A stretch of 64,000 nucleotides of DNA from Pseudoselenomonas ruminantium. Its GTDB lineage: Bacteria > Bacillota > Negativicutes > Selenomonadales > Selenomonadaceae. The notes beneath the pieces are model-generated. The model saw only the letters and a program-made list of their open reading frames with translations, was not told the origin of the DNA and did not search any database. Below, in pieces: positions 1-64,000 of the stretch. Both the position numbers and the translations under genes were made by a program. Location of the stretch: positions 62,001 through 126,000 of the forward strand of contig SVBX01000002.1 of NCBI GenBank assembly GCA_015058655.1, given 5' to 3'. Positions within the stretch are counted from its first letter, which is position 1, and every line of letters starts with the position of its first letter.

Positions 1-1281
1 GATAAGGTTCTTCCTGCGGATCTGGAGATTTTTCGTAGGCTGATAAGCAAGCAGGGAAGTATTAGCGATGTCAGGAAATCCTTGCAGGTTCTTACCAGTA
101 TGCTTCATGCCGAATATGGCAAAAAGGCGATTCTTCTTATTGATGAGTATGATGTGCCTTTGGCCAAAGCCAGCGAGAGGGATTTGGAACGGGAAGATTT
201 TTATCCGCAGATGTTGGATGTCATCAGGGGACTGTTCGATAATGCCATGAAAACCAATGAGCATCTGGAACTGGCGGTGCTTACGGGGTGCCTTCGTATT
301 TCCAAGGAAAGCATTTTCACGGGCATGAATAACTTTGCCTGCTATTCCATACTTGACACCGAATTCAGTGAGTATTTCGGCTTTACCGAGGCCGAGGTCA
401 GGGAAATCTTGAGAGCTATTGGCTCTGAGGAAAGCTATGAAAAAGTCAAGCAGTGGTATGACGGCTATATTTTTGGCAAGAGCCATGTTTTCTGCCCCTG
501 GGATGTAATCTGCTATCTGGCGACTCTGCAGAATGACAGGGAGGCCCGCCCCAAGAACTACTGGCGCAATACCAGCGGCAATGGCATTCTGCTGACCTTT
601 GTGGCGCGCAGCGATTTCGATGTGTCGGATAAATTTGAAACCTTGCTGAATGGCGGCACCATCAGGCAGCGGGTTTATGATGAGCTGACCTACGACAGCC
701 TTCATGAATCAGAGGAAAATCTTTGGAGCCTGCTCCTGATGACGGGCTATGTCACCAAGGTCAGGCCTGGTGATGAGGGGGACGAGGTGGAGCTGCGCCT
801 GCCCAACAGGGAGATAGGCAACCTCTTTGCGGATACGGTAGTGAAGCACTTCAAAGAATCTCTTGATACCACTGTCCAGAAGGAACTGTTGGAGGCTTTG
901 TGGAACGGCGAGGAAGAAAGAGCCTCGGAGCTGATGACAGATATCCTTTTCACCACTATCAGCTACCATGACTATCATGAGAACTACTATCACGCCTTCC
1001 TGACAGGCTTGCTGACGGGCATGGGATATGCGGTGAAGTCCAATCAGGAAAACGGCCTTGGCCGCACGGATATAGATATCAGGGAAAAGAAAAAGCGGCG
1101 AGCCATGATTATCGAAGCCAAGAAATCCGCTTCGGCAGAGGACATGGAAAAAGACGCTCTGGCAGGAGTGAAGCAGATTGCCGCTAGAGAATATCTGAAA
1201 GGCTTCGAGGGATATAGGTCAGTGCTGGGCTATGGGGTGGCTTTTTACAGGAAGATGGCGCTGGTGAAGAAGCTATGCTGA
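1..1281 (+). CDS. AAA-ATPase-like / DUF1703 PD-(D/E)XK nuclease family protein (5' partial)
   Basis: The reading frame is open from base 1, so the N-terminus lies outside the window; the first ATG inside (82) is not the real start. The protein belongs to the large family with an N-terminal AAA-ATPase-like domain (here from the Walker-B-like LLIDEYDVPL, codons 44-53) and a C-terminal DUF1703 PD-(D/E)XK nuclease-like domain. The C-terminal motif is intact: GRTDIDI followed by MIIEAKKS at about codons 355-376 supplies the Asp and E-x-K. The cellular role of this family is not established; a mobile or defence role is often suspected. A second, broken member sits at 27783-29106. The gene ends 18 nt before the next start. 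Confidence 0.8.
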   Translation, partial: DKVLPADLEIFRRLISKQGSISDVRKSLQVLTSMLHAEYGKKAILLIDEYDVPLAKASERDLEREDFYPQMLDVIRGLFDNAMKTNEHLELAVLTGCLRISKESIFTGMNNFACYSILDTEFSEYFGFTEAEVREILRAIGSEESYEKVKQWYDGYIFGKSHVFCPWDVICYLATLQNDREARPKNYWRNTSGNGILLTFVARSDFDVSDKFETLLNGGTIRQRVYDELTYDSLHESEENLWSLLLMTGYVTKVRPGDEGDEVELRLPNREIGNLFADTVVKHFKESLDTTVQKELLEALWNGEEERASELMTDILFTTISYHDYHENYYHAFLTGLLTGMGYAVKSNQENGLGRTDIDIREKKKRRAMIIEAKKSASAEDMEKDALAGVKQIAAREYLKGFEGYRSVLGYGVAFYRKMALVKKLC

Positions 1282-1299
1282 AATCTGGAGGTTGAGATT

Positions 1300-4098
1300 T
1301 TGAAACGCAGTGAGAAGATATATGAGTATATACGAGAGTATTCTCTGGGGCAGAAAAAGGAAGACCTGCAAGGCGCTATCGGACTGGAGGCTCAGGAAAT
1401 TGCGGATGCCTTGGGAATCCTGCGCAACAATGTTTCCAAAGAACTCAATGAATTGCACCGCCTGGACAGGATCGTGAAGTTCAAGGGGCGGCCGGTGAAG
1501 TATTTTGACAAGGCGGCTTTGGAGGAAATCCTGGGGACGGAGCTGGGGGAGGGGCCCTGCCAATATCTGGATGTCTCCGAGTGCCGCAGTCCCGAGGCGG
1601 CGGAGGAAGAAGCCAATCCCTTTGCTCGTCTGATCGGTGCTGAGCAGAGCCTTTCGCGGCAGGTGGAGCAGGCCAAGGCAGCTATCCTTTACCCGCCTGA
1701 TGGGCTGCATACCTTGATTGTGGGCCAGACCGGCGTGGGCAAGACCCTCTTTGCCCATATGATGTTTGCCTACGGCAAGGCCATGCACCGTTTTTCGATG
1801 GATGCACCTTTTGTCACTTTCAACTGCGCCGATTACTACAATAATCCCCAGCTCTTGATTTCCCATGTCTTTGGTCATCAGAAGGGAGCTTTCACAGGGG
1901 CGGACAAGGACAAGGCCGGCCTGGTGGAAGAAGCGGACGGTGGCGTCCTGTTCCTGGACGAGATTCACCGCCTGCCGCCTGAGGGCCAGGAGATGATCTT
2001 CTACTTCATGGATACGGGCACCTTCAACCGGCTGGGAGAGACTACCCGCTCCCGCAAGGCCAAGGTGCTGATCATCGGGGCCACCACCGAAGACCCGGAT
2101 TCTGCCCTGACCAAGACTTTTGTGCGCCGCATTCCTAACATCATCAAGATCAAGCCCCTGTCTGAGCGCAGCCTGGTGGAGAAAATCGACATCATCAAGC
2201 TGCTGTTCAGGGAAGAGGCCCAGCGGGTGAAGAAGCCTGTCCGCATTACCGTGGAGTCGGTGAAGGCCCTTATCGGCAGCATCGGCAGCGGCAATGTGGG
2301 GCAGCTGAAGTCGAACATCAAGCTCTTGTGCGCCCAGGCCTTCCTGAACGGCATTGATAATCCGGACTTTATCGAGGTGGATTTCAAGATGCTGCCGGAG
2401 GGGCTGAAGGACGGCCTCTTGACCTTGTCTTCCAATCGTCAGGCGCTGGCGGAACTGGCCCAGTATATTGCAGAGCCTCTGGTGATCTCACCTGCAGGGG
2501 GCAAGAAAGCTTCTGCCGACGAGGAGCAGGGACATGCGTCCTTCAATCTGTACCAAGTGGTGGAGGACAAGGTGTCCCTCCTGCGGAATGAGGGCATCAG
2601 CGCCGATCTCATCAAGCAGATCGTGGCTACCGATGTGAATGTGTATGTGAAGGAACTATATAATAAGAAGCATTCTGTCAATATGACCACCAGGGAGCGA
2701 CTGCTGAAGATTGTGGATGCCTCCCTGGTGGACTTTGCGGAGCAGATTGCCCTTTTCGTGCAGAAGCGCATGAACCGCAGCTACCGTGACCGCTTCCTCT
2801 ATGCCTTCAGCCTGCATCTTTCGGCCTTCTTGAAGCGCATCAAGGCCAAGGAGGTCATTCCCTACACGGCGGAAATCGAGGGGGCGGTGCCTCAGGATTC
2901 CCTGTGCCTGCAGGTGGCCATGGAAATAGGGGAGAAGATTGAGGCTCATTATTTCCTGAAGGTGCCGCGAGTTGAGATTGAATACATCGCCCTGCTTTTG
3001 GAATCGGCAGAGGATGATGATCTGAGCGACCGGGTTTCCATCATCGTGGCTACCCATGGCACCAGCACCGCCAGTTCCATGGTGGAGGTGGCTCAGAAGC
3101 TCTTCAGTTCTGCCGATACCAATATCATTGCTGTGGATATGCCGCTGGAAACAGGCCCCCAGCAGATATTGGAGCAGATGACAGCCATGCTGCGGGCCAT
3201 GGATTGCCGCAGGGGGGTGTTGATACTGGCGGATATGGGCTCTCTCTGCAATATCGGCTCTATTATCTCCGAGCGGCTGAAAATACCTGTACGCACCTTG
3301 GATATGGTCTCTACGCCCTTGATTCTCGAAGCCATGCGGAAGGTGGATATCGCGGGCATGGATCTGGATAGCATCTATGAATCCCTGAGAAGCTTCAAGG
3401 GCTATGACAGCGTGGATGCAGGCAGCCAGCGGCGGGAGGTGGATGGCAAGCCTGAAGCCATCGTCACCATCTGCACCACGGGGCAGGGGGCGGCCATGAA
3501 GCTGAAAGCCCTGGTGGAAGATATCCTGCATCATGCAGGCCGGGCCATCGAGGTTATACCTGTGGGCCTGGTGAAGCTGGATGAAAATCTGGAGGAACTG
3601 GCCAAGGATTATCACATCATCGCTGCCGTGGGCATGAAGAAACCCTCGGCGCCCATTCCCTTCATTCCTCTGGAGCAGCTCATAGACGGCTCAGGGGAAA
3701 AGATGCTGACGGAATTGGTGCTGGACAGCGAGATCGCCATGGTGCCCAAAGAAAAGGGCAATATGGTGGTGCAGAAGCTCTGCGAGGAGTCCCTGCAGAA
3801 ATTCCTCACCTATCTGAACCCTGCCAAGGTCATGGGCGTGCTGCTGGAGTTTGACCGACAATTAGAAGAAGATTTGAAACTGCATCTATCGAATCCTTTG
3901 AAAATACGCTTGCTGGTACATTGCGGTTGTGCCTTGGAGCGCATCGTCACCAGATCTCCCCTGCAATACAAAGATGATAAGGAGAGGGTTGATACAGTCA
4001 AGCTGGAGGCCGTGAAAAAGGCCGCTCGCATCTTTGAGGACAGCCTGAAACTGCATTTTTCTGAGGATGAGTATTACTTTATGGCCAATATGCTCTAG
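1300..4098 (+). CDS. levR: LevR/ManR-type sigma-54-dependent PTS regulator
   Basis: A 932-residue enhancer-binding activator of sigma-54 RNA polymerase, controlled by PTS phosphorylation. Domains in order: winged helix (1-70); AAA+ domain with Walker A GQTGVGKT (about 140), the sigma-54 contact motif GAFTGAD (about 195) and Walker B LFLDEIHRL (about 215); a PRD; an EIIA-Man-like domain with IIVATHG (His about 584); and a second PRD at the C-terminus. The TTG start at 1300 has GGAGG (1287-1291) in front; no better ATG exists. Its obvious target is the sigma-54 promoter at 4338-4353 ahead of the mannose-type PTS genes. LevR of Bacillus has this architecture; the exact sugar is unknown. Confidence 0.93.
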   Translation: MKRSEKIYEYIREYSLGQKKEDLQGAIGLEAQEIADALGILRNNVSKELNELHRLDRIVKFKGRPVKYFDKAALEEILGTELGEGPCQYLDVSECRSPEAAEEEANPFARLIGAEQSLSRQVEQAKAAILYPPDGLHTLIVGQTGVGKTLFAHMMFAYGKAMHRFSMDAPFVTFNCADYYNNPQLLISHVFGHQKGAFTGADKDKAGLVEEADGGVLFLDEIHRLPPEGQEMIFYFMDTGTFNRLGETTRSRKAKVLIIGATTEDPDSALTKTFVRRIPNIIKIKPLSERSLVEKIDIIKLLFREEAQRVKKPVRITVESVKALIGSIGSGNVGQLKSNIKLLCAQAFLNGIDNPDFIEVDFKMLPEGLKDGLLTLSSNRQALAELAQYIAEPLVISPAGGKKASADEEQGHASFNLYQVVEDKVSLLRNEGISADLIKQIVATDVNVYVKELYNKKHSVNMTTRERLLKIVDASLVDFAEQIALFVQKRMNRSYRDRFLYAFSLHLSAFLKRIKAKEVIPYTAEIEGAVPQDSLCLQVAMEIGEKIEAHYFLKVPRVEIEYIALLLESAEDDDLSDRVSIIVATHGTSTASSMVEVAQKLFSSADTNIIAVDMPLETGPQQILEQMTAMLRAMDCRRGVLILADMGSLCNIGSIISERLKIPVRTLDMVSTPLILEAMRKVDIAGMDLDSIYESLRSFKGYDSVDAGSQRREVDGKPEAIVTICTTGQGAAMKLKALVEDILHHAGRAIEVIPVGLVKLDENLEELAKDYHIIAAVGMKKPSAPIPFIPLEQLIDGSGEKMLTELVLDSEIAMVPKEKGNMVVQKLCEESLQKFLTYLNPAKVMGVLLEFDRQLEEDLKLHLSNPLKIRLLVHCGCALERIVTRSPLQYKDDKERVDTVKLEAVKKAARIFEDSLKLHFSEDEYYFMANML

Positions 4099-4145
4099 GA
4101 TAAGGAGCGTAAATAGGCTTTATAAGGCAAAAAAATGATACAGAA

Positions 4146-4187
4146 AATACACTATGCCATGACAAATGTCATAGTGTATTTTTTTAT
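4146..4187 (+). terminator. Rho-independent terminator after levR
   Basis: A perfect 11-bp stem (AATACACTATG / CATAGTGTATT) is followed by a run of T. The loop contains a second 6-bp palindrome, ATGACA-AA-TGTCAT (4159-4172), that could form instead of the outer stem. Confidence 0.75.
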
Positions 4188-4205
4188 CATGATACAAAAA
4201 AGAGC

Positions 4206-4244
4206 GTATCAAAAGGGCGATTTTTAGTATCAAAGTGTATCAAA
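4206..4244 (+). promoter_or_regulatory. Candidate upstream activator sites for the LevR-type regulator
   Basis: GTATCAAA occurs three times, at 4206-4213, 4227-4234 and 4237-4244, with a related GATACAAA at 4191. Start-to-start distances are 21 and 10 bp, about two and one helical turns, so the sites lie on one DNA face about 100-130 bp upstream of the -24 element. This is the usual place and arrangement for an enhancer. That LevR binds here is inference. Confidence 0.5.
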
Positions 4245-4337
4245 AAAGAAATTACTGTATTGGCGGCAGTTTTTGAAGCATGGAAAAAATCTGTAAATTC
4301 AAGGCTTTCCAGACTTTTTTCATTTAATACACAAAGT

Positions 4338-4353
4338 TGGCACGCTGCTTGCA
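4338..4353 (+). promoter_or_regulatory. Sigma-54 (-24/-12) promoter of the mannose-family PTS operon
   Basis: TGGCAC-N5-TTGCA matches the sigma-54 consensus exactly, with GG and GC separated by 10 bases. It lies about 85 bp upstream of the EIIA start codon and directly follows the gene for a sigma-54 activator. No competing -35/-10 pair is evident. Confidence 0.93.
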
Positions 4354-4441
4354 TTATATAAGGGCATAAGGCAAAAAACGCCAAAAGAAATTATATTCAT
4401 TCAATGATGTATGTTTTGTTTTATTGCAAGGAGGTAACAAG

Positions 4442-4873
4442 ATGTTTGGAATCATTGTTGGTACCCACGGCATTTTTGCGCAGGAACTGGTAAAGTCCTG
4501 CGAGATGATCTGCGGCGAGCAGAAGAATGTCCGCGCAGTGACCCTTATCCCCGGTGAGGGCCCCGATGATGTGGTGGCTAAGTATGAAGCTGCTATCAAG
4601 GAGCTTGACTGCGATGGCGGCGTGCTCTTCCTGAATGACCTGTTCGGCGGCAGCCCTTACAATGCAGCTTGCCGTCTGGTAATCAGCAACGAGAAATATG
4701 GCATCGTCACCGGCGTGAACCTGCCCATGCTCATCGAGATGTGCAGCGCTCAGCTCATGGATGATGGCTCTGATATCAAGGATCTCATGCAGAAAGCCGT
4801 TGATGCCGGCAAGAATGGCACCCAGACTTTCCATGCCAGCTCTATTTCTGATGATGACGAGGAGGAACTTTAA
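4442..4873 (+). CDS. PTS mannose-family EIIA
   Basis: A 143-residue EIIA-Man protein, which receives phosphate from HPr on a His and passes it to EIIB. The phospho-acceptor is in IIVGTHG near the N-terminus (His10). The family's usual IIA domain is about 140 residues, so it is full length and separate rather than fused to IIB. The ATG at 4442 follows AAGGAGGTAAC; the in-frame TTG at 4424 has no ribosome-binding site. It is first in a IIA-IIB-IIC-IID operon; the next start is 2 nt after its stop. Confidence 0.93.
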   Translation: MFGIIVGTHGIFAQELVKSCEMICGEQKNVRAVTLIPGEGPDDVVAKYEAAIKELDCDGGVLFLNDLFGGSPYNAACRLVISNEKYGIVTGVNLPMLIEMCSAQLMDDGSDIKDLMQKAVDAGKNGTQTFHASSISDDDEEEL

Positions 4874-4875
4874 TT

Positions 4876-5352
4876 ATGAATATCGTACTTGCACGCATTG
4901 ATGACCGTCTTATCCATGGTCAGGTAGCAACTGTCTGGTCCAAGGTGACCGGCTGCAGCCGCATCATCGTCTGCGATGACGAGGTGGCCAAGGACACCAT
5001 CCGCGCAACCCTCTTGAAGCAGGTTGCTCCCGCTGGCATCAAGAGCCATGTGGTTGACCTGGAGAAGGCTGTCCGCGTTTACAACAACCCCAAGTATGAG
5101 AATGAGAAGTGCCTGCTGCTCTTCACCAACCCCACCAGCGTCCTCTACATGGTGGAGCATGGCGTTGACATCAAGAGCGTCAACATCGGCGGCATGAGCT
5201 TCAAGGAAGGCAAGCACCAGATCACTGGCGCTGTGTCCGTGGATGACAAGGACATCGACGCTTTCAAGAAGCTCAACGAGAAGGGCATCGAGCTGGAGAT
5301 CCGCAAGGTTGATACGGATTCCAAGGTCATGCTGATGGATGTCCTCAAGTAA
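4876..5352 (+). CDS. PTS mannose/fructose/sorbose-family EIIB
   Basis: A 158-residue cytoplasmic EIIB that phosphorylates the incoming sugar. The signature RIDDRLIHGQV with the active-site His (about residue 15) is at the N-terminus. A GAGGAGG ribosome-binding site lies in the end of the IIA gene, pointing to coupled translation. The substrate (mannose, fructose, sorbose or an amino sugar) cannot be read from the sequence. Confidence 0.93.
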   Translation: MNIVLARIDDRLIHGQVATVWSKVTGCSRIIVCDDEVAKDTIRATLLKQVAPAGIKSHVVDLEKAVRVYNNPKYENEKCLLLFTNPTSVLYMVEHGVDIKSVNIGGMSFKEGKHQITGAVSVDDKDIDAFKKLNEKGIELEIRKVDTDSKVMLMDVLK

Positions 5353-5365
5353 GATTGGTTTCGGC

Positions 5366-5386
5366 GGGGCGGGCCTTTCCTGCCCC
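5366..5386 (+). promoter_or_regulatory. Intercistronic GC-rich hairpin between EIIB and EIIC
   Basis: GGGGCGGG and CCTGCCCC form a strong short stem in the 86-nt gap between IIB and IIC, without a following T-run. Such stems usually stabilise or process mRNA, which would set different levels for the soluble and the membrane components. The function is inference. Confidence 0.45.
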
Positions 5387-5438
5387 TTGAAATAAGAGGA
5401 ATTATATATATCAAGAGAATCAATGGAGGGAAAACACA

Positions 5439-6242
5439 ATGGAAATCAGTGGAATCCAAATTCTTCTAGTTTTCATCTTCGCAACCATTGCCGGTATGGG
5501 CAGCTGCTTGGATGAATTCCAGACTCACCGCCCCTTGATTGCCTGCACGGCAACAGGTCTCATCCTCGGCGATATGACTTCTGGTATCATCATCGGTGGT
5601 ACTCTGGAGATGATGGCTCTGGGCTGGATGAACATCGGCGCAGCTATCGCTCCTGATGCGGCTCTCGCATCCGTCATTTCTACCATCCTCGTGGTGGCAG
5701 GCCATCAGGATATCTCCACCGGTATTGCTATCGCCATGCCTATCGCTGCTGCTGGTCAGGTGCTCGCTATCATTTGTAAGACCGTATCCGTGGTCTTCCA
5801 GCACTGGGCTGACGGCTATGCCGAGAAGGGTTCTACCTTCGGCATTGATATGTGCCACTATCTGGCTCTCGTGTTCCAGGGTCTCCGCGTTGGCGTTCCC
5901 GCTGTCATCGTCGCTATGACGGTCGGCACTGATGCTGTCCAGAGCATGCTGGCAGCCCTGCCTCCGGTCATCACCGGCGGCCTGCAGGTTGCTTCCGGCT
6001 TCATCGTGGTCGTAGGTTATGCGATGGTCATCAACATGATGGGCGCAGATTACCTCATGCCTTTCTTCTTCCTGGGTTTCGTTGTCGCTGCTTTCACGGA
6101 TTTCAACCTGGTTGCTCTCGGCGTTATCGGCCTGGTGGCTGCTATCGTCTACATCCAGCTCAATCCTAAGTATCAGGCTGTTGCCGCTGCACCTGCTGCC
6201 GCTGCTGCATCTACCAGCGACATGGACGACGAACTCGATTAA
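5439..6242 (+). CDS. PTS mannose-family EIIC membrane permease
   Basis: A 267-residue polytopic protein that forms the sugar channel with EIID. Hydrophobic helices run through most of the length, with typical motifs GMGSCLDEFQTHRP and GGTLEMMALGWMNIGAA. The last 25 residues are an Ala-rich hydrophilic tail ending in MDDELD. Start ATG 5439 follows GGAGGG. It is 18 nt upstream of the IID start. Confidence 0.93.
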   Translation: MEISGIQILLVFIFATIAGMGSCLDEFQTHRPLIACTATGLILGDMTSGIIIGGTLEMMALGWMNIGAAIAPDAALASVISTILVVAGHQDISTGIAIAMPIAAAGQVLAIICKTVSVVFQHWADGYAEKGSTFGIDMCHYLALVFQGLRVGVPAVIVAMTVGTDAVQSMLAALPPVITGGLQVASGFIVVVGYAMVINMMGADYLMPFFFLGFVVAAFTDFNLVALGVIGLVAAIVYIQLNPKYQAVAAAPAAAAASTSDMDDELD

Positions 6243-6260
6243 TGGGGAGGTAGGAAGATA

Positions 6261-7085
6261 ATGGAAAAGAAACTCACTAGTTCTGATTTTTTCTGGGCAT
6301 TTGTCCGCTCTAACTTCCTGCAGGCTTCCTGGAACATGGAGCGTATGCAGGGCTTGGGATACTGCTTCGGCATGGTTCCTATCCTGAAGCGCCTCTATGA
6401 GGGCGAGGAGCTGAAACAGGCTCTGAAGCGTCACCTGGAGTTCTATAACACTCAGCCTTTCGTGACTGCTCCCATCATCGGCATCACTGCCGCTATGGAG
6501 GAGAAGAAAGCTAACGGCGCTGACATTCCCGATGGCGTTATCAACGGTATCAAAGTCGGTATGATGGGCCCCCTGGCCGGCGTAGGCGACCCGATTTTCT
6601 GGGGTACTCTCCGTCCTATCACTGCAGCTCTCGGCGCTTCCATCGCTATGAGCGGCAGCCTCCTCGGACCTATCCTCTTCTTCTTGCTCTTCAACCTGGT
6701 TCGCCTGCTGGTTCGTTGGTACGGCATCAGCTACGGCTATTCCAAGGGTACCGATATCGTGCAGGATGTGGCTGGCAACAAGCTCCAGAAGCTCACTGAG
6801 GGCGCTTCCATCCTGGGCCTCTTCGTCATGGGCGCACTGGTCAACAAGTGGACTAGTGTCAACATCCCCATTGTGGTTTCCGAGATCACCAACGCCAAGG
6901 GCGAGCATGTGGTCACCACCGTGCAGGGCATCCTGGACAGCCTGATGCCTGGCCTGGTTCCCCTGCTCCTGACCTTCATGTGCATGGGTCTTCTCAAGAA
7001 GAAGGTCAATGCCATCTGGATCATCTTCGGCCTCTTCGCTCTGGGCATTGTCTGCTTCGCACTTGGCATCATGAATGTGAAGTAA
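6261..7085 (+). CDS. PTS mannose-family EIID
   Basis: A 274-residue EIID, the second membrane component of mannose-type PTS. It begins with LTSSDFFWAFVRSNFLQASWNMERMQGLGY, whose N-terminal part is diagnostic of the family, and carries MMGPLAGVGDPIFWGT in the middle. C-terminal helices are strongly hydrophobic. GGGAGG precedes the ATG. It is the last gene of the operon, and a terminator follows within 65 nt. Confidence 0.92.
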   Translation: MEKKLTSSDFFWAFVRSNFLQASWNMERMQGLGYCFGMVPILKRLYEGEELKQALKRHLEFYNTQPFVTAPIIGITAAMEEKKANGADIPDGVINGIKVGMMGPLAGVGDPIFWGTLRPITAALGASIAMSGSLLGPILFFLLFNLVRLLVRWYGISYGYSKGTDIVQDVAGNKLQKLTEGASILGLFVMGALVNKWTSVNIPIVVSEITNAKGEHVVTTVQGILDSLMPGLVPLLLTFMCMGLLKKKVNAIWIIFGLFALGIVCFALGIMNVK

Positions 7086-7118
7086 GCTGTAAAAGCATAT
7101 CCGGAAGGGATTTCTATG

Positions 7119-7148
7119 GGTGGCGGGCATTTGCCCGCCGCCTTTTTT
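7119..7148 (+). terminator. Terminator of the mannose PTS operon
   Basis: GGCGGGC-ATTT-GCCCGCC followed by GCC and six T residues. Confidence 0.9.
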
Positions 7149-7173
7149 ATGCGTTGCTTTGCCTATTTAGGCA

Positions 7174-7202
7174 TTTACATTTTCATGTGATTTTTGTAAA
7201 AT
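7174..7202 (+). promoter_or_regulatory. Sigma-70-type promoter of pfkA
   Basis: TTTACA, 17-base spacer, TAAAAT. It lies between the PTS terminator and the pfkA start, giving a leader of about 55 nt. Confidence 0.6.
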
Positions 7203-7266
7203 AGATGCAAGAGAACCATCTGCAATCAGTCGATTAGTTTCTATATAATAGGGAGAGATGTTCCAA

Positions 7267-8232
7267 ATGATTAAAAAAGCGATTGCCGTGATGACTTCTG
7301 GCGGCGACAGCCCGGGCATGAATGCTGCTGCCCGTGCTGTGGTGCGTACGGCTCTCAGCGAGGGCGTGGGGGTCTACGGCATCTATAACGGCTATCAGGG
7401 CATGCTGGAAGATGATATCGTGGAACTGGACAGCCGCAGCGTCAGCGACATGATACAGCGTGGTGGTACCTTCCTGGGCACTGCGCGCTCCATGGAGTTC
7501 AAGACGCCTGAGGGCCGCAAGAAGGGCTTTGACAACCTGATGAAGCACGGTATCGAGGGCCTGGTCATCATCGGTGGTGACGGCAGCCTCACCGGTGGTT
7601 CTCTCCTGTCCAAGGAAACGGGCATTCCCATCGTGGGCCTGCCGGGCACCATTGACAACGATGTGTGGGGCATGGATTACACCATCGGCTGCGATACCGC
7701 TGCCAACACCATCGTGGATGCCATCAACAAGCTTCGCGACACTGCTTCTGCTCATCGCCGTATCATGGTGGTGGAGGTCATGGGCCGCAATTCCGGTTGG
7801 CTGGCCATGATGGCAGGCATTGCCGGCGGTGCTGAGTATGTGCTGGTGCCTGAGGTGAAGTACGACCTGGATGAGATGTGCCATGAGCTGAAGGCCATGT
7901 ACGATGCAGGCAAGCGCTACAGCATCATTGTCATCGCCGAGGGCGCAGGTTCCGGCGTGGGCCTGGGCAAGGTGGTAGAGGAAAAGACGGGCATCGACAC
8001 CCGTGTTTCCGTGCTGGGACACATCCAGCGTGGGGGCTCTCCCACGGTGGAGGATCGCATGAAAGCCTCCCTGCTGGGCGAGAAGGCAGCTCTTGCCATC
8101 ATCTCCGGCGCTACCAATCTGGTCTTTGGCTTCAATGAGGGCAAGGTAGTAGGCGTCAATCTCTTCGAGGCTGTCAACAACACCAAGACCCTCGACCCGG
8201 AGCTGGTTCGTCTGGCTCGTGTGCTGGCATAA
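7267..8232 (+). CDS. pfkA: ATP-dependent 6-phosphofructokinase
   Basis: A 321-residue enzyme that converts fructose 6-phosphate and ATP to fructose 1,6-bisphosphate. ATP-binding MTSGGDSPGMNAA is at the N-terminus, GGDGS is at about residue 103, the catalytic TIDND at about 128, and MGRNSGWLA at about 171. The GGDGS form favours ATP over pyrophosphate. The ATG at 7267 is preferred to the one at 7258 because GGGAGAG ends 10 nt before it and homologues begin MIKKI/A. It lies next to the PTS operon, matching flow of PTS sugars into glycolysis, but has its own promoter and terminator. Confidence 0.95.
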   Translation: MIKKAIAVMTSGGDSPGMNAAARAVVRTALSEGVGVYGIYNGYQGMLEDDIVELDSRSVSDMIQRGGTFLGTARSMEFKTPEGRKKGFDNLMKHGIEGLVIIGGDGSLTGGSLLSKETGIPIVGLPGTIDNDVWGMDYTIGCDTAANTIVDAINKLRDTASAHRRIMVVEVMGRNSGWLAMMAGIAGGAEYVLVPEVKYDLDEMCHELKAMYDAGKRYSIIVIAEGAGSGVGLGKVVEEKTGIDTRVSVLGHIQRGGSPTVEDRMKASLLGEKAALAIISGATNLVFGFNEGKVVGVNLFEAVNNTKTLDPELVRLARVLA

Positions 8233-8272
8233 ACGCCGCAGCCTGCATAGATAATATAGCTTTAGATGCAGC

Positions 8273-8320
8273 AAAAATTGCCCTCAGCGGTTTATTCCCT
8301 GAGGGCAAAATTTTTTTTAT
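8273..8320 (+). terminator. Terminator of pfkA
   Basis: AATTGCCCTCAG and CTGAGGGCAAAATT form a long stem followed by eight T residues. Further on, 8381-8405 holds another AT-rich hairpin (AGGGTG ... CGCCCT) in the leader of the next gene; nothing else is evident in the 8232-8479 gap. Confidence 0.88.
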
Positions 8321-8478
8321 TTACTACTTAACTTTTCTTATCAAAGTTACGATATAGATATTGAGAGAATTTGCTTTTCAGGGTGGTTTTTTAAAACACG
8401 CCCTAAGCTATTTTTTCATTGGGGCCGTGGGGAGGTCAGGGAATATCCTTTATTTTATGGGAAAAGGAGGCAATTAAC

Positions 8479-9144
8479 ATGGATGTTAATACAATGGTTA
8501 ATGTTTCCACCAGCCTAAGCACCTTGAATGTAAAGCAGGGAAACGGCAGCGCGGCAGCAGCGGCGCCAAAGGCCGAGGCTCAGACGGGAGCTCAGGCTCC
8601 GGCTGACGCCTATCAGGTGGACGTAACAGATGCGGCCAAGAGCCATGGGGAGGCTGTGAAGGGCCTGACGGCAGAGCAGATTGATATTCTGCAGCAGGGC
8701 ATTGACAACTCCTACAAGATGATGATTTCTGTGTTGACGGAAAACAACGCCAAACTCCAGGGCTGGCTGGACGAGGGCATTGGCAAGCTGGCCTTTGGGG
8801 ATATGCAGATTGATTCCTCGCAGTTTGGCCTGCCTGCTGTAGGCACCACGCCTGAAGAAGCTGAGAAGGCCGTGGGTGAGGGCGGTGACTATTCCGTTGA
8901 TGCAGTAGCAGGGCGTATTTTCGATATGGCCAAGGCCATTGCAGGTGATGACCCGGAGAAGCTCAAAGCCATGCAGGATGCAGTGGAGGAGGGCTTCAAG
9001 CAGGCTGGCCTTGCCTGGAAGGATACCATGGGCACCGACAAGATGCCTCAAATTACCCAGGATACCCATGATGAGATCAATAAGCGTTTCGATGAGCTCT
9101 ATGCCAAACTCACGGGGGCGGCTGCTGAGGGAAAATCGGAGTAA
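8479..9144 (+). CDS. Hypothetical protein, DUF5610-like, flagellum-associated context
   Basis: A 221-residue soluble protein without signal peptide or membrane segment. The N-terminal 50 residues are Ala/Ser/Gln-rich and look disordered. The C-terminal half (YSVDAVAGRIFDMAKAIAGD, then EEGFKQAGLAWKDTMG and QITQDTHDEINKRFD) resembles the DUF5610-type domain found near flagellar genes in Selenomonadaceae. The ATG at 8479 has AAAAGGAGG in front; the longer in-frame start at 8419 does not. It is co-transcribed with the FliD-like gene 41 nt downstream. The function is not known. Confidence 0.75.
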   Translation: MDVNTMVNVSTSLSTLNVKQGNGSAAAAAPKAEAQTGAQAPADAYQVDVTDAAKSHGEAVKGLTAEQIDILQQGIDNSYKMMISVLTENNAKLQGWLDEGIGKLAFGDMQIDSSQFGLPAVGTTPEEAEKAVGEGGDYSVDAVAGRIFDMAKAIAGDDPEKLKAMQDAVEEGFKQAGLAWKDTMGTDKMPQITQDTHDEINKRFDELYAKLTGAAAEGKSE

Positions 9145-9185
9145 GAGCCATATCATCAAAATTCCAGGGAAAGGAGGTATGACTT

Positions 9186-10019
9186 ATGGCTACGATAAGT
9201 TCTATGGCTAACAACACCTACATGATGTTGAACATGGCCCAGAACAACGGTTTGTCGCTGTTTGGAAATAATGCGGCCGGCAATTCGCAGAAGTCCAATG
9301 ACATCTGGAGCAATTACGGCAGCAGTTCCTCGGCTGCCAGTGCCATGCTGTCCGGGATTTCGGAAGTCAGCAGCGGCAAGAGGGAGTTGCTTTCAAGCTA
9401 TGACAATGCTGCCAAAGGCTTCAAGGCAGAATTCAGTTCTACCATGAACGATTTGTCAGCTTCCATTCAGGATATGAAGAAGCTGAACCTTGATGTAGGG
9501 GAAAATGCCATTACTCAGAAGACTGTCACTGCTGAGGACGGCACCACATCCCAGAAGACAGAGTACAGCAAGCCTATGCAGGAAGCATTGGATACTGTGG
9601 GCAAGTTTGTGGATGATTACAATTCTGCTATCGGCCTTTTCAAGGATTACGGGGATGTTTCCAAGCGCATGTCCCATATGGGTTCGGTATTCGGCGATAC
9701 TTCTGCCCGGGCTGAGACCTATGCCAAGATTGGCCTCAATGTGGGCAGCGATGGCAAGATCACTGTGGATGAAGGAAAACTTGCCAAAGCTATACAAGAC
9801 AGTCCTAGCCGCGTGGAGAACATCCTGGGCAAGGATGGACTTACCGGCAAGGCGGAAAATCATGTAAACTTTGCCAAGGGTCAGGAGGATAAGCTGTTTC
9901 CCTCCGTAAACGATATGTTTGGCAAGCAGCTGAAGCAGGCCGGCGTCTATAGTGGCAGATCTCTTCTTCAGCTTCATAGTTTTGCAACTATGGGTAATTT
10001 CGTGAATATGATGTTTTGA
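9186..10019 (+). CDS. FliD C-terminal-like hypothetical protein
   Basis: A 277-residue protein. Residues about 90-230 resemble the C-terminal part of flagellar hook-associated protein FliD: a KFVDDYNSAIGLFKDYG helix, then GSDGKITVDEGKLAKAI and a NIL segment (filament-cap proteins carry a GL-x-LD-x-xKL-x-AL pattern there). The N-terminus is Asn/Met-rich and lacks FliD's usual D0 helix, and the protein is about half of FliD length, so it is not a full cap protein. GGAAAGGAGG precedes ATG 9186. It probably forms an operon with the upstream gene and ends at the terminator at 10041. Confidence 0.65.
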   Translation: MATISSMANNTYMMLNMAQNNGLSLFGNNAAGNSQKSNDIWSNYGSSSSAASAMLSGISEVSSGKRELLSSYDNAAKGFKAEFSSTMNDLSASIQDMKKLNLDVGENAITQKTVTAEDGTTSQKTEYSKPMQEALDTVGKFVDDYNSAIGLFKDYGDVSKRMSHMGSVFGDTSARAETYAKIGLNVGSDGKITVDEGKLAKAIQDSPSRVENILGKDGLTGKAENHVNFAKGQEDKLFPSVNDMFGKQLKQAGVYSGRSLLQLHSFATMGNFVNMMF

Positions 10020-10040
10020 TTTTTGCCCCAGCCCCAAGTT

Positions 10041-10071
10041 TATCCCGGCTGATCCTGGCCGGGATATTTTA
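10041..10071 (+). terminator. Terminator after the FliD-like gene
   Basis: TATCCCGGC-N8-GCCGGGATA followed by TTTTATTT. Confidence 0.88.
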
Positions 10072-10100
10072 TTTATACAGCAGAAGATGGCAATGCTTGC

Positions 10101-10129
10101 TTGACTTTGTCAAAAAGTGGGAGTAAACT
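10101..10129 (+). promoter_or_regulatory. Candidate promoter of the GGDEF gene
   Basis: TTGACT, 17-base spacer, TAAACT, ending about 58 bp before the start codon. Confidence 0.45.
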
Positions 10130-10187
10130 GGGATAAAGCAATCGATTAGGTCTGAAGTCCTAAAAGATGAGATAAGAGGTTTTGTTT

Positions 10188-11927
10188 ATGAAGGCAGGAT
10201 GGCATAAATTCATATTGAAGATAGTACCTTTGATGGTGCTGATGACAGCAATATGTTGCCTTGCTAAAGCAGAAGCGGCATCGTGGCAGGGGGAGTGGTT
10301 ATATCGCCCTGGTGTAGTACCGCAGGCCTATGAGAGTATAACTGACAAGGATTGGCTGCCCAATCCGGAAACTGGTTCAGCGGATTGGCAGACCTTTTCT
10401 TATCCGGGCCGTCCTGCTTTGGGAGATGAAGTGCACTGGGCAGCTATTTCCAGGACTATATCTCCTGCCGAGGTGAAGAATAACACCCTGACTTTTGCCA
10501 CGACTAACGAGTCTGTGCGGATTTGGCTTGAGGGCAGGTTGATTTATGAGTATGGGCACTTTCACGATGTGGCTTTTGGGGATGGGTATCGCTGGCATAT
10601 CGTGGCTCTGCCGGAGTTTTATACTCCTTCTCAGCTGACCTTTGAACTTTACTCGAATGTTCCTTCCCAGCTGGGTCTGGTGGAGAATTTGAGCCTGACC
10701 ACGGAGATGGAGGCTGTAAAGTCGCTTTTCTGGCGTGATATTCCCAATATCATGGCTATTCCTGTCTGCCTCTTGTTGATGGTCATTATGCTCCTTTATT
10801 ATCACTTCACTTCTCCGGGTGAAAGGCAGCTATATTTTGCCATTGTAGGTTTTTTAGGGGTGTTTGCCCTATGGCTTCTCTGTGCTACCAAGCTCACTAT
10901 GTTCATCTTTGATGCACCGGTTTTCTGGTGGTGTGCTCTGAGCATTCTGGCATATATCTTGCCAATCTCAGCCAATTTCATCGTCTATCAGGTGCTTGAG
11001 GGCGAAGCAAATGCCCGTATGGATCTGGTATTGGGAGCAGAAGTGTCGCTCTTTGTCATCGCTATGGCAGGTGAGGCTTTTGGGCTGCACATGATGAACG
11101 CCATGATGGGGATTTACTATCCGCTGCTGCTTGTCAGTGAAGGCTGCGCTGCTTATTGGCTCTGGCGCAGAGGGAAAGGCGGAGATTATCGGGCTGAGGC
11201 TTTGCTGCCCGCTGTGGCTGCTTTCACCTCATGCGGAGTGATAGATGGCTTGGCAGGGCATTTCAGGCTGTGGGACAGTTCAAGTTTTATGACTCCTTTT
11301 GCCATCTTGGCTTTCTGTTATTTCATCTTCGTATTGATTGGCAGGCAGCTGGCCAGCCAGCAGCAGATGGAAGCCAGGCAGGCAGACCTTGAGTATGAGG
11401 CTGCTGTGGCCACGGAAAAGGCAGAAAGGGATCCACTCACGGGGTGCTACAATCGTCAGCGCTTGGATGAGCTGGCCTTGGAGAGCCTGCATGCCAGCCA
11501 GAAGGAGCATCTGCCCATGTCCGTGCTGCTGCTGGATATTGACCATTTCAAGCAGATCAATGATGAATATGGCCACAGCACCGGGGACAAGGTGCTGAAG
11601 GAGTTTTCAGCGCTCGTTCGGCAGAACCTTGACCGCAGAAAGCCCTTTATTCGTTGGGGGGGCGAGGAATTCCTGGTGTTCTGCCCTAGGCTTGACATGG
11701 GGCAGGCCATGGATTTTGCAGAAAATCTGCGCTGCCTGATATCCGGCAAGAAGCTGGGCGGCATGGAGGTCACCTGCAGCATAGGCGTAGCAGGCTGGCA
11801 TGGCCGGGTGGATAGTTTCCAGGCCTTGTTCAAGAGGGTGGATGAGGCCCTTTACATGGCGAAGAACGCTGGGCGCAACTGCGTAAAGCTGGAGTGCGGC
11901 AAGATGTCCGAACTATATTGTGGATAA
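10188..11927 (+). CDS. Membrane-bound diguanylate cyclase (7TMR-DISM-like sensor plus GGDEF)
   Basis: A 579-residue protein predicted to make cyclic di-GMP. A signal-like helix (residues 1-30) is followed by an extracytoplasmic domain (about 35-180) with a jelly-roll-like sequence typical of 7TMR-DISM extracellular regions, then about seven hydrophobic helices (about 185-390), a short coiled coil, and a GGDEF domain with an intact RWGGEEF motif at about 489-495. The RxxD inhibitory site five residues before GGEEF is absent (KPFIRW there). ATG 10188 follows AGAGGT; the upstream TTG is less likely. No EAL domain or partner is nearby. The activating signal is unknown. Confidence 0.9.
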   Translation: MKAGWHKFILKIVPLMVLMTAICCLAKAEAASWQGEWLYRPGVVPQAYESITDKDWLPNPETGSADWQTFSYPGRPALGDEVHWAAISRTISPAEVKNNTLTFATTNESVRIWLEGRLIYEYGHFHDVAFGDGYRWHIVALPEFYTPSQLTFELYSNVPSQLGLVENLSLTTEMEAVKSLFWRDIPNIMAIPVCLLLMVIMLLYYHFTSPGERQLYFAIVGFLGVFALWLLCATKLTMFIFDAPVFWWCALSILAYILPISANFIVYQVLEGEANARMDLVLGAEVSLFVIAMAGEAFGLHMMNAMMGIYYPLLLVSEGCAAYWLWRRGKGGDYRAEALLPAVAAFTSCGVIDGLAGHFRLWDSSSFMTPFAILAFCYFIFVLIGRQLASQQQMEARQADLEYEAAVATEKAERDPLTGCYNRQRLDELALESLHASQKEHLPMSVLLLDIDHFKQINDEYGHSTGDKVLKEFSALVRQNLDRRKPFIRWGGEEFLVFCPRLDMGQAMDFAENLRCLISGKKLGGMEVTCSIGVAGWHGRVDSFQALFKRVDEALYMAKNAGRNCVKLECGKMSELYCG

Positions 11928-11968
11928 AAAAGTACCGCTGACGGGAAGGCCTGTCGGCGGTACTTTTT
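11925..11968. terminator. Bidirectional terminator between the GGDEF gene and lysA
   Basis: AAAGTACCGC and GCGGTACTTT flank an inner TGAC/GTCG segment. There are A residues before and T residues after, so the hairpin can stop transcription from both convergent genes. Confidence 0.85.
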
Positions 11969-11997
11969 TTATGCTGTTTTTCTTTGCCAAACTGATT

Positions 11998-13254
11998 TCA
12001 GAGCAGGGAGCCGGGGTAGCGGAGGGTAGCGAAATAGTCGTCTATGGTTTGGGCCCGGCGGATAAGCTCCACGCTGCCATCTTCGCGGAGCAGCAGTTCG
12101 GCGCTCCAGAGCTTGCCGTTGTAATTGAAGCCCATGGCGTGGCCGTGGGCGCCGGTGTCGTGGATGATGAGGCGGTCGCCTATCTCGATTTCCGGCAGGC
12201 GGCGGTCGATGGCGAATTTGTCATTGTTCTCGCAGAGGGAGCCGGTGACATCGTAGAGGTGGTCGCAGTGGGCTTTTTCCTTGCCCATGATGGTGATGTG
12301 ATGGTAAGCGCCGTAAAGGGCGGGGCGCATGAGATTGGACATGCAGGAATCCAGGCCGATATAGTCCTTGTAGGTCTTTTTCTCGTGAAGCACTGTGGAC
12401 ACCAGCCAGCCGGCAGGGCCGGTCATGGCGCGGCCGCTCTCCATGGCGATGGCGGCGTGGCCCAGGCCGTTGGGAATCATGAGCTCCTCGTAGAGGGCCT
12501 TGATGCCTTCGCCCACTTCTGTGAGGTTCACAGGTTCTTCTTCTGGGCGGTAGGGGATGCCGATGCCGCCGCCCAGGTTGACGAATTCCAGGGCGATGCC
12601 CAGCTTTTCCTTGATTTCCACTGCTAGCTTGAACATGAGCTCGGCGGTATAGATGAGGCCCTCGCTCCTCAGCTCGTTGGAAATCACCATGGTGTGGAGG
12701 CCGAAGCGCTTGATGCCCTTTTCCTTGGCCCGCCTGTAGCCCTCCAGCAGCTGGTCATGGGGCAGGCCATACTTGGCTTCTGTGGGGCGGCCTATGATGT
12801 CGTTGCCCTCGATGAGGTTGCCGGGGTTGAAGCGGAAGGACAGGCAGGCAGGTAGCCCCGCGTTTTTCTCCAGGTAGTCCAGATGGGAAAGGTCATCCAG
12901 ATTGATGATAGCGCCCAGCTCGATAGCTTTCTGGAACTCATCGGCAGGGGTGTCGTTGGAGGTGAGCATGATTTTTTCTCCCGTGACCCCGGCGGCCTGG
13001 GAAATCAGCAGCTCAGGCAGGCTGCTGCAGTCGGTGCCGGCTCCCTCCTCGGCCAGGATTTGCACGATGCGGGGATTGGGAGTGGCTTTCACGGCGAAGT
13101 GCTCCCGGAACTCCGGCGCCCAGGCAAAGGCAGCTTTCAGGTTCCTGATATTCTGGCGGATGGCCTTTTCGTCATAGATATGGAAAGGGGTGGGATAATC
13201 CTTGATGATTTCTTCCAGTTTTTCCTGGGAAAGGGGAAAGTTCTTCTCAGCCAT
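11998..13254 (-). CDS. lysA: Diaminopimelate decarboxylase
   Basis: A 418-residue fold-type III PLP enzyme that makes lysine from meso-diaminopimelate. The PLP Lys lies in HFAVKATPNP (about residue 54), followed by the glycine loop NLGGGIGIPY, AMESGRAM and GSLCENNDKFA near the C-terminus, where Cys contributes to the second active site. The sequence aligns by motif with LysA rather than with the eukaryotic-like lysine/ornithine decarboxylase known from Selenomonas ruminantium. AAGGAGGAACCGCCT lies in front of the ATG. It stands alone on the minus strand, with a consensus promoter at 13293-13321. Confidence 0.88.
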   Translation of the reverse strand: MAEKNFPLSQEKLEEIIKDYPTPFHIYDEKAIRQNIRNLKAAFAWAPEFREHFAVKATPNPRIVQILAEEGAGTDCSSLPELLISQAAGVTGEKIMLTSNDTPADEFQKAIELGAIINLDDLSHLDYLEKNAGLPACLSFRFNPGNLIEGNDIIGRPTEAKYGLPHDQLLEGYRRAKEKGIKRFGLHTMVISNELRSEGLIYTAELMFKLAVEIKEKLGIALEFVNLGGGIGIPYRPEEEPVNLTEVGEGIKALYEELMIPNGLGHAAIAMESGRAMTGPAGWLVSTVLHEKKTYKDYIGLDSCMSNLMRPALYGAYHHITIMGKEKAHCDHLYDVTGSLCENNDKFAIDRRLPEIEIGDRLIIHDTGAHGHAMGFNYNGKLWSAELLLREDGSVELIRRAQTIDDYFATLRYPGSLL

Positions 13255-13292
13255 AGGCGGTTCCTCCTTGTGATTTGTAATCTTGTAAATTT

Positions 13293-13321
13293 ATTATACT
13301 TGAATGTTATATTGATGTCAA
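13293..13321 (-). promoter_or_regulatory. Consensus sigma-70 promoter of lysA
   Basis: On the minus strand: TTGACA, 17-base spacer, TATAAT, a perfect match to consensus, about 40 bp upstream of the lysA start codon. Confidence 0.85.
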
Positions 13322-13422
13322 TTACTATATCGAATATTACATAATGCAGTTGATTTTTCCAGTCGAGAGTTATGGGAAAGTATGGTAAAATAAAGGATAA
13401 GACTTTTACGGGAGGAAGAACT

Positions 13423-15879
13423 TTGCGTCTATATATTGCCGAGAAGCCCAGCATGGGCCGGGAAATTGCCAAGTGCCTGCCGGGGCCTGTGGAGCGCCGG
13501 GACGGGTATCTGGTGACCAAGGGCGGGGTGGTGACCTGGCTCTTCGGTCATATCCTCAGACAGGCGGAACCGGAGGAATATGATGCCCGCTATAAGCGCT
13601 GGCGGGCCGAGGATTTGCCCATTATCCCTGAGAAGTGGCAGCTCTATGTGGCCAAGGACTGCGAGAAGCAGTTCGCCATCGTGAAGGGCCTCATTGACAA
13701 GGCTGATGAAATCGTCCACGGCGGCGACCCTGACCGGGAAGGGCAGCTGCTGGTGGATGAGGTGCTTGATTATCTGGGGAACAAGAAGCCCGTGCGGCGC
13801 ATTCTCCTTAATGCCCTGGACGAAAAGAGCATCAAGGAGGCCAATGAGCACCTGCGGGAAAACAAGGATTTCTTCAATCTGAAGCAGTCGGCCCTGGCCC
13901 GGGCCCGGGCTGACTGGCTCATTGGCATGAACCTTTCCAGAGCCTATACTTTGGCAGCCCGCAGGGCAGGGCACGACAAGCTGGTGCTGCCCATTGGCCG
14001 GGTCAAGACACCCACCCTTTCCCTGGTGGTGCGCAGGGAGAGGGAGATTGAGAATTTCAAGCCTGTGGACTATTACACTATCCGTGGCACCTTTCAGCAT
14101 GAGAACGGCAGCTTTGTCGCCCAGTGGAAGCCGGAGGATACCCAGGCAGGCCTGGACAGCGAAAACCGTCTGGTGGACAAGCAAATAGCGGAGGACATGC
14201 TCAAAAAGTTCGGTCAGGAGCCTTTGGAGGGCGTGATTACAGGCTACCAGAAGGTGAAGAAGCAGGAACCGCAGCCGTTGCCTTTTTCTCTGTCGACGCT
14301 GCAGGTGCTGGCAGGCAAGCGCTACGGCTATGCTCCCCAGCTGGTGCTGGACACGGCCCAGAAGCTCTATGAGAAGAAGCTCACCACCTATCCACGCTCG
14401 GACTGCGAATATCTGCCCACCAACCAGAGAAAGGATGCAGCTGCTATCCTGGGCAATCTGGCGGTGGCAGGGGATGAGCTGCTGGCCAGCTGGGTGCCGG
14501 GGGCGAACCTTGAAATTGACAGCCGGGCCTGGAACGACAAGAAGATTTCTGCCCACCATGCCATCATCCCTACCACCGTCAAGGCTAATGTCCTGCAGAT
14601 GACGGAGGAGGAGAGAAATCTCTACCACCTCATAGCCAGGGGCTATATGGCCCAGTTCTATCCTGTGCACCAGTATGACCAGACCAAGGTGGAAGTCACT
14701 TACCATGGGGAGCTTTTCACTGCCAGCGGGCGCACGGAAAGGGATCTGGGCTGGAAGGTCATGTATCAGTCCCAGGTACGGGGCAAGGCCAAAGATGAGG
14801 AAGAACGGGAAAAGGATGAGGATGAAAGCAGCAAGGCTCTGCCTGCTATGAAGAAAAAGGACGATGTTTCCTGGCAGAAAGGGGAAATGAAGACCAGCAC
14901 TACCAAGCCGCCGGTGCGATTCACTCCTTCTACCCTGTTGGCGGGCATGAAGGAAATTCACAAGTATGTGAAGAACCAGGAGGCCAAGAAGCAGCTGAAG
15001 GATGTCTACGGCATCGGCACCGAGGCTACCCGCGCCACTATCATAGACGACCTCATCAAGCGAAAGTTCATGAAGCCTACGGGGAAGAAAAAATATCTGG
15101 TGCCTACCCCGGCGGCCTATATCCTGGTGGATGCCCTGCCGGATGAAATGACTTATCCTGATTCGACAGCTATCTGGGAGGACAGGCTCCATTCCATGGC
15201 TGAAGGGGAGGGGACTCTGGCTGACTTCCTGGCAGGACAGATAGAGTTTACCAGGAAGCTCTGCGCCAAGGCCGGCAATGTGAAGATGGAAGTCACTGGA
15301 GATAATGTGTGTCCCCGCTGCGGCCAGGGCGTGATGCTTCAGCGCAAGGGCAAGAACGGCATTTTCTGGGGGTGCTCGAATTATCCCAAGTGCCGCCTGA
15401 CTTGCAATGACAAGGACGGCCAGCCGGATATGGAGGATGCCAGAAGCAGAGGGGCGGGGAGCTCCTTCGTGAGCGGCGCTCAAGCCGGGAGGGCATCACG
15501 GGGGAGGAATGCTGCTCCCGTAAATCCTGCCGGCTATGGCAGTTACTCCAGCCGCGGTGGGGGTGCCCCCTCGGCTGCGGATCTGGCGGAAATCGATGCC
15601 CTGCTGGCAGGAGGGGAGCTTTACAGCGCGCCCCCTGCACAGAATAGCTGGGGCGGCTTTCAGGACAAGCCCCGGTATTCTGCCAGCCCTATGGAGCAAA
15701 GCAGGAAGAACGGAACCCTGGATAAGGGGGACGATGGGAATAAATATCTCTGCCCCAGGTGCAGGGAGGGGCATTTGCATCTTCATAAGGGCAAGAACGG
15801 GCCTTTCTGGGGATGCTCCAACTATCCGCGCTGCACGGCTACCTTTGATGATGATAAGGGAACTCCCTTGTTGAATTGA
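13423..15879 (+). CDS. topB: DNA topoisomerase III
   Basis: An 818-residue type IA topoisomerase. Toprim residues are in EKPSMGREIA and HGGDPDREGQLL, and the catalytic Tyr is in LTTYPRSDCEYLP (about 322). Two C4 zinc-ribbon modules close the protein, at about 629-660 (CPRCGQG ... GCSNYPKC) and 775-806 (CPRCREG ... GCSNYPRC), separated by a Gly/Ser/Ala-rich linker. The TTG start at 13423 gives MRLYIAEKPSMG as in homologues and has GGGAGG seven bases upstream; the ATG at 13372 would add 17 unsupported residues. A DEAD-box helicase follows 21 nt later. Confidence 0.93.
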   Translation: MRLYIAEKPSMGREIAKCLPGPVERRDGYLVTKGGVVTWLFGHILRQAEPEEYDARYKRWRAEDLPIIPEKWQLYVAKDCEKQFAIVKGLIDKADEIVHGGDPDREGQLLVDEVLDYLGNKKPVRRILLNALDEKSIKEANEHLRENKDFFNLKQSALARARADWLIGMNLSRAYTLAARRAGHDKLVLPIGRVKTPTLSLVVRREREIENFKPVDYYTIRGTFQHENGSFVAQWKPEDTQAGLDSENRLVDKQIAEDMLKKFGQEPLEGVITGYQKVKKQEPQPLPFSLSTLQVLAGKRYGYAPQLVLDTAQKLYEKKLTTYPRSDCEYLPTNQRKDAAAILGNLAVAGDELLASWVPGANLEIDSRAWNDKKISAHHAIIPTTVKANVLQMTEEERNLYHLIARGYMAQFYPVHQYDQTKVEVTYHGELFTASGRTERDLGWKVMYQSQVRGKAKDEEEREKDEDESSKALPAMKKKDDVSWQKGEMKTSTTKPPVRFTPSTLLAGMKEIHKYVKNQEAKKQLKDVYGIGTEATRATIIDDLIKRKFMKPTGKKKYLVPTPAAYILVDALPDEMTYPDSTAIWEDRLHSMAEGEGTLADFLAGQIEFTRKLCAKAGNVKMEVTGDNVCPRCGQGVMLQRKGKNGIFWGCSNYPKCRLTCNDKDGQPDMEDARSRGAGSSFVSGAQAGRASRGRNAAPVNPAGYGSYSSRGGGAPSAADLAEIDALLAGGELYSAPPAQNSWGGFQDKPRYSASPMEQSRKNGTLDKGDDGNKYLCPRCREGHLHLHKGKNGPFWGCSNYPRCTATFDDDKGTPLLN

Positions 15880-15900
15880 AATATTTAGGAGAGAAACGAA

Positions 15901-17142
15901 ATGAACGAGGTAAAGGATTTTGCGGGATTGGGTGTCAGCGAACCCCTTTGCGAAGCCCTTGCAAGACAGGATATAAATAGGCCTACGGCTATTCAGGCGG
16001 AAATCCTGCCCAAGGCATTGAAGGGGCAGAGCCTGCTAGGGGAGGCCCCTACGGGAACGGGCAAGACTTTGGCCTATCTCTTGCCTGCGCTTATGCAGTT
16101 GGAAGCAGAGAGCAAGGATGTGCAGGCGGTCATCTTGGCGCCTACTTATGAACTTGCCATGCAGATCACCAATACTGCCCGGGAACTCAGCCAGCAGGCT
16201 GGTCTGGGCCTGCGGGTGCAGGGGCTGATTGGCGGGGCCAATATTGACCGTCAGATCGATAAGCTCAAGGAAAAACCCCAGCTGATCATCGGCTCGGCAG
16301 GGCGGCTGCTGGAGCTGGCCCGCCGCAGGAAGCTGCAGCTGAATAAGGCTAAGATACTGGTGCTGGACGAGTTTGACAGGATGCTGGACGACCAGAATTT
16401 GCAGAACACTGCCGAGGTGGTGCGGCTGATGCCGCCACGGGAGGAAATGCAGATATTGCTTTTCTCCGCCACCGCTTCCCGCAAGGCTTTGGAGCGGGCA
16501 TCCTTCCTGGGCGATCCTGAGCATATTGCAGTGGAAGATGAGGCAGTGGCTGGCGGCCTGAGGGAGGACTACTATCGCATCACGCCTTTCCGGGAGAAGA
16601 TCGAAGTCCTGCGGAAACTAACCCGCCGCTTGAATATCACCCGGGGGCTGGTCTTCATCAACAAGAAATTCGATGTGGAAAAGACCCTGTCCCACCTGCG
16701 CTATGAGGGACTTTCGGTGGAATCCCTGGTAAGCGCCGGAGGAAAGCAGGAGCGGCAGCATGCGGTTTCAGCTTTCAGCAAGGGCAAAGTCAGGTTGTTG
16801 CTGGCTACTGATGTGGCGGCACGGGGACTGGACATCCCCGGCATTGACTATGTGGTGAATCTGGATGTGCCGGAAAATGCCCAGGCCTATCTGCACCGGG
16901 CTGGTCGCACCGCCAGAGCCGGTGCCCATGGCGCTGTCATCACCCTGGCAGATATCAAGGAAGCCTACAAGCTGGAACAGCTGGAAAAGCAGCTGAAGAT
17001 AGAGCTGAAGCCCCTGGAGCCCGGTGGCAAGGCCATGCCCCGTGGAGCGCAGCCCAAGGGCAGGGCTGCAGGCCACAGGGCTCCCGCCAGGGGAAAGAAG
17101 CAGGGGAAGGCTGCGGATAAGAAACCTTCCAATAAGAATTGA
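15901..17142 (+). CDS. DEAD-box ATP-dependent RNA helicase
   Basis: A 413-residue two-domain RNA helicase. Motif I is APTGTGKT, motif II reads DEFD instead of the usual DEAD, motif III is FSAT, and motif VI is HRAGRTARAG. The basic C-terminal tail (residues about 375-413, rich in Lys, Gly and Arg) resembles RNA-binding tails of cold-shock type helicases. AGGAGAGAAACGAA precedes the ATG. It lies between topB and a membrane protein in a same-strand cluster. Its RNA substrate is not known. Confidence 0.9.
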   Translation: MNEVKDFAGLGVSEPLCEALARQDINRPTAIQAEILPKALKGQSLLGEAPTGTGKTLAYLLPALMQLEAESKDVQAVILAPTYELAMQITNTARELSQQAGLGLRVQGLIGGANIDRQIDKLKEKPQLIIGSAGRLLELARRRKLQLNKAKILVLDEFDRMLDDQNLQNTAEVVRLMPPREEMQILLFSATASRKALERASFLGDPEHIAVEDEAVAGGLREDYYRITPFREKIEVLRKLTRRLNITRGLVFINKKFDVEKTLSHLRYEGLSVESLVSAGGKQERQHAVSAFSKGKVRLLLATDVAARGLDIPGIDYVVNLDVPENAQAYLHRAGRTARAGAHGAVITLADIKEAYKLEQLEKQLKIELKPLEPGGKAMPRGAQPKGRAAGHRAPARGKKQGKAADKKPSNKN

Positions 17143-17156
17143 TGGAGGAATTCTTT

Positions 17157-18485
17157 GTGGACATAGTGCCGATAATCTTTGATTTGCTTTTGGTGGCCTT
17201 CCTGGTTTTCATGAACGGCTTTTTCGTGGCTTCGGAGTTTGCCTGCGTGAAGATTCGCCCTTCCCGTCTGGAAATGCTCATACAGGAGGGAAACAGGCGG
17301 GCCCGCTATGCCAAGGAGCTTACGGATCATCTGGATACTTCCCTATCTGTGACCCAACTGGGCATCACCCTGGCCTCCCTGGGTCTTGGCTGGGTGGGTG
17401 AGCCTGCGGTGGCAAAGCTCATCCTGCCCCTGACGGATATGCTCGGCCTGGATGTATCGGCAGGGCATACAGTGGCCCTGGCCCTGGGCTTTGCCATCAT
17501 CACCGCCATGCATATCATCTTAGGCGAGCTGACCCCCAAGACCTTTGCCATCCAGCGGGTGGAGGGCATCATGCTGGGGGTGGCCCTGCCCATGCTGATC
17601 TTCCAGAAGCTTTTCTATCCCTTCGTCTGGTTCCTGAACCATGTGGCCAACTGGGTGTCAGCCCGCTTCGGCATCGAGGTGGAGGGCAATGGCGAACTGG
17701 CCCATACGGAAGAAGAAATCCGCCTCCTCATGGAGGAAAGCCATAAGCAGGGCCTGGTGGACGATACGGAAGCGGATTTTGTGGACAATGTCTTTGACTT
17801 CACCGCACGCAATGTCAGGGAGATCATGACCCCCCGCACAGACATGATCTGCCTTTATCTGGAGGACAGCCTGGAGGAAAATCTGGAGACGGTCTTTGCG
17901 GAGCAAATGACCCGCTATCCCATCTGCCGTGAGGACAAGGACCATATCATTGGTTTTTTGCATATCAAGGATCTCTTGAAGTATTTGTACAAGGGGCAGA
18001 AGGTAAATCTGAGGAAAATGGCCCGCCGCGCCCTGGTGGTGCCGGAGAGCATGGATGTGAGCGTGCTCTTGAAAACCATGCAGAAGGGGCGCAGCCAGCT
18101 GGCTATCGTGGTGGACGAATTCGGCGGCACCTCCGGCATGGTGACTATCGAGGACATAGTGGAAGAAATCGTGGGGGACATTCAGGACGAGTTCGACGAA
18201 GAGCGCCCTGTGGCAGAATCGAGGGGCTATGGCGTCTACTCTGTGGATGCCAAGATGCTGCTGGAAGAAATGGAAGACATCCTGGAAATAGCGCTGGAAG
18301 ACGAAGATGTGGACAGCATCGGCGGCTGGCTCAACGACACCATCGGCGGAGACCCCCAGGTTGGCATGATGGCGGCCTGGGAAGGAAATTTCTTCTATGT
18401 GGAAGAAGTGGAAGGGGCGCGGATTACCAGAGTGCTCATACGATTGCAGAAGGATCTCACGGAAGAGCACGAGGAGATAGTCTGA
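17157..18485 (+). CDS. CNNM/CorC-HlyC family membrane protein (DUF21, CBS pair, transporter-associated domain)
   Basis: A 442-residue protein: a DUF21 membrane domain with about four hydrophobic segments in the first 150 residues (FMNGFFVASEFACVK is typical), two CBS domains (about 200-320; REIMTPRTDM begins the first), and a CorC_HlyC domain at the C-terminus. Members are called hemolysins but act in Mg/Co efflux or membrane-ion homeostasis. The GTG at 17157 has GGAGG eight bases upstream. The TTG at 17139 would overlap the helicase stop; both are possible. A terminator follows. Confidence 0.88.
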   Translation: MDIVPIIFDLLLVAFLVFMNGFFVASEFACVKIRPSRLEMLIQEGNRRARYAKELTDHLDTSLSVTQLGITLASLGLGWVGEPAVAKLILPLTDMLGLDVSAGHTVALALGFAIITAMHIILGELTPKTFAIQRVEGIMLGVALPMLIFQKLFYPFVWFLNHVANWVSARFGIEVEGNGELAHTEEEIRLLMEESHKQGLVDDTEADFVDNVFDFTARNVREIMTPRTDMICLYLEDSLEENLETVFAEQMTRYPICREDKDHIIGFLHIKDLLKYLYKGQKVNLRKMARRALVVPESMDVSVLLKTMQKGRSQLAIVVDEFGGTSGMVTIEDIVEEIVGDIQDEFDEERPVAESRGYGVYSVDAKMLLEEMEDILEIALEDEDVDSIGGWLNDTIGGDPQVGMMAAWEGNFFYVEEVEGARITRVLIRLQKDLTEEHEEIV

Positions 18486-18524
18486 AAAGCAGGCTGAAGC
18501 CCGTGGCAAAGGAATAACGAGAGC

Positions 18525-18568
18525 AGCCCGGAGCGGGACAGAAAATACTGCCTGGCTCCGGGCTTTCT
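18525..18568 (+). terminator. Terminator after the CorC/HlyC gene
   Basis: AGCCCGGAGC and GCTCCGGGCT form a 10-bp stem followed by TTTCT. Confidence 0.75.
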
Positions 18569-18581
18569 GATGCGCCATACT

Positions 18582-18615
18582 TTCACATATGATATAAAAC
18601 TATAACATATGTGAA
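18582..18615. promoter_or_regulatory. Upstream inverted-repeat operator of the sorbitol operon
   Basis: TTCACATATG and CATATGTGAA are perfect 10-base inverted repeats separated by 14 bases. The core CACATATG/CATATGTG is the same as in the palindrome at 18737-18752. Position is about 80-110 bp upstream of the likely transcription start. Confidence 0.6.
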
Positions 18616-18674
18616 GATGTGAGAGCAAAAACGAAGAAAAACGCCGATTTTTAGTATAAAACGATAAAAAACTA

Positions 18675-18703
18675 TTGAATATCTGTTTGCTATAAGCTAA
18701 TAT
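18675..18703 (+). promoter_or_regulatory. Sigma-70-type promoter of the sorbitol operon
   Basis: TTGAAT, 17-base spacer, TAATAT, about 100 bp before the gutM start, between the two operator-like palindromes. The rest of the 18485-18800 gap holds the terminator, the operators and a 13-base element shared with the mannose PTS leader (18645-18657). Confidence 0.5.
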
Positions 18704-18736
18704 CATACCTGTAAGCATCAATAAAAGTTGATGATA

Positions 18737-18752
18737 TATCACATATGTGATA
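18737..18752. promoter_or_regulatory. Downstream palindromic operator of the sorbitol operon
   Basis: TATCACATATGTGATA is a perfect 16-bp palindrome placed about 30 bp after the predicted transcription start, where a bound repressor would block elongation. With the upstream copy it would allow DNA looping. The likely binder is the SorC-family protein at 22502, but this is inference. Confidence 0.6.
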
Positions 18753-18799
18753 ATTGTCGGCGGCGAAGAAGTGCCAGACTGAGGAAAGGGGATTTTGCA

Positions 18800-19210
18800 A
18801 TGGGGTGGATGATTCTTACGGCGATTGCCATGTGGAGCCTGCAACTGGCGCTGGGGCTGTGGCAGTTCCGCAGGTTCAATGCTCATGTCCGTGAGCTGCG
18901 GTCTTCCTGTGGCAGGGTTGCCATAGGCAAGGCCAAGGGCGGTTTCAGATCCGGGGCGGTAGCGCTTATCTGCATAGACGGGGAGAACCGCATCCTGAGG
19001 GCTGAAACCATGGCAGGCCGCACGGTGTTCGCCGGATTCCATCCCTTGGCAGGGCTGGAGGGGAAATTCCTCCCTGCCCTGACAGAGGCAGACTGTGAAG
19101 GTTTTGGAAAGCAGGTGAAAGCGGCGGTGCTGAACGCCCGCCAGGACTACGAGAACTATCGGTTGATGCAGGAGGAGCGAGCCGAAGAGCGCGCAGCGGT
19201 TTCCGGCTGA
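18800..19210 (+). CDS. gutM: Glucitol operon activator-like protein GutM
   Basis: A 136-residue protein with one N-terminal membrane helix (residues about 3-20) and a soluble domain containing LGLWQFRRFN, CGRVAIGKAKGGFRSG and the KQVKAAVLNARQDYENY helix, as in GutM/SrlM. In enteric bacteria SrlM activates the glucitol operon; here it heads the operon just before the three PTS subunits. The ATG at 18800 follows AGGAAAGGGG; the upstream start at 18728 lies inside the operator region and is unlikely. Only about 30 nt separate it from the IIC gene. Confidence 0.8.
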   Translation: MGWMILTAIAMWSLQLALGLWQFRRFNAHVRELRSSCGRVAIGKAKGGFRSGAVALICIDGENRILRAETMAGRTVFAGFHPLAGLEGKFLPALTEADCEGFGKQVKAAVLNARQDYENYRLMQEERAEERAAVSG

Positions 19211-19241
19211 ATGAGAGGATTTTGAGAAAGGACAGAATGAA

Positions 19242-19796
19242 ATGGACACATTGATTTTTTTCGCGCAGGGTTTCATCGGCATGTTCAACAAGGGTGGCGA
19301 AGTGCTCATGGGCTGGGTGACCGGGATTATCCCCACCCTGGTGTGCCTGTTGGTGGCAATGAACTCCATTGTCCTCCTGGTGGGCAATGAGCGCATAGAG
19401 AAGTTCGCGCATCTCTGCGCAGGCAATATCTTCACCCGTTACATGGTGCTGCCGGTAGTTGGTACTTTTTTCTTCTGCAACCCCATGACCTTGTCCCTGG
19501 GCAAGTTCGTGCCGGAGTTTTACAAGCCTTCCTACTATGCAGCAGGTTCTGCTTCCTGCCATACTTTGAACGGACTTTTCCCTCATGTCAATCCCGGTGA
19601 GCTCTTCGTGTTCCTGGGCATTGCCAATGGCATCACTGCTTTGGGGCTGCCCACGGTGGATTTGGCTCTGCGCTACTTCCTCATCGGCATTGTCATCAAC
19701 TTCCTGCGTGGCTGGGTGACGGATTTGACCACCGCCTATGTGCAGAAGCAGCAGGGGGTTCAGCTCAGCAAGCAGGTCGTGGCCATCAAGTCTTAA
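19242..19796 (+). CDS. srlA: PTS glucitol/sorbitol EIIC component
   Basis: A 184-residue membrane protein, the usual length for SrlA, with several hydrophobic helices. Family motifs include [20 protein letters not shown] near the N-terminus and [20 protein letters not shown] in the middle. It forms the sorbitol channel with the IIBC subunit encoded next. AAAGGA lies eight bases before the ATG. Confidence 0.92.
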
Positions 19797-19846
19797 AAAT
19801 TTCGTTCCTGATGAGTGTATGAGGATTTTTATAGGGGGAAATAATC

Positions 19847-20839
19847 ATGGCAGAATACAAGAGTGTGACAGTATCAGCTGGTGCAGGCGGCTTTGGCGGC
19901 CCCTTGGTGCTGACGCCGACGGAAAAGAAGAACAAGATTGTCAATATCACCGGCGGCGTGATTTCACCGGTTTCATTGCGATTGGGAGAGATGACGGGCT
20001 GCGAGGTTGTGGATGGCTTCAAGACTAAGGTTCCTGATGATGAGACTCTGGCAGTAGTAATCGACTGCGGCGGTACCCTGCGCTGCGGCATCTATCCCCA
20101 GAAGAGGATTTTTACCATCAACCTGAACCCCACCGGCCCCAGTGGCCCGCTGGCCCAGCATATCAAGGCAGATATCTATGTTTCCGCAGTGAAGGAGAAC
20201 AATATCGCCTTTACTGATGGCAGCGCTGCTCCTGCTCCGGCAGAAGAAGCTCCTGCCAAAAAGCCGAAGTACGACACTAGCAAGAAGATTTCCCAGCAGC
20301 AGGCTGAGGGCAGCCTCATGGCCAAGATTGGCCAGTTCATGGGCGGCATCGTCTCCGTGTTCTACCAGGCAGGCCGTGATTCCATCAACACCATGATCAA
20401 GACCATCCTGCCTTTCATGGCTTTCGTGTCCATGCTCATCGGTGTCATCCTCACCACGGGCATCGGCGATGTGATTGCCAATCTTCTGGCTCCCTTGGCA
20501 AGTTCCCCGGTGGGCCTGGTGATACTGTCGCTGATCTGCTCTTTCCCCTTCCTTTCCCCGTTCCTTGGACCGGGGGCGGTCATCGCCCAGGTCATCGGCG
20601 TGCTCATCGGCGTGGAGATTGGCAACGGCCAGATTCCTCCCAGCCTGGCACTGCCCGCTCTCTTTGCCATCAACGCCCAGTGTGCCTGCGACTTTATTCC
20701 TGTGGGTCTTGGTCTTGCTGAGGCAGAGGCAGAGACTGTGGAAGTGGGTGTGCCCTCTGTGCTCTATTCCCGTTTCATCACCGGCCCCATTGCAGTTATC
20801 CTGGCATGGCTGGCCAGCTTCGGCCTGTATGAGGCATGA
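19847..20839 (+). CDS. srlE: PTS glucitol/sorbitol EIIBC component
   Basis: A 330-residue subunit. The N-terminal IIB domain contains the phospho-Cys region [17 protein letters not shown] (about residues 65-82), followed by an Ala/Pro/Lys linker at about 125-145. The C-terminal IIC2 membrane domain has [18 protein letters not shown] and [15 protein letters not shown]. This matches SrlE of enterics in order and size. Start ATG 19847 is preceded by GGGGGAA. It is third in the sorbitol operon. Confidence 0.92.
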
Positions 20840-20935
20840 GATTTCTCCTGCTGAAAGTGAAGGTCACAGCGCTGCTGTGCCTGTGACTTGAATAACTGGG
20901 CACAATAGACATTTAGTTTTATGGAGGTTTTACAA

Positions 20936-21304
20936 ATGAAGAAGTATTACAGCACCACCGTGCAGGAATTAGGCGTCAATGTCCATTCCTTCAAGGAGGC
21001 CAAAATGCTCATCATGTTCAACGAAAATGCGCCAGAGGAACTGCGCGAATACTGCATCCTCCATCGGGGCAATGAGCTGACGGATACGGTGCAGGCAGGG
21101 GATATCTTCCGACTGGGCAGTGAGGAGTACAAGGTGGTCTATGTGGGCAGCGAGGTGCAGAAGAACCTCAAGAACCTGGGGCACATTACCCTGCGCTTCA
21201 ATGCCAATGAGGAAGGCGAGGGGCTGGAGGGCAGCCTTTATCTGGAGGACAAGCCCATTGTGGATGTGGTCCCCGGTGATGAGATTTCCATTGTAAAGCC
21301 TTGA
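20936..21304 (+). CDS. srlB: PTS glucitol/sorbitol EIIA component
   Basis: A 122-residue soluble phosphocarrier that takes phosphate from HPr and hands it to the IIB domain of SrlE. Characteristic features are EYCILHRGNELTDTVQAGD and the GHITLRFNA segment containing the likely active His. The ATG at 20936 has GGAGG eight bases upstream; the ATG at 20921 overlaps that site. A gap of about 97 nt from srlE holds no obvious signal. Confidence 0.92.
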   Translation: MKKYYSTTVQELGVNVHSFKEAKMLIMFNENAPEELREYCILHRGNELTDTVQAGDIFRLGSEEYKVVYVGSEVQKNLKNLGHITLRFNANEEGEGLEGSLYLEDKPIVDVVPGDEISIVKP

Positions 21305-21352
21305 GAGGAAACAGAAGTTAGACAATAAGATTGGAATTGGGAGATGTGTAAA

Positions 21353-22171
21353 ATGGCTTCATGGCTTAATTTAGAAGGTAAGACAGCAGTGGTGACGGGG
21401 GGCGCTTCCGGCATCGGCAAGGCAGTAGCCCAGGCTTTTCTGGATAACGGCGCCAATGTGGTGGTTTGCGATATGAATCCCAAGGCTCCGGAGTTTGACC
21501 TCCACGAGGGCAGCGGTGAGATGCTCTATGTGGTGACCAATGTCACCAGCCCAGATAACATCACGGACATGATCAAGCAGGCCAAGGAGAGATTCGGCAA
21601 GCTGGATGTGCTGGTGAATAACGCCGGCATCAACATTCCCTGCTTGCTGGTGGACCCCAAGGACCCTCATGGCAAGTACGAGCTGAATGACAATGTTTAT
21701 GAAAAGGTTACTGGCGTAAACCTGAAGGGCGTCTATCTCATGGCTCAGGCACTGGGGCATGAGTTTGTGGCAAATGGCGCCGGGGTCATCATCAACATGT
21801 CCTCGGAAAGCGGACTGGAAGGTTCCGAAGGACAGAGCATCTACGCAGCCACTAAGAACGCCGTCAATTCCTTCACCCGTTCCTGGGCCAAGGAACTGGG
21901 CAAGTACAATGTGCGAGTGGTTGGCGTGGCTCCCGGCATCATGGAGGCCACGGGCCTGCGCACCCTCTCTTATGAGGAAGCTCTGGCTTACACCAGAGGC
22001 ATCACCGTGGAGGACCTCAGGAAGGGCTACAAGAGCACCAAGACCACGCCTTTGGGACGCAGCGGCCGTCTGACGGAGGTGGCTGATACGGTGATGTTCC
22101 TGGCCAGCGAGAGGGCAGGCTACATTCACGGCGTCACTTACAACATAGCAGGTGGCAAGACCCGGGGCTAA
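21353..22171 (+). CDS. srlD: Sorbitol-6-phosphate 2-dehydrogenase (SDR family)
   Basis: A 272-residue short-chain dehydrogenase that oxidises sorbitol 6-phosphate to fructose 6-phosphate with NAD. The cofactor motif TGGASGIGKA is at about residue 14, NNAGIN at about 92, the catalytic Ser in NMSSESG and the YAATK pair (Tyr-x3-Lys) at about 163-167. The substrate is assigned from its position as last gene of the sorbitol PTS operon. ATG 21353 is used because GGGAG sits ten bases upstream. A terminator follows 18 nt after the stop. Confidence 0.9.
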   Translation: MASWLNLEGKTAVVTGGASGIGKAVAQAFLDNGANVVVCDMNPKAPEFDLHEGSGEMLYVVTNVTSPDNITDMIKQAKERFGKLDVLVNNAGINIPCLLVDPKDPHGKYELNDNVYEKVTGVNLKGVYLMAQALGHEFVANGAGVIINMSSESGLEGSEGQSIYAATKNAVNSFTRSWAKELGKYNVRVVGVAPGIMEATGLRTLSYEEALAYTRGITVEDLRKGYKSTKTTPLGRSGRLTEVADTVMFLASERAGYIHGVTYNIAGGKTRG

Positions 22172-22189
22172 AAAGCAAATAACATCAAG

Positions 22190-22221
22190 ACTGGCACATT
22201 ATCCTCTTTGTGCCAGTTTTG
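22190..22221 (+). terminator. Terminator of the sorbitol operon
   Basis: ACTGGCACA and TGTGCCAGT form a 9-bp stem followed by TTTTGG. Confidence 0.82.
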
Positions 22222-22345
22222 GTCGTGTCAGGGGAAGGGACCAAGGAGGGGCCTTAGGCAAAGGAAACAGGTGTCCTTTACATAAAAAAAGGAATATGGG
22301 ATAATATCGAGAATATCAAACAATTGGATATATAACTCGGAAGAA

Positions 22346-22471
22346 GATGTCCCCCACTTCTATAAGTGGGGGCGGCAAACTACTAACAGGCGGCGAGCTA
22401 ATATCTCCCGCCTCGTTGAAACACCAATTGGAAGATTTTGCCTACGGCAAAATTTGAACAATGGTGTTATA
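22346..22471 (+). repeat. Structured intergenic repeat, copy A
   Basis: This ~126-nt element shares most of its sequence with 40042-40164. Shared blocks are AAACTACTAAC, GGCGAGCTAATAT, GCCTCGTTGAAAC, TTTTGCCTACGGCAAAA and GAACAATGG-GTTATA. It begins with a CCCCCACTT/AAGTGGGGG hairpin and ends with a 7-bp TTTTGCC/GGCAAAA hairpin. AACACCA early in the 3' half can pair with TGGTGTT at the end. It fills most of the gap between srlD and the SorC-family gene; the last 30 nt before that gene hold its ribosome-binding site. It may be an IS200/IS605-type end or a small RNA; neither is proven. Confidence 0.7.
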
Positions 22472-22501
22472 AAGCAGATAGGCAGGATAGGGGGGATGGC
22501 T

Positions 22502-23440
22502 ATGCAACCGGTGGAAAGACGGATCCTGGTCAAGGTTGCCAACATGTATTATGTGGAAAACCTGAAGCAAAGCGAAATAGCCCAGCGCATGGGTATTGAC
22601 CGCACCACTGTGAGCAAGTATCTGAAAAAGGCTTTGAAAGACAAGATTGTAAAAATAACTGTAGAAAGCGATTCTTTCGATGAACTGGAAGCTGCCTTGG
22701 AGCACAGGTTCGGCCTCAAGGAAGCCTGCGTGGTGCCCAAGAGCTATGATATGCAGGTCATCAAGCAGAATATGGCCCGTGCAGGCCTGGGGCTGTTGCG
22801 CCGCATCATAGATGACGGCAAAGTGGTGGGGCTGGCCTGGGGCACTACCATCAGCGAGCTGGCCAAGCTGGCAGAACAGGAGAAAAACTCTCCGGCAGAT
22901 GTGGACTTCGTGCCGCTGGACGGCGGCCCTGAGAGCATAGACAGCGAGTTCCATGTGAATACCGTCTGCTACCAGATGGCAAGGGCCTTTGGCGGGCGCA
23001 GCCATTATATTTACGCCCCGGCCATTGCCAGGACCGCGGATATCCGCAAGGCCATCTTGCAGGATGTGAATTATGAAAAGATTTCTGCCTTCTGGGAAAG
23101 AGTGAATATAGGTATCGTGGGCATCGGCGCCCCGGTGAAGTCTTCCAATCTGGTTTGGGCGGGCAGCTTCGGGCGGGAAGCTATCGAATCCCTGTCTCGC
23201 ACGGGGGCGGTGGGAGAAATCTGTTCCGTTTTCTACGATATCAACGGACATGAGGTGGAGACACCCTTCTCCGACCGCATTATTTCCGTAGGGCTGGAAA
23301 AACTGAAAGGCTATGAGTACAATATCGGCCTGGCAGCCTCCAGGGAAAAAGTGCCTGCCATCATGGGGGCGCTGAGGGGCAGGCTTATCAATGTGCTGAT
23401 CACTGATGAAGAAACAGCCAAGATACTTTTGAACGAATGA
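22502..23440 (+). CDS. SorC/DeoR-family sugar-binding transcriptional regulator
   Basis: A 312-residue regulator with an N-terminal helix-turn-helix (NLKQSEIAQRMGIDRTTVSKYL, about residues 18-40) and a large C-terminal sugar-phosphate-sensing domain of the SorC/CggR type (VVGLAWGTTISELA; GIVGIGAPV). AGGGGGG precedes ATG 22502 by six bases; the TTG at 22454 lies inside the repeat and is rejected. Position directly after the sorbitol operon suggests it controls that operon through the CACATATGTG palindromes. It is framed by copy A and the partial copy C of the repeat. Activator or repressor mode cannot be decided from the sequence. Confidence 0.88.
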   Translation: MQPVERRILVKVANMYYVENLKQSEIAQRMGIDRTTVSKYLKKALKDKIVKITVESDSFDELEAALEHRFGLKEACVVPKSYDMQVIKQNMARAGLGLLRRIIDDGKVVGLAWGTTISELAKLAEQEKNSPADVDFVPLDGGPESIDSEFHVNTVCYQMARAFGGRSHYIYAPAIARTADIRKAILQDVNYEKISAFWERVNIGIVGIGAPVKSSNLVWAGSFGREAIESLSRTGAVGEICSVFYDINGHEVETPFSDRIISVGLEKLKGYEYNIGLAASREKVPAIMGALRGRLINVLITDEETAKILLNE

Positions 23441-23473
23441 CAGAAATTCGCCTTTAACTGTGCCGATATGTAT

Positions 23474-23510
23474 ATTTTGCCTATGGCAAAATTTGAACAA
23501 TTGCGTTATA
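23474..23510 (+). repeat. Partial copy C of the structured repeat
   Basis: 34 of 37 bases match 22435-22471 in the same orientation, including the TTTTGCC/GGCAAAA hairpin and the GTTATA end. It starts 34 nt after the stop of the SorC-family gene, so that gene is bracketed by direct repeats. Confidence 0.8.
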
Positions 23511-23579
23511 CTGATAATTGTATGGAAGCATAACTTTTGAATATGAATTGTGTGAAATAAGTAAGGAGTGTTGAGCAAG

Positions 23580-25043
23580 ATGAGTTTGCAGTTGAAATCC
23601 GGCTTTACCTTTGATTACGACAACCTTTACGGCGAAGGCAAAGTCACCGAAGCTGATCTGAAAAGCTATGAAGAGGATCTGAAGAAAGCTCATGAGGCCA
23701 TGAAGGTCATGCGCGAGAAGGGCTTTATCCGCGCTCACCTCTCCAAGGATGGCGAGCCGGAGAAGGTTCTTTTCTCCCAGCTTCCCTATGTGGAGGAAGG
23801 TCATCTGAACAGCCCCAGCTCCCTGAAGCGCCTGGGCGAGCTCACGGCTCATGTTAAGGACAATGTGGATGTGGTGGTTTCCCTGGGCATCGGTGGTTCC
23901 TATCTGGGCAACAAGGTGCTCTTTGATGTGCATTGCGGCGAGTTCTGGAATGAGCTGCCCAAGGAAGAGCGCAAGGGCTTCCCGAAGGTGGTTTTCAGCG
24001 GTCAGAACATTGACCCCCGCCGCACCGGCGATATCATCCACTACCTGGAGAACAGCGCCAAGGTCACCAAGTCCCACGAGAAGCGCAACCTGAAGGTGCT
24101 CCTGCTGGTTATCTCCAAGTCCGGCGGCACCCTCGACACCATGTCCAACTTCATGGTCATTTATGATGCCCTGCAGAAGTTCGACAATATCGATGTGGAA
24201 GTGGTAGCTGTCACCGACCCCAACATGGAGAAGCAGACCCTGCTGAAGAAGCTGGCTATCGAGAAGGGCTGGCCTCAGTTCGCCGTACCCGATGGAGTAG
24301 GCGGACGCTTCACCATCTTCTGCGAAGTGGGCCTCACCCTGGCTGCCTGCATCGGCTTCGACATCGAGCAGTTCCTGGCTGGTGCCAAGGCTATGGATGA
24401 GGCTTGCCAGAATGACGATATCTGGCAGAACCCTGCTATGCTGAACGCTGCCCTGAAGTTCGCCGCTGCTGAGAAGCACGGCCGCGACATCGAGGTCATG
24501 ATGCCCTATGGCGACTACCTCAAGTCCGTGTCCGAGTGGTACATCCAGCTCCTGGCTGAGTCCCTGGGCAAGCAGTTCAACAAGGACGGCAAGGAAGTCT
24601 GCTATGGCCGCACTCCGCTGGTGGCTGTGGGCACCACAGACATGCACTCCCAGACCCAGCAGCATCAGGAAGGCAAGCTGAACAAGGTAGTGCAGTTCAT
24701 TCGCCTGAAGGATTGGGACAATGATCTGACTATCCCGGATGTGTTCCCGGAAGCCAAGAAGCTTTCCGACATCTCCGGCGTCACCATGGGCCAGGCTCTG
24801 GAAGTAGCTCGTCAGTCCAACGAGGATGCTCTGGCTTCCAACAAGCGCTACAGCGCCTGCTTCACCCTGCCGAAGCTCAATGCCTATCATCTGGGCGAGC
24901 TCCTCTACATGCTGGCTATGAGCGTGGCCTATGAGGGCGAGCTTTCCAATGTGGACGCTTTCAACCAGCCCGGCGTTGAGGCCTACAAGCGCATCATGGG
25001 GCCGAAGCTGGCTGAGGTCAAGGCTGCCAATCAGAATAAGTAA
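23580..25043 (+). CDS. pgi: Glucose-6-phosphate isomerase
   Basis: A 487-residue enzyme interconverting glucose 6-phosphate and fructose 6-phosphate. Motifs: GIGGSYLGNK, the phosphate-binding VISKSGGTLDTM (about 185), GGRFTIFCEVGL and the C-terminal catalytic Lys region GVEAYKRIMG. ATG 23580 is 11 bases after AAGGAG; upstream GTG/TTG codons are too close to that site. Its product is the same fructose 6-phosphate that srlD makes, so its location after the sorbitol cluster is metabolically sensible. Confidence 0.95.
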   Translation: MSLQLKSGFTFDYDNLYGEGKVTEADLKSYEEDLKKAHEAMKVMREKGFIRAHLSKDGEPEKVLFSQLPYVEEGHLNSPSSLKRLGELTAHVKDNVDVVVSLGIGGSYLGNKVLFDVHCGEFWNELPKEERKGFPKVVFSGQNIDPRRTGDIIHYLENSAKVTKSHEKRNLKVLLLVISKSGGTLDTMSNFMVIYDALQKFDNIDVEVVAVTDPNMEKQTLLKKLAIEKGWPQFAVPDGVGGRFTIFCEVGLTLAACIGFDIEQFLAGAKAMDEACQNDDIWQNPAMLNAALKFAAAEKHGRDIEVMMPYGDYLKSVSEWYIQLLAESLGKQFNKDGKEVCYGRTPLVAVGTTDMHSQTQQHQEGKLNKVVQFIRLKDWDNDLTIPDVFPEAKKLSDISGVTMGQALEVARQSNEDALASNKRYSACFTLPKLNAYHLGELLYMLAMSVAYEGELSNVDAFNQPGVEAYKRIMGPKLAEVKAANQNK

Positions 25044-25091
25044 GGCGCTAAGGGGATACGCATAGTTTCATTAGTGCATAGTTATCAAGGG

Positions 25092-25127
25092 ATGTCCCTG
25101 AGCTGCCAAAGGCTTGGGGGCATTTTT
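25092..25127 (+). terminator. Terminator of pgi, overlapping the next gene's leader
   Basis: ATGTCCC and GGGGGCAT pair (one G-T wobble), with an inner AGC/GCT, and are followed by six T residues. The G-run also serves as the only ribosome-binding site for the ATG at 25129, so terminator and start signal overlap. Confidence 0.6.
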
Positions 25128-25128
25128 T

Positions 25129-25680
25129 ATGTTGAAGTTTCGGAGGTGGGCCTTGCAAAGTTGGAAAAAATCCGGGCTGGCAGCCTTGCTTCTGATAATC
25201 TTGCTGGTGGGAGTGCTCTTTGCCTCAGGACCGGAGGAAGAAATTTTGCTGGAATTGCCCGAGCAGAGGGCAGAGATAGAGGAAAAGCGTCCCGCCCACC
25301 AGTCCATAGCGGGCAGCGAGCAGGCGGCAGTTTCCAAGGGGCTGAAAGACCCCTTCACCCTGCTGCATGAAACAAGGGAGGAAAAGGGCAAGGCAGCGGA
25401 GACGAAAGCCGATGTTCAGGCAGTTGGGCAGGAGAAAAGACCAGCCATGCCTATCTCGGCAAAGTCTGCTCCGCTGCCAAAACCTCCCGTTGTGCAGGAG
25501 CCAAAACTTACAGGCATTATCTCAGGAGCTGCAGGGCAACTGGCCTTGATCGACTACGGCGGGAAGTCCCTGACCCTTGCTGCAGGTGAAGGAGCAGAGG
25601 ACATAACAGTGACGGCGATTGAGCCTAGAAGGGTTTGCGTGAGTACGCCGCAGGGAGAGAAATGGCTGGAACTGCCATAA
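25129..25680 (+). CDS. Single-pass membrane protein, secretin partner (PilP/GspC-like position)
   Basis: A 183-residue protein with a short basic N-terminus, one membrane helix (about residues 12-32) and a mostly polar region rich in Lys, Glu, Ala and Pro. The C-terminal 60 residues (LTGIISGAAGQLALIDYGGK, then VTAIEPRRVCV) resemble the beta-rich C-terminal domain of PilP/GspC-type inner-membrane pilot proteins. It is directly followed by a secretin gene whose start lies 14 nt after its stop, as pilP precedes pilQ. The identification rests on architecture and context rather than a strong sequence match. Confidence 0.6.
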   Translation: MLKFRRWALQSWKKSGLAALLLIILLVGVLFASGPEEEILLELPEQRAEIEEKRPAHQSIAGSEQAAVSKGLKDPFTLLHETREEKGKAAETKADVQAVGQEKRPAMPISAKSAPLPKPPVVQEPKLTGIISGAAGQLALIDYGGKSLTLAAGEGAEDITVTAIEPRRVCVSTPQGEKWLELP

Positions 25681-25694
25681 ATGGGGGTGAAAAT

Positions 25695-27053
25695 TTGAAT
25701 TTATTTATTCGTGCTATCTGCACGGTTTTTGCTATGTTAGTTCTTGGGGGAACTACTGCTCTTGCTTCTCCTATAACCATTCAGGCTACTGAAGGGAATG
25801 TCCGTTCTTTGCTTATGGGGGCAGCCCGCATGGGCGGTCTCGACTTGGTGATGGACGATGCGGTGGGAGGCACGGTGTCTCTCTCCCTTACTGCCGAGCC
25901 GGAGGAAATCATCGATTACATTGCCGCTGCCAAGGGACTGGTGGTGCTGAAGGAGCAGGGGGTCTACCTCATCACCCTGCCTGGCAGGGGCAGTCGCAGC
26001 ATTCATGTCTACACCCTACACCATGCCGACCCCAGGGAAATTGCCCGTATGGCGAAAATCTCCTTGAAAGAAAAAGGCGGGGCGGCAAGTACCGCCAGTG
26101 ATAATGAGAGCAAGGGGAAAGGCAGCAAAAAAGAACAGGAACCCAAGGCGGATGATGCGGAAAGCGTGAGGGTGATGGCTGACCCATCCACCAACTCCGT
26201 AGTGCTTTACGGCACCCCGGCTGAAGCACGGGCCATGGAGGAAATCCTGAAGAATCTCGATGTGCCAGCCAAGCAGGTTTCTCTGGAGGCCAAGATCGTG
26301 GCCATTTCCAAGGACGCATCCCAGGATTTGGGCGTGGAATGGAGCTGGCAGTCACACCGCCAGCCCCTTGAGCGCAGCTGGCGGCAACGCTGGGAGCAGG
26401 AAAGCTACATCAAGGACCCCAATGGCAGCACTATCCGCTATGGCATTGGACCGGGCGCATTGGGTTATAATGTATATCTTGATGCCAAGGTTGATGCTCT
26501 GGTGACATCTGGCAAGGCCAAGCTGCTTTCCCGTCCCAATATCACCACCCTGCAGGGCCATGAGGCGGTCATAGAGATCGGCGGTGAGGTGCCGGTGCCG
26601 GAGCAGACTACGGCCAACAATATCACCACCAACTCCATCAAGTACCGCAAGGCGGGCATTATCCTGCGCTACACGCCGCGGGTCAATGAATTCGGGGATA
26701 TCACAGCTTCGGTGCACACGGAGGTCAGCTCACCCCTCTATGTGGATGATATCAAGGCCTACCGCTTCCAAACCCGCAGCGCCGACACCAATGTGCGCCT
26801 GCGGGATGGGGAGACCATGGTCATAGGCGGCCTGATTGGCAGCGAGGAGGCGCAAAGGCTGTCCAAGATTCCTTTCTTGGGGGATTTGCCCATTTTGGGC
26901 CATTTTTTCCGTCATACTTCCAAAAGTAATACAGAATCGGAGTTGCTGATTTTCCTCAAAGCCCGTATACTAGAGGATAAGGATATGATAGTGACCGATA
27001 CAGAAAGAATAGAGGAAAATGCAAATGGCAATAAAAATCTTGATAGCAGATGA
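25695..27053 (+). CDS. Secretin family outer-membrane protein (PilQ/GspD-like)
   Basis: A 452-residue secretin, forming outer-membrane channels for pili or secretion. Signal peptide at residues 1-25 (MNLFIRAICTVFAMLVLGGT start); an STN/N0-like domain (about 25-100); a NolW-type N1 domain whose loop is expanded by a Lys/Gly/Glu-rich insert (about 130-160); and a secretin domain with VSLEAKIVAISKDAS, LLSRPNITTLQGHEA and GETMVIGGLI. TTG 25695 follows GGGGGTGA. It is on the short side for PilQ. No pilM, pilN, pilO or ATPase gene is in the window. An outer-membrane secretin supports a diderm host such as Selenomonas. Confidence 0.88.
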   Translation: MNLFIRAICTVFAMLVLGGTTALASPITIQATEGNVRSLLMGAARMGGLDLVMDDAVGGTVSLSLTAEPEEIIDYIAAAKGLVVLKEQGVYLITLPGRGSRSIHVYTLHHADPREIARMAKISLKEKGGAASTASDNESKGKGSKKEQEPKADDAESVRVMADPSTNSVVLYGTPAEARAMEEILKNLDVPAKQVSLEAKIVAISKDASQDLGVEWSWQSHRQPLERSWRQRWEQESYIKDPNGSTIRYGIGPGALGYNVYLDAKVDALVTSGKAKLLSRPNITTLQGHEAVIEIGGEVPVPEQTTANNITTNSIKYRKAGIILRYTPRVNEFGDITASVHTEVSSPLYVDDIKAYRFQTRSADTNVRLRDGETMVIGGLIGSEEAQRLSKIPFLGDLPILGHFFRHTSKSNTESELLIFLKARILEDKDMIVTDTERIEENANGNKNLDSR

Positions 27054-27696
27054 TCATACCCTGTTCCGCCAGGGCATCAAACGGGTGCTGAGTTTCGAGG
27101 ACGATTTGGAAATCGTAGGCGAGGCCGAGGATGGCCAGGAGACTCTGGCCCGCACGCTGGCTCTGCAGCCGGATGTGCTGCTGCTGGATATCAACATGCC
27201 CGGCACCACGGGGCTGGAGGTCACCAAGCAGCTGGCAGAACTGGGCAGCAAGACCAAGATCATCGCCCTCACCATCCATGACAGTGACAACTATGTGCTG
27301 GAAATGCTGAAAAACGGCGCCCTCGGCTACCTGCTGAAGGATGTAGAGCCCAGCGTATTGGTGCGGGCCATCCATGTGGTGAACGAAGGCAACGCTTTCA
27401 TCTATCCCCAGCTTTCCGAGCGCTTGTTCGGGGATGTGCCTGAGGGAGAGGATTTCGGCACCCTGGCCAAGGAGATGTGGGACGCCGGCCACAAAGAACG
27501 CATCACCGCCAGGGAGATGGATGTGCTCCACTGCATGGTGAAAGGCCTGTCCAATCAGGACATCGCCAAAGCTCTGGGCATTTCCGAAAAGACGGTGAAG
27601 AACCACCTGTCCGGCCTGTTCCACAAGCTGAAGGTCAAGGACAGGACCCAGGCACTGATCTATGTGCTGAAGAATAAGATTGTTTCTCTGGAGTAA
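27025..27696 (+). CDS. NarL/FixJ-type response regulator
   Basis: A 223-residue protein: receiver domain (DDH near the N-terminus, phospho-acceptor Asp in LLLDINMPGTTG, about residue 53, Lys in YLLKDV about 103) and a C-terminal LuxR-type helix-turn-helix (ITAREMDVLHCMVKGLSNQD, then KTVKNHLS). The start overlaps the secretin's last codons, so the two are translationally linked. No histidine kinase is adjacent, making it an orphan. Coupling to a secretin hints at control of pili or surface functions, which is inference. Confidence 0.92.
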   Translation: MAIKILIADDHTLFRQGIKRVLSFEDDLEIVGEAEDGQETLARTLALQPDVLLLDINMPGTTGLEVTKQLAELGSKTKIIALTIHDSDNYVLEMLKNGALGYLLKDVEPSVLVRAIHVVNEGNAFIYPQLSERLFGDVPEGEDFGTLAKEMWDAGHKERITAREMDVLHCMVKGLSNQDIAKALGISEKTVKNHLSGLFHKLKVKDRTQALIYVLKNKIVSLE

Positions 27697-27700
27697 AAGA

Positions 27701-27744
27701 AAAACGCTGCCGATGGAGAATGTTCTCCCTTGGCAGCGTTTTTT
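27701..27744 (+). terminator. Terminator after the response regulator
   Basis: AAAACGCTGCC and GGCAGCGTTTTTT with a central GGAGAA/TTCTCC stem. Confidence 0.92.
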
Positions 27745-27782
27745 CGTATGCGCTTTTGACATTCATGGAAGGTGTTTGGAGT

Positions 27783-29106
27783 TTATTTCACCAGCCATTC
27801 TTTCAGAGTACGCATTTCAGAATCAAACCCCACCCCTATCATGAAAATCCGTCGCTTATCTGCCTGATAGGGCAGGGCATAGCCCTTGTCCTTTGCCTGA
27901 TTCCAGGCAATCATCCAGGGCGAAGATGTCCGTTCCAGAATTGGAGATGGCAGCAGGCGTGTAGGCGGGCAGCAGGCTTTTCAAGAAGCCGTATTTCACT
28001 TCTTCATTTGGAAAGCCCAGGATATAGCGGTGACGGCGTTCATCATAATCCCATATTGTAAGATAGCCTGTCTGGTAGAGCAGGGGAATGGGATCTGGAT
28101 TTTCATAGCGGTAGTCTGTCAAGGAATCTCCTGTGGCGTACAGGGTACTGTCAGTGAATCGATTGGCCGAGAGTTTTATTTCCCGTACTCGTTGCACCAG
28201 AAAGGTGGGAGTGCCGGTAGAAAACCAATAGGCATTGAAACTTTTGTCTGCCAGGGCATTCAGGAGGCTGAAGGGATTGTATACTCCTTTTGCATGTGGG
28301 AAGAAATGATAGCCGTCATAGTTTTTTTTCAGTGCTAACAGGCATTCATCAAGGCTGATATGCTTGTGCTGAGCCAGAGCTGTAATTTCTGCAGAGAAGC
28401 AGTCATTCAGCTCTTCTTCTGTAATGCCGCAAATGTCGGTGAATTTTTCTGACAGCGAAATATCGCGCAACTGGTTGAGGTCGCTGAAGATGCTGACCTT
28501 GCTGAACTTGGTGACCCCGGCGATAAAGACGAACTGCAAGTAATCATCGTAGCTCTTGAGGGTGCCGAAGAACCCCTTGAATACGGCTTTATTGTGTTCT
28601 TCAAGGGCAGCGTTGCCCAGCACCTCCAGCAGCGGTTTGTCATATTCATCTACCAGCACTACGCAGCGGCGACCTGTTTTTTGAGCTGCAGCCGTCAGAA
28701 GATATTGGAACCTTTCTTCCAAAGGGCGGCTGGCATCTCCACCATAGGTATTCTCCCACTGGCGCAGCATTTTGTCTAAGATGCTCTCTAAGGCTGTATC
28801 TTGCTGATAGTTTTTGCCATTGAAATCAAAGTAAAATACGGGATAAGGCTGCCAAGGATTATCCCTTTGTGCCTCCAGTTCCGCTATCTCCAGCCCCTCA
28901 AAGAGTTCCTTCCTGCCCTCCCAGTAGGCCTTGAGGGTGGAGAGAAAGAGACTTTTGCCGAAACGGCGGGGGCGGCTGAGAAAATATTGTTGACTGCCAG
29001 AAACCAGTTCGTATATATAGCGGGTTTTGTCTGCATATGCATATCCGCCTTCCCGTAACTTGGCAAAGCTCTGCATCCCTATGGGGAGCCGCCTGTTGTT
29101 CTTCAT
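27783..29106 (-). pseudogene. Decayed AAA-ATPase-like/DUF1703 gene with internal out-of-frame deletion
   Basis: The intact part (ATG 29106, frame ending at 27856) is a typical N-terminal AAA-like domain of this family: LPIGMQSFAKLREGGYAYADKT, the P-loop-replacing SRPRRFGKSLFLSTL and VVLVDEYDKPLLE. The frame runs through IFALDDCLESG and then ends in a short foreign tail. In another frame the family's normal C-terminus continues from about 27900 to a stop at 27783: KDKGYALPYQADKRRIFMIG, then DSEMRTLKEWLVK. The PD-(D/E)XK catalytic middle of about 100 residues is missing. The junction lies near 27890-27905. The ATPase part may still be translated, but the nuclease is lost. Confidence 0.8.
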
Positions 29107-29143
29107 GGCACTGATCTCCGTTTCTGTCAAAAAGTCGTCTGTT

Positions 29144-29515
29144 TTACTTTCTTTGTTGGAGTTTGCTTACGAAATCCTGTGCGAAGTCGAGTATCTGGTT
29201 GCGGGTATCCGGAGGGAACTCCAGAAAGGTCAGCAGCAGGCGCTGCTCCCTGTCAGAGAGGGCCAGTTCCTCAGCCAGCTGCCGGACAAGCTTTGGCTTC
29301 TGATCGATGAACATATCCCCAGTTCCGTGACGCAGGTATTCTTCATTTATATGAAACTCGCTGACCAGCTGAGAAATGACACGCTCCGTGATGGGGCGTG
29401 TTTCTTTTTCGTACTGGCCGATGGATGGTTGACTCAAGCCAATGCGGGCACCGAATTCTGATTGCTTTAGGTTCAGTGCTTTGCGAGCTAATTTTAGACG
29501 TTCTCCTATACCCAT
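29144..29515 (-). CDS. XRE-family transcriptional regulator
   Basis: A 123-residue protein with an N-terminal Cro/C1-type helix-turn-helix (LKQSEFGARIGLSQPSIGQYE, about residues 17-37, an almost complete match to the fold) and a C-terminal helical part with ALSDREQRLLLTFLEFPPD. It is upstream of the decayed AAA gene on the same strand. Its target is unknown. Two further XRE genes are present (29765, 58194). Confidence 0.88.
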   Translation of the reverse strand: MGIGERLKLARKALNLKQSEFGARIGLSQPSIGQYEKETRPITERVISQLVSEFHINEEYLRHGTGDMFIDQKPKLVRQLAEELALSDREQRLLLTFLEFPPDTRNQILDFAQDFVSKLQQRK

Positions 29516-29580
29516 TAAATCACTTCCTTAGTGATATTATATGAGATTTGTTATTGAAAAACAATAAAAAGGCAGAAGCC

Positions 29581-29610
29581 TTGCAAAAATATATTTGAAA
29601 ATGATATAAT
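29581..29610 (+). promoter_or_regulatory. Promoter of the XRE/flagellin transcription unit
   Basis: TTGCAA, 18-base spacer, TATAAT. It is followed by an AT-rich leader of about 150 nt. A weaker sigma-28-like pair (TAAA at 29708 and CGATAA at 29726, spacing shorter than consensus) lies in the same leader. Confidence 0.5.
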
Positions 29611-29764
29611 ATGGCAAATGGTTCAAGAAAATATTACATACTAATATTATTAAAACGAAATAATTAAACTGCATATACTTGATGCAATACGGCGACTATA
29701 TGCCAAATAAAAGGGCGGGTAAATACGATAATTATGGTAGGCAAAGCGTAGAGGAGTGGGCAAC

Positions 29765-30046
29765 GTGGGAATTCGTCGGGATGTTTTCTTTCGACAGATC
29801 GGAGCCAAAATAGCGTATTATCGCACACTGCACGGCTTGGAGCAGAATCAGCTGGCAGACAAGGTGCATATCAGCCAGAGTACTTTGAGCCGCATAGAGC
29901 GGGGCAAGTACGGTGATAACATCTCTATCTCTCTACTTCTGGATATTGCGGAGGGGCTGGAGATCGATCCTTCGCTACTGACGACTTTTTCAAGCATGGA
30001 GAAGAGCATGTGGGCATATCAGGCGTATCCTGATGGCTTGGTATGA
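29765..30046 (+). CDS. Small XRE-family regulator upstream of flagellin
   Basis: A 93-residue protein that is almost entirely a Cro/C1 helix-turn-helix: AYYRTLHGLEQNQLADKVHI, SQSTLSRIERGKYG, then a SLLLDIAEGLEIDPS helix. The GTG at 29765 has GAGGAG eight bases upstream; GTG 29756 overlaps that site. Only 46 nt separate it from the giant flagellin, so it may regulate or be co-transcribed with it. The role is inferred. Confidence 0.82.
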   Translation: MGIRRDVFFRQIGAKIAYYRTLHGLEQNQLADKVHISQSTLSRIERGKYGDNISISLLLDIAEGLEIDPSLLTTFSSMEKSMWAYQAYPDGLV

Positions 30047-30092
30047 AAATAGGAGGGCGGCTCAGGGATGAGCAGTCGAGGAGGTAATGGAA

Positions 30093-33000
30093 ATGGCAAT
30101 GACGGTGATGAACAATCCTACGGCTATGATGTCGCTGGGGGAGCTGAATAAGAATGTGTCCAAGCTGGGCAAAGATTTGGCTAAGGTTGCAAGCGGACAG
30201 AAAATCGTAGGAGCCGGGGACGGAGCCTCCGAGTATGCCATATCCGAGAGAATGCGCGTGCGCAAAAGGGCATTGGACAGGGATGAGGCCAATGTGCAGA
30301 CGGGCATCTCCCTGCTGAACGTGGCAGCAGGTGGCATCCAGCAACAAATTGAGATTATGAAGAACATTAAGGCCAAGGTCATTGATGCAGATAACGATAG
30401 CAATACGGATCTGGACAGGATGACCATACAGAAGGAGATCTCCCAGGGGTTCGAGCACATCAATGATATTGCGTATGAGACGAATTATAATGGGAAGCTG
30501 CTGCTGGTGGGGAATAAGGAGATTGCTAAGGTAACTAAATGGGAGCAACTGCCTGAGCCTAGAGAAGTACCAGATAGTGACCTGCAACTTATACCTGACA
30601 CTTACCCTACATTGGATGGCATAAATGGGCCTTTTGAAATACTGCCGGCCTATTCCTCGAAGGTTTCTACGGCAGAACCGCTTTTGGGGACGGAATCTAG
30701 TGTGAATATGACAGGCGGAACGCCAGATGTGCGTGCAGATCCACAAACGGCTCAACCGGCTACTTTTACCATGGATTTTAGTGCTTATACGAGTGCTGCT
30801 TCTGCTGATGGACTGGGGTTTTTCACGGCATATGATAGTAATGGGGCAAGTGCAAGGTATTACGTTTTGACGACTGACCCAAGCAAAATGTATCATCATG
30901 GCGATGCAGACTATGAAAATGTTACCGAAATTGATATAAGCGGTTGCAACAGTGCAGCCGATATAGCTAATACAGTTGCCAATGCTATTAAAAACAACAG
31001 CATTGTTGGTAATACTTCTGTGTCTGGGGCGGTTATAACTGCTACTACTGCGCGAGCCGGTACTGGGGCTAATACCACTACGGCTGTTGGATGGCAAAGG
31101 CTTGCGGAGGAGATAGAGGTTTCTAACAATGATGGCCAGGATGCCACTGTAGGACGTACCGGGGCGAATCCCACAGGGTTAGGGAATGATTACAATAAGG
31201 GAAATAGAGCTACCAATGACTACTTTCAGCCCGATCCCCCCATTTACGAGGATGTGATTCAAGAGAATTGGATATCAGCTGATGAAGTAGAATATATAAG
31301 GACAACAAAACAGGTAAATGAAGGAGCAGGTCATTGGGTAAGCGGCACTGCAGGAACGCAAGGATATATATCAAAGAACATCAGCACGGTAGATAATGAC
31401 TCGGGATTTGCAATCCAAGGTTCAGGTGGTACAGCTTATGTACGCTTTGAGCATAAAGGCTCCGGTGGAGCAGCTTTGACAAGGGATAGTTCCGGTGTTT
31501 ACACGCTCAATCTTGATAGGGAAGTCTCCGAGACAGATCTCAATGGCTGGTATGAGGATAAAGTACGCGATTATAGCATAGGTGTAAACCTTTCCTACAA
31601 AGATGGGCAGCTTACATTGATTACTCAGGACAAAGGCGGATTTATCAAAATGACAGATGGTTTTCCTCCTATAGAAGCCAAGGAGTTTAAGGCATCTACA
31701 ACAAAGATGGTTAATTTTGAAGCGGTAAGGGCTTATCCTGGACCAGTAGTCAACAACAATGATGGAGTGGATGCGGGTCCGTTGACACCAGGTAATACGG
31801 CAAGCTATACCATCGACCTGTCAAGCTATGATACTACGGACAGTGATGCCTTGAACAATTTCATAGATGAAATTAAAGGGAAGGTGCTCAATGTTCCCAA
31901 TGCCAGTTATGAATTTGTCGATACAACTGTGGATATTTCCTTTGATGCTATGAAACATTCAGATGCACTGTACTCGGTGGATTTGAAAGATTTGAGAAAT
32001 GCTGTGCAGGGAGGGCAGACTATTGCGGATGCCTTCATCAGCATGATGACAACCAGAAATAGTATCCGTTTTGAGAACGATGGCAACAATGGACTGAAAA
32101 TAAATGCTTCTGTCAGAGGAGAACTGGGCAATAATCAAACTGTCAGTATCAGCGAAGGTATCCTGAGTGCCTATACGATAGATTTTAAGGAATATCTGAC
32201 CAATAATCCCAAGAGTATACCTGCTGATTTTTATGATAAGGGTTTCAGGGTTTATTGTGCTACTTGCCCGGAGCAATGGATGAATTTCCATTTTATAAAT
32301 GGTCAGGAGGTTAATCTGGAGGATAAGCCGGAGAGTATATCAGGTGCCGACTTTAAAACTACCTTTGTTGATATTTCTGGTGCAACAGATATGAAATCCT
32401 TGGTGCAGGCCATATATGACCAGGGCGGTGATGGCTTTGAGCATATGGGGCCAGACGGTAAATCTCACTATTTGCATTTTGCGGCCGATCCTGAAGCAGG
32501 TAAATTAACCGTTTATGATGAACGTAGGTATAATCTTTTCGAGAGGGAAGCGGCACAAATAGCAGCTACGGGCAGGAAAAGGTTTAAGGCATTACAGGAG
32601 AAAGGTGCCAAGCTTGCCGATGGCCTCTATGATGATGTCCAGCTTCTCACACGCAAACTATATGTCAATGACCTTATCATTCACCACACCGACAAGGCCA
32701 GCATGAATATCCATCTGCAAATCCCCCAGACATCAATGGATCACATTTTCGGCTATAACACCAATGTCAAAAGCTACAAGGATTTTGATGTTCTCACCGT
32801 GGCTCATCGCGAGGAACTCCTGGGCAATCAGGCGGGCAAGATGTCTCGTGATGGCACCCGTATGGTGACGAAGAACGAGCCGGGGCTTCTCGATACGGCT
32901 ATCCAGTATTTGGCTGATGCCGCCACTTTGGTCGGTGCCCAGACCAGCCGTTTGGAAACCACCCATGACAACATTATTGTTCAGCAGGAAAGCACTGCCG

Positions 33001-33143
33001 CTTCCGAATCCACCATCCGCGATGCGGACATGGCCAAGGAAATGACGGCGTACACCAAGAGCAACATCCTCACCCAGGCCGCCCAGTCCATGCTGGCCCA
33101 GGCCAATCAGAATAGCAGCAGCGTCTTGTCGTTGCTGCAATAA
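30093..33143 (+). CDS. Giant flagellin with long central insertion
   Basis: A 1,016-residue flagellin. The N-terminal D0/D1 region (about 1-150: LNKNVSKLGKDLAKVASGQK, GASEYAISERMRVR) and the C-terminal D1/D0 region (about 900-1016: RLETTHDNIIVQQESTAASE, NILTQAAQSMLAQANQNSSS) are conserved, as needed for export and polymerisation. Between them lie about 750 residues that form the exposed domain; ordinary flagellins have 0-300. The insert is more AT-rich than its flanks and contains a CATC motif (CxxC, about residue 725). No HExxH protease motif is present. ATG 30093 has GAGGAGG eight bases upstream. A terminator follows at once. Confidence 0.9.
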   Translation: MAMTVMNNPTAMMSLGELNKNVSKLGKDLAKVASGQKIVGAGDGASEYAISERMRVRKRALDRDEANVQTGISLLNVAAGGIQQQIEIMKNIKAKVIDADNDSNTDLDRMTIQKEISQGFEHINDIAYETNYNGKLLLVGNKEIAKVTKWEQLPEPREVPDSDLQLIPDTYPTLDGINGPFEILPAYSSKVSTAEPLLGTESSVNMTGGTPDVRADPQTAQPATFTMDFSAYTSAASADGLGFFTAYDSNGASARYYVLTTDPSKMYHHGDADYENVTEIDISGCNSAADIANTVANAIKNNSIVGNTSVSGAVITATTARAGTGANTTTAVGWQRLAEEIEVSNNDGQDATVGRTGANPTGLGNDYNKGNRATNDYFQPDPPIYEDVIQENWISADEVEYIRTTKQVNEGAGHWVSGTAGTQGYISKNISTVDNDSGFAIQGSGGTAYVRFEHKGSGGAALTRDSSGVYTLNLDREVSETDLNGWYEDKVRDYSIGVNLSYKDGQLTLITQDKGGFIKMTDGFPPIEAKEFKASTTKMVNFEAVRAYPGPVVNNNDGVDAGPLTPGNTASYTIDLSSYDTTDSDALNNFIDEIKGKVLNVPNASYEFVDTTVDISFDAMKHSDALYSVDLKDLRNAVQGGQTIADAFISMMTTRNSIRFENDGNNGLKINASVRGELGNNQTVSISEGILSAYTIDFKEYLTNNPKSIPADFYDKGFRVYCATCPEQWMNFHFINGQEVNLEDKPESISGADFKTTFVDISGATDMKSLVQAIYDQGGDGFEHMGPDGKSHYLHFAADPEAGKLTVYDERRYNLFEREAAQIAATGRKRFKALQEKGAKLADGLYDDVQLLTRKLYVNDLIIHHTDKASMNIHLQIPQTSMDHIFGYNTNVKSYKDFDVLTVAHREELLGNQAGKMSRDGTRMVTKNEPGLLDTAIQYLADAATLVGAQTSRLETTHDNIIVQQESTAASESTIRDADMAKEMTAYTKSNILTQAAQSMLAQANQNSSSVLSLLQ

Positions 33144-33146
33144 AAG

Positions 33147-33195
33147 AAACCACCTCCATCAGTTGTCCTTTCGCGGGGCTGATGTAGGTGGTTTT
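33147..33195 (+). terminator. Terminator of the flagellin gene
   Basis: AAACCACCT-C-CATCAG and CTGATG-T-AGGTGGTTTT form a 15-bp stem with T-rich end. Confidence 0.9.
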
Positions 33196-33376
33196 CATTT
33201 CATTAGGTAAGCGATGATATCTAGAAACTCTTGAGGACTCCAAACATTGATCTCTGCTTGCTGAAAGTCATCTTTGTTGCGGGTGATAATGCCGTCCATT
33301 TCATAAGAGGAAGCAACGGAAAATTGGACTGCGTCCTCGAAGTCTGGTGGGCTGATGGAAGTGTTTGTTATTAAAA
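33195..33376 (-). pseudogene. C-terminal remnant of a PIN-domain toxin (VapC-like)
   Basis: On the minus strand, one frame reads ISPPDFEDAVQFSVASSYEM, then DGIITRNKDDF and SPQEFLDIIAYLMK before TGA at 33195. This is the typical end of a PIN-domain RNase, with the conserved DFEDA Asp and the ITRN(K/L)DDF Asp. The N-terminal half with the first catalytic Asp is missing. The frame merges into the end of hicA. The stop codon lies at the edge of the flagellin terminator. It is probably a non-functional relic. Confidence 0.65.
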
Positions 33377-33565
33377 CCGATGGTTTATGCCACTTTGTCT
33401 CATAATGGCATTTGCTGTATGGCGAGATTTTATTTTTGTATCTACGGGAAAATTTTTATTGCTTAGAGGGCTGTGCCAGATATCGTGATCACCTTTGCCA
33501 CGACGTACAAAGGTGCAACCGTTTTCTTTTAAAATTTCTCGCACCTTCTTCTCATATTCTGCCAT
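33371..33565 (-). CDS. hicA: HicA-family mRNA interferase toxin
   Basis: A 64-residue HicA toxin with the double-stranded-RNA-binding-like fold. Gly/Arg-rich GCTFVRRGKGDHDIWHSP carries the catalytic His in the GDHDIW motif. The family's usual size is 60-80 residues. It starts on the stop of the upstream DUF1902 gene (overlapping at 33565), showing tight coupling. Here the antitoxin gene precedes the toxin gene, the reverse of the classical hicAB order. Confidence 0.88.
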   Translation of the reverse strand: MAEYEKKVREILKENGCTFVRRGKGDHDIWHSPLSNKNFPVDTKIKSRHTANAIMRQSGINHRF

Positions 33566-33813
33566 TATGCAAACACCATCTTTTCAAGTTTTCTCATGTT
33601 AAAGCATAGAGATTCACGTTGTGGTAAACTGTTCAGCTTTATAATTTCTGGGGCGGCAGCCCTGACACGGTTAATTAGCTCGTCTAAGGATTCTGACTCT
33701 AGAGCCAAAGGAATATCATCGCAGATTGCTACCCAAACACCAGCTTCATCGTCCCACATTAAGCTGACTATATAATCGGAATGGTTATCAAAGTCATTGC
33801 TATAAAGTTTCAT
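33565..33813 (-). CDS. HicB-like/DUF1902 antitoxin
   Basis: An 82-residue protein with the partial RNase-H-like fold of HicB/DUF1902 antitoxins (YIVSLMWDDEAGVWVAICDD, then SLDELINRVRAAAPEII). It lacks an added DNA-binding domain. Its start codon overlaps the stop of the 38-codon frame upstream (ATGA) and its end overlaps the hicA start, so all three are coupled. It should neutralise HicA. Confidence 0.85.
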   Translation of the reverse strand: MKLYSNDFDNHSDYIVSLMWDDEAGVWVAICDDIPLALESESLDELINRVRAAAPEIIKLNSLPQRESLCFNMRKLEKMVFA

Positions 33814-33926
33814 GATTGCACTCCCCTTAAAAACCGTCGTTCTTGAACCATGGATGCTAGCAGGGCTAGTTCTTCCGATGTAATAAGATGCCCTTCATAT
33901 ACCAATGCTTCCTGAATTATTTTCAT
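33810..33926 (-). CDS. Small coupled ORF in the toxin-antitoxin operon
   Basis: A 38-residue frame, MKIIQEALVYEGHLITSEEL onwards, that ends in an ATGA overlap with the DUF1902 start and begins inside the end of the upstream antitoxin-like gene. AAAGG lies about ten bases before its ATG. No family is recognised. It may be a real linker peptide or only a translational-coupling frame. Confidence 0.4.
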   Translation of the reverse strand: MKIIQEALVYEGHLITSEELALLASMVQERRFLRGVQS

Positions 33927-34188
33927 ATTTTGCCAGCCTTTCTGCCCTGTAGTCCTCCAAACTCATGCCTGTATCTGGCAAAGCTCCTGAAATTGCATTG
34001 AGAGCCTGCTCTATCTCGTCATAGTTTTTCCGTTTAGTCAGATGAAGTGGGGCTTTTGCAGAAGTGTGGGGAATTTCTCTATCGCAGGAAATTCTCTTTA
34101 CGTTTTCCAAAATGGCAAGAACATATGCTATATGTTCTTCCGGCAACTCGCTGATAATGTCTATAGCGCGATTTCTTAGGGCAGTCAT
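33895..34188 (-). CDS. Antitoxin-like helical protein
   Basis: A 97-residue protein whose N-terminus (LRNRAIDIISELPEEHIAYV) matches the 'helix plus IPEE/LPEE' pattern of DUF2281-like antitoxins that pair with PIN-domain toxins. The C-terminus (GMSLEDYRAERLAKYEN) is the charged arm typical of toxin-binding tails. ATG 34188 is preferred to the upstream ATG at 34260 because a consensus-like promoter lies between them and GGTGATG precedes it. Its natural partner was probably the PIN protein left as a remnant at 33195. Confidence 0.65.
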   Translation of the reverse strand: MTALRNRAIDIISELPEEHIAYVLAILENVKRISCDREIPHTSAKAPLHLTKRKNYDEIEQALNAISGALPDTGMSLEDYRAERLAKYENNSGSIGI

Positions 34189-34231
34189 TTTAACATCACC
34201 GTCCTTTGCAAAAATTCTGATTTCTACCCTC

Positions 34232-34260
34232 ACTATACCACTAAAGGCGGGGCATGGCAA
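34232..34260 (-). promoter_or_regulatory. Promoter of the toxin-antitoxin operon
   Basis: Minus strand: TTGCCA, 17-base spacer, TATAGT, about 45 bp upstream of the antitoxin ATG. Confidence 0.65.
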
Positions 34261-34297
34261 CTATTGGAAATATTTATGCTTGTCTTGCGCAAATCTC

Positions 34298-34326
34298 TTT
34301 AATTTCCATGCAGGAAAGGTTATAAT
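34298..34326 (+). promoter_or_regulatory. Promoter of the tetrapyrrole operon
   Basis: TTTAAT, 17-base spacer, TATAAT. The leader of about 75 nt contains a GTGAA/TTCAC hairpin (34347-34376). Confidence 0.5.
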
Positions 34327-34403
34327 GAGTAGAGAATATAAAGAGTGAATCGGATTCGTAATTGACAGCCGTTCACAAGTTTGAAAGTCGAGGCGTTATC
34401 ATT

Positions 34404-35051
34404 TTGTTTTATCCTATGAACCTGGACCTGACGGGCAGGCGCTGCATTGTCGTGGGCGGAGGAAAGGTGGCCGAGCGGAAGGTGCTGGGGCTGCTGCAGG
34501 CGGCCGGGAAGGTTACCCTGATAGCCCCGAAACTCACGGAGCGGCTTTTGGAACTGGCTCATGCAGGTCTGGTGGATTGGTATGAGCTTCGGTACATGAA
34601 GGGCATGCTGAAGGACATGAAGCCTCTTTTGGTCTTCTGCGCTACGGACAACAGAGACGTGAATGAGCAGGCGGCAGAAGAAGCCAGAGAGGAGGGAGCT
34701 TTGGTCAATGATGTGACCGAGCCTGAGCAGACGGACTTTACCGTGCCTTCGAGCTTCAGGCGGGGAGATTTGCTGGTGACCCTGTCTACGGAAGGAGTAA
34801 GCCCCGCTTTTTCAAGAGCGCTCAGGCGGGAACTTGAGCAGGAGTTCCCGGAGAGTTTTGGCCCTTGGCTGGAGCGGCTGAAAGAAATGCGTGCGGAGAT
34901 GAAGGAAAAATTTTCAAGCAGCGACGAGCGGCAGGATTTTTGGCGGCAGGCTTTGTCGCCGCGTGTATTGGACTTAGTGAGATGTGGAGAGCTTGAGCAG
35001 GCGGAGGCTGAGATAAGAAATGCAATTACTGATGTTGGGGCTGAATCATAA
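34404..35051 (+). CDS. Precorrin-2 dehydrogenase / siroheme synthase N-terminal-type protein
   Basis: A 215-residue homologue of Met8 and of the CysG N-domain: it oxidises precorrin-2 to sirohydrochlorin with NAD and may insert iron. GRRCIVVGGGKVAERK is the NAD-binding loop; CATDNRDVNEQ and VTEPEQTDFTVPSSFRRGDL are family hallmarks. The TTG at 34404 fits homologues beginning (M)FYPMNLDL and lies eight bases after AGGCG; the TTG at 34362 would add unsupported residues. The last 32 nt overlap hemA. It heads the operon even though its substrate is made by later gene products. Confidence 0.88.
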   Translation: MFYPMNLDLTGRRCIVVGGGKVAERKVLGLLQAAGKVTLIAPKLTERLLELAHAGLVDWYELRYMKGMLKDMKPLLVFCATDNRDVNEQAAEEAREEGALVNDVTEPEQTDFTVPSSFRRGDLLVTLSTEGVSPAFSRALRRELEQEFPESFGPWLERLKEMRAEMKEKFSSSDERQDFWRQALSPRVLDLVRCGELEQAEAEIRNAITDVGAES

Positions 35052-36333
35052 GACCGCTCCTGTGGACGTGCGGGAGCGTTTTTCCCTTTCCAAGGGAGCC
35101 GTGCGCCAGGGCCTTATGAATATGTCAGAGTATGAGGGCATAGCTGAGCTGGTGGTGCTCTCTACCTGCAACCGCAGCGAGATTTATGCGGTGGTGGATG
35201 ATGCTGCCTCAGATGAGGCCACCCTCAAGCAGTTCCTCTTTGACCTGACAGGCAATGAGGAAGACATTGACGAGTACCTTTATGAATATGTGGACGAGGA
35301 ATGCATCAGGCACCTCTTTATGGTGGCTTCCAGCCTTGACTCGCTGGTGCTGGGAGAGGGGCAGATCCTCTCCCAGGTGAAGGAGGCCTATGCTCTTGCC
35401 CGGGAAGCCGGCACTACCAGTACTGTCATCAATACCCTGTTCCACCGGGCTATTGCCACGGGCAAGCGGGTGAGGACGGAGACCCGCATTGCCTACAACT
35501 CCGTGTCTGTCAGCTATGCGGCTGTGGAGTTGGCCCGTCAGGAACTGGGGAACCTTGAGGGAGCCGGAGCCCTGATTTTCGGTGCGGGCAAGATGGCAGA
35601 GCTTACCGCTCAGCATCTGGTGGCCCGTGGGGTGAAAAAAATCATGGTGGCCAACCGCCATCTGGACAAAGCTGAGGCACTGGCTGCCGAGTTCAGTGGG
35701 GAAGCGGTGCCTTGGGATCAGGCCATGCGCAGGGCGGTGGAGGCAGATGTGATTGTCACTTCCACCGGTGCCCCCCACTATGTGGTGAAGCCCTGGGAGA
35801 CACAGCAGCTCATGGCCAAAAGAAAAGGCCGTCCTCTGTTCTTCATTGACATTGCTGTGCCCAGGGATGTTGACCCGGAAGTGGCAAACATCAAGGGAGT
35901 TACCCTCTATAACATAGATTCCCTCGAAGCAGTGGTGGATGAGCATGTGGAGGAACGCCGCCAGGAGGCCAAGGCTGCTTACAGTATCGTGGAGGAGGAA
36001 GTGGCCTCCATCGAGAAGCGGTTCCGGTATCTTTCCTTCCAGCCCATCATGGCTCTGCTGTCCAGCCGCTGCGAGCGCATCCGCGAGCGTGAGGTGCGCC
36101 GTTCTGCTTCCAAGCTGCCGGAGCTCACGGAGGGCGAGTGGCGACAGGTGGAGCATATGAGCCGCATGATCGTGCGGAAAATCCTCCGCATGCCCATGAT
36201 GAAGCTGACGGCTTCGGCGGGCACGGAGCAGGAGGAGTTTTACACGGAGGCCATGCGGGCCCTTTTCAAGCTGGATACCATAGGAGAGACCAAGAGTGAG
36301 GAAAAAGATAGTTATCGGTACGCGCAGCAGTAA
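35020..36333 (+). CDS. hemA: Glutamyl-tRNA reductase
   Basis: A 437-residue enzyme that reduces glutamyl-tRNA(Glu) to glutamate-1-semialdehyde, the first step of the C5 heme pathway. Features: GLNHKTAPVDVRE, catalytic Cys in LSTCNRSEIYA (about 50), GEGQILSQVKEAYALA, the NADPH motif GAGKMAEL, and a C-terminal dimerisation helix. ATG 35020 is used; ATG 35032 is also possible. It overlaps both neighbours, consistent with coupled translation. Confidence 0.95.
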   Translation: MQLLMLGLNHKTAPVDVRERFSLSKGAVRQGLMNMSEYEGIAELVVLSTCNRSEIYAVVDDAASDEATLKQFLFDLTGNEEDIDEYLYEYVDEECIRHLFMVASSLDSLVLGEGQILSQVKEAYALAREAGTTSTVINTLFHRAIATGKRVRTETRIAYNSVSVSYAAVELARQELGNLEGAGALIFGAGKMAELTAQHLVARGVKKIMVANRHLDKAEALAAEFSGEAVPWDQAMRRAVEADVIVTSTGAPHYVVKPWETQQLMAKRKGRPLFFIDIAVPRDVDPEVANIKGVTLYNIDSLEAVVDEHVEERRQEAKAAYSIVEEEVASIEKRFRYLSFQPIMALLSSRCERIREREVRRSASKLPELTEGEWRQVEHMSRMIVRKILRMPMMKLTASAGTEQEEFYTEAMRALFKLDTIGETKSEEKDSYRYAQQ

Positions 36334-37231
36334 GCTGGCTCTTTGGCAGGCGGGCTTCGTGGCGGAATGTCTGAAAGAAGAATATCCCGGCCTTGAGGTG
36401 GAAATGAAGCTCATGACCACCAAGGGTGACAAGATTCTGGATGCCCCCCTGGCAAAAATCGGGGGCAAGGGCCTCTTTACCAAGGAACTGGAGCAGGAAA
36501 TGCTGGAGGGGGGCATAGACTTGGCTGTGCACAGCCTGAAGGATATGCCCACGGAAGTTCCCGAGGGGCTTGTCATCGCGGCCATTACCAAGCGGGCTGA
36601 CCCCGGCGATGCCGTGGTCAGCCTTAAATACGGCCATTTTGCGGACTTGCCCCAGGGGGCCAAGGTTGGCACCTCCAGTCTCAGGCGCAAGGCTCAGCTG
36701 CTTCATGCCCGTCCTGACCTCAATATCCAAGATTTGCGTGGCAATGTGAACACCCGCTTGCGGAAGCTGGAAGAGGAGAACTTCGATGCCATCGTGCTGG
36801 CGGTGGCAGGACTGACCAGGCTGGGCTTCAAGGACAGGATTGCCGAGGTTATGCCCCGTGAAATCATGCTGCCTGCTGTGGGGCAGGGGGCTTTGGCCAT
36901 CGAGGCCAGGGGCGATGACACAGAAATCCTTGAGACGATATCCTTCCTAAATGATGAGGATATGGTGGCCTGCGCCAAGGGGGAAAGAGCTTTCCTGGCC
37001 AAGGTGGAGGGCGGCTGCCAGGTGCCTGTGGGGGTCTATGGCTCCGTGGAGCAGGACGAGCTGCAGTTGGAGGCGGTGATTGCCTCCCTGGACGGTGCCC
37101 GCTTGTACCGTGACAGGCTGACAGGAAATAAGAGCGAAGCCGAGGAACTGGGCGGCGAACTGGCTGAGAAGCTGCTGGCTGCCGGGGGACTGGAAATCAT
37201 GCAGGAATTGGGACTGCTTTTGGATAGATAA
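36296..37231 (+). CDS. hemC: Porphobilinogen deaminase (hydroxymethylbilane synthase)
   Basis: A 311-residue enzyme joining four porphobilinogens into hydroxymethylbilane. Motifs: GTRSSKLALWQ, KGLFTKELE, HSLKDMPTE, and the cofactor-binding Cys in EGGCQVPVGVYG (about 240). The GTG start at 36296 lies 38 nt inside hemA; GGAGAG precedes it. It is full length. Confidence 0.95.
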   Translation: MRKKIVIGTRSSKLALWQAGFVAECLKEEYPGLEVEMKLMTTKGDKILDAPLAKIGGKGLFTKELEQEMLEGGIDLAVHSLKDMPTEVPEGLVIAAITKRADPGDAVVSLKYGHFADLPQGAKVGTSSLRRKAQLLHARPDLNIQDLRGNVNTRLRKLEEENFDAIVLAVAGLTRLGFKDRIAEVMPREIMLPAVGQGALAIEARGDDTEILETISFLNDEDMVACAKGERAFLAKVEGGCQVPVGVYGSVEQDELQLEAVIASLDGARLYRDRLTGNKSEAEELGGELAEKLLAAGGLEIMQELGLLLDR

Positions 37232-37243
37232 GGAGTTTTGGCT

Positions 37244-38764
37244 ATGGCAGGAATGGTGTATTTGGTAGGGGCGGGCCCCGGAGATTACAGGCTCATCAGC
37301 CTCAAGGCAGTGGATTGCCTGAAGTGTGCGGAAGTGGTGGTCTATGACAGGCTGGCAGACCCCCGCATTTTGCAGTGGGCGCCTGAGGATGCCGAGTATA
37401 TCTATGTGGGCAAGGCTTCCAGCAACCACACCATGAAGCAGGAAGACATCAATCAGCTGCTGGTGGACAAGGCTAAAGAGGGCAAGGTTGTCGTGCGGCT
37501 GAAGGGGGGCGATCCCTTTGTGTTCGGACGGGGCGGGGAGGAAGCCCTGCTGCTGCGGGAGAACCATCTGCCCTTTGAAATCGTGCCGGGAATCACCTCA
37601 GCTATTTCCGTGCCTGCCTATGCAGGCATTCCTGTGACCCATCGGGCAGTGGCTACTTCCTTTGCAGTGGTGACGGGGCATGAAGACCCCACCAAGGGTG
37701 GCTCCAATATGCGGTGGGACAAGCTCTCCATGGGCGTGGATACGCTGGTGTTCCTCATGGGCGTGGCCAATCTGCCCCATATCACCGAGGAACTGATGAA
37801 AAATGGGCGTCCTGCGGATACCCCGGCGGCAGTAATCCGCTGGGGCACCAAGGCGGAGCAGCGGGTGCTGGAAACCACCGTGGGCGCGGCGGCTGAAGAT
37901 GTGGCAAAGGCCGGGCTGAAGCCTCCCGCCATCTTTATTGTGGGCGAAGTGGTAAAGCTGCGCGAAAGCCTCAAGTGGTTCGATGACCTTGAATACCGTC
38001 CGCTATTCGGCAAGACTGTGCTGGTGACCCGAGCCAGGAGCCAGGCTTCCAAGCTGACGGCAGCCTTGGAGGCCCTGGGGGCGGGAGTGATTGAGGCTCC
38101 CGCCATCGAGCTCAAGGCTCCGGAGGATAACTACAAGGCATTGGACGAAGCTATCTCCCATGTGCAGGATTACCATTGGCTGATTTTCACCAGCACTAAT
38201 GGAGTGGAACATTTCTTCAATCGTCTGTTTAGTGCCGGCAAAGATGCCCGCGCGCTGGGCTTTGCCAAGGTGGCTGCTATTGGTTCAGCCACGGCGGGGA
38301 AATTGTTGGAATATGGAATCAAGGCAGATGTGGTGCCTCAGGAGTTCAGGGCCGAGGGGGTATGGGAAGCCCTCAAGGGCAAGTTGCCTCCCCATGCCAA
38401 GATACTCCTGCCTCGCGCCCAGGAGGCCAGGGAAGTCCTGCCGGAGAAACTGCGGGAGCAGGGGCATACGGTGGATGTAGCTCCCGTGTACCAGACAGTG
38501 ACGGCAGAAAGCAATGCTGAGGAACTGAAGGCGAAGCTGGCAGCCGATGAGATCGACTTGGTGACTTTCACCAGTTCCTCTACGGTGATTAATCTGCTGA
38601 AGCTTATTGGGGGCAAGGAATTGCTCAATGGCGTGAAGCTGGCTTGCATCGGCCCTGTAACGGCAGAGACCGCCAGGAATAATGGGTTGGAGCCGGATAT
38701 GGAAGCGGAAGAATACACCATCAATGGGTTGGTAAAAGTTATTAGCGATTATTTCAAGTCGTGA
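37244..38764 (+). CDS. cobA-hemD: Uroporphyrinogen-III methyltransferase / uroporphyrinogen-III synthase fusion
   Basis: A 506-residue bifunctional protein. Residues 1-245 are SUMT (VYLVGAGPGDYRLISLKA, VVRLKGGDPFVFGRGGEE), which methylates urogen III to precorrin-2. Residues about 250-506 are urogen III synthase (TVLVTRARSQASKL, LIFTSTNGVEHF, DLVTFTSSSTVINLL). The fusion couples closure of the ring to its diversion to siroheme or cobalamin, and is common in Firmicutes. ATG 37244 has GGAG eight bases upstream. Confidence 0.95.
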   Translation: MAGMVYLVGAGPGDYRLISLKAVDCLKCAEVVVYDRLADPRILQWAPEDAEYIYVGKASSNHTMKQEDINQLLVDKAKEGKVVVRLKGGDPFVFGRGGEEALLLRENHLPFEIVPGITSAISVPAYAGIPVTHRAVATSFAVVTGHEDPTKGGSNMRWDKLSMGVDTLVFLMGVANLPHITEELMKNGRPADTPAAVIRWGTKAEQRVLETTVGAAAEDVAKAGLKPPAIFIVGEVVKLRESLKWFDDLEYRPLFGKTVLVTRARSQASKLTAALEALGAGVIEAPAIELKAPEDNYKALDEAISHVQDYHWLIFTSTNGVEHFFNRLFSAGKDARALGFAKVAAIGSATAGKLLEYGIKADVVPQEFRAEGVWEALKGKLPPHAKILLPRAQEAREVLPEKLREQGHTVDVAPVYQTVTAESNAEELKAKLAADEIDLVTFTSSSTVINLLKLIGGKELLNGVKLACIGPVTAETARNNGLEPDMEAEEYTINGLVKVISDYFKS

Positions 38765-38770
38765 TGCCAT

Positions 38771-38840
38771 GCCTTCCCCTTGAGGGGAAGGTGCCCCGAC
38801 AGGGGCGGATGAGGTGGCACTGCGAAGCTAATCTGCCTCA
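38771..38840 (+). repeat. Inverted, diverged copy of the GGGGAAGG palindromic repeat
   Basis: CCTTCCCCTTGAGGGGAAGG at the left, then GGATGAGGTGGCA, resembles the reverse complement of the unit at 38841-38980 but differs in the middle. It can pair with the following direct copies into a long hairpin between hemD and hemB. Confidence 0.75.
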
Positions 38841-38980
38841 TCCGTAGAATTTACACCTCATCCGTCAGTCCTTCGGACTGCCACCTTCCCCTCAAGGGGA
38901 AGGCTTTTATTCCGTAGAATTTACACCTCATCCGTCAGTCCTTCGGACTGCCACCTTCCCCTCAAGGGGAAGGCTTTTAT
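38841..38980 (+). repeat. Exact 70-bp tandem duplication of a palindromic repeat
   Basis: Bases 38841-38910 and 38911-38980 are identical. Each unit holds CATCCGTCAGTCC-TTCG-GGACTG and the palindrome CCTTCCCCTCAAGGGGAAGG. It belongs to the interspersed repeat family often seen in Firmicutes. A coding copy is at 58860-58912. It occupies most of the hemD-hemB gap, leaving only about 20 nt before the hemB start. Confidence 0.92.
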
Positions 38981-38999
38981 TTAGAAAGGAAGCCATACT

Positions 39000-39986
39000 A
39001 TGCTCAATCAGGTACTGCGGCCTCGCCGCATGCGTATTTCCAAGAATCTCCGCGCCATGGTGCGGGAGACCAGCCTTTCTGTGAAGGATTTCATCTATCC
39101 CCTGTTTTTGGTGCCGGGAACTAATGTAAGGGAGGAGATTCCCTCCATGCCCGGCTGCTACCATCTGTCCGTGGATCAGGCAGTAGAGGAGGCCAAACTG
39201 GTGGCTTCACTGGGGATTCCGGCGGTGGAGGTCTTTGGCATTCCCGAGTACAAGGACGAGATTGGTTCCTCGGCCTGGGATATGACCAGCCCTGTGCAGC
39301 GGGCCATTGTGGCCATCAAGAAGGAAGTGCCGGAGCTGGTGATCATCGGTGATGTGTGCCTTTGCGAGTATACCAGCCACGGCCACTGCGGTCAGCTTTG
39401 TGGCCATTATGTGGACAATGATGCCACCTTGAAGCATCTGCAGAAGGTGGCAGTGAGCCAGGCTGAGGCCGGGGCGGACATTGTGGCCCCCTCGGATATG
39501 ATGGACGGCAGGGTGGCGGCCATCCGCGAGGCTCTGGATGAGAAGGGCTATATCAACACCGCCATCATGAGCTATGCCATCAAATATGCTTCCGGTTATT
39601 ACGGCCCCTTCCGTGATGCAGCCGACAGCGCTCCCCAGTTCGGTGACCGCCGCCAGTATCAGATGGACCCCGCCAACCGTCGGGAGGCCATGAAGGAACT
39701 GGCGCTGGATATGGCCGAGGGGGCGGATATGATTATCGTGAAGCCCGCTCTGGCCTATCTGGACATTGTGAAAGAGGCCAAGGAAAAGTGTGACCTGCCG
39801 CTGGTGACATACAATGTCAGCGGCGAGTATGCCATGGTGAAGGCTGCTGCCGCTAATGGCTGGATTGACGAGCCCCGCATTGTGCTGGAATCCTTGAACT
39901 GCATGAAGCGGGCAGGCGCAGAGATGATCATCACCTATCATGCCCTTGATGCTGCCCGCTGGCTGGAGCAGGGAATTGTCTACTGA
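39000..39986 (+). CDS. hemB: Delta-aminolevulinic acid dehydratase (porphobilinogen synthase)
   Basis: A 328-residue enzyme that condenses two 5-aminolevulinate molecules to porphobilinogen. Zinc-binding Cys residues lie in DVCLCEYTSHGHCG (about 118-130), the Schiff-base lysines in MSYAIKYASGYYGPFRDA and MIIVKPALAYLD. The Cys-rich metal site marks it as the zinc-dependent type. AAAGGA precedes ATG 39000. Confidence 0.95.
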   Translation: MLNQVLRPRRMRISKNLRAMVRETSLSVKDFIYPLFLVPGTNVREEIPSMPGCYHLSVDQAVEEAKLVASLGIPAVEVFGIPEYKDEIGSSAWDMTSPVQRAIVAIKKEVPELVIIGDVCLCEYTSHGHCGQLCGHYVDNDATLKHLQKVAVSQAEAGADIVAPSDMMDGRVAAIREALDEKGYINTAIMSYAIKYASGYYGPFRDAADSAPQFGDRRQYQMDPANRREAMKELALDMAEGADMIIVKPALAYLDIVKEAKEKCDLPLVTYNVSGEYAMVKAAAANGWIDEPRIVLESLNCMKRAGAEMIITYHALDAARWLEQGIVY

Positions 39987-40041
39987 CAGGTAATTGAAAC
40001 CGAGCTGTAAATATGTTAAAATACATATAACGAGGAACAAG

Positions 40042-40164
40042 GTATACATCACCTCTATAGGTGGGAGTGCAAACTACTAACATGTGGCGAGCTAATATTT
40101 CCTGCCTCGTTGAAACGCTAAGAGGAAGTTTTGCCTACGGCAAAACCGGAACAATGGCGTTATA
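40042..40164 (+). repeat. Structured intergenic repeat, copy B
   Basis: Second near-full copy of the element at 22346-22471: hairpin CACC-TCTATA-GGTG, then AAACTACTAAC, GGCGAGCTAATAT, GCCTCGTTGAAACGC, the TTTTGCC/GGCAAAA hairpin and AATGGCGTTATA. AACGC near the middle pairs with GCGTT at the end, where copy A has AACAC/GTGTT, a compensatory change that supports an RNA or single-strand DNA structure. It is followed by two further hairpins (next entry). Confidence 0.75.
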
Positions 40165-40169
40165 GAAAA

Positions 40170-40218
40170 AGCCTCCTGCTGCGAACAGGAGGCGGGCTAC
40201 TGGTAAACGGCTAGCCCT
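40170..40218 (+). terminator. Tandem hairpins downstream of copy B
   Basis: GCCTCCTG-N7-CAGGAGGC, followed at once by GGGCTA-N12-TAGCCC and CTCTTT. They could end transcription of the hemB segment or of a small RNA from copy B. Confidence 0.5.
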
Positions 40219-40250
40219 CTTTACCTTTTTACAATTACACTATAAAGAGT

Positions 40251-40290
40251 AACCGCCCAGGTTTTGAAGGCTGTAGGGCGGTTATTTCTT
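40251..40290. terminator. Hairpin at the 3' end of the candidate type I toxin gene
   Basis: AACCGCCC-N17-GGGCGGTT. On the minus strand it lies immediately after the peptide stop codon and would end its mRNA (followed by ACTCTTTAT). On the plus strand it is followed by ATTTCTTT. Confidence 0.6.
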
Positions 40291-40353
40291 TCTGTTATTG
40301 ACAGCGAGGATAATCAGCAAAATCAGCAATAGCTGAAGTGTCGTATTGTCCAT
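40282..40353 (-). CDS. Candidate type I toxin: 23-residue hydrophobic peptide
   Basis: ATG 40353 (minus) has an excellent GGGAGGTGA ribosome-binding site. The 23-residue product starts MDNTTLQLLLILLIIL and ends AVNNRKK: a single hydrophobic helix with a basic tail, as in known type I toxins. The minus-strand mRNA has its own promoter (40444-40473) and a 3' hairpin. Its 5' leader (40415-40425, GTAGGCGGTTA on the minus strand) is complementary, with one bulge, to its 3' end (40273-40284). Long-distance 5'-3' pairing of this kind silences toxin mRNAs in known type I systems. No toxicity is shown. Confidence 0.6.
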   Translation of the reverse strand: MDNTTLQLLLILLIILAVNNRKK

Positions 40354-40443
40354 GCTATCACCTCCCGTCTGCCGATCGACCACGCGCTTTTAACGCCAGC
40401 TTTGATGAGAGGACTAACCGCCTACCGTTTTGTAGCTTGGAAA

Positions 40444-40473
40444 AGTATACCATATGAACCCTGAAAAGGGCAA
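40444..40473 (-). promoter_or_regulatory. Promoter of the small hydrophobic peptide mRNA
   Basis: Minus strand: TTGCCC, 18-base spacer, TATACT. It predicts an 80-nt leader and a transcript of about 180 nt. It lies within the region upstream of hemL and is divergent from it. Confidence 0.6.
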
Positions 40474-40502
40474 ACTTTCTATTGATAAGGAGTGGCCTGT
40501 AT

Positions 40503-41822
40503 ATGCTGAACTTGTCTAAATCTCTTGAAGCCTTTGAAGAAGCGAAGAACCTGATGCCCGGCGGGGTGAACAGCCCTGTGCGCTCCTACAGGAGCGTTGA
40601 TTGCAATCCTCCCTTCATTGCTCGGGCCGAGGGGGACAAGATTTACGATATTGACGGCAACGAGTATATAGACTATGTGGGCTCTTGGGGCCCCATGGTG
40701 GTGGGCCATGCCCATCCCCAGGTAGTGAAGGCTTTGCAGGAGGCGGCTGCCCGCGGTACCAGCTATGGCGCTCCCACGGTGATTGAGAGCGAATTGGCGA
40801 AGCTGGTGCAGTCTGTCTATCCCTCTATGGAAATGCTCCGCATGGTGAACTCCGGCACGGAGGCCACCATGAGCGCCCTGCGCCTGGCCCGTGGCTATAC
40901 GGGCAGGGAAAAGATTCTCAAGTTCATCGGCTGTTACCACGGTCACAGCGACAGCCTGCTGGTGAGCGCCGGCAGCGGCATGGCCACCTTCGGCGTGCCC
41001 AGCTCTCCCGGTGTCACCAAGGGAACGGCGGCAGATACCATCACCATTCCCTACAACGATGAAGAAGCCTTCAAGGAAATCATGGAAAAGTGCGGTGACG
41101 AGATTGCCGCCGTTATCGTGGAGCCGGTGGCGGGCAATATGGGCTGCATCCCGCCCAAGCAGGGCTATTTGCGCCTTTTGCGTAAGCTCACGGAGGAGCA
41201 CGGCACCCTGCTGATTTTCGATGAGGTCATGTGCGGCTTCCGCGCTTCGCTGGGCGGTGCTCAGGCGGCCTATGGCATTGTGCCTGACCTGACCTGCCTG
41301 GGCAAGATCATCGGCGGCGGCCTGCCGGTGGCGGCTTACGGCGGCAGGCGGGATATCATGGCCAAGGTTTCTCCCTCCGGTCCTGTATACCAGGCGGGCA
41401 CCCTCTCCGGCAATCCCCTGGCCATGACGGCTGGCCTGGAGACGCTCAAAATCATTACTGTCGAGCCGGAAGCAGGGGAGCCGGACTATAGCAGAAAGCT
41501 TACCTTGAAGACCAAGAAGCTGCTGCTGGGCTGGCAGGAAAAGGCCAGGGAGGCAGGTGTGACCATCCAGGCCCATCAGGCAGGCTCCATGTTTGGCATC
41601 TTCTTCAGCGAGAGGGAAGTCTATGACTACGCCGATGCAGAAGCCGCCGATCAGGACGCCTTCAAGGTCTGGTTCAAGGCCATGCTGGAGCAGGGCATCT
41701 ATCTGGCTCCCTCCCAATTCGAGACACTCTTTATGAGCGGCGCTCACAGCGATGAGGATATTGACCTTACCATCGAAGCAGCAGGCAAGGCCTTCGCTGC
41801 GGTGGCAGAGATGAAGAAATAA
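40503..41822 (+). CDS. hemL: Glutamate-1-semialdehyde 2,1-aminomutase
   Basis: A 439-residue PLP enzyme that makes 5-aminolevulinate from glutamate-1-semialdehyde, the step after HemA. Features: [45 protein letters not shown], and the PLP Lys in [20 protein letters not shown] 40503 has AAGGAG about ten bases upstream; the TTG at 40482 is rejected. It is separated from hemB by 517 nt holding repeat B and the peptide gene, so it probably has its own promoter. Confidence 0.95.
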
Positions 41823-41883
41823 GCAGGTTCGTTTCTTTTTACGCCGCTGTTGAGGCGTCATGTTCGATATTGCATGCTGTTAT

Positions 41884-41946
41884 GATTCCCACTGCAAGCA
41901 GGAAAAAACATTCCGTTTGACGAATGAAGCTGGCAGTGGGATTTTC
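41884..41946 (+). terminator. Terminator of hemL
   Basis: ATTCCCACTGC pairs with GCAGTGGGAT (one bulged T), with an inner CATTC/GAATG hairpin, followed by TTTTC. Confidence 0.65.
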
Positions 41947-41976
41947 GTATGCCTGGAAGCGTGGTGATTGAGGGGT

Positions 41977-43590
41977 ATGATGATAGGAAAAGCTCCCAGC
42001 TTTATGCTGACGAAGGAAAACTTTGGACATGAACAGGGCAAAATTGAAAAAAAACTCTTGCAGATGGGCATAGAGCATGCGGCTGTCATGCGTTCCAGTA
42101 TCCTGCTGGAGGATATCTGCTACCGTCTTTTTGAGCATAAGAGCAAGGAGGTGAAAGTGGCAATAAAGCGTCGCTTTGGCGCGGTGAGCTTGCTTTTGCA
42201 GTCAGAGGGAGAGGCGTATAATCCTCTGATTGAGGAGAATTCCTGGACAGAGGAAGATGTGGACTATTTCCGTAACATTGTCCTGACCAGCAATCGTGAG
42301 TGGCTGGGGTATTCCCGCCGGAACGGCAAAAACTGCCTTTCCATACAGGTTCGCAAGGACAAGAAGAAGCAGGTGCGCTATACCCTGCTGGGCATGTTCC
42401 TGGGACTTATTGTTGGTTCTGTGCTTGAGGAAGTGCTCTCGCCGGAAATTGTAAGCATGATTGATACTTATGCGCTGCGCAGCGTTCGCACCATGTTCCT
42501 GAATGCCATGAACATGATGCTGGCGCCGGTGGTGCTCTTTTCCATTATGGCAGGCATCATGAATCTTTCCAATGCTTCGGAAGTGGGGAAACTGGGGCGG
42601 TATATGATGTGCCTGTATCTGGCGACTTCTCTGTGCGCCGCTGGCGCAGCGCTCTTTCTGGGCATCCATATCTTTTCAGGGGAATTTGTGCAGATAGGGA
42701 CAGCCGGAGATACCGCCGCAGCCCATGTGTCGCTGCTTGATATGCTGGTAGGCATTGTGCCGCATCAGTTTGTTGAGCCGGTGATATCCGGCAATATGCT
42801 GCAGGTTATTTTTTTGGCGTTGCTTTTTGGCCTGACCATAAACAGCATGGGGGAAAAAGCGCGTCCTTTGATTGATATCGTGAATTCCATGGACACTCTC
42901 TGCCTGAGGGTGATAAGGACTATCGTGCAGCTGGTTCCCTTGGTGGCTTTCCTTTCTATGGCCTCCCTTGTTTTCCAGGTGGGGCTGGAGTCGCTGTGGG
43001 CTTTTATGCAGGCGCTGGTTGCCCAAGGGCTGGTGCTGGTCTTTATGATGGCAGTGTACGGTGTTTTGGTGGCTGGGGTTGGACACCTCTCGCCCTGGAT
43101 ATTTTTGAAAAAGCTGATAGGTTTCCTGCCTTTGCCGGCATCTATGGGCAGTACGAATGCTGCCATGCCCTTTTCCATGGAGTTATGCGTCAAGCGCCTG
43201 GGGGTGCAGGAACAGCTGGCAGGTTTTGCCATCCCCCTTGGCGCATCGGTGAAGATGGATGGCAATTGTGCTTTCCTTATCCTGCAAAGCATTATGCTGG
43301 CCAAGCTGTACGGCATTGAAATAAGTTCAGGCTTCCTGATGACGCTGGCGCTTACTTCTGTGGCCTTGTCTTTCGGTTCGCCGGGCGTGACGGGAGGGGC
43401 GGTCATATGCCTGGCTTCGGTGGCTGTGTCCGTGGGAATTCCCATAGAGGCTATCGGCATGGTGCTGTCTGTGGATCCGCTGGTTTCTATGCTGCGGACC
43501 CCGCTCAATTCCGCAGGGGGCATCGCTGCTGCCTTGCTGTTGGCCAGGCATGAGAATGCTGTTGATGAGTCGGTTTATAGGGCAGATTAA
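41977..43590 (+). CDS. Dicarboxylate/amino acid:cation symporter with N-terminal RsbW-like ATPase domain
   Basis: A 537-residue fusion. Residues about 1-130 resemble the histidine-kinase-type ATPase fold of anti-sigma kinases: an N-box-like SILLEDICYRLFEH, a VSLLLQSEGEAYNPL strand/G1-like segment (compare G-x-FNP in RsbW), and NGKNCLSIQV as the last strand; the glycine-rich lid is short or absent. Residues about 135-525 are a DAACS (GltP-type) transporter with about eight helices, MASLV-type hairpins and KMDGNCAFLIL. Start is uncertain: ATG 41977 or 41980 after AGGGG. A STAS protein follows at 43709, suggesting partner-switch control of transport. Confidence 0.78.
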   Translation: MMIGKAPSFMLTKENFGHEQGKIEKKLLQMGIEHAAVMRSSILLEDICYRLFEHKSKEVKVAIKRRFGAVSLLLQSEGEAYNPLIEENSWTEEDVDYFRNIVLTSNREWLGYSRRNGKNCLSIQVRKDKKKQVRYTLLGMFLGLIVGSVLEEVLSPEIVSMIDTYALRSVRTMFLNAMNMMLAPVVLFSIMAGIMNLSNASEVGKLGRYMMCLYLATSLCAAGAALFLGIHIFSGEFVQIGTAGDTAAAHVSLLDMLVGIVPHQFVEPVISGNMLQVIFLALLFGLTINSMGEKARPLIDIVNSMDTLCLRVIRTIVQLVPLVAFLSMASLVFQVGLESLWAFMQALVAQGLVLVFMMAVYGVLVAGVGHLSPWIFLKKLIGFLPLPASMGSTNAAMPFSMELCVKRLGVQEQLAGFAIPLGASVKMDGNCAFLILQSIMLAKLYGIEISSGFLMTLALTSVALSFGSPGVTGGAVICLASVAVSVGIPIEAIGMVLSVDPLVSMLRTPLNSAGGIAAALLLARHENAVDESVYRAD

Positions 43591-43618
43591 AGCGCTTTAT
43601 TGGCATGTGAGCAAAAAA

Positions 43619-43646
43619 TTGACATATTTTTAGAAGGAAATAAAAT
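43619..43646 (+). promoter_or_regulatory. Promoter of the STAS gene
   Basis: TTGACA, 16-base spacer, TAAAAT, 63 bp upstream of the STAS start, in the gap after the symporter. Confidence 0.6.
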
Positions 43647-43708
43647 GCCCGTGTAGAATAAGACAGGTAAGATGGAAGGCAATGATAATGCGTCAAGGGG
43701 GAATCGAT

Positions 43709-44059
43709 ATGGAATTGAAGAAAGAAGTTTTTGGAGTATGGATCCTTTTCTCGCTGAAGGGGCGTCTGGATGCGCAGTCGGCACCGGATTTTGACAAGGA
43801 GCTTTTGCCTGAGATTGCCAAGCGCCTGGATATCGTGCTGGATGTCAGCGAGTTGGAATACATCAGCAGTATGGGAATCCGTTCACTGGTTCAGGCAGCT
43901 AAGAAAACCTCTGAGGTAAACCATCGCGTAGCGATTTGCGGCATGCAGCCGGAGGTCAAAGAGGTAATTGAGGTTTCCGGCATTGGCGCATTCCTGGATG
44001 TTTATGACAGCGTTTCAGATCTTCCCTTTGCAGCTGATATTCACAGGTCCAGGAGCTGA
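43709..44059 (+). CDS. STAS-domain protein (anti-anti-sigma factor-like)
   Basis: A 116-residue single STAS domain: IVLDVSELEYISSMGIRSLV contains the Ser that partner kinases phosphorylate (SSMG, about residue 57). VNHRVAICGMQPEVKEVIEV is the typical second half. Such proteins bind an RsbW/SpoIIAB-type kinase in unphosphorylated form. No sigma factor or PP2C phosphatase is adjacent; the nearest kinase-like domain is the N-terminus of the symporter 118 nt upstream. AAGGGGG precedes ATG 43709. Confidence 0.88.
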   Translation: MELKKEVFGVWILFSLKGRLDAQSAPDFDKELLPEIAKRLDIVLDVSELEYISSMGIRSLVQAAKKTSEVNHRVAICGMQPEVKEVIEVSGIGAFLDVYDSVSDLPFAADIHRSRS

Positions 44060-44080
44060 GAGGTTCATAAGTCGCATGAA

Positions 44081-44110
44081 AAGGCAGGCGGGAGCGCGCC
44101 TGTCTTTTTT
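44081..44110 (+). terminator. Terminator after the STAS gene
   Basis: AAGGCAGGCG-N5-CGCCTGTCTT followed by T4. Confidence 0.8.
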
Positions 44111-44193
44111 GCGCGCCAATATTGCATGAAAGTTTCTATTACAATATCAAATTGACTTATGTCCTCTTTCATGATACTCTAATTTTTGTCGTA

Positions 44194-44395
44194 AGGAACT
44201 GGCAATAAATAAATTTTGAGATAGGACGCAGGATAAATCTTCATAGGCAAGGCGGAGGAAGGAGGCATAGCGACGCGAAGCTAGTCCCCTTGGGGATGGT
44301 GCTATGTCGACTGACGAAGTTTGCCCTTTAGGGTACAACGATGCCTATGGAGATTTAGACAAGTCAAATCCAAAATTTATTTATGAACAGTTCCT
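44194..44395. repeat. MITE-like long inverted-repeat element
   Basis: The ends read AGGAACTG-N3-ATAAATAAATTTTG and, inverted, AGGAACTG-N3-ATAAATAAATTTTG, about 200 bp apart. Further in, AAATCT-CATAGGCA is inverted too, and the centre holds nested hairpins (TCCCC/GGGGA, CATAGC/GCTATG). No reading frame is present. It resembles a non-autonomous transposon. Its right end abuts the purine riboswitch. Confidence 0.7.
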
Positions 44396-44476
44396 GGAAA
44401 CTGTATAAGCTCGCAGATAGGGTGCGGGCGTTTCTACCGGGCGGCCGTAAACCGCCGGAGGCTATAGGAGGAAAGT
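44390..44476 (+). ncRNA. Purine riboswitch controlling the NCS2 permease
   Basis: Core purine-aptamer landmarks in order: TATAAGC (J1/2), P2 CGCA-GATAGGG-TGCG, TTTCTACC (J2/3), P3 GGCGG-CCGTAAA-CCGCC, then CTATAG. The C before TAT corresponds to C74, pointing to guanine/hypoxanthine. J2/3 is one base longer and J3/1 three to four bases longer than in Bacillus xpt. There is no room for a terminator: the Shine-Dalgarno AGGAGG (44466-44471) is part of the 3' strand of P1, which can extend by TTCCT/AGGAA pairing. Ligand binding should therefore hide the ribosome-binding site. Confidence 0.85.
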
Positions 44477-44482
44477 TTTTTT

Positions 44483-45829
44483 ATGCAAGCTGAAATTAAC
44501 CAGCTGGCTGACCAGCCGAATTTCATTGAGAGGTTTTTCAAAATCAGGGAGAAGGGCAGCTCCATCAGGACGGAGATGATTGCGGGCTTCACCACCTTCA
44601 TCGCCCTGGCTTATATCATGTTCGTCAATCCTAATATTCTGGCAGAGGCGGGCATCCCCAAGGAAGCTGCCGTGGCTTCCACCATCTGGATTGCGGCTCT
44701 GGCCACTACCATGATGGGGGTCTTTGCCAACTATCCCGTGGCTTTGGCCCCCGGCATGGGGCTGAATGCTTTCTTTGCCTTCTATGTGGTAGGTGTGCTG
44801 CACCTGCACTGGACGGTGGCTCTGGGAGCAGTGTTCTTCTCCGGCGTGGTGTTCTTCATCCTTACTTTGGGTGGTATCCGTCAGGCTATCATCAATGCAG
44901 TGCCGGCGGATTTGAAGACTGCCATTGGCGTGGGTATCGGTACCTTTATCGCCTTTATCGGCTTGAAAGGTTCCGGGCTGATTGTGTCTGATTCCGCTAC
45001 TTTCATTACCTTGGGCTCTGTGGTGGCTCCTACTACCATGCTCTCCCTCTTCAGCCTGCTCTTGACGGCGGCCCTCATGGCTCGCAATGTGCAGGGCTCT
45101 ATCCTCATCGGCATCGTGGTGACCACCATCCTTGCCATGGTGCTGGGCTATGCTCCTGTTCCCCAGAGCTTCGGCGATGTCATCAGCACCAGCGTTCCCA
45201 GCCTCAGCGCTACTTTTGGCCAGCTTGATATCATGGGGGCCTGGAACTACGGCATTGTTTCCATCATCTTCACCTTTACGGTGGTGGAGCTTTTCGATAA
45301 CATGGGCACCCTTATCGGCCTTACCAGCAAGGCTGGCATGGTGAAGCCCAATGGCGAGATTGAGAACATAGACCGCGCTCTTACCACGGATGCTGTGGGC
45401 ACCATGGCTTCTGCTGTCTTTGGTACTTCTACGGTTACTTCCTATATAGAGAGCGCCGCAGGCGTGGCCGCCGGTGGCAGGACCGGGCTTACCGCCGTCA
45501 CCGTGGCGCTGCTGTTCCTGGTTTCCTTGGCTTTTGCTCCTTTGATTGGCTTGGTGCCGGGCTTTGCCACCACTCCCGCCCTTATTCTGGTGGGCGCCAT
45601 GATGATGTCCGATGTGGGCAAGATCAACTGGCAGGATTACACTGTGGCTCTGCCTGCCTTCCTCACCATCATGATGATGCCCATGACTTCTTCCATTGCC
45701 AACGGCTTTGCCTTTGGTTTTGTCAGTTACGCCGTGTTGAAGGCCTGCGCCGGACGCACCAAGGATGTGAGCTGGATCATGTGGCTGGTGAGCATCGCCT
45801 TTGTGGTGAACCTGGTGATGAGGTCCTGA
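44483..45829 (+). CDS. NCS2-family purine permease (AzgA/PbuG type)
   Basis: A 448-residue membrane transporter with about 12 helices. Family motifs: MIAGFTTFIALAYIMFVNP near the N-terminus, FANYPVALAPGMGLNAFFAF, VELFDNMGTLIGLTSKAG and GTSTVTSYIESAAGVAAGGR. This is the hypoxanthine/guanine/adenine branch. The riboswitch in the leader supports a purine substrate. The start ATG 44483 is 11 bases after AGGAGG. A terminator follows. Confidence 0.93.
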   Translation: MQAEINQLADQPNFIERFFKIREKGSSIRTEMIAGFTTFIALAYIMFVNPNILAEAGIPKEAAVASTIWIAALATTMMGVFANYPVALAPGMGLNAFFAFYVVGVLHLHWTVALGAVFFSGVVFFILTLGGIRQAIINAVPADLKTAIGVGIGTFIAFIGLKGSGLIVSDSATFITLGSVVAPTTMLSLFSLLLTAALMARNVQGSILIGIVVTTILAMVLGYAPVPQSFGDVISTSVPSLSATFGQLDIMGAWNYGIVSIIFTFTVVELFDNMGTLIGLTSKAGMVKPNGEIENIDRALTTDAVGTMASAVFGTSTVTSYIESAAGVAAGGRTGLTAVTVALLFLVSLAFAPLIGLVPGFATTPALILVGAMMMSDVGKINWQDYTVALPAFLTIMMMPMTSSIANGFAFGFVSYAVLKACAGRTKDVSWIMWLVSIAFVVNLVMRS

Positions 45830-45867
45830 TGCCCCTGTCCTTCGCTCACTGAAAGAATAAATTTTCA

Positions 45868-45898
45868 AGGCTCCGCTGTTGACAGCGGGGCCTTTTCT
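45868..45898 (+). terminator. Terminator of the purine permease gene
   Basis: AAGGCTCCGCTG-TTGA-CAGCGGGGCCTT followed by TTCT. Confidence 0.82.
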
Positions 45899-45900
45899 AT

Positions 45901-46041
45901 GCTAAGATTTGCTAGTGTGAATGCGTAGGCATTCCTAAGGGCGCTAAAGCGTCCTTCCCCAACCGCGCAGCGTAGGTTTGGTTTCTGAAATCGGCATTTG
46001 CCGTACCGAGGCTGGCGAGTAACTATCAGGGAGGTGTTTTC
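45901..46041 (+). ncRNA. Candidate ribosomal protein L21 leader
   Basis: The 140 nt between the previous terminator and rplU contain several short hairpins (GAATGCGTAGGCATTC; GGGCGCTAAAGCGTCC; CGGCATTTGCCG) and the ending CCGAGGCTGGCGAGTAAC. This is the position of the known L21 autoregulatory leader of Firmicutes. Identification is from position and hairpin content only. Confidence 0.55.
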
Positions 46042-46353
46042 ATGTACGCAATTATCAAGACCGGCGGCAAGCAGTACAAGGTTTCCGAGGGCGATGTCAT
46101 CACCGTTGAGAAGCTGGCTCAGGCTGAGGGCGAGGCAGTTGTCTTCGACCAGGTCCTGGCAGTGGTAAACGATGGCGATGTCAAGGTTGGCAAGCCTGTT
46201 GTTGAGGGTGCCAAGGTTACGGCTAAGGTCGAGGCTCAGGGCAAGGAGCGCAAGATTCTTGTCTTCAAGTACAAGGCGAAGTCCAACTATCGTCGTCGTC
46301 AGGGCCATCGTCAGCCGTTCACGAAGGTTGTCATCGAAAAGATCGAGGCTTAA
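46042..46353 (+). CDS. rplU: 50S ribosomal protein L21
   Basis: A 103-residue L21: [18 protein letters not shown] at the start and [20 protein letters not shown] near the end are near-universal. It is first in the rplU-prp-rpmA operon. GGGAGGTG precedes the ATG. Confidence 0.97.
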
Positions 46354-46359
46354 TCGCAA

Positions 46360-46674
46360 GTGATTAAGGTAGAGATCTTCAAAAAAAATGGGAAAATATC
46401 CGGCTATGAGGTCACGGGTCACAGCGGCACGGCGAATCGCGGCGAGGATATTGTCTGCGCAGGGGTATCGGCCCTTGCCCAGTCCGCCCTCTGGGGCATA
46501 GGAGAGTATCTGCATCGCGAGGTAGATTATGGAGTCGCGAGTGGTAAACTTTCGATGAAGCTCAAGGGTGATCCCGATGATCTCACGGAGGCTGTTCTGC
46601 AGCCCATGCTTTTCGGGCTGACAGAGATCGCGAAAATCAGCCCCCAAGCAGTTCGCATCAATGAAAGGCTATGA
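46360..46674 (+). CDS. prp: Ribosomal-processing cysteine protease Prp
   Basis: A 104-residue protease (YsxB family) that removes the N-terminal extension of L27 in Firmicutes and relatives. The catalytic His21 (in VTGHSGTANRGEDIVCA) and Cys33 are both present. GTG start at 46360. It lies between rplU and rpmA as usual, and the L27 here carries the matching cleavage site. Confidence 0.95.
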   Translation: MIKVEIFKKNGKISGYEVTGHSGTANRGEDIVCAGVSALAQSALWGIGEYLHREVDYGVASGKLSMKLKGDPDDLTEAVLQPMLFGLTEIAKISPQAVRINERL

Positions 46675-46707
46675 ACTTGAGCCTTTCACGCAATGGAGGT
46701 GAACTAT

Positions 46708-46998
46708 ATGTTTACTTTTGACTTACAGCTGTTCGCTCATAAAAAGGGCGTCAGCTCCACCCGTAACGGTCGTGACAGTGAGTCCAAGCGCCTTGGCGTG
46801 AAGGAGCATGCAGGCACTCTGGTGTCCGCAGGCAGCATCCTGGTTCGTCAGCGTGGCACGCACTTCCATCCGGGTCATAATGTTGGCAAGGGCAAGGACG
46901 ATACCCTCTTCGCAAAGGTAGCCGGCAAGGTTGCCATCGAGCGCAAGGGTCGTTACCAGCGCCAGATCAGCGTTTACACGGCTGAGGAAGCTATGTAA
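46708..46998 (+). CDS. rpmA: 50S ribosomal protein L27 (with Prp-cleaved prosequence)
   Basis: A 96-residue L27 precursor. [10 protein letters not shown] is the removable extension and HKKG begins the mature protein, matching the Prp consensus. [20 protein letters not shown] is conserved. The GGAGGTGA ribosome-binding site favours ATG 46708 over ATG 46693. Confidence 0.97.
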
Positions 46999-47013
46999 TC
47001 TAAAAATTGGGGG

Positions 47014-47048
47014 TACCTGCGCGGTTTTCCAGCGCAGGTATTCTTTCT
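47014..47048 (+). terminator. Terminator after rpmA
   Basis: TACCTGCGC-N9-GCGCAGGTA followed by TTCTTTCTTT. Confidence 0.85.
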
Positions 47049-47083
47049 TTATATGAGAGAAACAAAAAACGGCGTTAGGTTGC

Positions 47084-47141
47084 GTTGTCAGGAATGAAAA
47101 GCCGGTGTTCATCGCAACGCCGGCTTTTCATTTTTGACAAC
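47084..47141 (+). promoter_or_regulatory. Long hairpin / attenuator-like leader of obgE
   Basis: GTTGTCA-N2-AATGAAAAGCCGG and CCGGCTTTTCATT-N2-TGACAAC form a nearly perfect stem of about 25 bp just before obgE. CGGCGTT (47070-47076) can alternatively pair with AACGCCG (47115-47121), giving mutually exclusive structures. The stem is followed by no T-run, though T5 lies inside its 3' arm. Confidence 0.55.
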
Positions 47142-47165
47142 GAGTTTCAGTTTGAAGGAGGATAT

Positions 47166-48446
47166 ATGCAGTTCATTGACAGAACCAAGGTCATAGTCAA
47201 GGCCGGGGACGGCGGCCATGGCAAGAGCGCTTTCCGCCGGGAGAAGTTCGTGCCCAAGGGAGGCCCTGCAGGCGGTGACGGCGGCCGGGGCGGTGATGTG
47301 ATTTTCATCGTTGACCAGAATATGAATACCCTGCTGGATTTCCGTTATCACAGGAAGTTCGCAGCGGAAAACGGCGAGAACGGGGATATCAAGAACCAGT
47401 ACGGCGCCAATGCGCCGGCCTGCTTCGTGAAGGTGCCTCCCGGAACCATCGTGAAGGATGAGGCTACGGGAGAGGTGCTGGCTGACCTCACGGAAATCGG
47501 TCAGCAGGCCGTGGTGGCCAAAGGAGGCCGCGGGGGCCGCGGCAATGCTAAATTCGCCAATTCCGCCAACCGTGCTCCGACCTTTGCCGAGTTTGGCGAG
47601 CCGGGTGAGAGCAAGCGCCTTATCCTGGAGTTGAAGCTCTTGGCTGATGTGGGCCTGGTGGGCTATCCCAGCGTGGGCAAGTCCAGCTTGGTGGCCAGCT
47701 GCTCGGCAGCCCGTCCTGAGATTGCGGAGTACCACTTCACCACCATCACTCCGGTGCTGGGGGTAGTGAAGACTGACTACGAAAAGAGTTTTGTTATGGC
47801 AGATATCCCGGGCCTTATTGAAGGTGCTGCCGACGGTGTTGGTTTGGGCCATGATTTCCTGCGCCATGTGGAGCGCACGAAGCTCATTCTCCATCTGGTG
47901 GATGCTTCCGGCCTGGAGGGCCGGGACCCTGTGGAGGATTACTACAAAATCAATGTGGAGCTGAAGAAGTACAGCGAGAAAATTGCCCGCCGTACCCAGA
48001 TCCTGGTAGCCAACAAGATGGATCTGCCGGAGGCTCAGGAAAATCTGCCCCGCCTTAGGGAATTGGCGGAGAAGGAGGGCATGAAGCTTTTCCCCATCTC
48101 TGCTGCTACCCGTGAGGGCGTGGCTGAGCTTATCGCCTATGTGGGCGAATGGCTGGATAATTATGTGCCGGAGATTGAGACCGAGGACGAGGTCAAGGTC
48201 TATGACGAGAATAAGGAAGACCCGGAGAAGATCACCATCAAGCGGGATATTTCCGGCGATTTCGTGGTGTCCGGCAAGGCTCTGGAGAAGCTGGTAGCCA
48301 TGACCAACTTCCTCAATGACGAAGCCCTGCGTCGCTTCCAGTATATCTGGCGTATCAAGGGCATTGATGAAAAGCTCAAGGCCCGTGGCATCAAAGAGGG
48401 CGATACAGTACATATCGGCTCCATGGAATTTGAGTGGAGAGAGTAA
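47166..48446 (+). CDS. obgE: Obg/CgtA GTPase
   Basis: A 426-residue GTPase for late 50S assembly and stress control. The glycine-rich Obg fold (1-158: GGPAGGDGGRGGDV), the G domain (GYPSVGKSSLV; DIPGLIEGA; NKMD) and a C-terminal OCT domain (about 345-426) are complete. AAGGAGG precedes ATG 47166. Confidence 0.96.
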   Translation: MQFIDRTKVIVKAGDGGHGKSAFRREKFVPKGGPAGGDGGRGGDVIFIVDQNMNTLLDFRYHRKFAAENGENGDIKNQYGANAPACFVKVPPGTIVKDEATGEVLADLTEIGQQAVVAKGGRGGRGNAKFANSANRAPTFAEFGEPGESKRLILELKLLADVGLVGYPSVGKSSLVASCSAARPEIAEYHFTTITPVLGVVKTDYEKSFVMADIPGLIEGAADGVGLGHDFLRHVERTKLILHLVDASGLEGRDPVEDYYKINVELKKYSEKIARRTQILVANKMDLPEAQENLPRLRELAEKEGMKLFPISAATREGVAELIAYVGEWLDNYVPEIETEDEVKVYDENKEDPEKITIKRDISGDFVVSGKALEKLVAMTNFLNDEALRRFQYIWRIKGIDEKLKARGIKEGDTVHIGSMEFEWRE

Positions 48447-48464
48447 AGTTCGGAGGTAAAGTTT

Positions 48465-48770
48465 TTGATACGCAATTCACTTACAGGCAAGCAGAAGAGT
48501 TTCCTGCGCTCTATGGGCATGAATGAGGAGCCTATCGTGCAGATTGGCAAGGAAGGCGTGACCCCCACGGTGGTGCAGGCAGCCAGGGAAGCCATCAAGA
48601 AGAGGGAGCTCATCAAGGTGCGGGTGCTGCAGAACTCCCCGGAGGAACCGGCAGACGCCATCGAACTGCTGGCAGAGCGGGCAGATGCCAATCTGGTGCA
48701 GGTAATAGGGCGCAATGGGCTGCTTTTCAAGCGGAACTTTGAGAAGCCGAAGATTGTGTTGCCGAAGTAA
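48465..48770 (+). CDS. yhbY: YhbY-type RNA-binding protein (CRM domain)
   Basis: A 101-residue CRM-domain protein that binds pre-50S ribosomes: LTGKQKSFLRSMGMN, VQIGKEGVTPTVV and the GxxG-like VIGRNGLLFKRN. The TTG start at 48465 has GGAGG eight bases upstream. It is 18 nt after obgE, as commonly seen in Firmicutes. Confidence 0.93.
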   Translation: MIRNSLTGKQKSFLRSMGMNEEPIVQIGKEGVTPTVVQAAREAIKKRELIKVRVLQNSPEEPADAIELLAERADANLVQVIGRNGLLFKRNFEKPKIVLPK

Positions 48771-48779
48771 GGCAGCATC

Positions 48780-48990
48780 TCTAAGGCGCGGGCGACTGAT
48801 ATTATGTCAACGCTACGCATGGGAAATTTGCTAAAAATATTTTTTGCTTTTAATTTAAGCCTTTGGGCTCCAAACAACGCACTTCGTTTGGACGAGTTTT
48901 CCGCCCAAAGGAAATGTGAAGGCAAAAAATATTTTCTTAACGCAAATTTTCCAAAAGCTGCGCTTATGACATAATATCAGCCGCGCTTAG
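48780..48990. repeat. Long imperfect inverted repeat between yhbY and proB
   Basis: The left arm GGCGCGG...CTGATATTATGTCA...AAATATTTTTTGC...CCTTTGGGC is repeated inverted on the right (GCCCAAAGG...GCAAAAAATATTT...TGACATAATATCAG CCGCGC). The centre TCCAAAC/GTTTGGA is another hairpin. About 210 bp long, with no frame. It could be a second MITE-like element. Apart from it the gap holds only the proB ribosome-binding site. Confidence 0.7.
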
Positions 48991-49013
48991 GTTGGCTTTG
49001 GTTGGAGGGCTTT

Positions 49014-50150
49014 ATGATTGCACGGGAAAGGCTGAAAGAAGCAAAACGAATCGTAGTCAAGGTGGGCACCAGCTCTCTCACTCACAGTACGGGCCGCCTC
49101 AGCTATGAGAATATCGAATGCTTGGTACGACAGATTGCCGACCTGCAGAATGCCGGCAAGGAAATGGTGCTGGTGACTTCCGGGGCTATGGCGGCAGGGC
49201 TGGGACGCATGAACCTCATGGAGAAGCCGACGGAGCTGCCCAAGAAGCAGGCTTTGGCTGCGGTGGGGCAGGGAGTGCTGATGCATGTCTATGAGCGCTT
49301 CTTTGCCGAGTACGGGCAGACAGCGGCTCAGGTGCTTTTGACCCGGGAGAACTCCCTGCGGCACAGCCAGTATTCTCACTCCCGCAATGCCCTGCTGGCC
49401 CTTATTCAGATGGGGGTCATACCCGTCATCAATGAGAATGATGCGGTGGCGGTGGATGAGTTCAAGATAGGAGACAACGACACCCTGTCTGCTGTGGTGG
49501 CGGCGCTGGTGGATGCAGATGCCTTGATTATCCTGTCGGATATCGAAGGGGTATATACTGCCAATCCCAGTACCCACCCTGAGGCAGAGCTGATTTCCGA
49601 AATCAAGGAAATCACCCCGGAAATCGAGGCCCTGGCAGGGGGGGCAGGCACGAAGCTGGGCACCGGCGGCATGATGACGAAGATTGAAGCCGCCAAGATT
49701 GCAGGGGGAGCGGGCATTACCCTGGTCATTGCCCCCGGAGCGAGGCGGCAGGTTTTGCGTCAGGTCCTGGCAGGGGAGGAAATCGGTACGGTTTTCCCTG
49801 CCAAGGAGGAGCACCTGCGGGTGCGGAAAGGCTGGCTGGCCTTTGGCAAGCGGCTTTTAGGGGATATTATTGTGGACAGGGGCTGCGAGGCGGCCCTTTC
49901 CCGTGGCTCAAGCCTGCTGGCAGCAGGAGTTGTCTCCTGTGAGGGCGATTTTGCAGCCGGCAGCAGTGTCCGGGTGCTTTCATTAGAGGGCAGAGAGATT
50001 GCCAGAGGGCAGGTGAGCTGCGGTTCTGAAGTGCTGAGAAGAATTGCCGGGCATCGGAGTGAAGATTTCAAAGCGCTGTTAGCTGACACGGATGGCGGCG
50101 ATTTGCCGGAGGAAGTTATCCATAGAGACAATCTGGTTCTGATGGTTTGA
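49014..50150 (+). CDS. proB: Glutamate 5-kinase
   Basis: A 378-residue first enzyme of proline synthesis: kinase domain (VVKVGTSSLT; MVLVTSGAMAAGLGRM; INENDAVAVDEFKIGDND) and a C-terminal PUA domain (about 280-378). GGAGG is six bases before ATG 49014. It forms a unit with proA 21 nt downstream. Confidence 0.95.
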   Translation: MIARERLKEAKRIVVKVGTSSLTHSTGRLSYENIECLVRQIADLQNAGKEMVLVTSGAMAAGLGRMNLMEKPTELPKKQALAAVGQGVLMHVYERFFAEYGQTAAQVLLTRENSLRHSQYSHSRNALLALIQMGVIPVINENDAVAVDEFKIGDNDTLSAVVAALVDADALIILSDIEGVYTANPSTHPEAELISEIKEITPEIEALAGGAGTKLGTGGMMTKIEAAKIAGGAGITLVIAPGARRQVLRQVLAGEEIGTVFPAKEEHLRVRKGWLAFGKRLLGDIIVDRGCEAALSRGSSLLAAGVVSCEGDFAAGSSVRVLSLEGREIARGQVSCGSEVLRRIAGHRSEDFKALLADTDGGDLPEEVIHRDNLVLMV

Positions 50151-50171
50151 AAAGGGGCAGGGGGAGTCAAG

Positions 50172-51437
50172 ATGATGGCAGTCGGTATTGAAGCAGTGGT
50201 AAGGAACAAGGCCAAGGCAGCCAAGAAGGCAGCGGCGGCCTTGGGGGTGCTTTCCAGCGGTGTGAAGGACAAGGCCTTGCTGGCCATGGCCGAGGCTCTG
50301 ATAGAGCATAGCGGTGAAATTTTGGCAGCCAATGCCAAGGACATGGAAGCGGCCAAAGAAAAAGGCACCAAGGCTTCTTACCTTGACAGGCTTCAGCTCA
50401 CAGAAGCCCGCATTGAGGGCATGGCCGAAGGCCTCAGGCAGACTGCGGCTCTCCCTGATCCTGTGGCAGAGTGCGAATATGGCACCAAGCGGCCCAACGG
50501 CCTGGAAATTCGCCGGGTGCGGGTGCCTTTGGGGCTTATCGGCATCATCTATGAAGCCCGTCCCAATGTGACGGCAGATGCGGCAGGTCTTTGCCTGAAG
50601 TCAGGCAATGCGGTGCTCCTGCGGGGAGGCTCCGAGGCCATCAATTCCAATACTGCCATCAGCAGGATTCTGGCTGAGGCTGCCTATGGGGCAGGAATCC
50701 CCCAGGGAGCTTTGCAGTTCATCGAGGAGACTGACCGAGAGGCAGTCACCGCCATGACTCATCTCCACGGCCTGCTGGATGTCATCATTCCCCGCGGGGG
50801 CGCAGGCCTTATTCGCCATATTGTGGAAAACAGCTCGGTGCCTGTCATTGAGACCGGCACCGGTGTTTGCCACACTTATGTGGATGAGTCAGCAGACTTT
50901 GAGATGGCCTTGCAGATTGCCGTCAATGCCAAGACTTCCCGTCCTTCTGTGTGCAATGCCATGGAAACCCTGCTAGTGCATGAGGGGGCGGCGGAAAAGT
51001 TCCTGCCCTTGCTGAAAGAAGCTATGGAGGAGAAAGGCGTGGTGCTGCGGGGCTGCGAAAAGACCCTGGCAATCCTGCCGGGGCTTGAAGCTGCCACGGA
51101 GGAGGACTGGAGCACTGAGTATGGCGATTTGATCCTTGCCGTGAAGGTGGTGGAGAGCCTGGACGAAGCCATCGAACATATCAATCGCTATAACACCGGC
51201 CATTCCGAGACTATTGTGACGGAAAACCTCAACCATGCCAACCGCTTCCAGCGGGAGGTGGATGCGGCTGCAGTGTATGTCAACGCCTCCACCCGCTTCA
51301 CAGATGGCTTTGAGTTTGGCTTTGGGGCGGAAATCGGCATCAGCACTCAGAAGCTTCATGCCCGCGGCCCCATGGGCCTGCGGGAACTCACCAGCACCAA
51401 ATATCTCATCATGGGGGAAGGTCAGGTCAGAGGGTGA
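50172..51437 (+). CDS. proA: Gamma-glutamyl phosphate reductase
   Basis: A 421-residue NADPH-dependent reductase making glutamate 5-semialdehyde. Motifs: VPLGLIGIIYEARPNVTADA, LLRGGSEAINSN, and the catalytic Cys in KTSRPSVCNAMETLLVH (about 260). GGGGGAG precedes the start. Its stop overlaps the GTG of the small gene at 51434. Confidence 0.95.
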   Translation: MMAVGIEAVVRNKAKAAKKAAAALGVLSSGVKDKALLAMAEALIEHSGEILAANAKDMEAAKEKGTKASYLDRLQLTEARIEGMAEGLRQTAALPDPVAECEYGTKRPNGLEIRRVRVPLGLIGIIYEARPNVTADAAGLCLKSGNAVLLRGGSEAINSNTAISRILAEAAYGAGIPQGALQFIEETDREAVTAMTHLHGLLDVIIPRGGAGLIRHIVENSSVPVIETGTGVCHTYVDESADFEMALQIAVNAKTSRPSVCNAMETLLVHEGAAEKFLPLLKEAMEEKGVVLRGCEKTLAILPGLEAATEEDWSTEYGDLILAVKVVESLDEAIEHINRYNTGHSETIVTENLNHANRFQREVDAAAVYVNASTRFTDGFEFGFGAEIGISTQKLHARGPMGLRELTSTKYLIMGEGQVRG

Positions 51438-51586
51438 ACCTGAAGGGCTGGTACATAGCTTTGCGGGAGTATCTGCGTACGCCCAAAGGGGCTTTTGACT
51501 GCAAAGATTATCTGAAGGCGTTTTTGCTGATTATCCTTACCTGCGCCTTGTGTATGTTTATTTTGTGCTTGGGAGGCGGACTGTGA
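51434..51586 (+). CDS. Small single-pass membrane protein between proA and nadD
   Basis: A 50-residue frame that starts GTGA on the proA stop and ends GTGA on the nadD start, so all three are translationally chained. The product has a polar N-terminus (MNLKGWYIALREYLRTPKGA), then a hydrophobic helix (AFLLIILTCALCMFILCLGG) with three Cys. No family is recognised. The double overlap argues it is a real gene. Confidence 0.6.
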   Translation: MNLKGWYIALREYLRTPKGAFDCKDYLKAFLLIILTCALCMFILCLGGGL

Positions 51587-52191
51587 AGCAGAAAATCGGT
51601 TTGATGGGAGGCACCTTTGACCCCATCCATACAGGCCATCTCCTGACGGCAGAGGCGGTGCGGGAGCAGTTTGGCCTGCAGCGGGTGATCTTCATTCCTG
51701 CCGCCCAGCCTCCCCACAAGCAGGGGCGCAAGGTGGCGCCGGCCTATGACCGGCTCATTATGACGGAGATAGCAGTGGCGGGGAATCCCTGCTTTGGCGT
51801 GTCAAGGATTGAACTGCAGCGCTCCGGCCCTTCCTATTCGGTGGACACTTTGAGGGAATTGCAGCAGGCTCATGGGCAGGAGGCAGAATTTTACTTCATC
51901 ACCGGGGCTGATGCCATCAATGAGCTTTCCACCTGGCACGAGGCGCAGCACTTGCTGGAAATATGCCACTTCATCGCCGCCACCCGTCAGGGGTGCGTTT
52001 TGGACTTGAAGAGGCTCAGGCAAGAGTTCGGCGAGTCTTTGGTGAGCAGTCACATCCATGAGCTGCCCACCCCCGAACTGGAGATTTCCTCCACGGATAT
52101 CCGCAAGCGGGTGCAGGAGGGACGCTCTATCAAGTATCTGGTGACAGCGGCAGTGGAAGCATATATCTATAAGGAAGGTCTGTATAGCTGA
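51583..52191 (+). CDS. nadD: Nicotinate-nucleotide adenylyltransferase
   Basis: A 202-residue enzyme that makes deamido-NAD from nicotinate mononucleotide and ATP. GLMGGTFDPIHTGHLL is the nucleotide-binding motif and ISSTDIRKRV the C-terminal signature. GTG 51583 has GGGAGGCGG just before it. Its stop overlaps the yqeK start. Confidence 0.95.
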   Translation: MKQKIGLMGGTFDPIHTGHLLTAEAVREQFGLQRVIFIPAAQPPHKQGRKVAPAYDRLIMTEIAVAGNPCFGVSRIELQRSGPSYSVDTLRELQQAHGQEAEFYFITGADAINELSTWHEAQHLLEICHFIAATRQGCVLDLKRLRQEFGESLVSSHIHELPTPELEISSTDIRKRVQEGRSIKYLVTAAVEAYIYKEGLYS

Positions 52192-52793
52192 TGGCAGGGA
52201 TGAACTATGAAGAAATGAAGGCGGAATTGCAAAAGAGGCTGAAGCCGGGGCGTTTCCGCCATTCCCTTGGGGTGGCAGATACGGCAGTGTTCTTGGCTCG
52301 CCGCTTTGGGGTGGACGAGGAAAAGGCTCGCGTGGCCGGGCTGCTGCATGACTGCGCCAGGGAGTTTCCCAACGATGCATTGATAGAAGAGGCAGCCAGG
52401 AGGGGCATTGCAGTGGAGCCTTTGGAGCGTTCCATGCCGCTATTGCTGCATGCTTATATCGGCGCTGAGAGAGCAAAGGAAATCTACGGTGTGGAGGATG
52501 CGGAAATATGCCAGGCTATCTACCGCCACACTGTGGGCGGCGGCAACATGACCCCTTTGGATAAGATAATCTGGTATGCGGACATGATTGAGCCCAACAG
52601 GGATTATCCTGAGGTGGAGCATCTGCGCAGGCTGGCCAGGGAGGCTTCTCTGGACGAGATGGTACTGGTGGGGCTCAGCGAGTCCATTGTCTTCGTGGTC
52701 AGGAAGGGACATCTGGTTCATCCTGCCACAGTGCAGGCAAGGAATGAAATTCTTTTGGCCCAGGAGGCCAGGGACAGTCAGGTGATGGACTGA
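52191..52793 (+). CDS. yqeK: YqeK-type HD-domain Ap4A hydrolase
   Basis: A 200-residue HD-domain phosphohydrolase that cleaves diadenosine tetraphosphate symmetrically. RHSLGVADTAVFLARRFGVD and VAGLLHDCAREF supply the first His and the HD pair; a later IYRHTVGGGNM and IIWYADMIEPNR complete the metal site. ATG 52191 shares a base with the nadD stop. Confidence 0.92.
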   Translation: MAGMNYEEMKAELQKRLKPGRFRHSLGVADTAVFLARRFGVDEEKARVAGLLHDCAREFPNDALIEEAARRGIAVEPLERSMPLLLHAYIGAERAKEIYGVEDAEICQAIYRHTVGGGNMTPLDKIIWYADMIEPNRDYPEVEHLRRLAREASLDEMVLVGLSESIVFVVRKGHLVHPATVQARNEILLAQEARDSQVMD

Positions 52794-53905
52794 TGAACAG
52801 GAACGAAGGAGGGGACAGGCCAAGGGCTAAAGTTCCCAGGAAAAGCGCTACCAGGGACAATATCATAAAAAAACGCAAGGCTCTGGCCCGCAGGCGCAGG
52901 AAAGCTCTGTTCCGTTTGTTTATACTTTTGCTTATCCTCGGCGCAGTGCTGGCGGGGGTGGCCTTTGCAGGGCTTACCCTGGTGAACTGGGGACAGCATC
53001 TTTACGGTGAGTACCAGAAGATGTATGCAGGCTACACTGAGCGGCAGGAAGCCCGTCGGGGGGCGGTCGATCCCCGTTTCGACGGCTACACCAATGTGCT
53101 CATCCTGGGCCTTGATGATGGCGCAGGCGGCATGGAAGGCCCGGTGGACGCAGAGGGGGTGCCGGCAAAGATCAAGAAGGCAGACACCATCCTGGTGGTG
53201 AGCATGGATAATGGCACGGGGCGCGTGCGCTTTATCAATATTCCCCGGGACACGCTGGTGACAGTGCCTATGTCCGGGGTGCAGGCAAGGCTGGCAGATG
53301 TGTATCCGGCAGGGGGAGCTCCCCTGATGGTGCGGCAGGTGAACAATTTGCTGGGCATATCCATTCACCAGTATGTGGTCATGGATATGAAGGCTTTTGC
53401 CCACTTCATCGATGCTCTGGGAGGCATTGATGTGTATGTGGAGACCAATATGGATTATCAGGATCCTGCGGCGGGGCTCAATATCCATCTGGAGCAGGGC
53501 TACCGCCATCTGGACGGCGCCAAGTCCCTTGAGTACCTGCGCTATCGCGGGGAAGAATTGGGAGATGTAGGCCGGGTCCAGCGCCAGCAGAAGTTCGTCA
53601 AGGCTGTCTACAGCAAGCTGCTGCAGTTTGAAACCCTGCCCAAGCTGCCGGCCATTGCGGACATCTTCAAGAATGAGGTGGAAACCAGCGCTGAGGTCTT
53701 CGATTCGGCGCATCTGGCCAATGTACTCAGAGGCATCAGCAGCGAGCAGCCCATCAGCGTCATGCTGCCGGGCAGCACTGCAGAAAATGATTATACCATC
53801 TGGATTCCCGACGGGGCAGGCATCCAAAGCAGGATGCAGGAGCTCTTCCGGCCCAGTGATATAGAGCAAAGCGAGTCTACCGACAAGGAGGAAAAAAATG
53901 ACTGA
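52793..53905 (+). CDS. LytR-CpsA-Psr (LCP) family cell-wall glycopolymer ligase
   Basis: A 370-residue membrane protein. A basic cytoplasmic start and one membrane helix (about 38-62) lead to an LCP domain outside: NVLILGLDDGA, ADTILVVSMDN, FINIPRDTLVTVP, LDGAKSLEYLRYR. LCP proteins attach polysaccharides or teichoic-acid-like polymers to peptidoglycan. The C-terminus is acidic. The start overlaps yqeK's stop. Confidence 0.92.
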   Translation: MNRNEGGDRPRAKVPRKSATRDNIIKKRKALARRRRKALFRLFILLLILGAVLAGVAFAGLTLVNWGQHLYGEYQKMYAGYTERQEARRGAVDPRFDGYTNVLILGLDDGAGGMEGPVDAEGVPAKIKKADTILVVSMDNGTGRVRFINIPRDTLVTVPMSGVQARLADVYPAGGAPLMVRQVNNLLGISIHQYVVMDMKAFAHFIDALGGIDVYVETNMDYQDPAAGLNIHLEQGYRHLDGAKSLEYLRYRGEELGDVGRVQRQQKFVKAVYSKLLQFETLPKLPAIADIFKNEVETSAEVFDSAHLANVLRGISSEQPISVMLPGSTAENDYTIWIPDGAGIQSRMQELFRPSDIEQSESTDKEEKND

Positions 53906-54242
53906 GAAAGAAATGAGCCAGGCCATCTGCGCCGCAGCCAGCGACAAGAAGGCCAGGGATATTGTGGTCATGGACATGAAGAATCTCATGTCCTCTACGG
54001 ATTATTTCATGGTGTGCTCTGCCCCTACCGCTACCCAGGTGCGGGCTATTGCAGACAATATCGAGGAAAAGATGGATGAGGCGGGCATCCACTTCAACCA
54101 CAAGGAAGGCTACCGTGAAGGCGAATGGGTGCTTCTGGACTACGGCGATGTGGTGGCCCACATCTTCCGCCAGGAAGCCCGTGAGTATTACGCCCTGGAG
54201 CGCCTGTGGGGCGAGGCTCCCCTCACTCCCTATGAGGACTGA
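53898..54242 (+). CDS. rsfS: Ribosomal silencing factor RsfS
   Basis: A 114-residue protein that binds L14 and blocks subunit joining. AASDKKARDIVVMDM and DYFMVCSAPTATQVRAIAD, then EWVLLDYGDVVAHIF, are diagnostic. It overlaps the LCP gene by 8 nt; GGAGG lies inside that gene's end. Confidence 0.95.
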   Translation: MTEKEMSQAICAAASDKKARDIVVMDMKNLMSSTDYFMVCSAPTATQVRAIADNIEEKMDEAGIHFNHKEGYREGEWVLLDYGDVVAHIFRQEAREYYALERLWGEAPLTPYED

Positions 54243-54244
54243 GA

Positions 54245-55144
54245 ATGTTTAAGGAAAGAGAGGGCGGGGAATGTCCCCGCCGTAAGTATGGCCCCAGTAC
54301 TGTGGCGACCATGAAGGTAGCTCGCCTGGGGGAAATGGGGGCATTTCTGGATGCCGAGACCGGCAGCACATCCGATGATATACTCCTGCACACTACCCAG
54401 CAGACCCATCCTGTGCAGGTGGGGGAGGAAGTAGAAGTCTTCCTCTACCTTGACCCCAAGCGTCGCCTGACTGCCAGCATGAGAACCCCAAAGATGAAGG
54501 AAGGACAGATTGCAAGGCTCAAGGTCATCAACACCAGCCGTGATGGCGCCTTTCTGGATGTGGGGGCAGAGCGCGGCATTTTTATGCCCTATGCAGGCAT
54601 GCGTGGCCGCCCTCAGGTTGGAGAAGTAGTGTGGGCCAAGCTTTATACAGACAAGTCCGGTCGTTTGGCAGTAACCATGGAAGTGGAGGACGAAATGCGC
54701 CGGGCTTCCCGCCCTGCTGAGGGGGTAAAGAAGGGCGATTTGGTGAAGGGGGCCATTTACAACTTTACCGATGCGGGAGCATTTCTCTTTTCCGAGGAAC
54801 GCTACATTGTCTTCATTGCCAACAAGGAAATGTCCGTGCGTCCAAGGGTGGGCGAAGTAGTCACTGCCAGGGTGACTTATATAAGGAATGACGGCAGGCT
54901 GAATGCCTCCTTGCGCGAAGCCAAGGAAAAGGCTCTTCTGACCGATGCTGAGGCCATCATGGAGCTGCTGAGAAGTCGCGAGGGACGCATGCCCTATAGT
55001 GACAAGACTTCACCTGAGGTCATCAAGGACAAGTTCGGCATCAGCAAGGCAGCCTTCAAGCGTGCCCTGGGGCATCTCCTGAAAGAGGGATGCATCAGGG
55101 AAGATGAAGGCTGGACCTACCTGATAGACAAATCTGAAGATTGA
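54245..55144 (+). CDS. S1-domain RNA-binding protein (CvfB-like)
   Basis: A 299-residue cytoplasmic protein with three S1-like OB folds (about 20-75, 85-145, 155-215) and a C-terminal winged helix (about 240-295: VIKDKFGISKAAFKRALGHL). This is the CvfB/YitL architecture known as a virulence and RNA-related regulator in Firmicutes. It starts 2 nt after rsfS and is last in the long operon. Confidence 0.88.
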   Translation: MFKEREGGECPRRKYGPSTVATMKVARLGEMGAFLDAETGSTSDDILLHTTQQTHPVQVGEEVEVFLYLDPKRRLTASMRTPKMKEGQIARLKVINTSRDGAFLDVGAERGIFMPYAGMRGRPQVGEVVWAKLYTDKSGRLAVTMEVEDEMRRASRPAEGVKKGDLVKGAIYNFTDAGAFLFSEERYIVFIANKEMSVRPRVGEVVTARVTYIRNDGRLNASLREAKEKALLTDAEAIMELLRSREGRMPYSDKTSPEVIKDKFGISKAAFKRALGHLLKEGCIREDEGWTYLIDKSED

Positions 55145-55154
55145 TATGGCCTGA

Positions 55155-55200
55155 GCCTGCAAGCGCGACAGATGTCTGCGATGCTTGCAGGCTTTTCGTT
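55155..55200 (+). terminator. Terminator of the obg-to-cvfB cluster
   Basis: GCCTGCAAGC-N18-GCTTGCAGGC followed by TTTT, with a longer T-run a few bases later. Confidence 0.88.
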
Positions 55201-55369
55201 GTTTTTTTTTGAGCCTTAGAAGGATTTTGATGGTAAGGGGCGAATATTCATCTTAAAAGTATCTGAGTGTGTTCTTCTTAGGTATTATCATAGCAAGCAT
55301 CCCCAGCATTGGCGCTGAGCTTACCGTGGGATATTCATCATCTGATTTATAAATATGGGGGCGAATTTG

Positions 55370-56335
55370 ATGGCAGGAGTAGCAGAGACTAGCGGCGACA
55401 AGAAAGGAATCCTCCTGGAGACGGGAACCAATGAATTCGAGATTGTCGAGTTCAGCATTGGCAAGGTCAACTATGGCATCAATGTGGCCAAGGTGCGTGA
55501 GGTCATTACCAGGGTGCCGGTTACATCCATGCCGCAGGCCCATCCCTATGTGGACGGCTTGTTCACTTTGCGTGGCAAGGCCATTCCTCTGGTCAATCTG
55601 CCTCGCTGCCTGAACATCCAGACCACTGATGAGCCGCGCAACATCATCGTGACAGAAATCAACAACTACAGCATAGGCTTCCTGGTGGGGAATGTATCCC
55701 GCATTCACCGTATTTCCTGGAAGGAGATGGAACCTGCTCCGGAGGTAGGTGACCAGTCCAGGGTGGTAGGCATCATCAAGATGAGCGACCGCATCGTGCT
55801 GCTCCTTGACTTTGAGACCATCATTGCGGAGATCAATCCGGAGATAAACCAGAAGCTCACCACTTTCGAGGAAGCTACGGAGGATATCAAGACCCGCCGT
55901 GCCAATGTCCATGTGGTGGTGGCAGAGGATTCGGCCATGCTCCGTGACCTCTTGGTCACTACGCTGCACGATTCCGGCTATCGCTTCGTGCGCGACTTTG
56001 GCAATGGGCAGGATGCCTGGGATTATCTCCAGGGGCTCTCCAAGAAGGGTGGCAAGATCGAGGACCATGTGGCTATCATCGTTTCCGATGTGGAGATGCC
56101 CAAGATGGACGGTCATCGCCTCTTGAAATTGGTGCGTGATGATGAACGCCTGAAGGAAGTCCCGCTGGTGCTCTTCTCCTCCCTCATCAGCGAGGAGATG
56201 AAGCGCAAGGGCGAGGAACTGGGAGCTTCCGGCCAGATTTCCAAGCCAGAGATCAACCAGCTGATCGGGCTTTTGGATAACCTTGTCTTTGGTGAACCCC
56301 TCCGGGAAGGAGACAAGGAAGCGGCAGCTATGTGA
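55370..56335 (+). CDS. cheV: Chemotaxis protein CheV (CheW domain plus receiver)
   Basis: A 321-residue coupling protein between chemoreceptors and CheA. The CheW-like domain (about 20-160: FSIGKVNYGINVAKVREVI, VDGLFTLRGKAIPLVNL) is followed by a receiver domain (about 180-310) with the acidic pair in AEDS, phospho-acceptor Asp in IIVSDVEMPKMDG and Lys in QISKPE. ATG 55370 follows GGGGGCG. It stands alone between terminators. Confidence 0.93.
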   Translation: MAGVAETSGDKKGILLETGTNEFEIVEFSIGKVNYGINVAKVREVITRVPVTSMPQAHPYVDGLFTLRGKAIPLVNLPRCLNIQTTDEPRNIIVTEINNYSIGFLVGNVSRIHRISWKEMEPAPEVGDQSRVVGIIKMSDRIVLLLDFETIIAEINPEINQKLTTFEEATEDIKTRRANVHVVVAEDSAMLRDLLVTTLHDSGYRFVRDFGNGQDAWDYLQGLSKKGGKIEDHVAIIVSDVEMPKMDGHRLLKLVRDDERLKEVPLVLFSSLISEEMKRKGEELGASGQISKPEINQLIGLLDNLVFGEPLREGDKEAAAM

Positions 56336-56345
56336 CGAGCAAAAA

Positions 56346-56381
56346 AATGGAGACTTGCCTCTTGGGGCAAGCCTCCATTTT
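56346..56381. terminator. Bidirectional terminator between cheV and clpX
   Basis: AATGGAG-A-CTTGCC-N6-GGCAAG-C-CTCCATT flanked by A-run and T-run on both strands. Confidence 0.88.
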
Positions 56382-56384
56382 TCT

Positions 56385-57677
56385 TTATGCAGTTACAGGC
56401 TTTACCTCCGGCTGTGCGCCTTCGGTGATGCATTTTTCCGTGATGACCACTTCGCGCTTCTCGTCGGAGCGGGGAATGTCGAACATGACATCCAGCATGG
56501 TATCTTCGATGATGCCCTTCAGAGAGCGGGCGCCGGTCTTGCGCTCGATGGCCTTCTTGGCTACGGCCCGCAGGGCGTCTTCCTCGAATCTGAGGGTTAC
56601 CCCATCCATGGCCAGGAGTTTTTCGTACTGCTTCACAGGTGCGTTCTTGGGCTCTGTGAGGATGCGCAGCAGGGCGTCTTCGTCCAGGGTCTCCAGGGTG
56701 CAGATAACCGGCAGGCGGCCGATGATCTCTGGGATGATGCCGTATTCCATGAGGTCTTCCGGGCGCACCTGATGGATAAGCTCGTCAAACTTGGGCTGGT
56801 CTGCCTCGCCCTTCACTTCGGCGCCGAAGCCGATGGAGCCGGATTCGCTCTTTTTCAGCCGCTTGTTGATGACCTTGTCGATGCCCACGAAGGCGCCGCC
56901 TACGATGAAGAGGATATTCTTGGTATCCACCTTGATGGTGGGGGCTTCCGGATGCTTGCGCTGGCCTCGGGCGGTGAATTCCACCACGCTGCCTTCCAGC
57001 ATCTTCAGCAAGGCCTGCTGGACACCTTCATGGCCAGGGTCGGCGGTGATGGAGTTGTTGGCGCCGGACTTTCTGGCAATCTTGTCGAATTCATCCAGGT
57101 AGATGATACCGTGCTCTGCTTTTTCGATATCTTTGTCGGCAGCGTAGTAGAGGTTGCGCACTGCCACTTCTACATCGGCGCCCACAAAGCCTGCCTCGGT
57201 GAGGCTGGAGGCATCGGTGACGGCAAAGGGGATGTCCAGGAGCTTGGAAAGGTGGGAGAGGAGAGCTGTCTTGCCGCAGCCGGAGGGACCCAGCATGATG
57301 ACATTGGACTTTTCTATCTCCGTCTCTTCTTCCTGGTAGCCGTACTTCATGCGCTTGTAGTGGTTGTATACTGCCACGGACAGCACCTTCTTGGCCCTGT
57401 CCTGGTTGATGATGTACTCGTCCAGGTATTCCTTGATCTTGTGGGGCTTGTTCTTGCCCAGGATTTCCGTCAGCTGCTCGGAGAAATCATGGTGCTCGGC
57501 TTCGGCACTCACCATGTCGTGCTCATCTAGGAAATGGTTGATGTCCCTGATGCAGCTCTTGCAGATGGCAAAGCCGGTGCCGGGGTCGTAGATGGGCATA
57601 TCGTACTGGTCGTGAACGGTCACCACCCGCTTGCACATGGTGCAGCGTACCTGAGGGGCGGAAGTTTTTTCTGCCAT
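56385..57677 (-). CDS. clpX: ClpX-type ATP-dependent unfoldase
   Basis: A 430-residue AAA+ unfoldase of the ClpXP protease. An N-terminal C4 zinc-binding domain (CTMC ... CKSC), Walker A GPSGCGKTALL, Walker B IIYLDEFDKIA, pore loop GFVGADVE (normally GYVG), RKH loop in GQRKHPEAP and the ClpP-docking IGFG loop are all present. The unusual Walker A/pore residues and the absence of clpP, tig and lon neighbours suggest a second ClpX beside a canonical one. ATG 57677 has AAAGGATG upstream. Confidence 0.88.
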   Translation of the reverse strand: MAEKTSAPQVRCTMCKRVVTVHDQYDMPIYDPGTGFAICKSCIRDINHFLDEHDMVSAEAEHHDFSEQLTEILGKNKPHKIKEYLDEYIINQDRAKKVLSVAVYNHYKRMKYGYQEEETEIEKSNVIMLGPSGCGKTALLSHLSKLLDIPFAVTDASSLTEAGFVGADVEVAVRNLYYAADKDIEKAEHGIIYLDEFDKIARKSGANNSITADPGHEGVQQALLKMLEGSVVEFTARGQRKHPEAPTIKVDTKNILFIVGGAFVGIDKVINKRLKKSESGSIGFGAEVKGEADQPKFDELIHQVRPEDLMEYGIIPEIIGRLPVICTLETLDEDALLRILTEPKNAPVKQYEKLLAMDGVTLRFEEDALRAVAKKAIERKTGARSLKGIIEDTMLDVMFDIPRSDEKREVVITEKCITEGAQPEVKPVTA

Positions 57678-57831
57678 ATATAACATCCTTTCATGATTTG
57701 CTGATATTTGAGATGATGTAATAATTATCCGTTATATCCGAAAAATTTTCAAGGTGATTTTACCCAACGTAAATGCCCTGCGGCGGATTTTGCTCTAATC
57801 CTGCTGCAGGGCTTACTTGCTGTTCAATTAA

Positions 57832-58194
57832 TTATTTTGAAAGCTTCACTATAGCTTCTATGATGTCTTTTGATTTTTCGTCCAGGTGTGGATAGGCTTC
57901 TATCAAGGATTCCAGGCGACTGTCAGGATAAGATTCTCGCACAAAGGTGGCTGATGATTCACCGTCTGTTATCAAGCCATAGGAGAACTGTTCAGGGGGG
58001 GCCGGGACGAAAAAATGCACATCGGTGTCCAAGGCTATGGCAAGATGCTGCAGATCATCAGCTGAGATGCCGGTGGTGTAGCTGCGCTCCCAGTTGGAAA
58101 CAACCTGTGCAGATTTGTGTATGAGCTTGCCCAACTTCGCCTGAGTCATGCCAAGTTCCTTTCGCCGTTGGCGAATTTTGTCGCCTATGGACAT
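57832..58194 (-). CDS. XRE-family transcriptional regulator
   Basis: A 120-residue protein with a clear Cro/C1 helix-turn-helix (LGMTQAKLGKLIHKSAQVVS, about residues 14-33) and a C-terminal dimerisation part ending EKSKDIIEAIVKLSK. It stands alone upstream of clpX on the same strand, separated by a GC-rich hairpin (57774-57812). It may guard the accessory region on its right. Confidence 0.88.
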   Translation of the reverse strand: MSIGDKIRQRRKELGMTQAKLGKLIHKSAQVVSNWERSYTTGISADDLQHLAIALDTDVHFFVPAPPEQFSYGLITDGESSATFVRESYPDSRLESLIEAYPHLDEKSKDIIEAIVKLSK

Positions 58195-58278
58195 AATGTA
58201 TCACCTCTAAGAGGGATTATATCTTAAAAGGGACTGGCAGTGACTTCGACTAACCGTATTTGAGAAAAAGGGGCGGCT

Positions 58279-59988
58279 ATGTTGAATAATAACGGAATGC
58301 GTTATATAATCATAGCTGGGGAACCTGGATACGAAAAGATTTGCAGGGAGGTCACAGGCGTGAGCCAGCTGATAATTTACGGCAGGGGTCTTATAGCTGA
58401 GGAGTATGTCCGCTACCTGGAAGGGCAGGGATACGGCACAGATGTAGCCGCCTTCACTGTTACGAAGATGAACGGTCAGGGAAAAACATATTGTGGCCGC
58501 CCCTGCATAGAGATACAGGAAGCCATAAAGAGGTATCCTGAGGCGGATATACATCTGGCCCTGCAGGAAAAATATCATAGAGAAGTCATCGACTTGCTGA
58601 ACGAGCTTGACAAGACGCCAAAGGAGATCATCGGCCTCCACCGTATGACGGAACTTTTGGAGGAGCAGGGCATCAGGGAAATCAGCGTAGCCTGCCCGGA
58701 ACTGACGGTACAGAGGAACCCCCATGACTACTCCATGCTGGAACTATTCCCACACCAGCATCCGGAGCGAAAGTTCACTTTCTACCCCATGACACAGGTT
58801 CCCTTGTCTGAGGCGGATGTCAGGAATCTGCGAGAAACAGTGGCGCAGGGAGAAGCCGAAAGCCTTCCCCTTGAGGGGAAGATGGCAGCCGCAAGGCTGA
58901 CGGATGAGGTGTACATTGCCATGGCCACATCTCAGAAGGATGCCAGAGTAAGCCAGGATAACCTGCCAGCTTATGTTCACCCTGTCATGGGCGGGGCAGC
59001 AGCGTATGATGGCCCCCGCACAGCGGAAATGGCATATGACGATGAGGAAGCAGATAATCTTTCCCCATACAACACCTTGTATTCTGAGCTGACTGTTGCC
59101 CACTGGCTGTGGAAGAAAGCCCCTAAAGCCAATTATCTGGGCCTATGCCACTATCGGCGTCATTTTGTACTGACAGAAGCAATAAAGGCAGCTTTGTCAG
59201 CAGGGTTGATTGATGTGCTCCTGCCACGGCCACGTCTCACCTTCCCCAGTGTTCGTGTATTTTTCACTGAGCGGTCTGTAGGCCACATGGAAAGATTGGA
59301 CTATGAAACCATGATGACTTTGCTGGGAGAACGGGATGCGAAGATGGAGAAATTGGGTGACATCCCCTGGTTCAGTGACAAACCGGAAGTGCAGGACAAA
59401 GTGCGGGAGTTTGCCATCATTGATACTGACCCGCCCTTCATCCAGTCAGGCTACCACAGCCAAGGGCTGGTGGAGGGCAGTGAGGAAGAAATTCGTCAAG
59501 CATTCAAGGAAATGTACGGCGAGCAAGGATATTTCGCTTACTGGTACTTCCATCACTATCACCTGCTGAAAGCAGGCGCGGGAGCAACCAATGAGGGACA
59601 GTCATACATCTTCCCCTATCATCTTTTCCAAGAGGGAGAGAGAACCGTAATCTATGGCGCCGGAGAATCAGGTCAGTCCTTCTATCGCCAGCTGCAAAGG
59701 CAAAACTATCTCAAGCCCGCAGGTATAGTGGACAAAAGAGCCAAGAAACTTAAAACCCCAGACTTACCCGTGCAGCCCGTTGAAGACCTGAAAAAGATGG
59801 ACTTCGATGCCATCCTGATTGCCGTCATCAATGAAAAAGCAGCAAAAGAAATCAAGGAAACGCTCACCCAAATGGGTATTGTCGAGGCCAAGATTCGCTG
59901 GCAAGGCAGCGCGTACACCAGCAATGATTTCTATCAGAACTATTATTTTCCTTTATTGCGGAAATGTAACAAAAGCAGCATCCAATAA
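58279..59988 (+). CDS. DUF4422-type protein with flanking nucleotide-binding-like domains
   Basis: A 569-residue three-part protein. N-terminal Rossmann-like domain (about 28-165: LIIYGRGLIAEEYVRYL); a DUF4422 glycosyltransferase-like domain (about 210-430: LSPYNTLYSELTVAHWLWKK, YLGLCHYRRHF); and a C-terminal Rossmann-like domain (about 450-560: TVIYGAGESGQSFYRQLQRQ). DUF4422 proteins are linked to capsule or LPS side chains. Codons about 195-212 (SLPLEGKMAAARLTDEV) are encoded by a copy of the interspersed palindromic repeat and form the link into DUF4422. GGGGCGG precedes ATG 58279. Confidence 0.8.
   Translation: MLNNNGMRYIIIAGEPGYEKICREVTGVSQLIIYGRGLIAEEYVRYLEGQGYGTDVAAFTVTKMNGQGKTYCGRPCIEIQEAIKRYPEADIHLALQEKYHREVIDLLNELDKTPKEIIGLHRMTELLEEQGIREISVACPELTVQRNPHDYSMLELFPHQHPERKFTFYPMTQVPLSEADVRNLRETVAQGEAESLPLEGKMAAARLTDEVYIAMATSQKDARVSQDNLPAYVHPVMGGAAAYDGPRTAEMAYDDEEADNLSPYNTLYSELTVAHWLWKKAPKANYLGLCHYRRHFVLTEAIKAALSAGLIDVLLPRPRLTFPSVRVFFTERSVGHMERLDYETMMTLLGERDAKMEKLGDIPWFSDKPEVQDKVREFAIIDTDPPFIQSGYHSQGLVEGSEEEIRQAFKEMYGEQGYFAYWYFHHYHLLKAGAGATNEGQSYIFPYHLFQEGERTVIYGAGESGQSFYRQLQRQNYLKPAGIVDKRAKKLKTPDLPVQPVEDLKKMDFDAILIAVINEKAAKEIKETLTQMGIVEAKIRWQGSAYTSNDFYQNYYFPLLRKCNKSSIQ
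58860..58912 (+). repeat. Palindromic repeat copy inside a coding sequence
   Basis: AAGCCTTCCCCTTGAGGGGAA, then CTGACGGATGAGGTGTA, match the reverse complement of the 70-bp unit at 38841-38980. It keeps the host reading frame open and adds the peptide S-LPLEGK-x5-LTDEV. Confidence 0.85.
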
Positions 59989-59995
59989 ATAGAAA

Positions 59996-60022
59996 AATCC
60001 CTGTTGACAGGTAACAGGGATT
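59996..60022 (-). terminator. Terminator of the Rpn-type gene
   Basis: Minus strand: AATCCCTGTT-N7-AACAGGGATT followed by TTTCTATT. Confidence 0.75.
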
Positions 60023-60036
60023 GAGAGGGAGACAGG

Positions 60037-60837
60037 TTAGCGAAGCTGTTGGGCGAGTTTCTGCAGTTCTTCTTCTGAGAGGCTGGTATACTTTGTAATT
60101 TCTTCTACAGGCTTGTTATCTTTGAGCATACCTATGGCAGCAGTAACCTGAGTAAAAATCTCAGCTCGACTTTCGTCCTGCAGTTGTTTCATTATTTCAC
60201 ACATAGCTTTTACCCCCTTGCTTTCATGCTTGAAGTAGTCAGTTCGCCGGGCGAGTTCTGGATAATGCATTTTGGCCGGGTCTGAGCAGAAGAAGTCCTG
60301 CATCAGCAGCCCCAAGGCATCGGAGCCTTTGTAGGCACCATTTACATAGGCGATATGGGTGGCGTCATCAAATTTCTTATGATTCAGCTCAGTTATGGTT
60401 CGTTCTACATGGTACATAGGAAGCCCTCCACCGAGGATATCATTCTCTGTGATGAAGATAACCCATATCTCGGGGAAGTCCTGGTATTCTGTCCCCTTGG
60501 CGACTTCTCTGGAGTCGATGAGACTGGCATTGAAGCGGGCTCGCTTGGGATTGGTGCCTTCATCAGCACGTTGTATCTCTACATTGTAGATTTTGCCATT
60601 GCTGTCCACAGCGATGGCATCGAAGCGCACTGAACGACCATAGAGGTTGTGGGCGGAGCGCTGTGTGACTACCTCCGTGACGGTGATGTCATCTCGCTGG
60701 AGGAAAATGCGTAGCAACAGCTGCATACATTCTACGCTGCCATCAAAGCATATGTTGAAGAAGGTGTCATCGATAAGGCGGAACTTCTTGATGGCCTCAA
60801 GGTATTTGGGATTGAGGCCGGATAAGAGCAGGCTCAT
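60037..60837 (-). CDS. Rpn-family PD-(D/E)XK nuclease/transposase-like protein
   Basis: A 266-residue member of the Rpn/PDDEXK_2 family. RFDAIAVDSNGKIYNVEIQR (about residues 70-89) gives the catalytic Asp and E-x-Q. ARFNASLIDSREVAKGTEY and PMYHVERTITELN follow as in other members. Rpn proteins promote RecA-independent recombination and occur in many copies. The C-terminal helical tail (about 215-266) is the variable part. It stands alone between cell-surface genes. Confidence 0.88.
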   Translation of the reverse strand: MSLLLSGLNPKYLEAIKKFRLIDDTFFNICFDGSVECMQLLLRIFLQRDDITVTEVVTQRSAHNLYGRSVRFDAIAVDSNGKIYNVEIQRADEGTNPKRARFNASLIDSREVAKGTEYQDFPEIWVIFITENDILGGGLPMYHVERTITELNHKKFDDATHIAYVNGAYKGSDALGLLMQDFFCSDPAKMHYPELARRTDYFKHESKGVKAMCEIMKQLQDESRAEIFTQVTAAIGMLKDNKPVEEITKYTSLSEEELQKLAQQLR

Positions 60838-60939
60838 ATGGCATCATCCTTTCTTAAGATTATTATATCACTTCATAAAGAGGAAAAGAATTAAGATTTT
60901 ACTTCGAGTGTTATTTGAGAGGGAGGGGTAAATTTACTT

Positions 60940-61404
60940 ATGAAGATAGCAATCGCCGGCACAGGCTACGTAGGGTTTGTCACTGCCGTCTGCCTGGCCG
61001 AGCACGGCCACCAAGTCACCTGCGTGGATGTGGACAAGCAAAAAATCGATAGCCTGAATCGCTACGGCAAGGCCCTGATCTACGAAAAAGACCTGGATGC
61101 GCTCATGGAAAAGAACAAGGAGCGCCTGACCTACACCACAGACTATGCCAGCGCCTACAGGGATGCCGAGGTCATCTTCATAGGCGTGGGCACCCCGGAG
61201 AAGCGGGACGGCTCCGCCAATCTGAATTATGTCTACGCCGTAGCCATGCAAATAGCGGAAACCGCAGAGCGGGAGTGCGTGGTGGTGGTGAAATCCACCG
61301 TCCCCATCGGAACTAATGAGCGGGTGGAAAAAATCATAAAGGAAAATCGCGCGGAAGGGGCAGCTCCCATCCATGTGGCTTCCAACCCGGAATTTTGCGG
61401 ATGA
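60940..61404 (+). pseudogene. Truncated UDP-glucose 6-dehydrogenase (N-terminal domain only)
   Basis: The first 150 residues are a good NAD-binding domain of UDP-glucose dehydrogenase (IAGTGYVGFVTAVCLAEHGH, VGTPEKRDGSANLNYV, VVVKSTVPIGTNERV). Translation runs to SNPEFCG and stops, whereas homologues continue SNPEFLREG and about 270 more residues with the catalytic Cys and substrate domain. One missing T near 61393 would explain the frame loss, but the sequence after it does not resume the family, so DNA has been replaced or deleted. GGGAGGGG precedes the ATG. Confidence 0.85.
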
Positions 61405-61515
61405 GCCACTCGAAAGAGCTGGGATAACAGCTTACGGGAGCAATGGGGAGCGAAAGTGACGAAATAGGCTGTGTGTGCTTGGCTTGTTTGCGTGCGTAAA
61501 AAGGGTTGTGGATGT

Positions 61516-63636
61516 ATGCAGAGTGAAAAAGAATATATGCTGACCCAATTCAAGGCTAATTTCAGTGATATGTCAGGCAAGAAATTGGCAATCTATGGAC
61601 TGGGGCCGAATACTGAGGCGCTATTGGAGGTTTATGGAAATACACAGCCTGTGGTAGCGTTGATGGATGGCATGAGGATAGGTGAGACGGTCTGGGGCTT
61701 GCCTGTGGTGACTTGCGATGAGGCAAGTGCCATGGGAGTGGAGGCTATCATAATCCTGGCCAGGGCCTCTAATCTCGCTATTATCTACAGACGCATCGAA
61801 GCAGACTGCGAGAGGCTGGGGATGCCTGTATATGATATCAATGGCAGGCGTATAGAGAAGCCTGATGAGAAGACGCGGCAAATTGCCCTGGAGTTCTATA
61901 AGCAGCATGGAGAAAAACAGTTGCGGGAGAAGATAGACAGCTGTGATGTCATCAGCTTTGATATCTTTGATACGCTGCTCATGCGCAAAGTGCTGTATCC
62001 CGAGGATATTTTCGCATTGGTGGAACGGAAGGCCAGGAGGTTAGGCCTGCTGGCAGAGGAAGCATCATTTGTCAGGCAGCGTCAGTCGGCAGAGAGGGAA
62101 CTATATCTGCGTGGCCAGCCACGCATACAAGACATTTACAGTCTGCTGGTGAAGCGGGGAGCGCTGGACGAAATTCAGGCTGACAAGCTCATGGAAATGG
62201 AACTGCAAGCCGAAATTGAGCATATCCTGCCCAGGCAGAGTATGTTGTCGATGCTGATGTACGCGAAAGAAGCCGGTAAGACAGTCTGCTGTACTTCGGA
62301 TATGTATCTGCCAAGTGCAATTCTGGCAAGAATATTACGCCGGTGCCAGATAGAAGCAGATGAAATCCTGGTTTCGTGTGAGCATGGCTGTCACAAGGGA
62401 AACGGCTTGTTTGACATTTTGAAGGGGCATTATCCTGGCCAGAGGATATTTCATATCGGGGACAATGAGGATGCAGATATCAGGAGCGCCCAGCGCTATG
62501 GCATAGCAGAGACTTTTCCTGTGCACAGCGCCATGAAGATGCTGGAGGATTCACCGGCAGCAGAAATGCTGAAGTGTGTGAAAGGTTTGGAAGACCACTT
62601 GGAAGCTGGCAGGTTCATGGCAAAGTATTTGCAAGATCCCTTCCTGTTTGAGCGCACAGAAGGAAAGCTGGAAATCAGCTCTTCTTATGATATGGGCTAT
62701 GATTTTCTGGAGCCCATGATGGAGGCTTTTTTGCAGTGGCTGGTAGAGCGCTGCAAAGACCAAAAGATAGATATGCTGCTGCTGGGAGCCAGGGACGGCT
62801 GGATGATGACCAGATTGCTGGACATATACAGCCAGAGACACGAACTGCTCTTTGAATACCGATATATACCTGCTTCACGCACGGCCTGTACCGTGGCAGG
62901 AGTGAGAACGGCAGAAGATGTGGAGTTTGCCGCCTCACAGGCCTTTTCGGGGACAGCTGAGGAAATGCTGGAGAAGCGCTTCTTGCTGTCGGAGGAAGAA
63001 CTTTTGCCCAGAGGAGGCAAGGAGGATAAGGCATATATTCTCAGTCATCAGGACATTATTCTGGAGAAGGCAAAGAGACATAGAAGAAATTACCTTGAAT
63101 TACTGGAATCTATGGGGATCAATGCAGGGCAGAAAAAAGCCTATTTTGATTTTGTCTCTTCAGGAAGTTGCCAGCTCTGGCTGGAAAAGATCTTGGGAGA
63201 GAAGTTGCAAGGGTATTGCTATGCTCGTTTTGTTCTGCCGGGAAAAGAGCAGCTGGATATGGAAGCTTTCCTGACAGAAGTATTCCCCATGCAGGGAGAC
63301 ACAGGCTGCCATGTACTGGAAAACTATCTCTTTGTGGAGTCATTGATATCAGCAACAGAGCCGTTCTTGCTGAAGGTGGGAGAGAAGGGGAGTCTGGGAT
63401 ATGATAAGGAGAAAAGAAGTCAGAAAAGCTTGGAGTGGATAAAATTTGTTCAACAGGGACTCGAGAACAGATTTATGGAAGAGTTAGAGAAGGGGGGGAC
63501 CATTTTGTCTGGTCAATTGGCAGACTTCATTGCAGGGATGATGCAAAAAAAATATGTATTCCTAGCGGATGAAAATATGGAGGCAGATAAGCTTTTAGAT
63601 GAGTTCTGCAATAGGGAATTTTCTATGTGGATATGA
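61516..63636 (+). CDS. HAD-hydrolase-containing protein (COG5610-like) of a glycan cluster
   Basis: A 706-residue protein. An N-terminal Rossmann-like segment (about 15-115: LAIYGLGPNTEALLEVYGN) is followed by a HAD domain (about 140-345) with VISFDIFDTLLMRK (nucleophile Asp), CCTSDMYLP and FHIGDNEDADI. A large C-terminal part (about 380-700) begins YDMGYDFLEPMMEAFLQWL and contains LLLGARDGWMMTRLLDIY. Similar proteins sit in capsule/LPS clusters. ATG 61516 is chosen; the upstream GTG 61471 has no ribosome-binding site. The substrate is not known. Confidence 0.72.
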   Translation: MQSEKEYMLTQFKANFSDMSGKKLAIYGLGPNTEALLEVYGNTQPVVALMDGMRIGETVWGLPVVTCDEASAMGVEAIIILARASNLAIIYRRIEADCERLGMPVYDINGRRIEKPDEKTRQIALEFYKQHGEKQLREKIDSCDVISFDIFDTLLMRKVLYPEDIFALVERKARRLGLLAEEASFVRQRQSAERELYLRGQPRIQDIYSLLVKRGALDEIQADKLMEMELQAEIEHILPRQSMLSMLMYAKEAGKTVCCTSDMYLPSAILARILRRCQIEADEILVSCEHGCHKGNGLFDILKGHYPGQRIFHIGDNEDADIRSAQRYGIAETFPVHSAMKMLEDSPAAEMLKCVKGLEDHLEAGRFMAKYLQDPFLFERTEGKLEISSSYDMGYDFLEPMMEAFLQWLVERCKDQKIDMLLLGARDGWMMTRLLDIYSQRHELLFEYRYIPASRTACTVAGVRTAEDVEFAASQAFSGTAEEMLEKRFLLSEEELLPRGGKEDKAYILSHQDIILEKAKRHRRNYLELLESMGINAGQKKAYFDFVSSGSCQLWLEKILGEKLQGYCYARFVLPGKEQLDMEAFLTEVFPMQGDTGCHVLENYLFVESLISATEPFLLKVGEKGSLGYDKEKRSQKSLEWIKFVQQGLENRFMEELEKGGTILSGQLADFIAGMMQKKYVFLADENMEADKLLDEFCNREFSMWI

Positions 63637-63672
63637 TGTGAAGAGAAATGTATATATAAAGAGTTTTATAAA

Positions 63673-64000
63673 TTGGATGTGTGTGTATTGGAAAAAAGAA
63701 TAGGATTTTATCATGTTTTTCCTTTTCAAAAAATAACGAAAGGGGAAAGGATTATTATATGGGGAATGGGAGAAGTTGGACGCCATTACTTGAAGCAAAT
63801 AGAACTGACTAAGTATTGCAAAGTACTTTTTGCTGTTGATAAAAAGCCTACTATGGAACGCATTGGTGAGGTGAAGGTTTATTCTCCTGATAAGATAAAA
63901 CATTGCTACAACGATACAACCATTGTTATAGCTAATGGAAATTCAGGGATAGTCAGATCAATCAAAAAAGAGCTTAGAAAATGGAATATTCGAGAAGAAC
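63673..64000 (+). CDS. Rossmann-like nucleotide-binding protein (3' partial)
   Basis: An open frame runs off the right edge (at least 109 codons). ERIIIWGMGEVGRHYLKQI is a dinucleotide-binding-like motif similar to those in the DUF4422 and HAD proteins nearby, followed by FAVDKKPTMERIG and VYSPDKIKH. The start is uncertain (TTG 63673 after AAAGAG, or TTG 63688). The DNA is clearly more AT-rich than the rest of the window, suggesting recent transfer. Confidence 0.6.
   Translation, partial: MDVCVLEKRIGFYHVFPFQKITKGERIIIWGMGEVGRHYLKQIELTKYCKVLFAVDKKPTMERIGEVKVYSPDKIKHCYNDTTIVIANGNSGIVRSIKKELRKWNIREE

Follow-up and report, generated by a model that had tools for sequence, protein, structure and literature searches.

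A DAACS-type transporter with a putative dead RsbW domain beside a STAS gene: the likely receiving end of a partner switch in Pseudoselenomonas ruminantium

Partner switches such as RsbV-RsbW-SigB-RsbU and SpoIIAA-SpoIIAB-SigF of Bacillus are built from a STAS antagonist with a conserved Ser, an RsbW-fold domain and PP2C phosphatases, and the same kinds of component recur in the system described here. A sequence-only reading of this DNA had held that the output of known partner switches is a sigma factor; its account of the anatomy and design of the locus stands, but that premise does not, since the output is a diguanylate cyclase in SiaC/SiaD, HsbA/HsbD and BgrV/BgrR (PMC8457831). STAS proteins have also been tied to transport. 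Thus, the STAS protein MlaB binds and controls the ABC ATPase MlaF, with phosphoregulation proposed (PMC7367683), and STAS regulates transport in the SLC26/SulP proteins (PMC8256260).

In the window (i.e. the whole stretch of 64,000 nucleotides that was analysed), a transporter gene at 41980..43590 of the + strand is a continuous open reading frame, uninterrupted also in relatives, which opens at TTG 41968 and encodes 537 residues from ATG 41977 or 536 from ATG 41980, the start used in orthologs. An N-terminal extension of about 128 residues precedes an SDF/DAACS domain at residues 136-524 (42382..43548, + strand; Pfam SDF PF00375, E 6.2e-76), which bears out the symporter identity assigned from the letters. 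The SDF stop is followed, 118 nt before ATG 43709, by a co-oriented gene for a stand-alone, SpoIIAA-like STAS protein (43709..44059, + strand; Pfam STAS, E 1.2e-18; NCBIfam ant_ant_sig, E 1.8e-20). Its reading frame (43682-44059) encodes 125 residues, or 116 if begun at ATG 43709, the likelier start, just before which stands AAGGGGG. The gap and the phosphorylatable Ser of the sequence-only reading were both correct: Ser63 (125-residue numbering; YIS-S-MG; codon 43868..43870, + strand) aligns with the phospho-acceptor Ser58 of SpoIIAA, and this Ser is kept in all 21 STAS frames checked near fusions. A sigma-70-like promoter candidate, TTGACA-16-TAAAAT, lies between the two genes (43619..43646, + strand; a consensus match only, 11/12) and a terminator-like hairpin lies 3' of the STAS gene (44086..44105, + strand), so that the two genes may be transcribed separately rather than on a common transcript. 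The neighbours, as named from their sequences, appear to be a hemL-like gene upstream and a xanthine/uracil-type permease gene downstream. At the window locus no kinase or phosphatase is found beside the pair, and any that serve it would have to act in trans.

The N-terminal domain (about residues 6-127, numbered from ATG 41977; 41992..42357, + strand) escapes searches with a single sequence: a Pfam scan of the whole fusion gave no GHKL match, Pfam and NCBIfam scans of the domain alone gave nothing useful, and NudC, which came up when phmmer was run against PDB sequences, was rejected as chance matches only. Profiles and fold comparison were, thus, needed. HATPase_c_2 is the sole Pfam family to match more than one member of the domain family (8 of 38, best E 9e-7), with one member above its gathering score (29.0 versus 27.4 bits). 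The family profile did not find RsbW among PDB sequences, so that the domain is tied to solved structures through its fold and through profile-profile comparison. In the latter, hhalign gave a probability of 98.4% over 136 columns against twelve intact RsbWs, and 97.6% when the profile was limited to the two closest clades. The AlphaFold (AF2) model of the domain (pLDDT 86, pTM 0.81) has the topology strand-helix-helix-strand-strand-loop-helix-strand-strand, and its best PDB matches are UsfX (8ih8, Z 11.9 over 117 residues), RsbW (6m37, Z 11.0) and SpoIIAB (1tid, Z 10.8). The best matches, all of RsbW type, score Z 10-12 with 101-127 residues aligned, several of them crystallized with STAS partners; histidine kinases score far lower (Z 7.5 at most). 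In the full-length model (pLDDT 78.5) the domain runs straight into the first membrane helix. By model and profile, then, the first 128 or so residues of the transporter have the RsbW/SpoIIAB fold, as had been supposed, and the region is predicted to fold like a GHKL ATPase of the RsbW type.

Three motifs named in the sequence-only reading do align with RsbW, namely the N-box-like helix SILLEDICYRLFEH (residues 41-54; 42097..42138, + strand), the G1-like strand QSEGEAYNPL (residues 75-84; 42199..42228, + strand), opposite the DxGxPFNPL strand, and the terminal strand NGKNCLSIQV (residues 116-125; 42322..42351, + strand). In the alignment, Asp46 (codon 42112-42114, + strand) occupies the catalytic, STAS-facing Glu position, and Arg50 (codon 42124-42126, + strand) replaces the Mg-binding Asn. 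The Asp of DxGxPFNP is gone from QSEGEAYNPL, which retains the Gly and the Asn-Pro, and the glycine-rich ATP lid expected between this strand and NGKNCLSIQV is missing. Throughout the SDF-fused domains, the N-box Asn, the G1 Asp and the glycine (GG) lid are each kept in 0 of 47; in RsbWs that stand alone or are fused to PP2C or STAS, they are kept in 14/14, 13/14 and 13/14, respectively. The fused domains do retain the G1 glycine (45/47), the Asn-Pro that follows it, and an acidic residue at the position of RsbW Glu49 (37/47; Asp46 in the window), which in the Bacillus subtilis crystal touches Ser56 of RsbV, the phospho-Ser (PMC7340262).

The loss of all three ATP-site features marks the fused domain as a pseudo-kinase rather than the kinase of the switch and, taken with the conserved acidic position, indicates that catalysis was lost and the docking face, at least in part, was likely kept. 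By its motifs, the N-terminal domain is a catalytically dead RsbW without an ATP site, which probably retains its STAS-docking face, and the doubt voiced at the outset about kinase activity is strengthened. The RsbW fold and homology, and an adjoining STAS protein with an intact acceptor Ser, could also suggest that the domain phosphorylates its neighbour, making the fusion a self-contained transporter-kinase; with the Mg-binding Asn, the G1 Asp and the lid absent from 47 of 47 fusions, and a separate intact RsbW present in the complete modules described below, such activity is very improbable, and the motif losses leave next to no room for it.

The reading that we favour, and hold to be rather likely, is that the fusion-STAS pair forms the receiving end of a partner switch, with a membrane transporter as the output. 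A signal would cause a membrane-bound sensor PP2C to remove the phosphate from the STAS Ser, which would be phosphorylated by an RsbW-type kinase or, in some relatives, by an APH-type domain fused to STAS. Once dephosphorylated, the STAS protein would bind to the dead RsbW domain of the transporter and change the activity of the latter, so that an external signal could set substrate uptake without new transcription; for the window pair, kinase and phosphatase would act in trans. The identities of the components rest on homology and linkage; we infer docking and gating, namely STAS binding, its dependence on phosphorylation and whether it activates or inhibits, along with the substrate and the kinase and phosphatase serving the window pair.

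Linkage was assessed at several scales. In each of the six loci fetched for the ortholog group of the window protein, STAS adjoins the transporter: it lies downstream in the same orientation in four and is divergent in two, and at least three different neighbourhoods are represented. Across ten genomes, 8 of 22 genes scored as fused have a STAS gene within 3 kb, against 0 of 37 unfused SDF genes (p 1.4e-4); one unfused gene (G010:C17:127378) had been scored as fused, and the corrected counts, 8/21 versus 0/38, do not weaken the result. When fusions are grouped into 18 clusters less than 50% alike, STAS is found within 3 kb in eight and PP2C within 5 kb in seven. Single linkage joins most fusions into a single cluster once more sequences are added, so the raw rates are the safer statement: among 114 pooled fusions, STAS is found near 33, PP2C near 20 and both near 16, each within 3 kb, with about 1.4% per gene expected by chance for STAS, a value that assumes independent clusters and uniform STAS density, while the fusions are phylogenetically related and their counts are not independent. 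A second set of loci, picked by domain alone, gives the same picture. Homologous fusions are, thus, associated with STAS genes, which answers one of the two grounds for refutation named at the outset, the fold answering the other.

About 71% of the sampled fusions have no STAS gene within 3 kb, among them all nine fusions of an MFERW-type clade, and any partner in such cases must act in trans. This figure, and the ability of RsbW-type domains to dimerize on their own (PMC7340262), would fit a domain that serves as a structural, trimer-assembly or small-molecule-binding module, its STAS and PP2C neighbours reflecting ancestry shared with MATE and ABC operons rather than contact. We consider this quite unlikely overall, although a purely structural role may apply to fusions that have no STAS gene nearby: the linkage recurs in several distant clades (the 8 of 18 clusters above), it outlasts changes of neighbourhood and orientation among the window's orthologs, and it is not seen for the unfused SDF genes of the ten genomes.

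The composition of some loci also points to a partner switch. Locus L268 is a complete module of STAS, RsbW, fusion and PP2C genes with gaps of 9-60 nt, in which the fusion occupies the place of sigB in the rsbV-rsbW-sigB order; L277 and L254 hold similar whole modules, and L148, which comes from a different family of the phylum, combines a STAS gene with those for a PP2C-RsbW protein and the fusion. PP2C, STAS-APH and fusion genes are found together in L064, L066, L259 and L261. The PP2C proteins at fusion loci mostly carry dCache and HAMP sensor parts. Proteins in which STAS is fused to an APH-type phosphotransferase were observed in L064 (7439-9118), L066 (7490-8699), L110 (2232-3431), L149 (5038-6621), L259 and L261, in operons with PP2C and fusion transporters, and in L149 an intact RsbW is on the same chain as both; the APH-type domain is a possible alternative STAS kinase. 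In the window's own genome, some 17 kb upstream of where the window begins, a cluster (L095; G000:C46:40000-54000) encodes a 5TM-5TMR_LYT-PP2C protein, a STAS protein and an intact RsbW, followed by a condensation-domain protein, and is a candidate for the partner that serves the window pair in trans; the genome also has two orphan dCache-PP2C genes (L097 and L098). Separately, genes for a divergent RsbW-like protein (170 residues), a PP2C (359) and a STAS protein (102) were noted at L100 (G000:C24:98000-104000), apparently beside pilus- or secretion-type genes.

The SDF domain matches transporters of the GltPh family of known structure, and its substrate and ion sites can be read against theirs, the roles of the TM7 and TM8 residues being taken from GltPh and DctA. 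In TM8 the equivalents of GltPh R397, T398 and N401 are kept (R507, T508 and N511), and D394 and D405 are replaced by S504 and G515; TM7 reads KMDG, with K426 for GltPh N310. Ser in place of the Asp that meets the amino group is also the arrangement in DctA, and with Arg, Thr and Asn kept it makes a C4-dicarboxylate the likeliest substrate, so that the window protein probably transports such a compound. The Lys in TM7 and the Gly in place of Asp405 suggest altered Na+ sites and altered ion coupling. In L144, L147, L148 and L067-L070 the SDF domain departs from the canonical substrate and ion motifs of TM7/TM8, which are missing or altered (e.g. YKPG, SPSA), which suggests that these SDF proteins are receptor-like or unusual transporters.

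The strongest rival to transport as the output starts from here. A transporter-like protein might sense its substrate, and its pseudo-RsbW domain capture or free STAS, which would then act on another RsbW, a phosphatase or another transporter. Loss of the canonical substrate and ion residues in some fusion members suits a receptor more than a transporter, DctA is known to act as a co-sensor with DcuS/DctS (PMC6978683), and in the window STAS is the only local partner, with intact RsbW/STAS/PP2C clusters elsewhere in the genome. On the other hand, dedicated dCache-HAMP-PP2C sensors are already present in the operons, the main TM8 substrate-binding residues are kept in the window protein, and an output of the SigB/F type is wanting: no SigB/F/G-type sigma factor (TIGR02980) scores over the cut-off in 12 Selenomonadaceae genomes, the window's included, and none of the SigB/F type was seen among the neighbouring reading frames of fusion loci.

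Related domains on other transporters also bear on this point. Degenerate RsbW-like domains form the C-terminus of amino-acid-type ABC ATPases (L061:10132-11250, - strand; L103:3316-4446, + strand; L106:4760-5920, - strand; L150-L152), and a one-chain ABC importer made of binding protein, permease and ATPase (L157:6609-9359, - strand) ends in one. The window's genome has a MATE-family transporter with a C-terminal HATPase_c_2 domain (E 1e-9; L096:3534-5357, - strand, G000:C9), in which the N-box Asn and a G1-motif Asp are still present. Several MATE and ABC fusions adjoin PP2C or STAS genes. Both ABC ATPase subunits and MATE pumps work as motors, not as receptors, and a RsbW-like domain on ABC motors indicates that it controls transport rather than senses. 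For these reasons we regard a sensing fusion as unlikely, and gating of the transporter by STAS remains the preferred reading. Similar MATE-GHKL genes were seen in L101, L102, L107-L110 and L113, several near PP2C, STAS and NRPS condensation-domain genes.

The fusion occurs in many Negativicutes, with 147 of 380 genomes matching the profile of the domain, and in a few other Bacillota. A search of 100 relatives placed the domain at 45 sites in 21 genomes, all but one being SDF fusions, whole, broken or partial; the remaining site, L021, encodes a RsbW-type ATPase that stands alone and matches the window domain with E 7.6e-4 and HATPase_c_2 with E 2e-25. A 137-residue match in L068 (2710-3123), taken up as a possible stand-alone form, was rejected as an SDF fragment, and no relative was found among viral contigs. 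In the tree, all SDF-fused domains form one clade (100/99), the MATE-fused ones a second, and the ABC-fused ones lie nearby, which points to one origin of the SDF fusion and many later duplications. Named homologs come from Selenomonas ruminantium, Schwartzia, Anaerovibrio, Acidaminococcaceae and other rumen MAGs; the closest ortholog, 96% identical, is from a Selenomonas ruminantium genome placed in the window's genus. Two or more tandem pseudo-RsbW-SDF genes, 10-124 nt apart, were observed in L278 (G687:C9), L249 (G664:C9), L287 and L288, and some Selenomonadaceae genomes have up to ten profile matches.

Overall, the evidence suggests that, in Selenomonas of the rumen and its relatives, transporters too are opened and closed by an on/off switch otherwise familiar from the control of sigma factors. 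A wider proposal is made tentatively, the doubt being slightly greater than the belief: Negativicutes and some other Bacillota may employ the partner switch generally to gate transport without recourse to transcription, in which case dead RsbW domains on DAACS transporters and ABC ATPases, and related RsbW-like domains on MATE transporters, receive dephosphorylated STAS as set by membrane PP2C sensors. If so, a transcription switch would double as a direct controller of nutrient uptake, a transporter gene having replaced that of the sigma factor; a defined role would fall to many of the SpoIIE-type phosphatases and STAS proteins of bacteria that lack SigB or SigF; and major rumen bacteria would control their transport of dicarboxylates or amino acids post-translationally. 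The fusion would also be a case of a pseudo-kinase in which catalysis is gone and fold and partner linkage are kept.

Searches of the open-access PMC literature turned up no account of a transporter fused to a pseudo-RsbW receiver. Each of the closest systems shares some features with the present one. With the Bacillus switches the likeness extends to gene order, rsbV-rsbW-sigB corresponding to the STAS-RsbW-X-PP2C of L268, but X is here a transporter fused to a second, dead RsbW, and in the 12 Selenomonadaceae genomes no SigB/F/G-type sigma factor passed the cut-off. In SiaABC-SiaD, HsbA-HsbD and BgrV-BgrR, a STAS or STAS-like protein under PP2C/kinase control directly gates a non-sigma effector (PMC8457831); here the effector would be a transporter and the contact domain a pseudo-RsbW, and the window locus has no cyclase. 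In MlaFB, as proposed here, a stand-alone STAS protein controls a transporter, but MlaB contacts the ABC ATPase directly, with neither a RsbW-like receptor domain nor a known kinase/phosphatase pair. SLC26/SulP proteins likewise tie STAS to secondary anion transport, dicarboxylates included (DauA); there, however, STAS is C-terminal and in cis, whereas the window pair, which has no SulP membrane domain with a STAS in cis, combines an SDF membrane domain of the DAACS type, bearing the RsbW-like domain, with a STAS protein that is encoded by a separate gene and so lies in trans. Finally, DctA-DcuS/DctS also couples a DAACS dicarboxylate transporter to a signalling protein (PMC6978683), but its partner is a histidine kinase, bound non-covalently, and it is transcription that responds.
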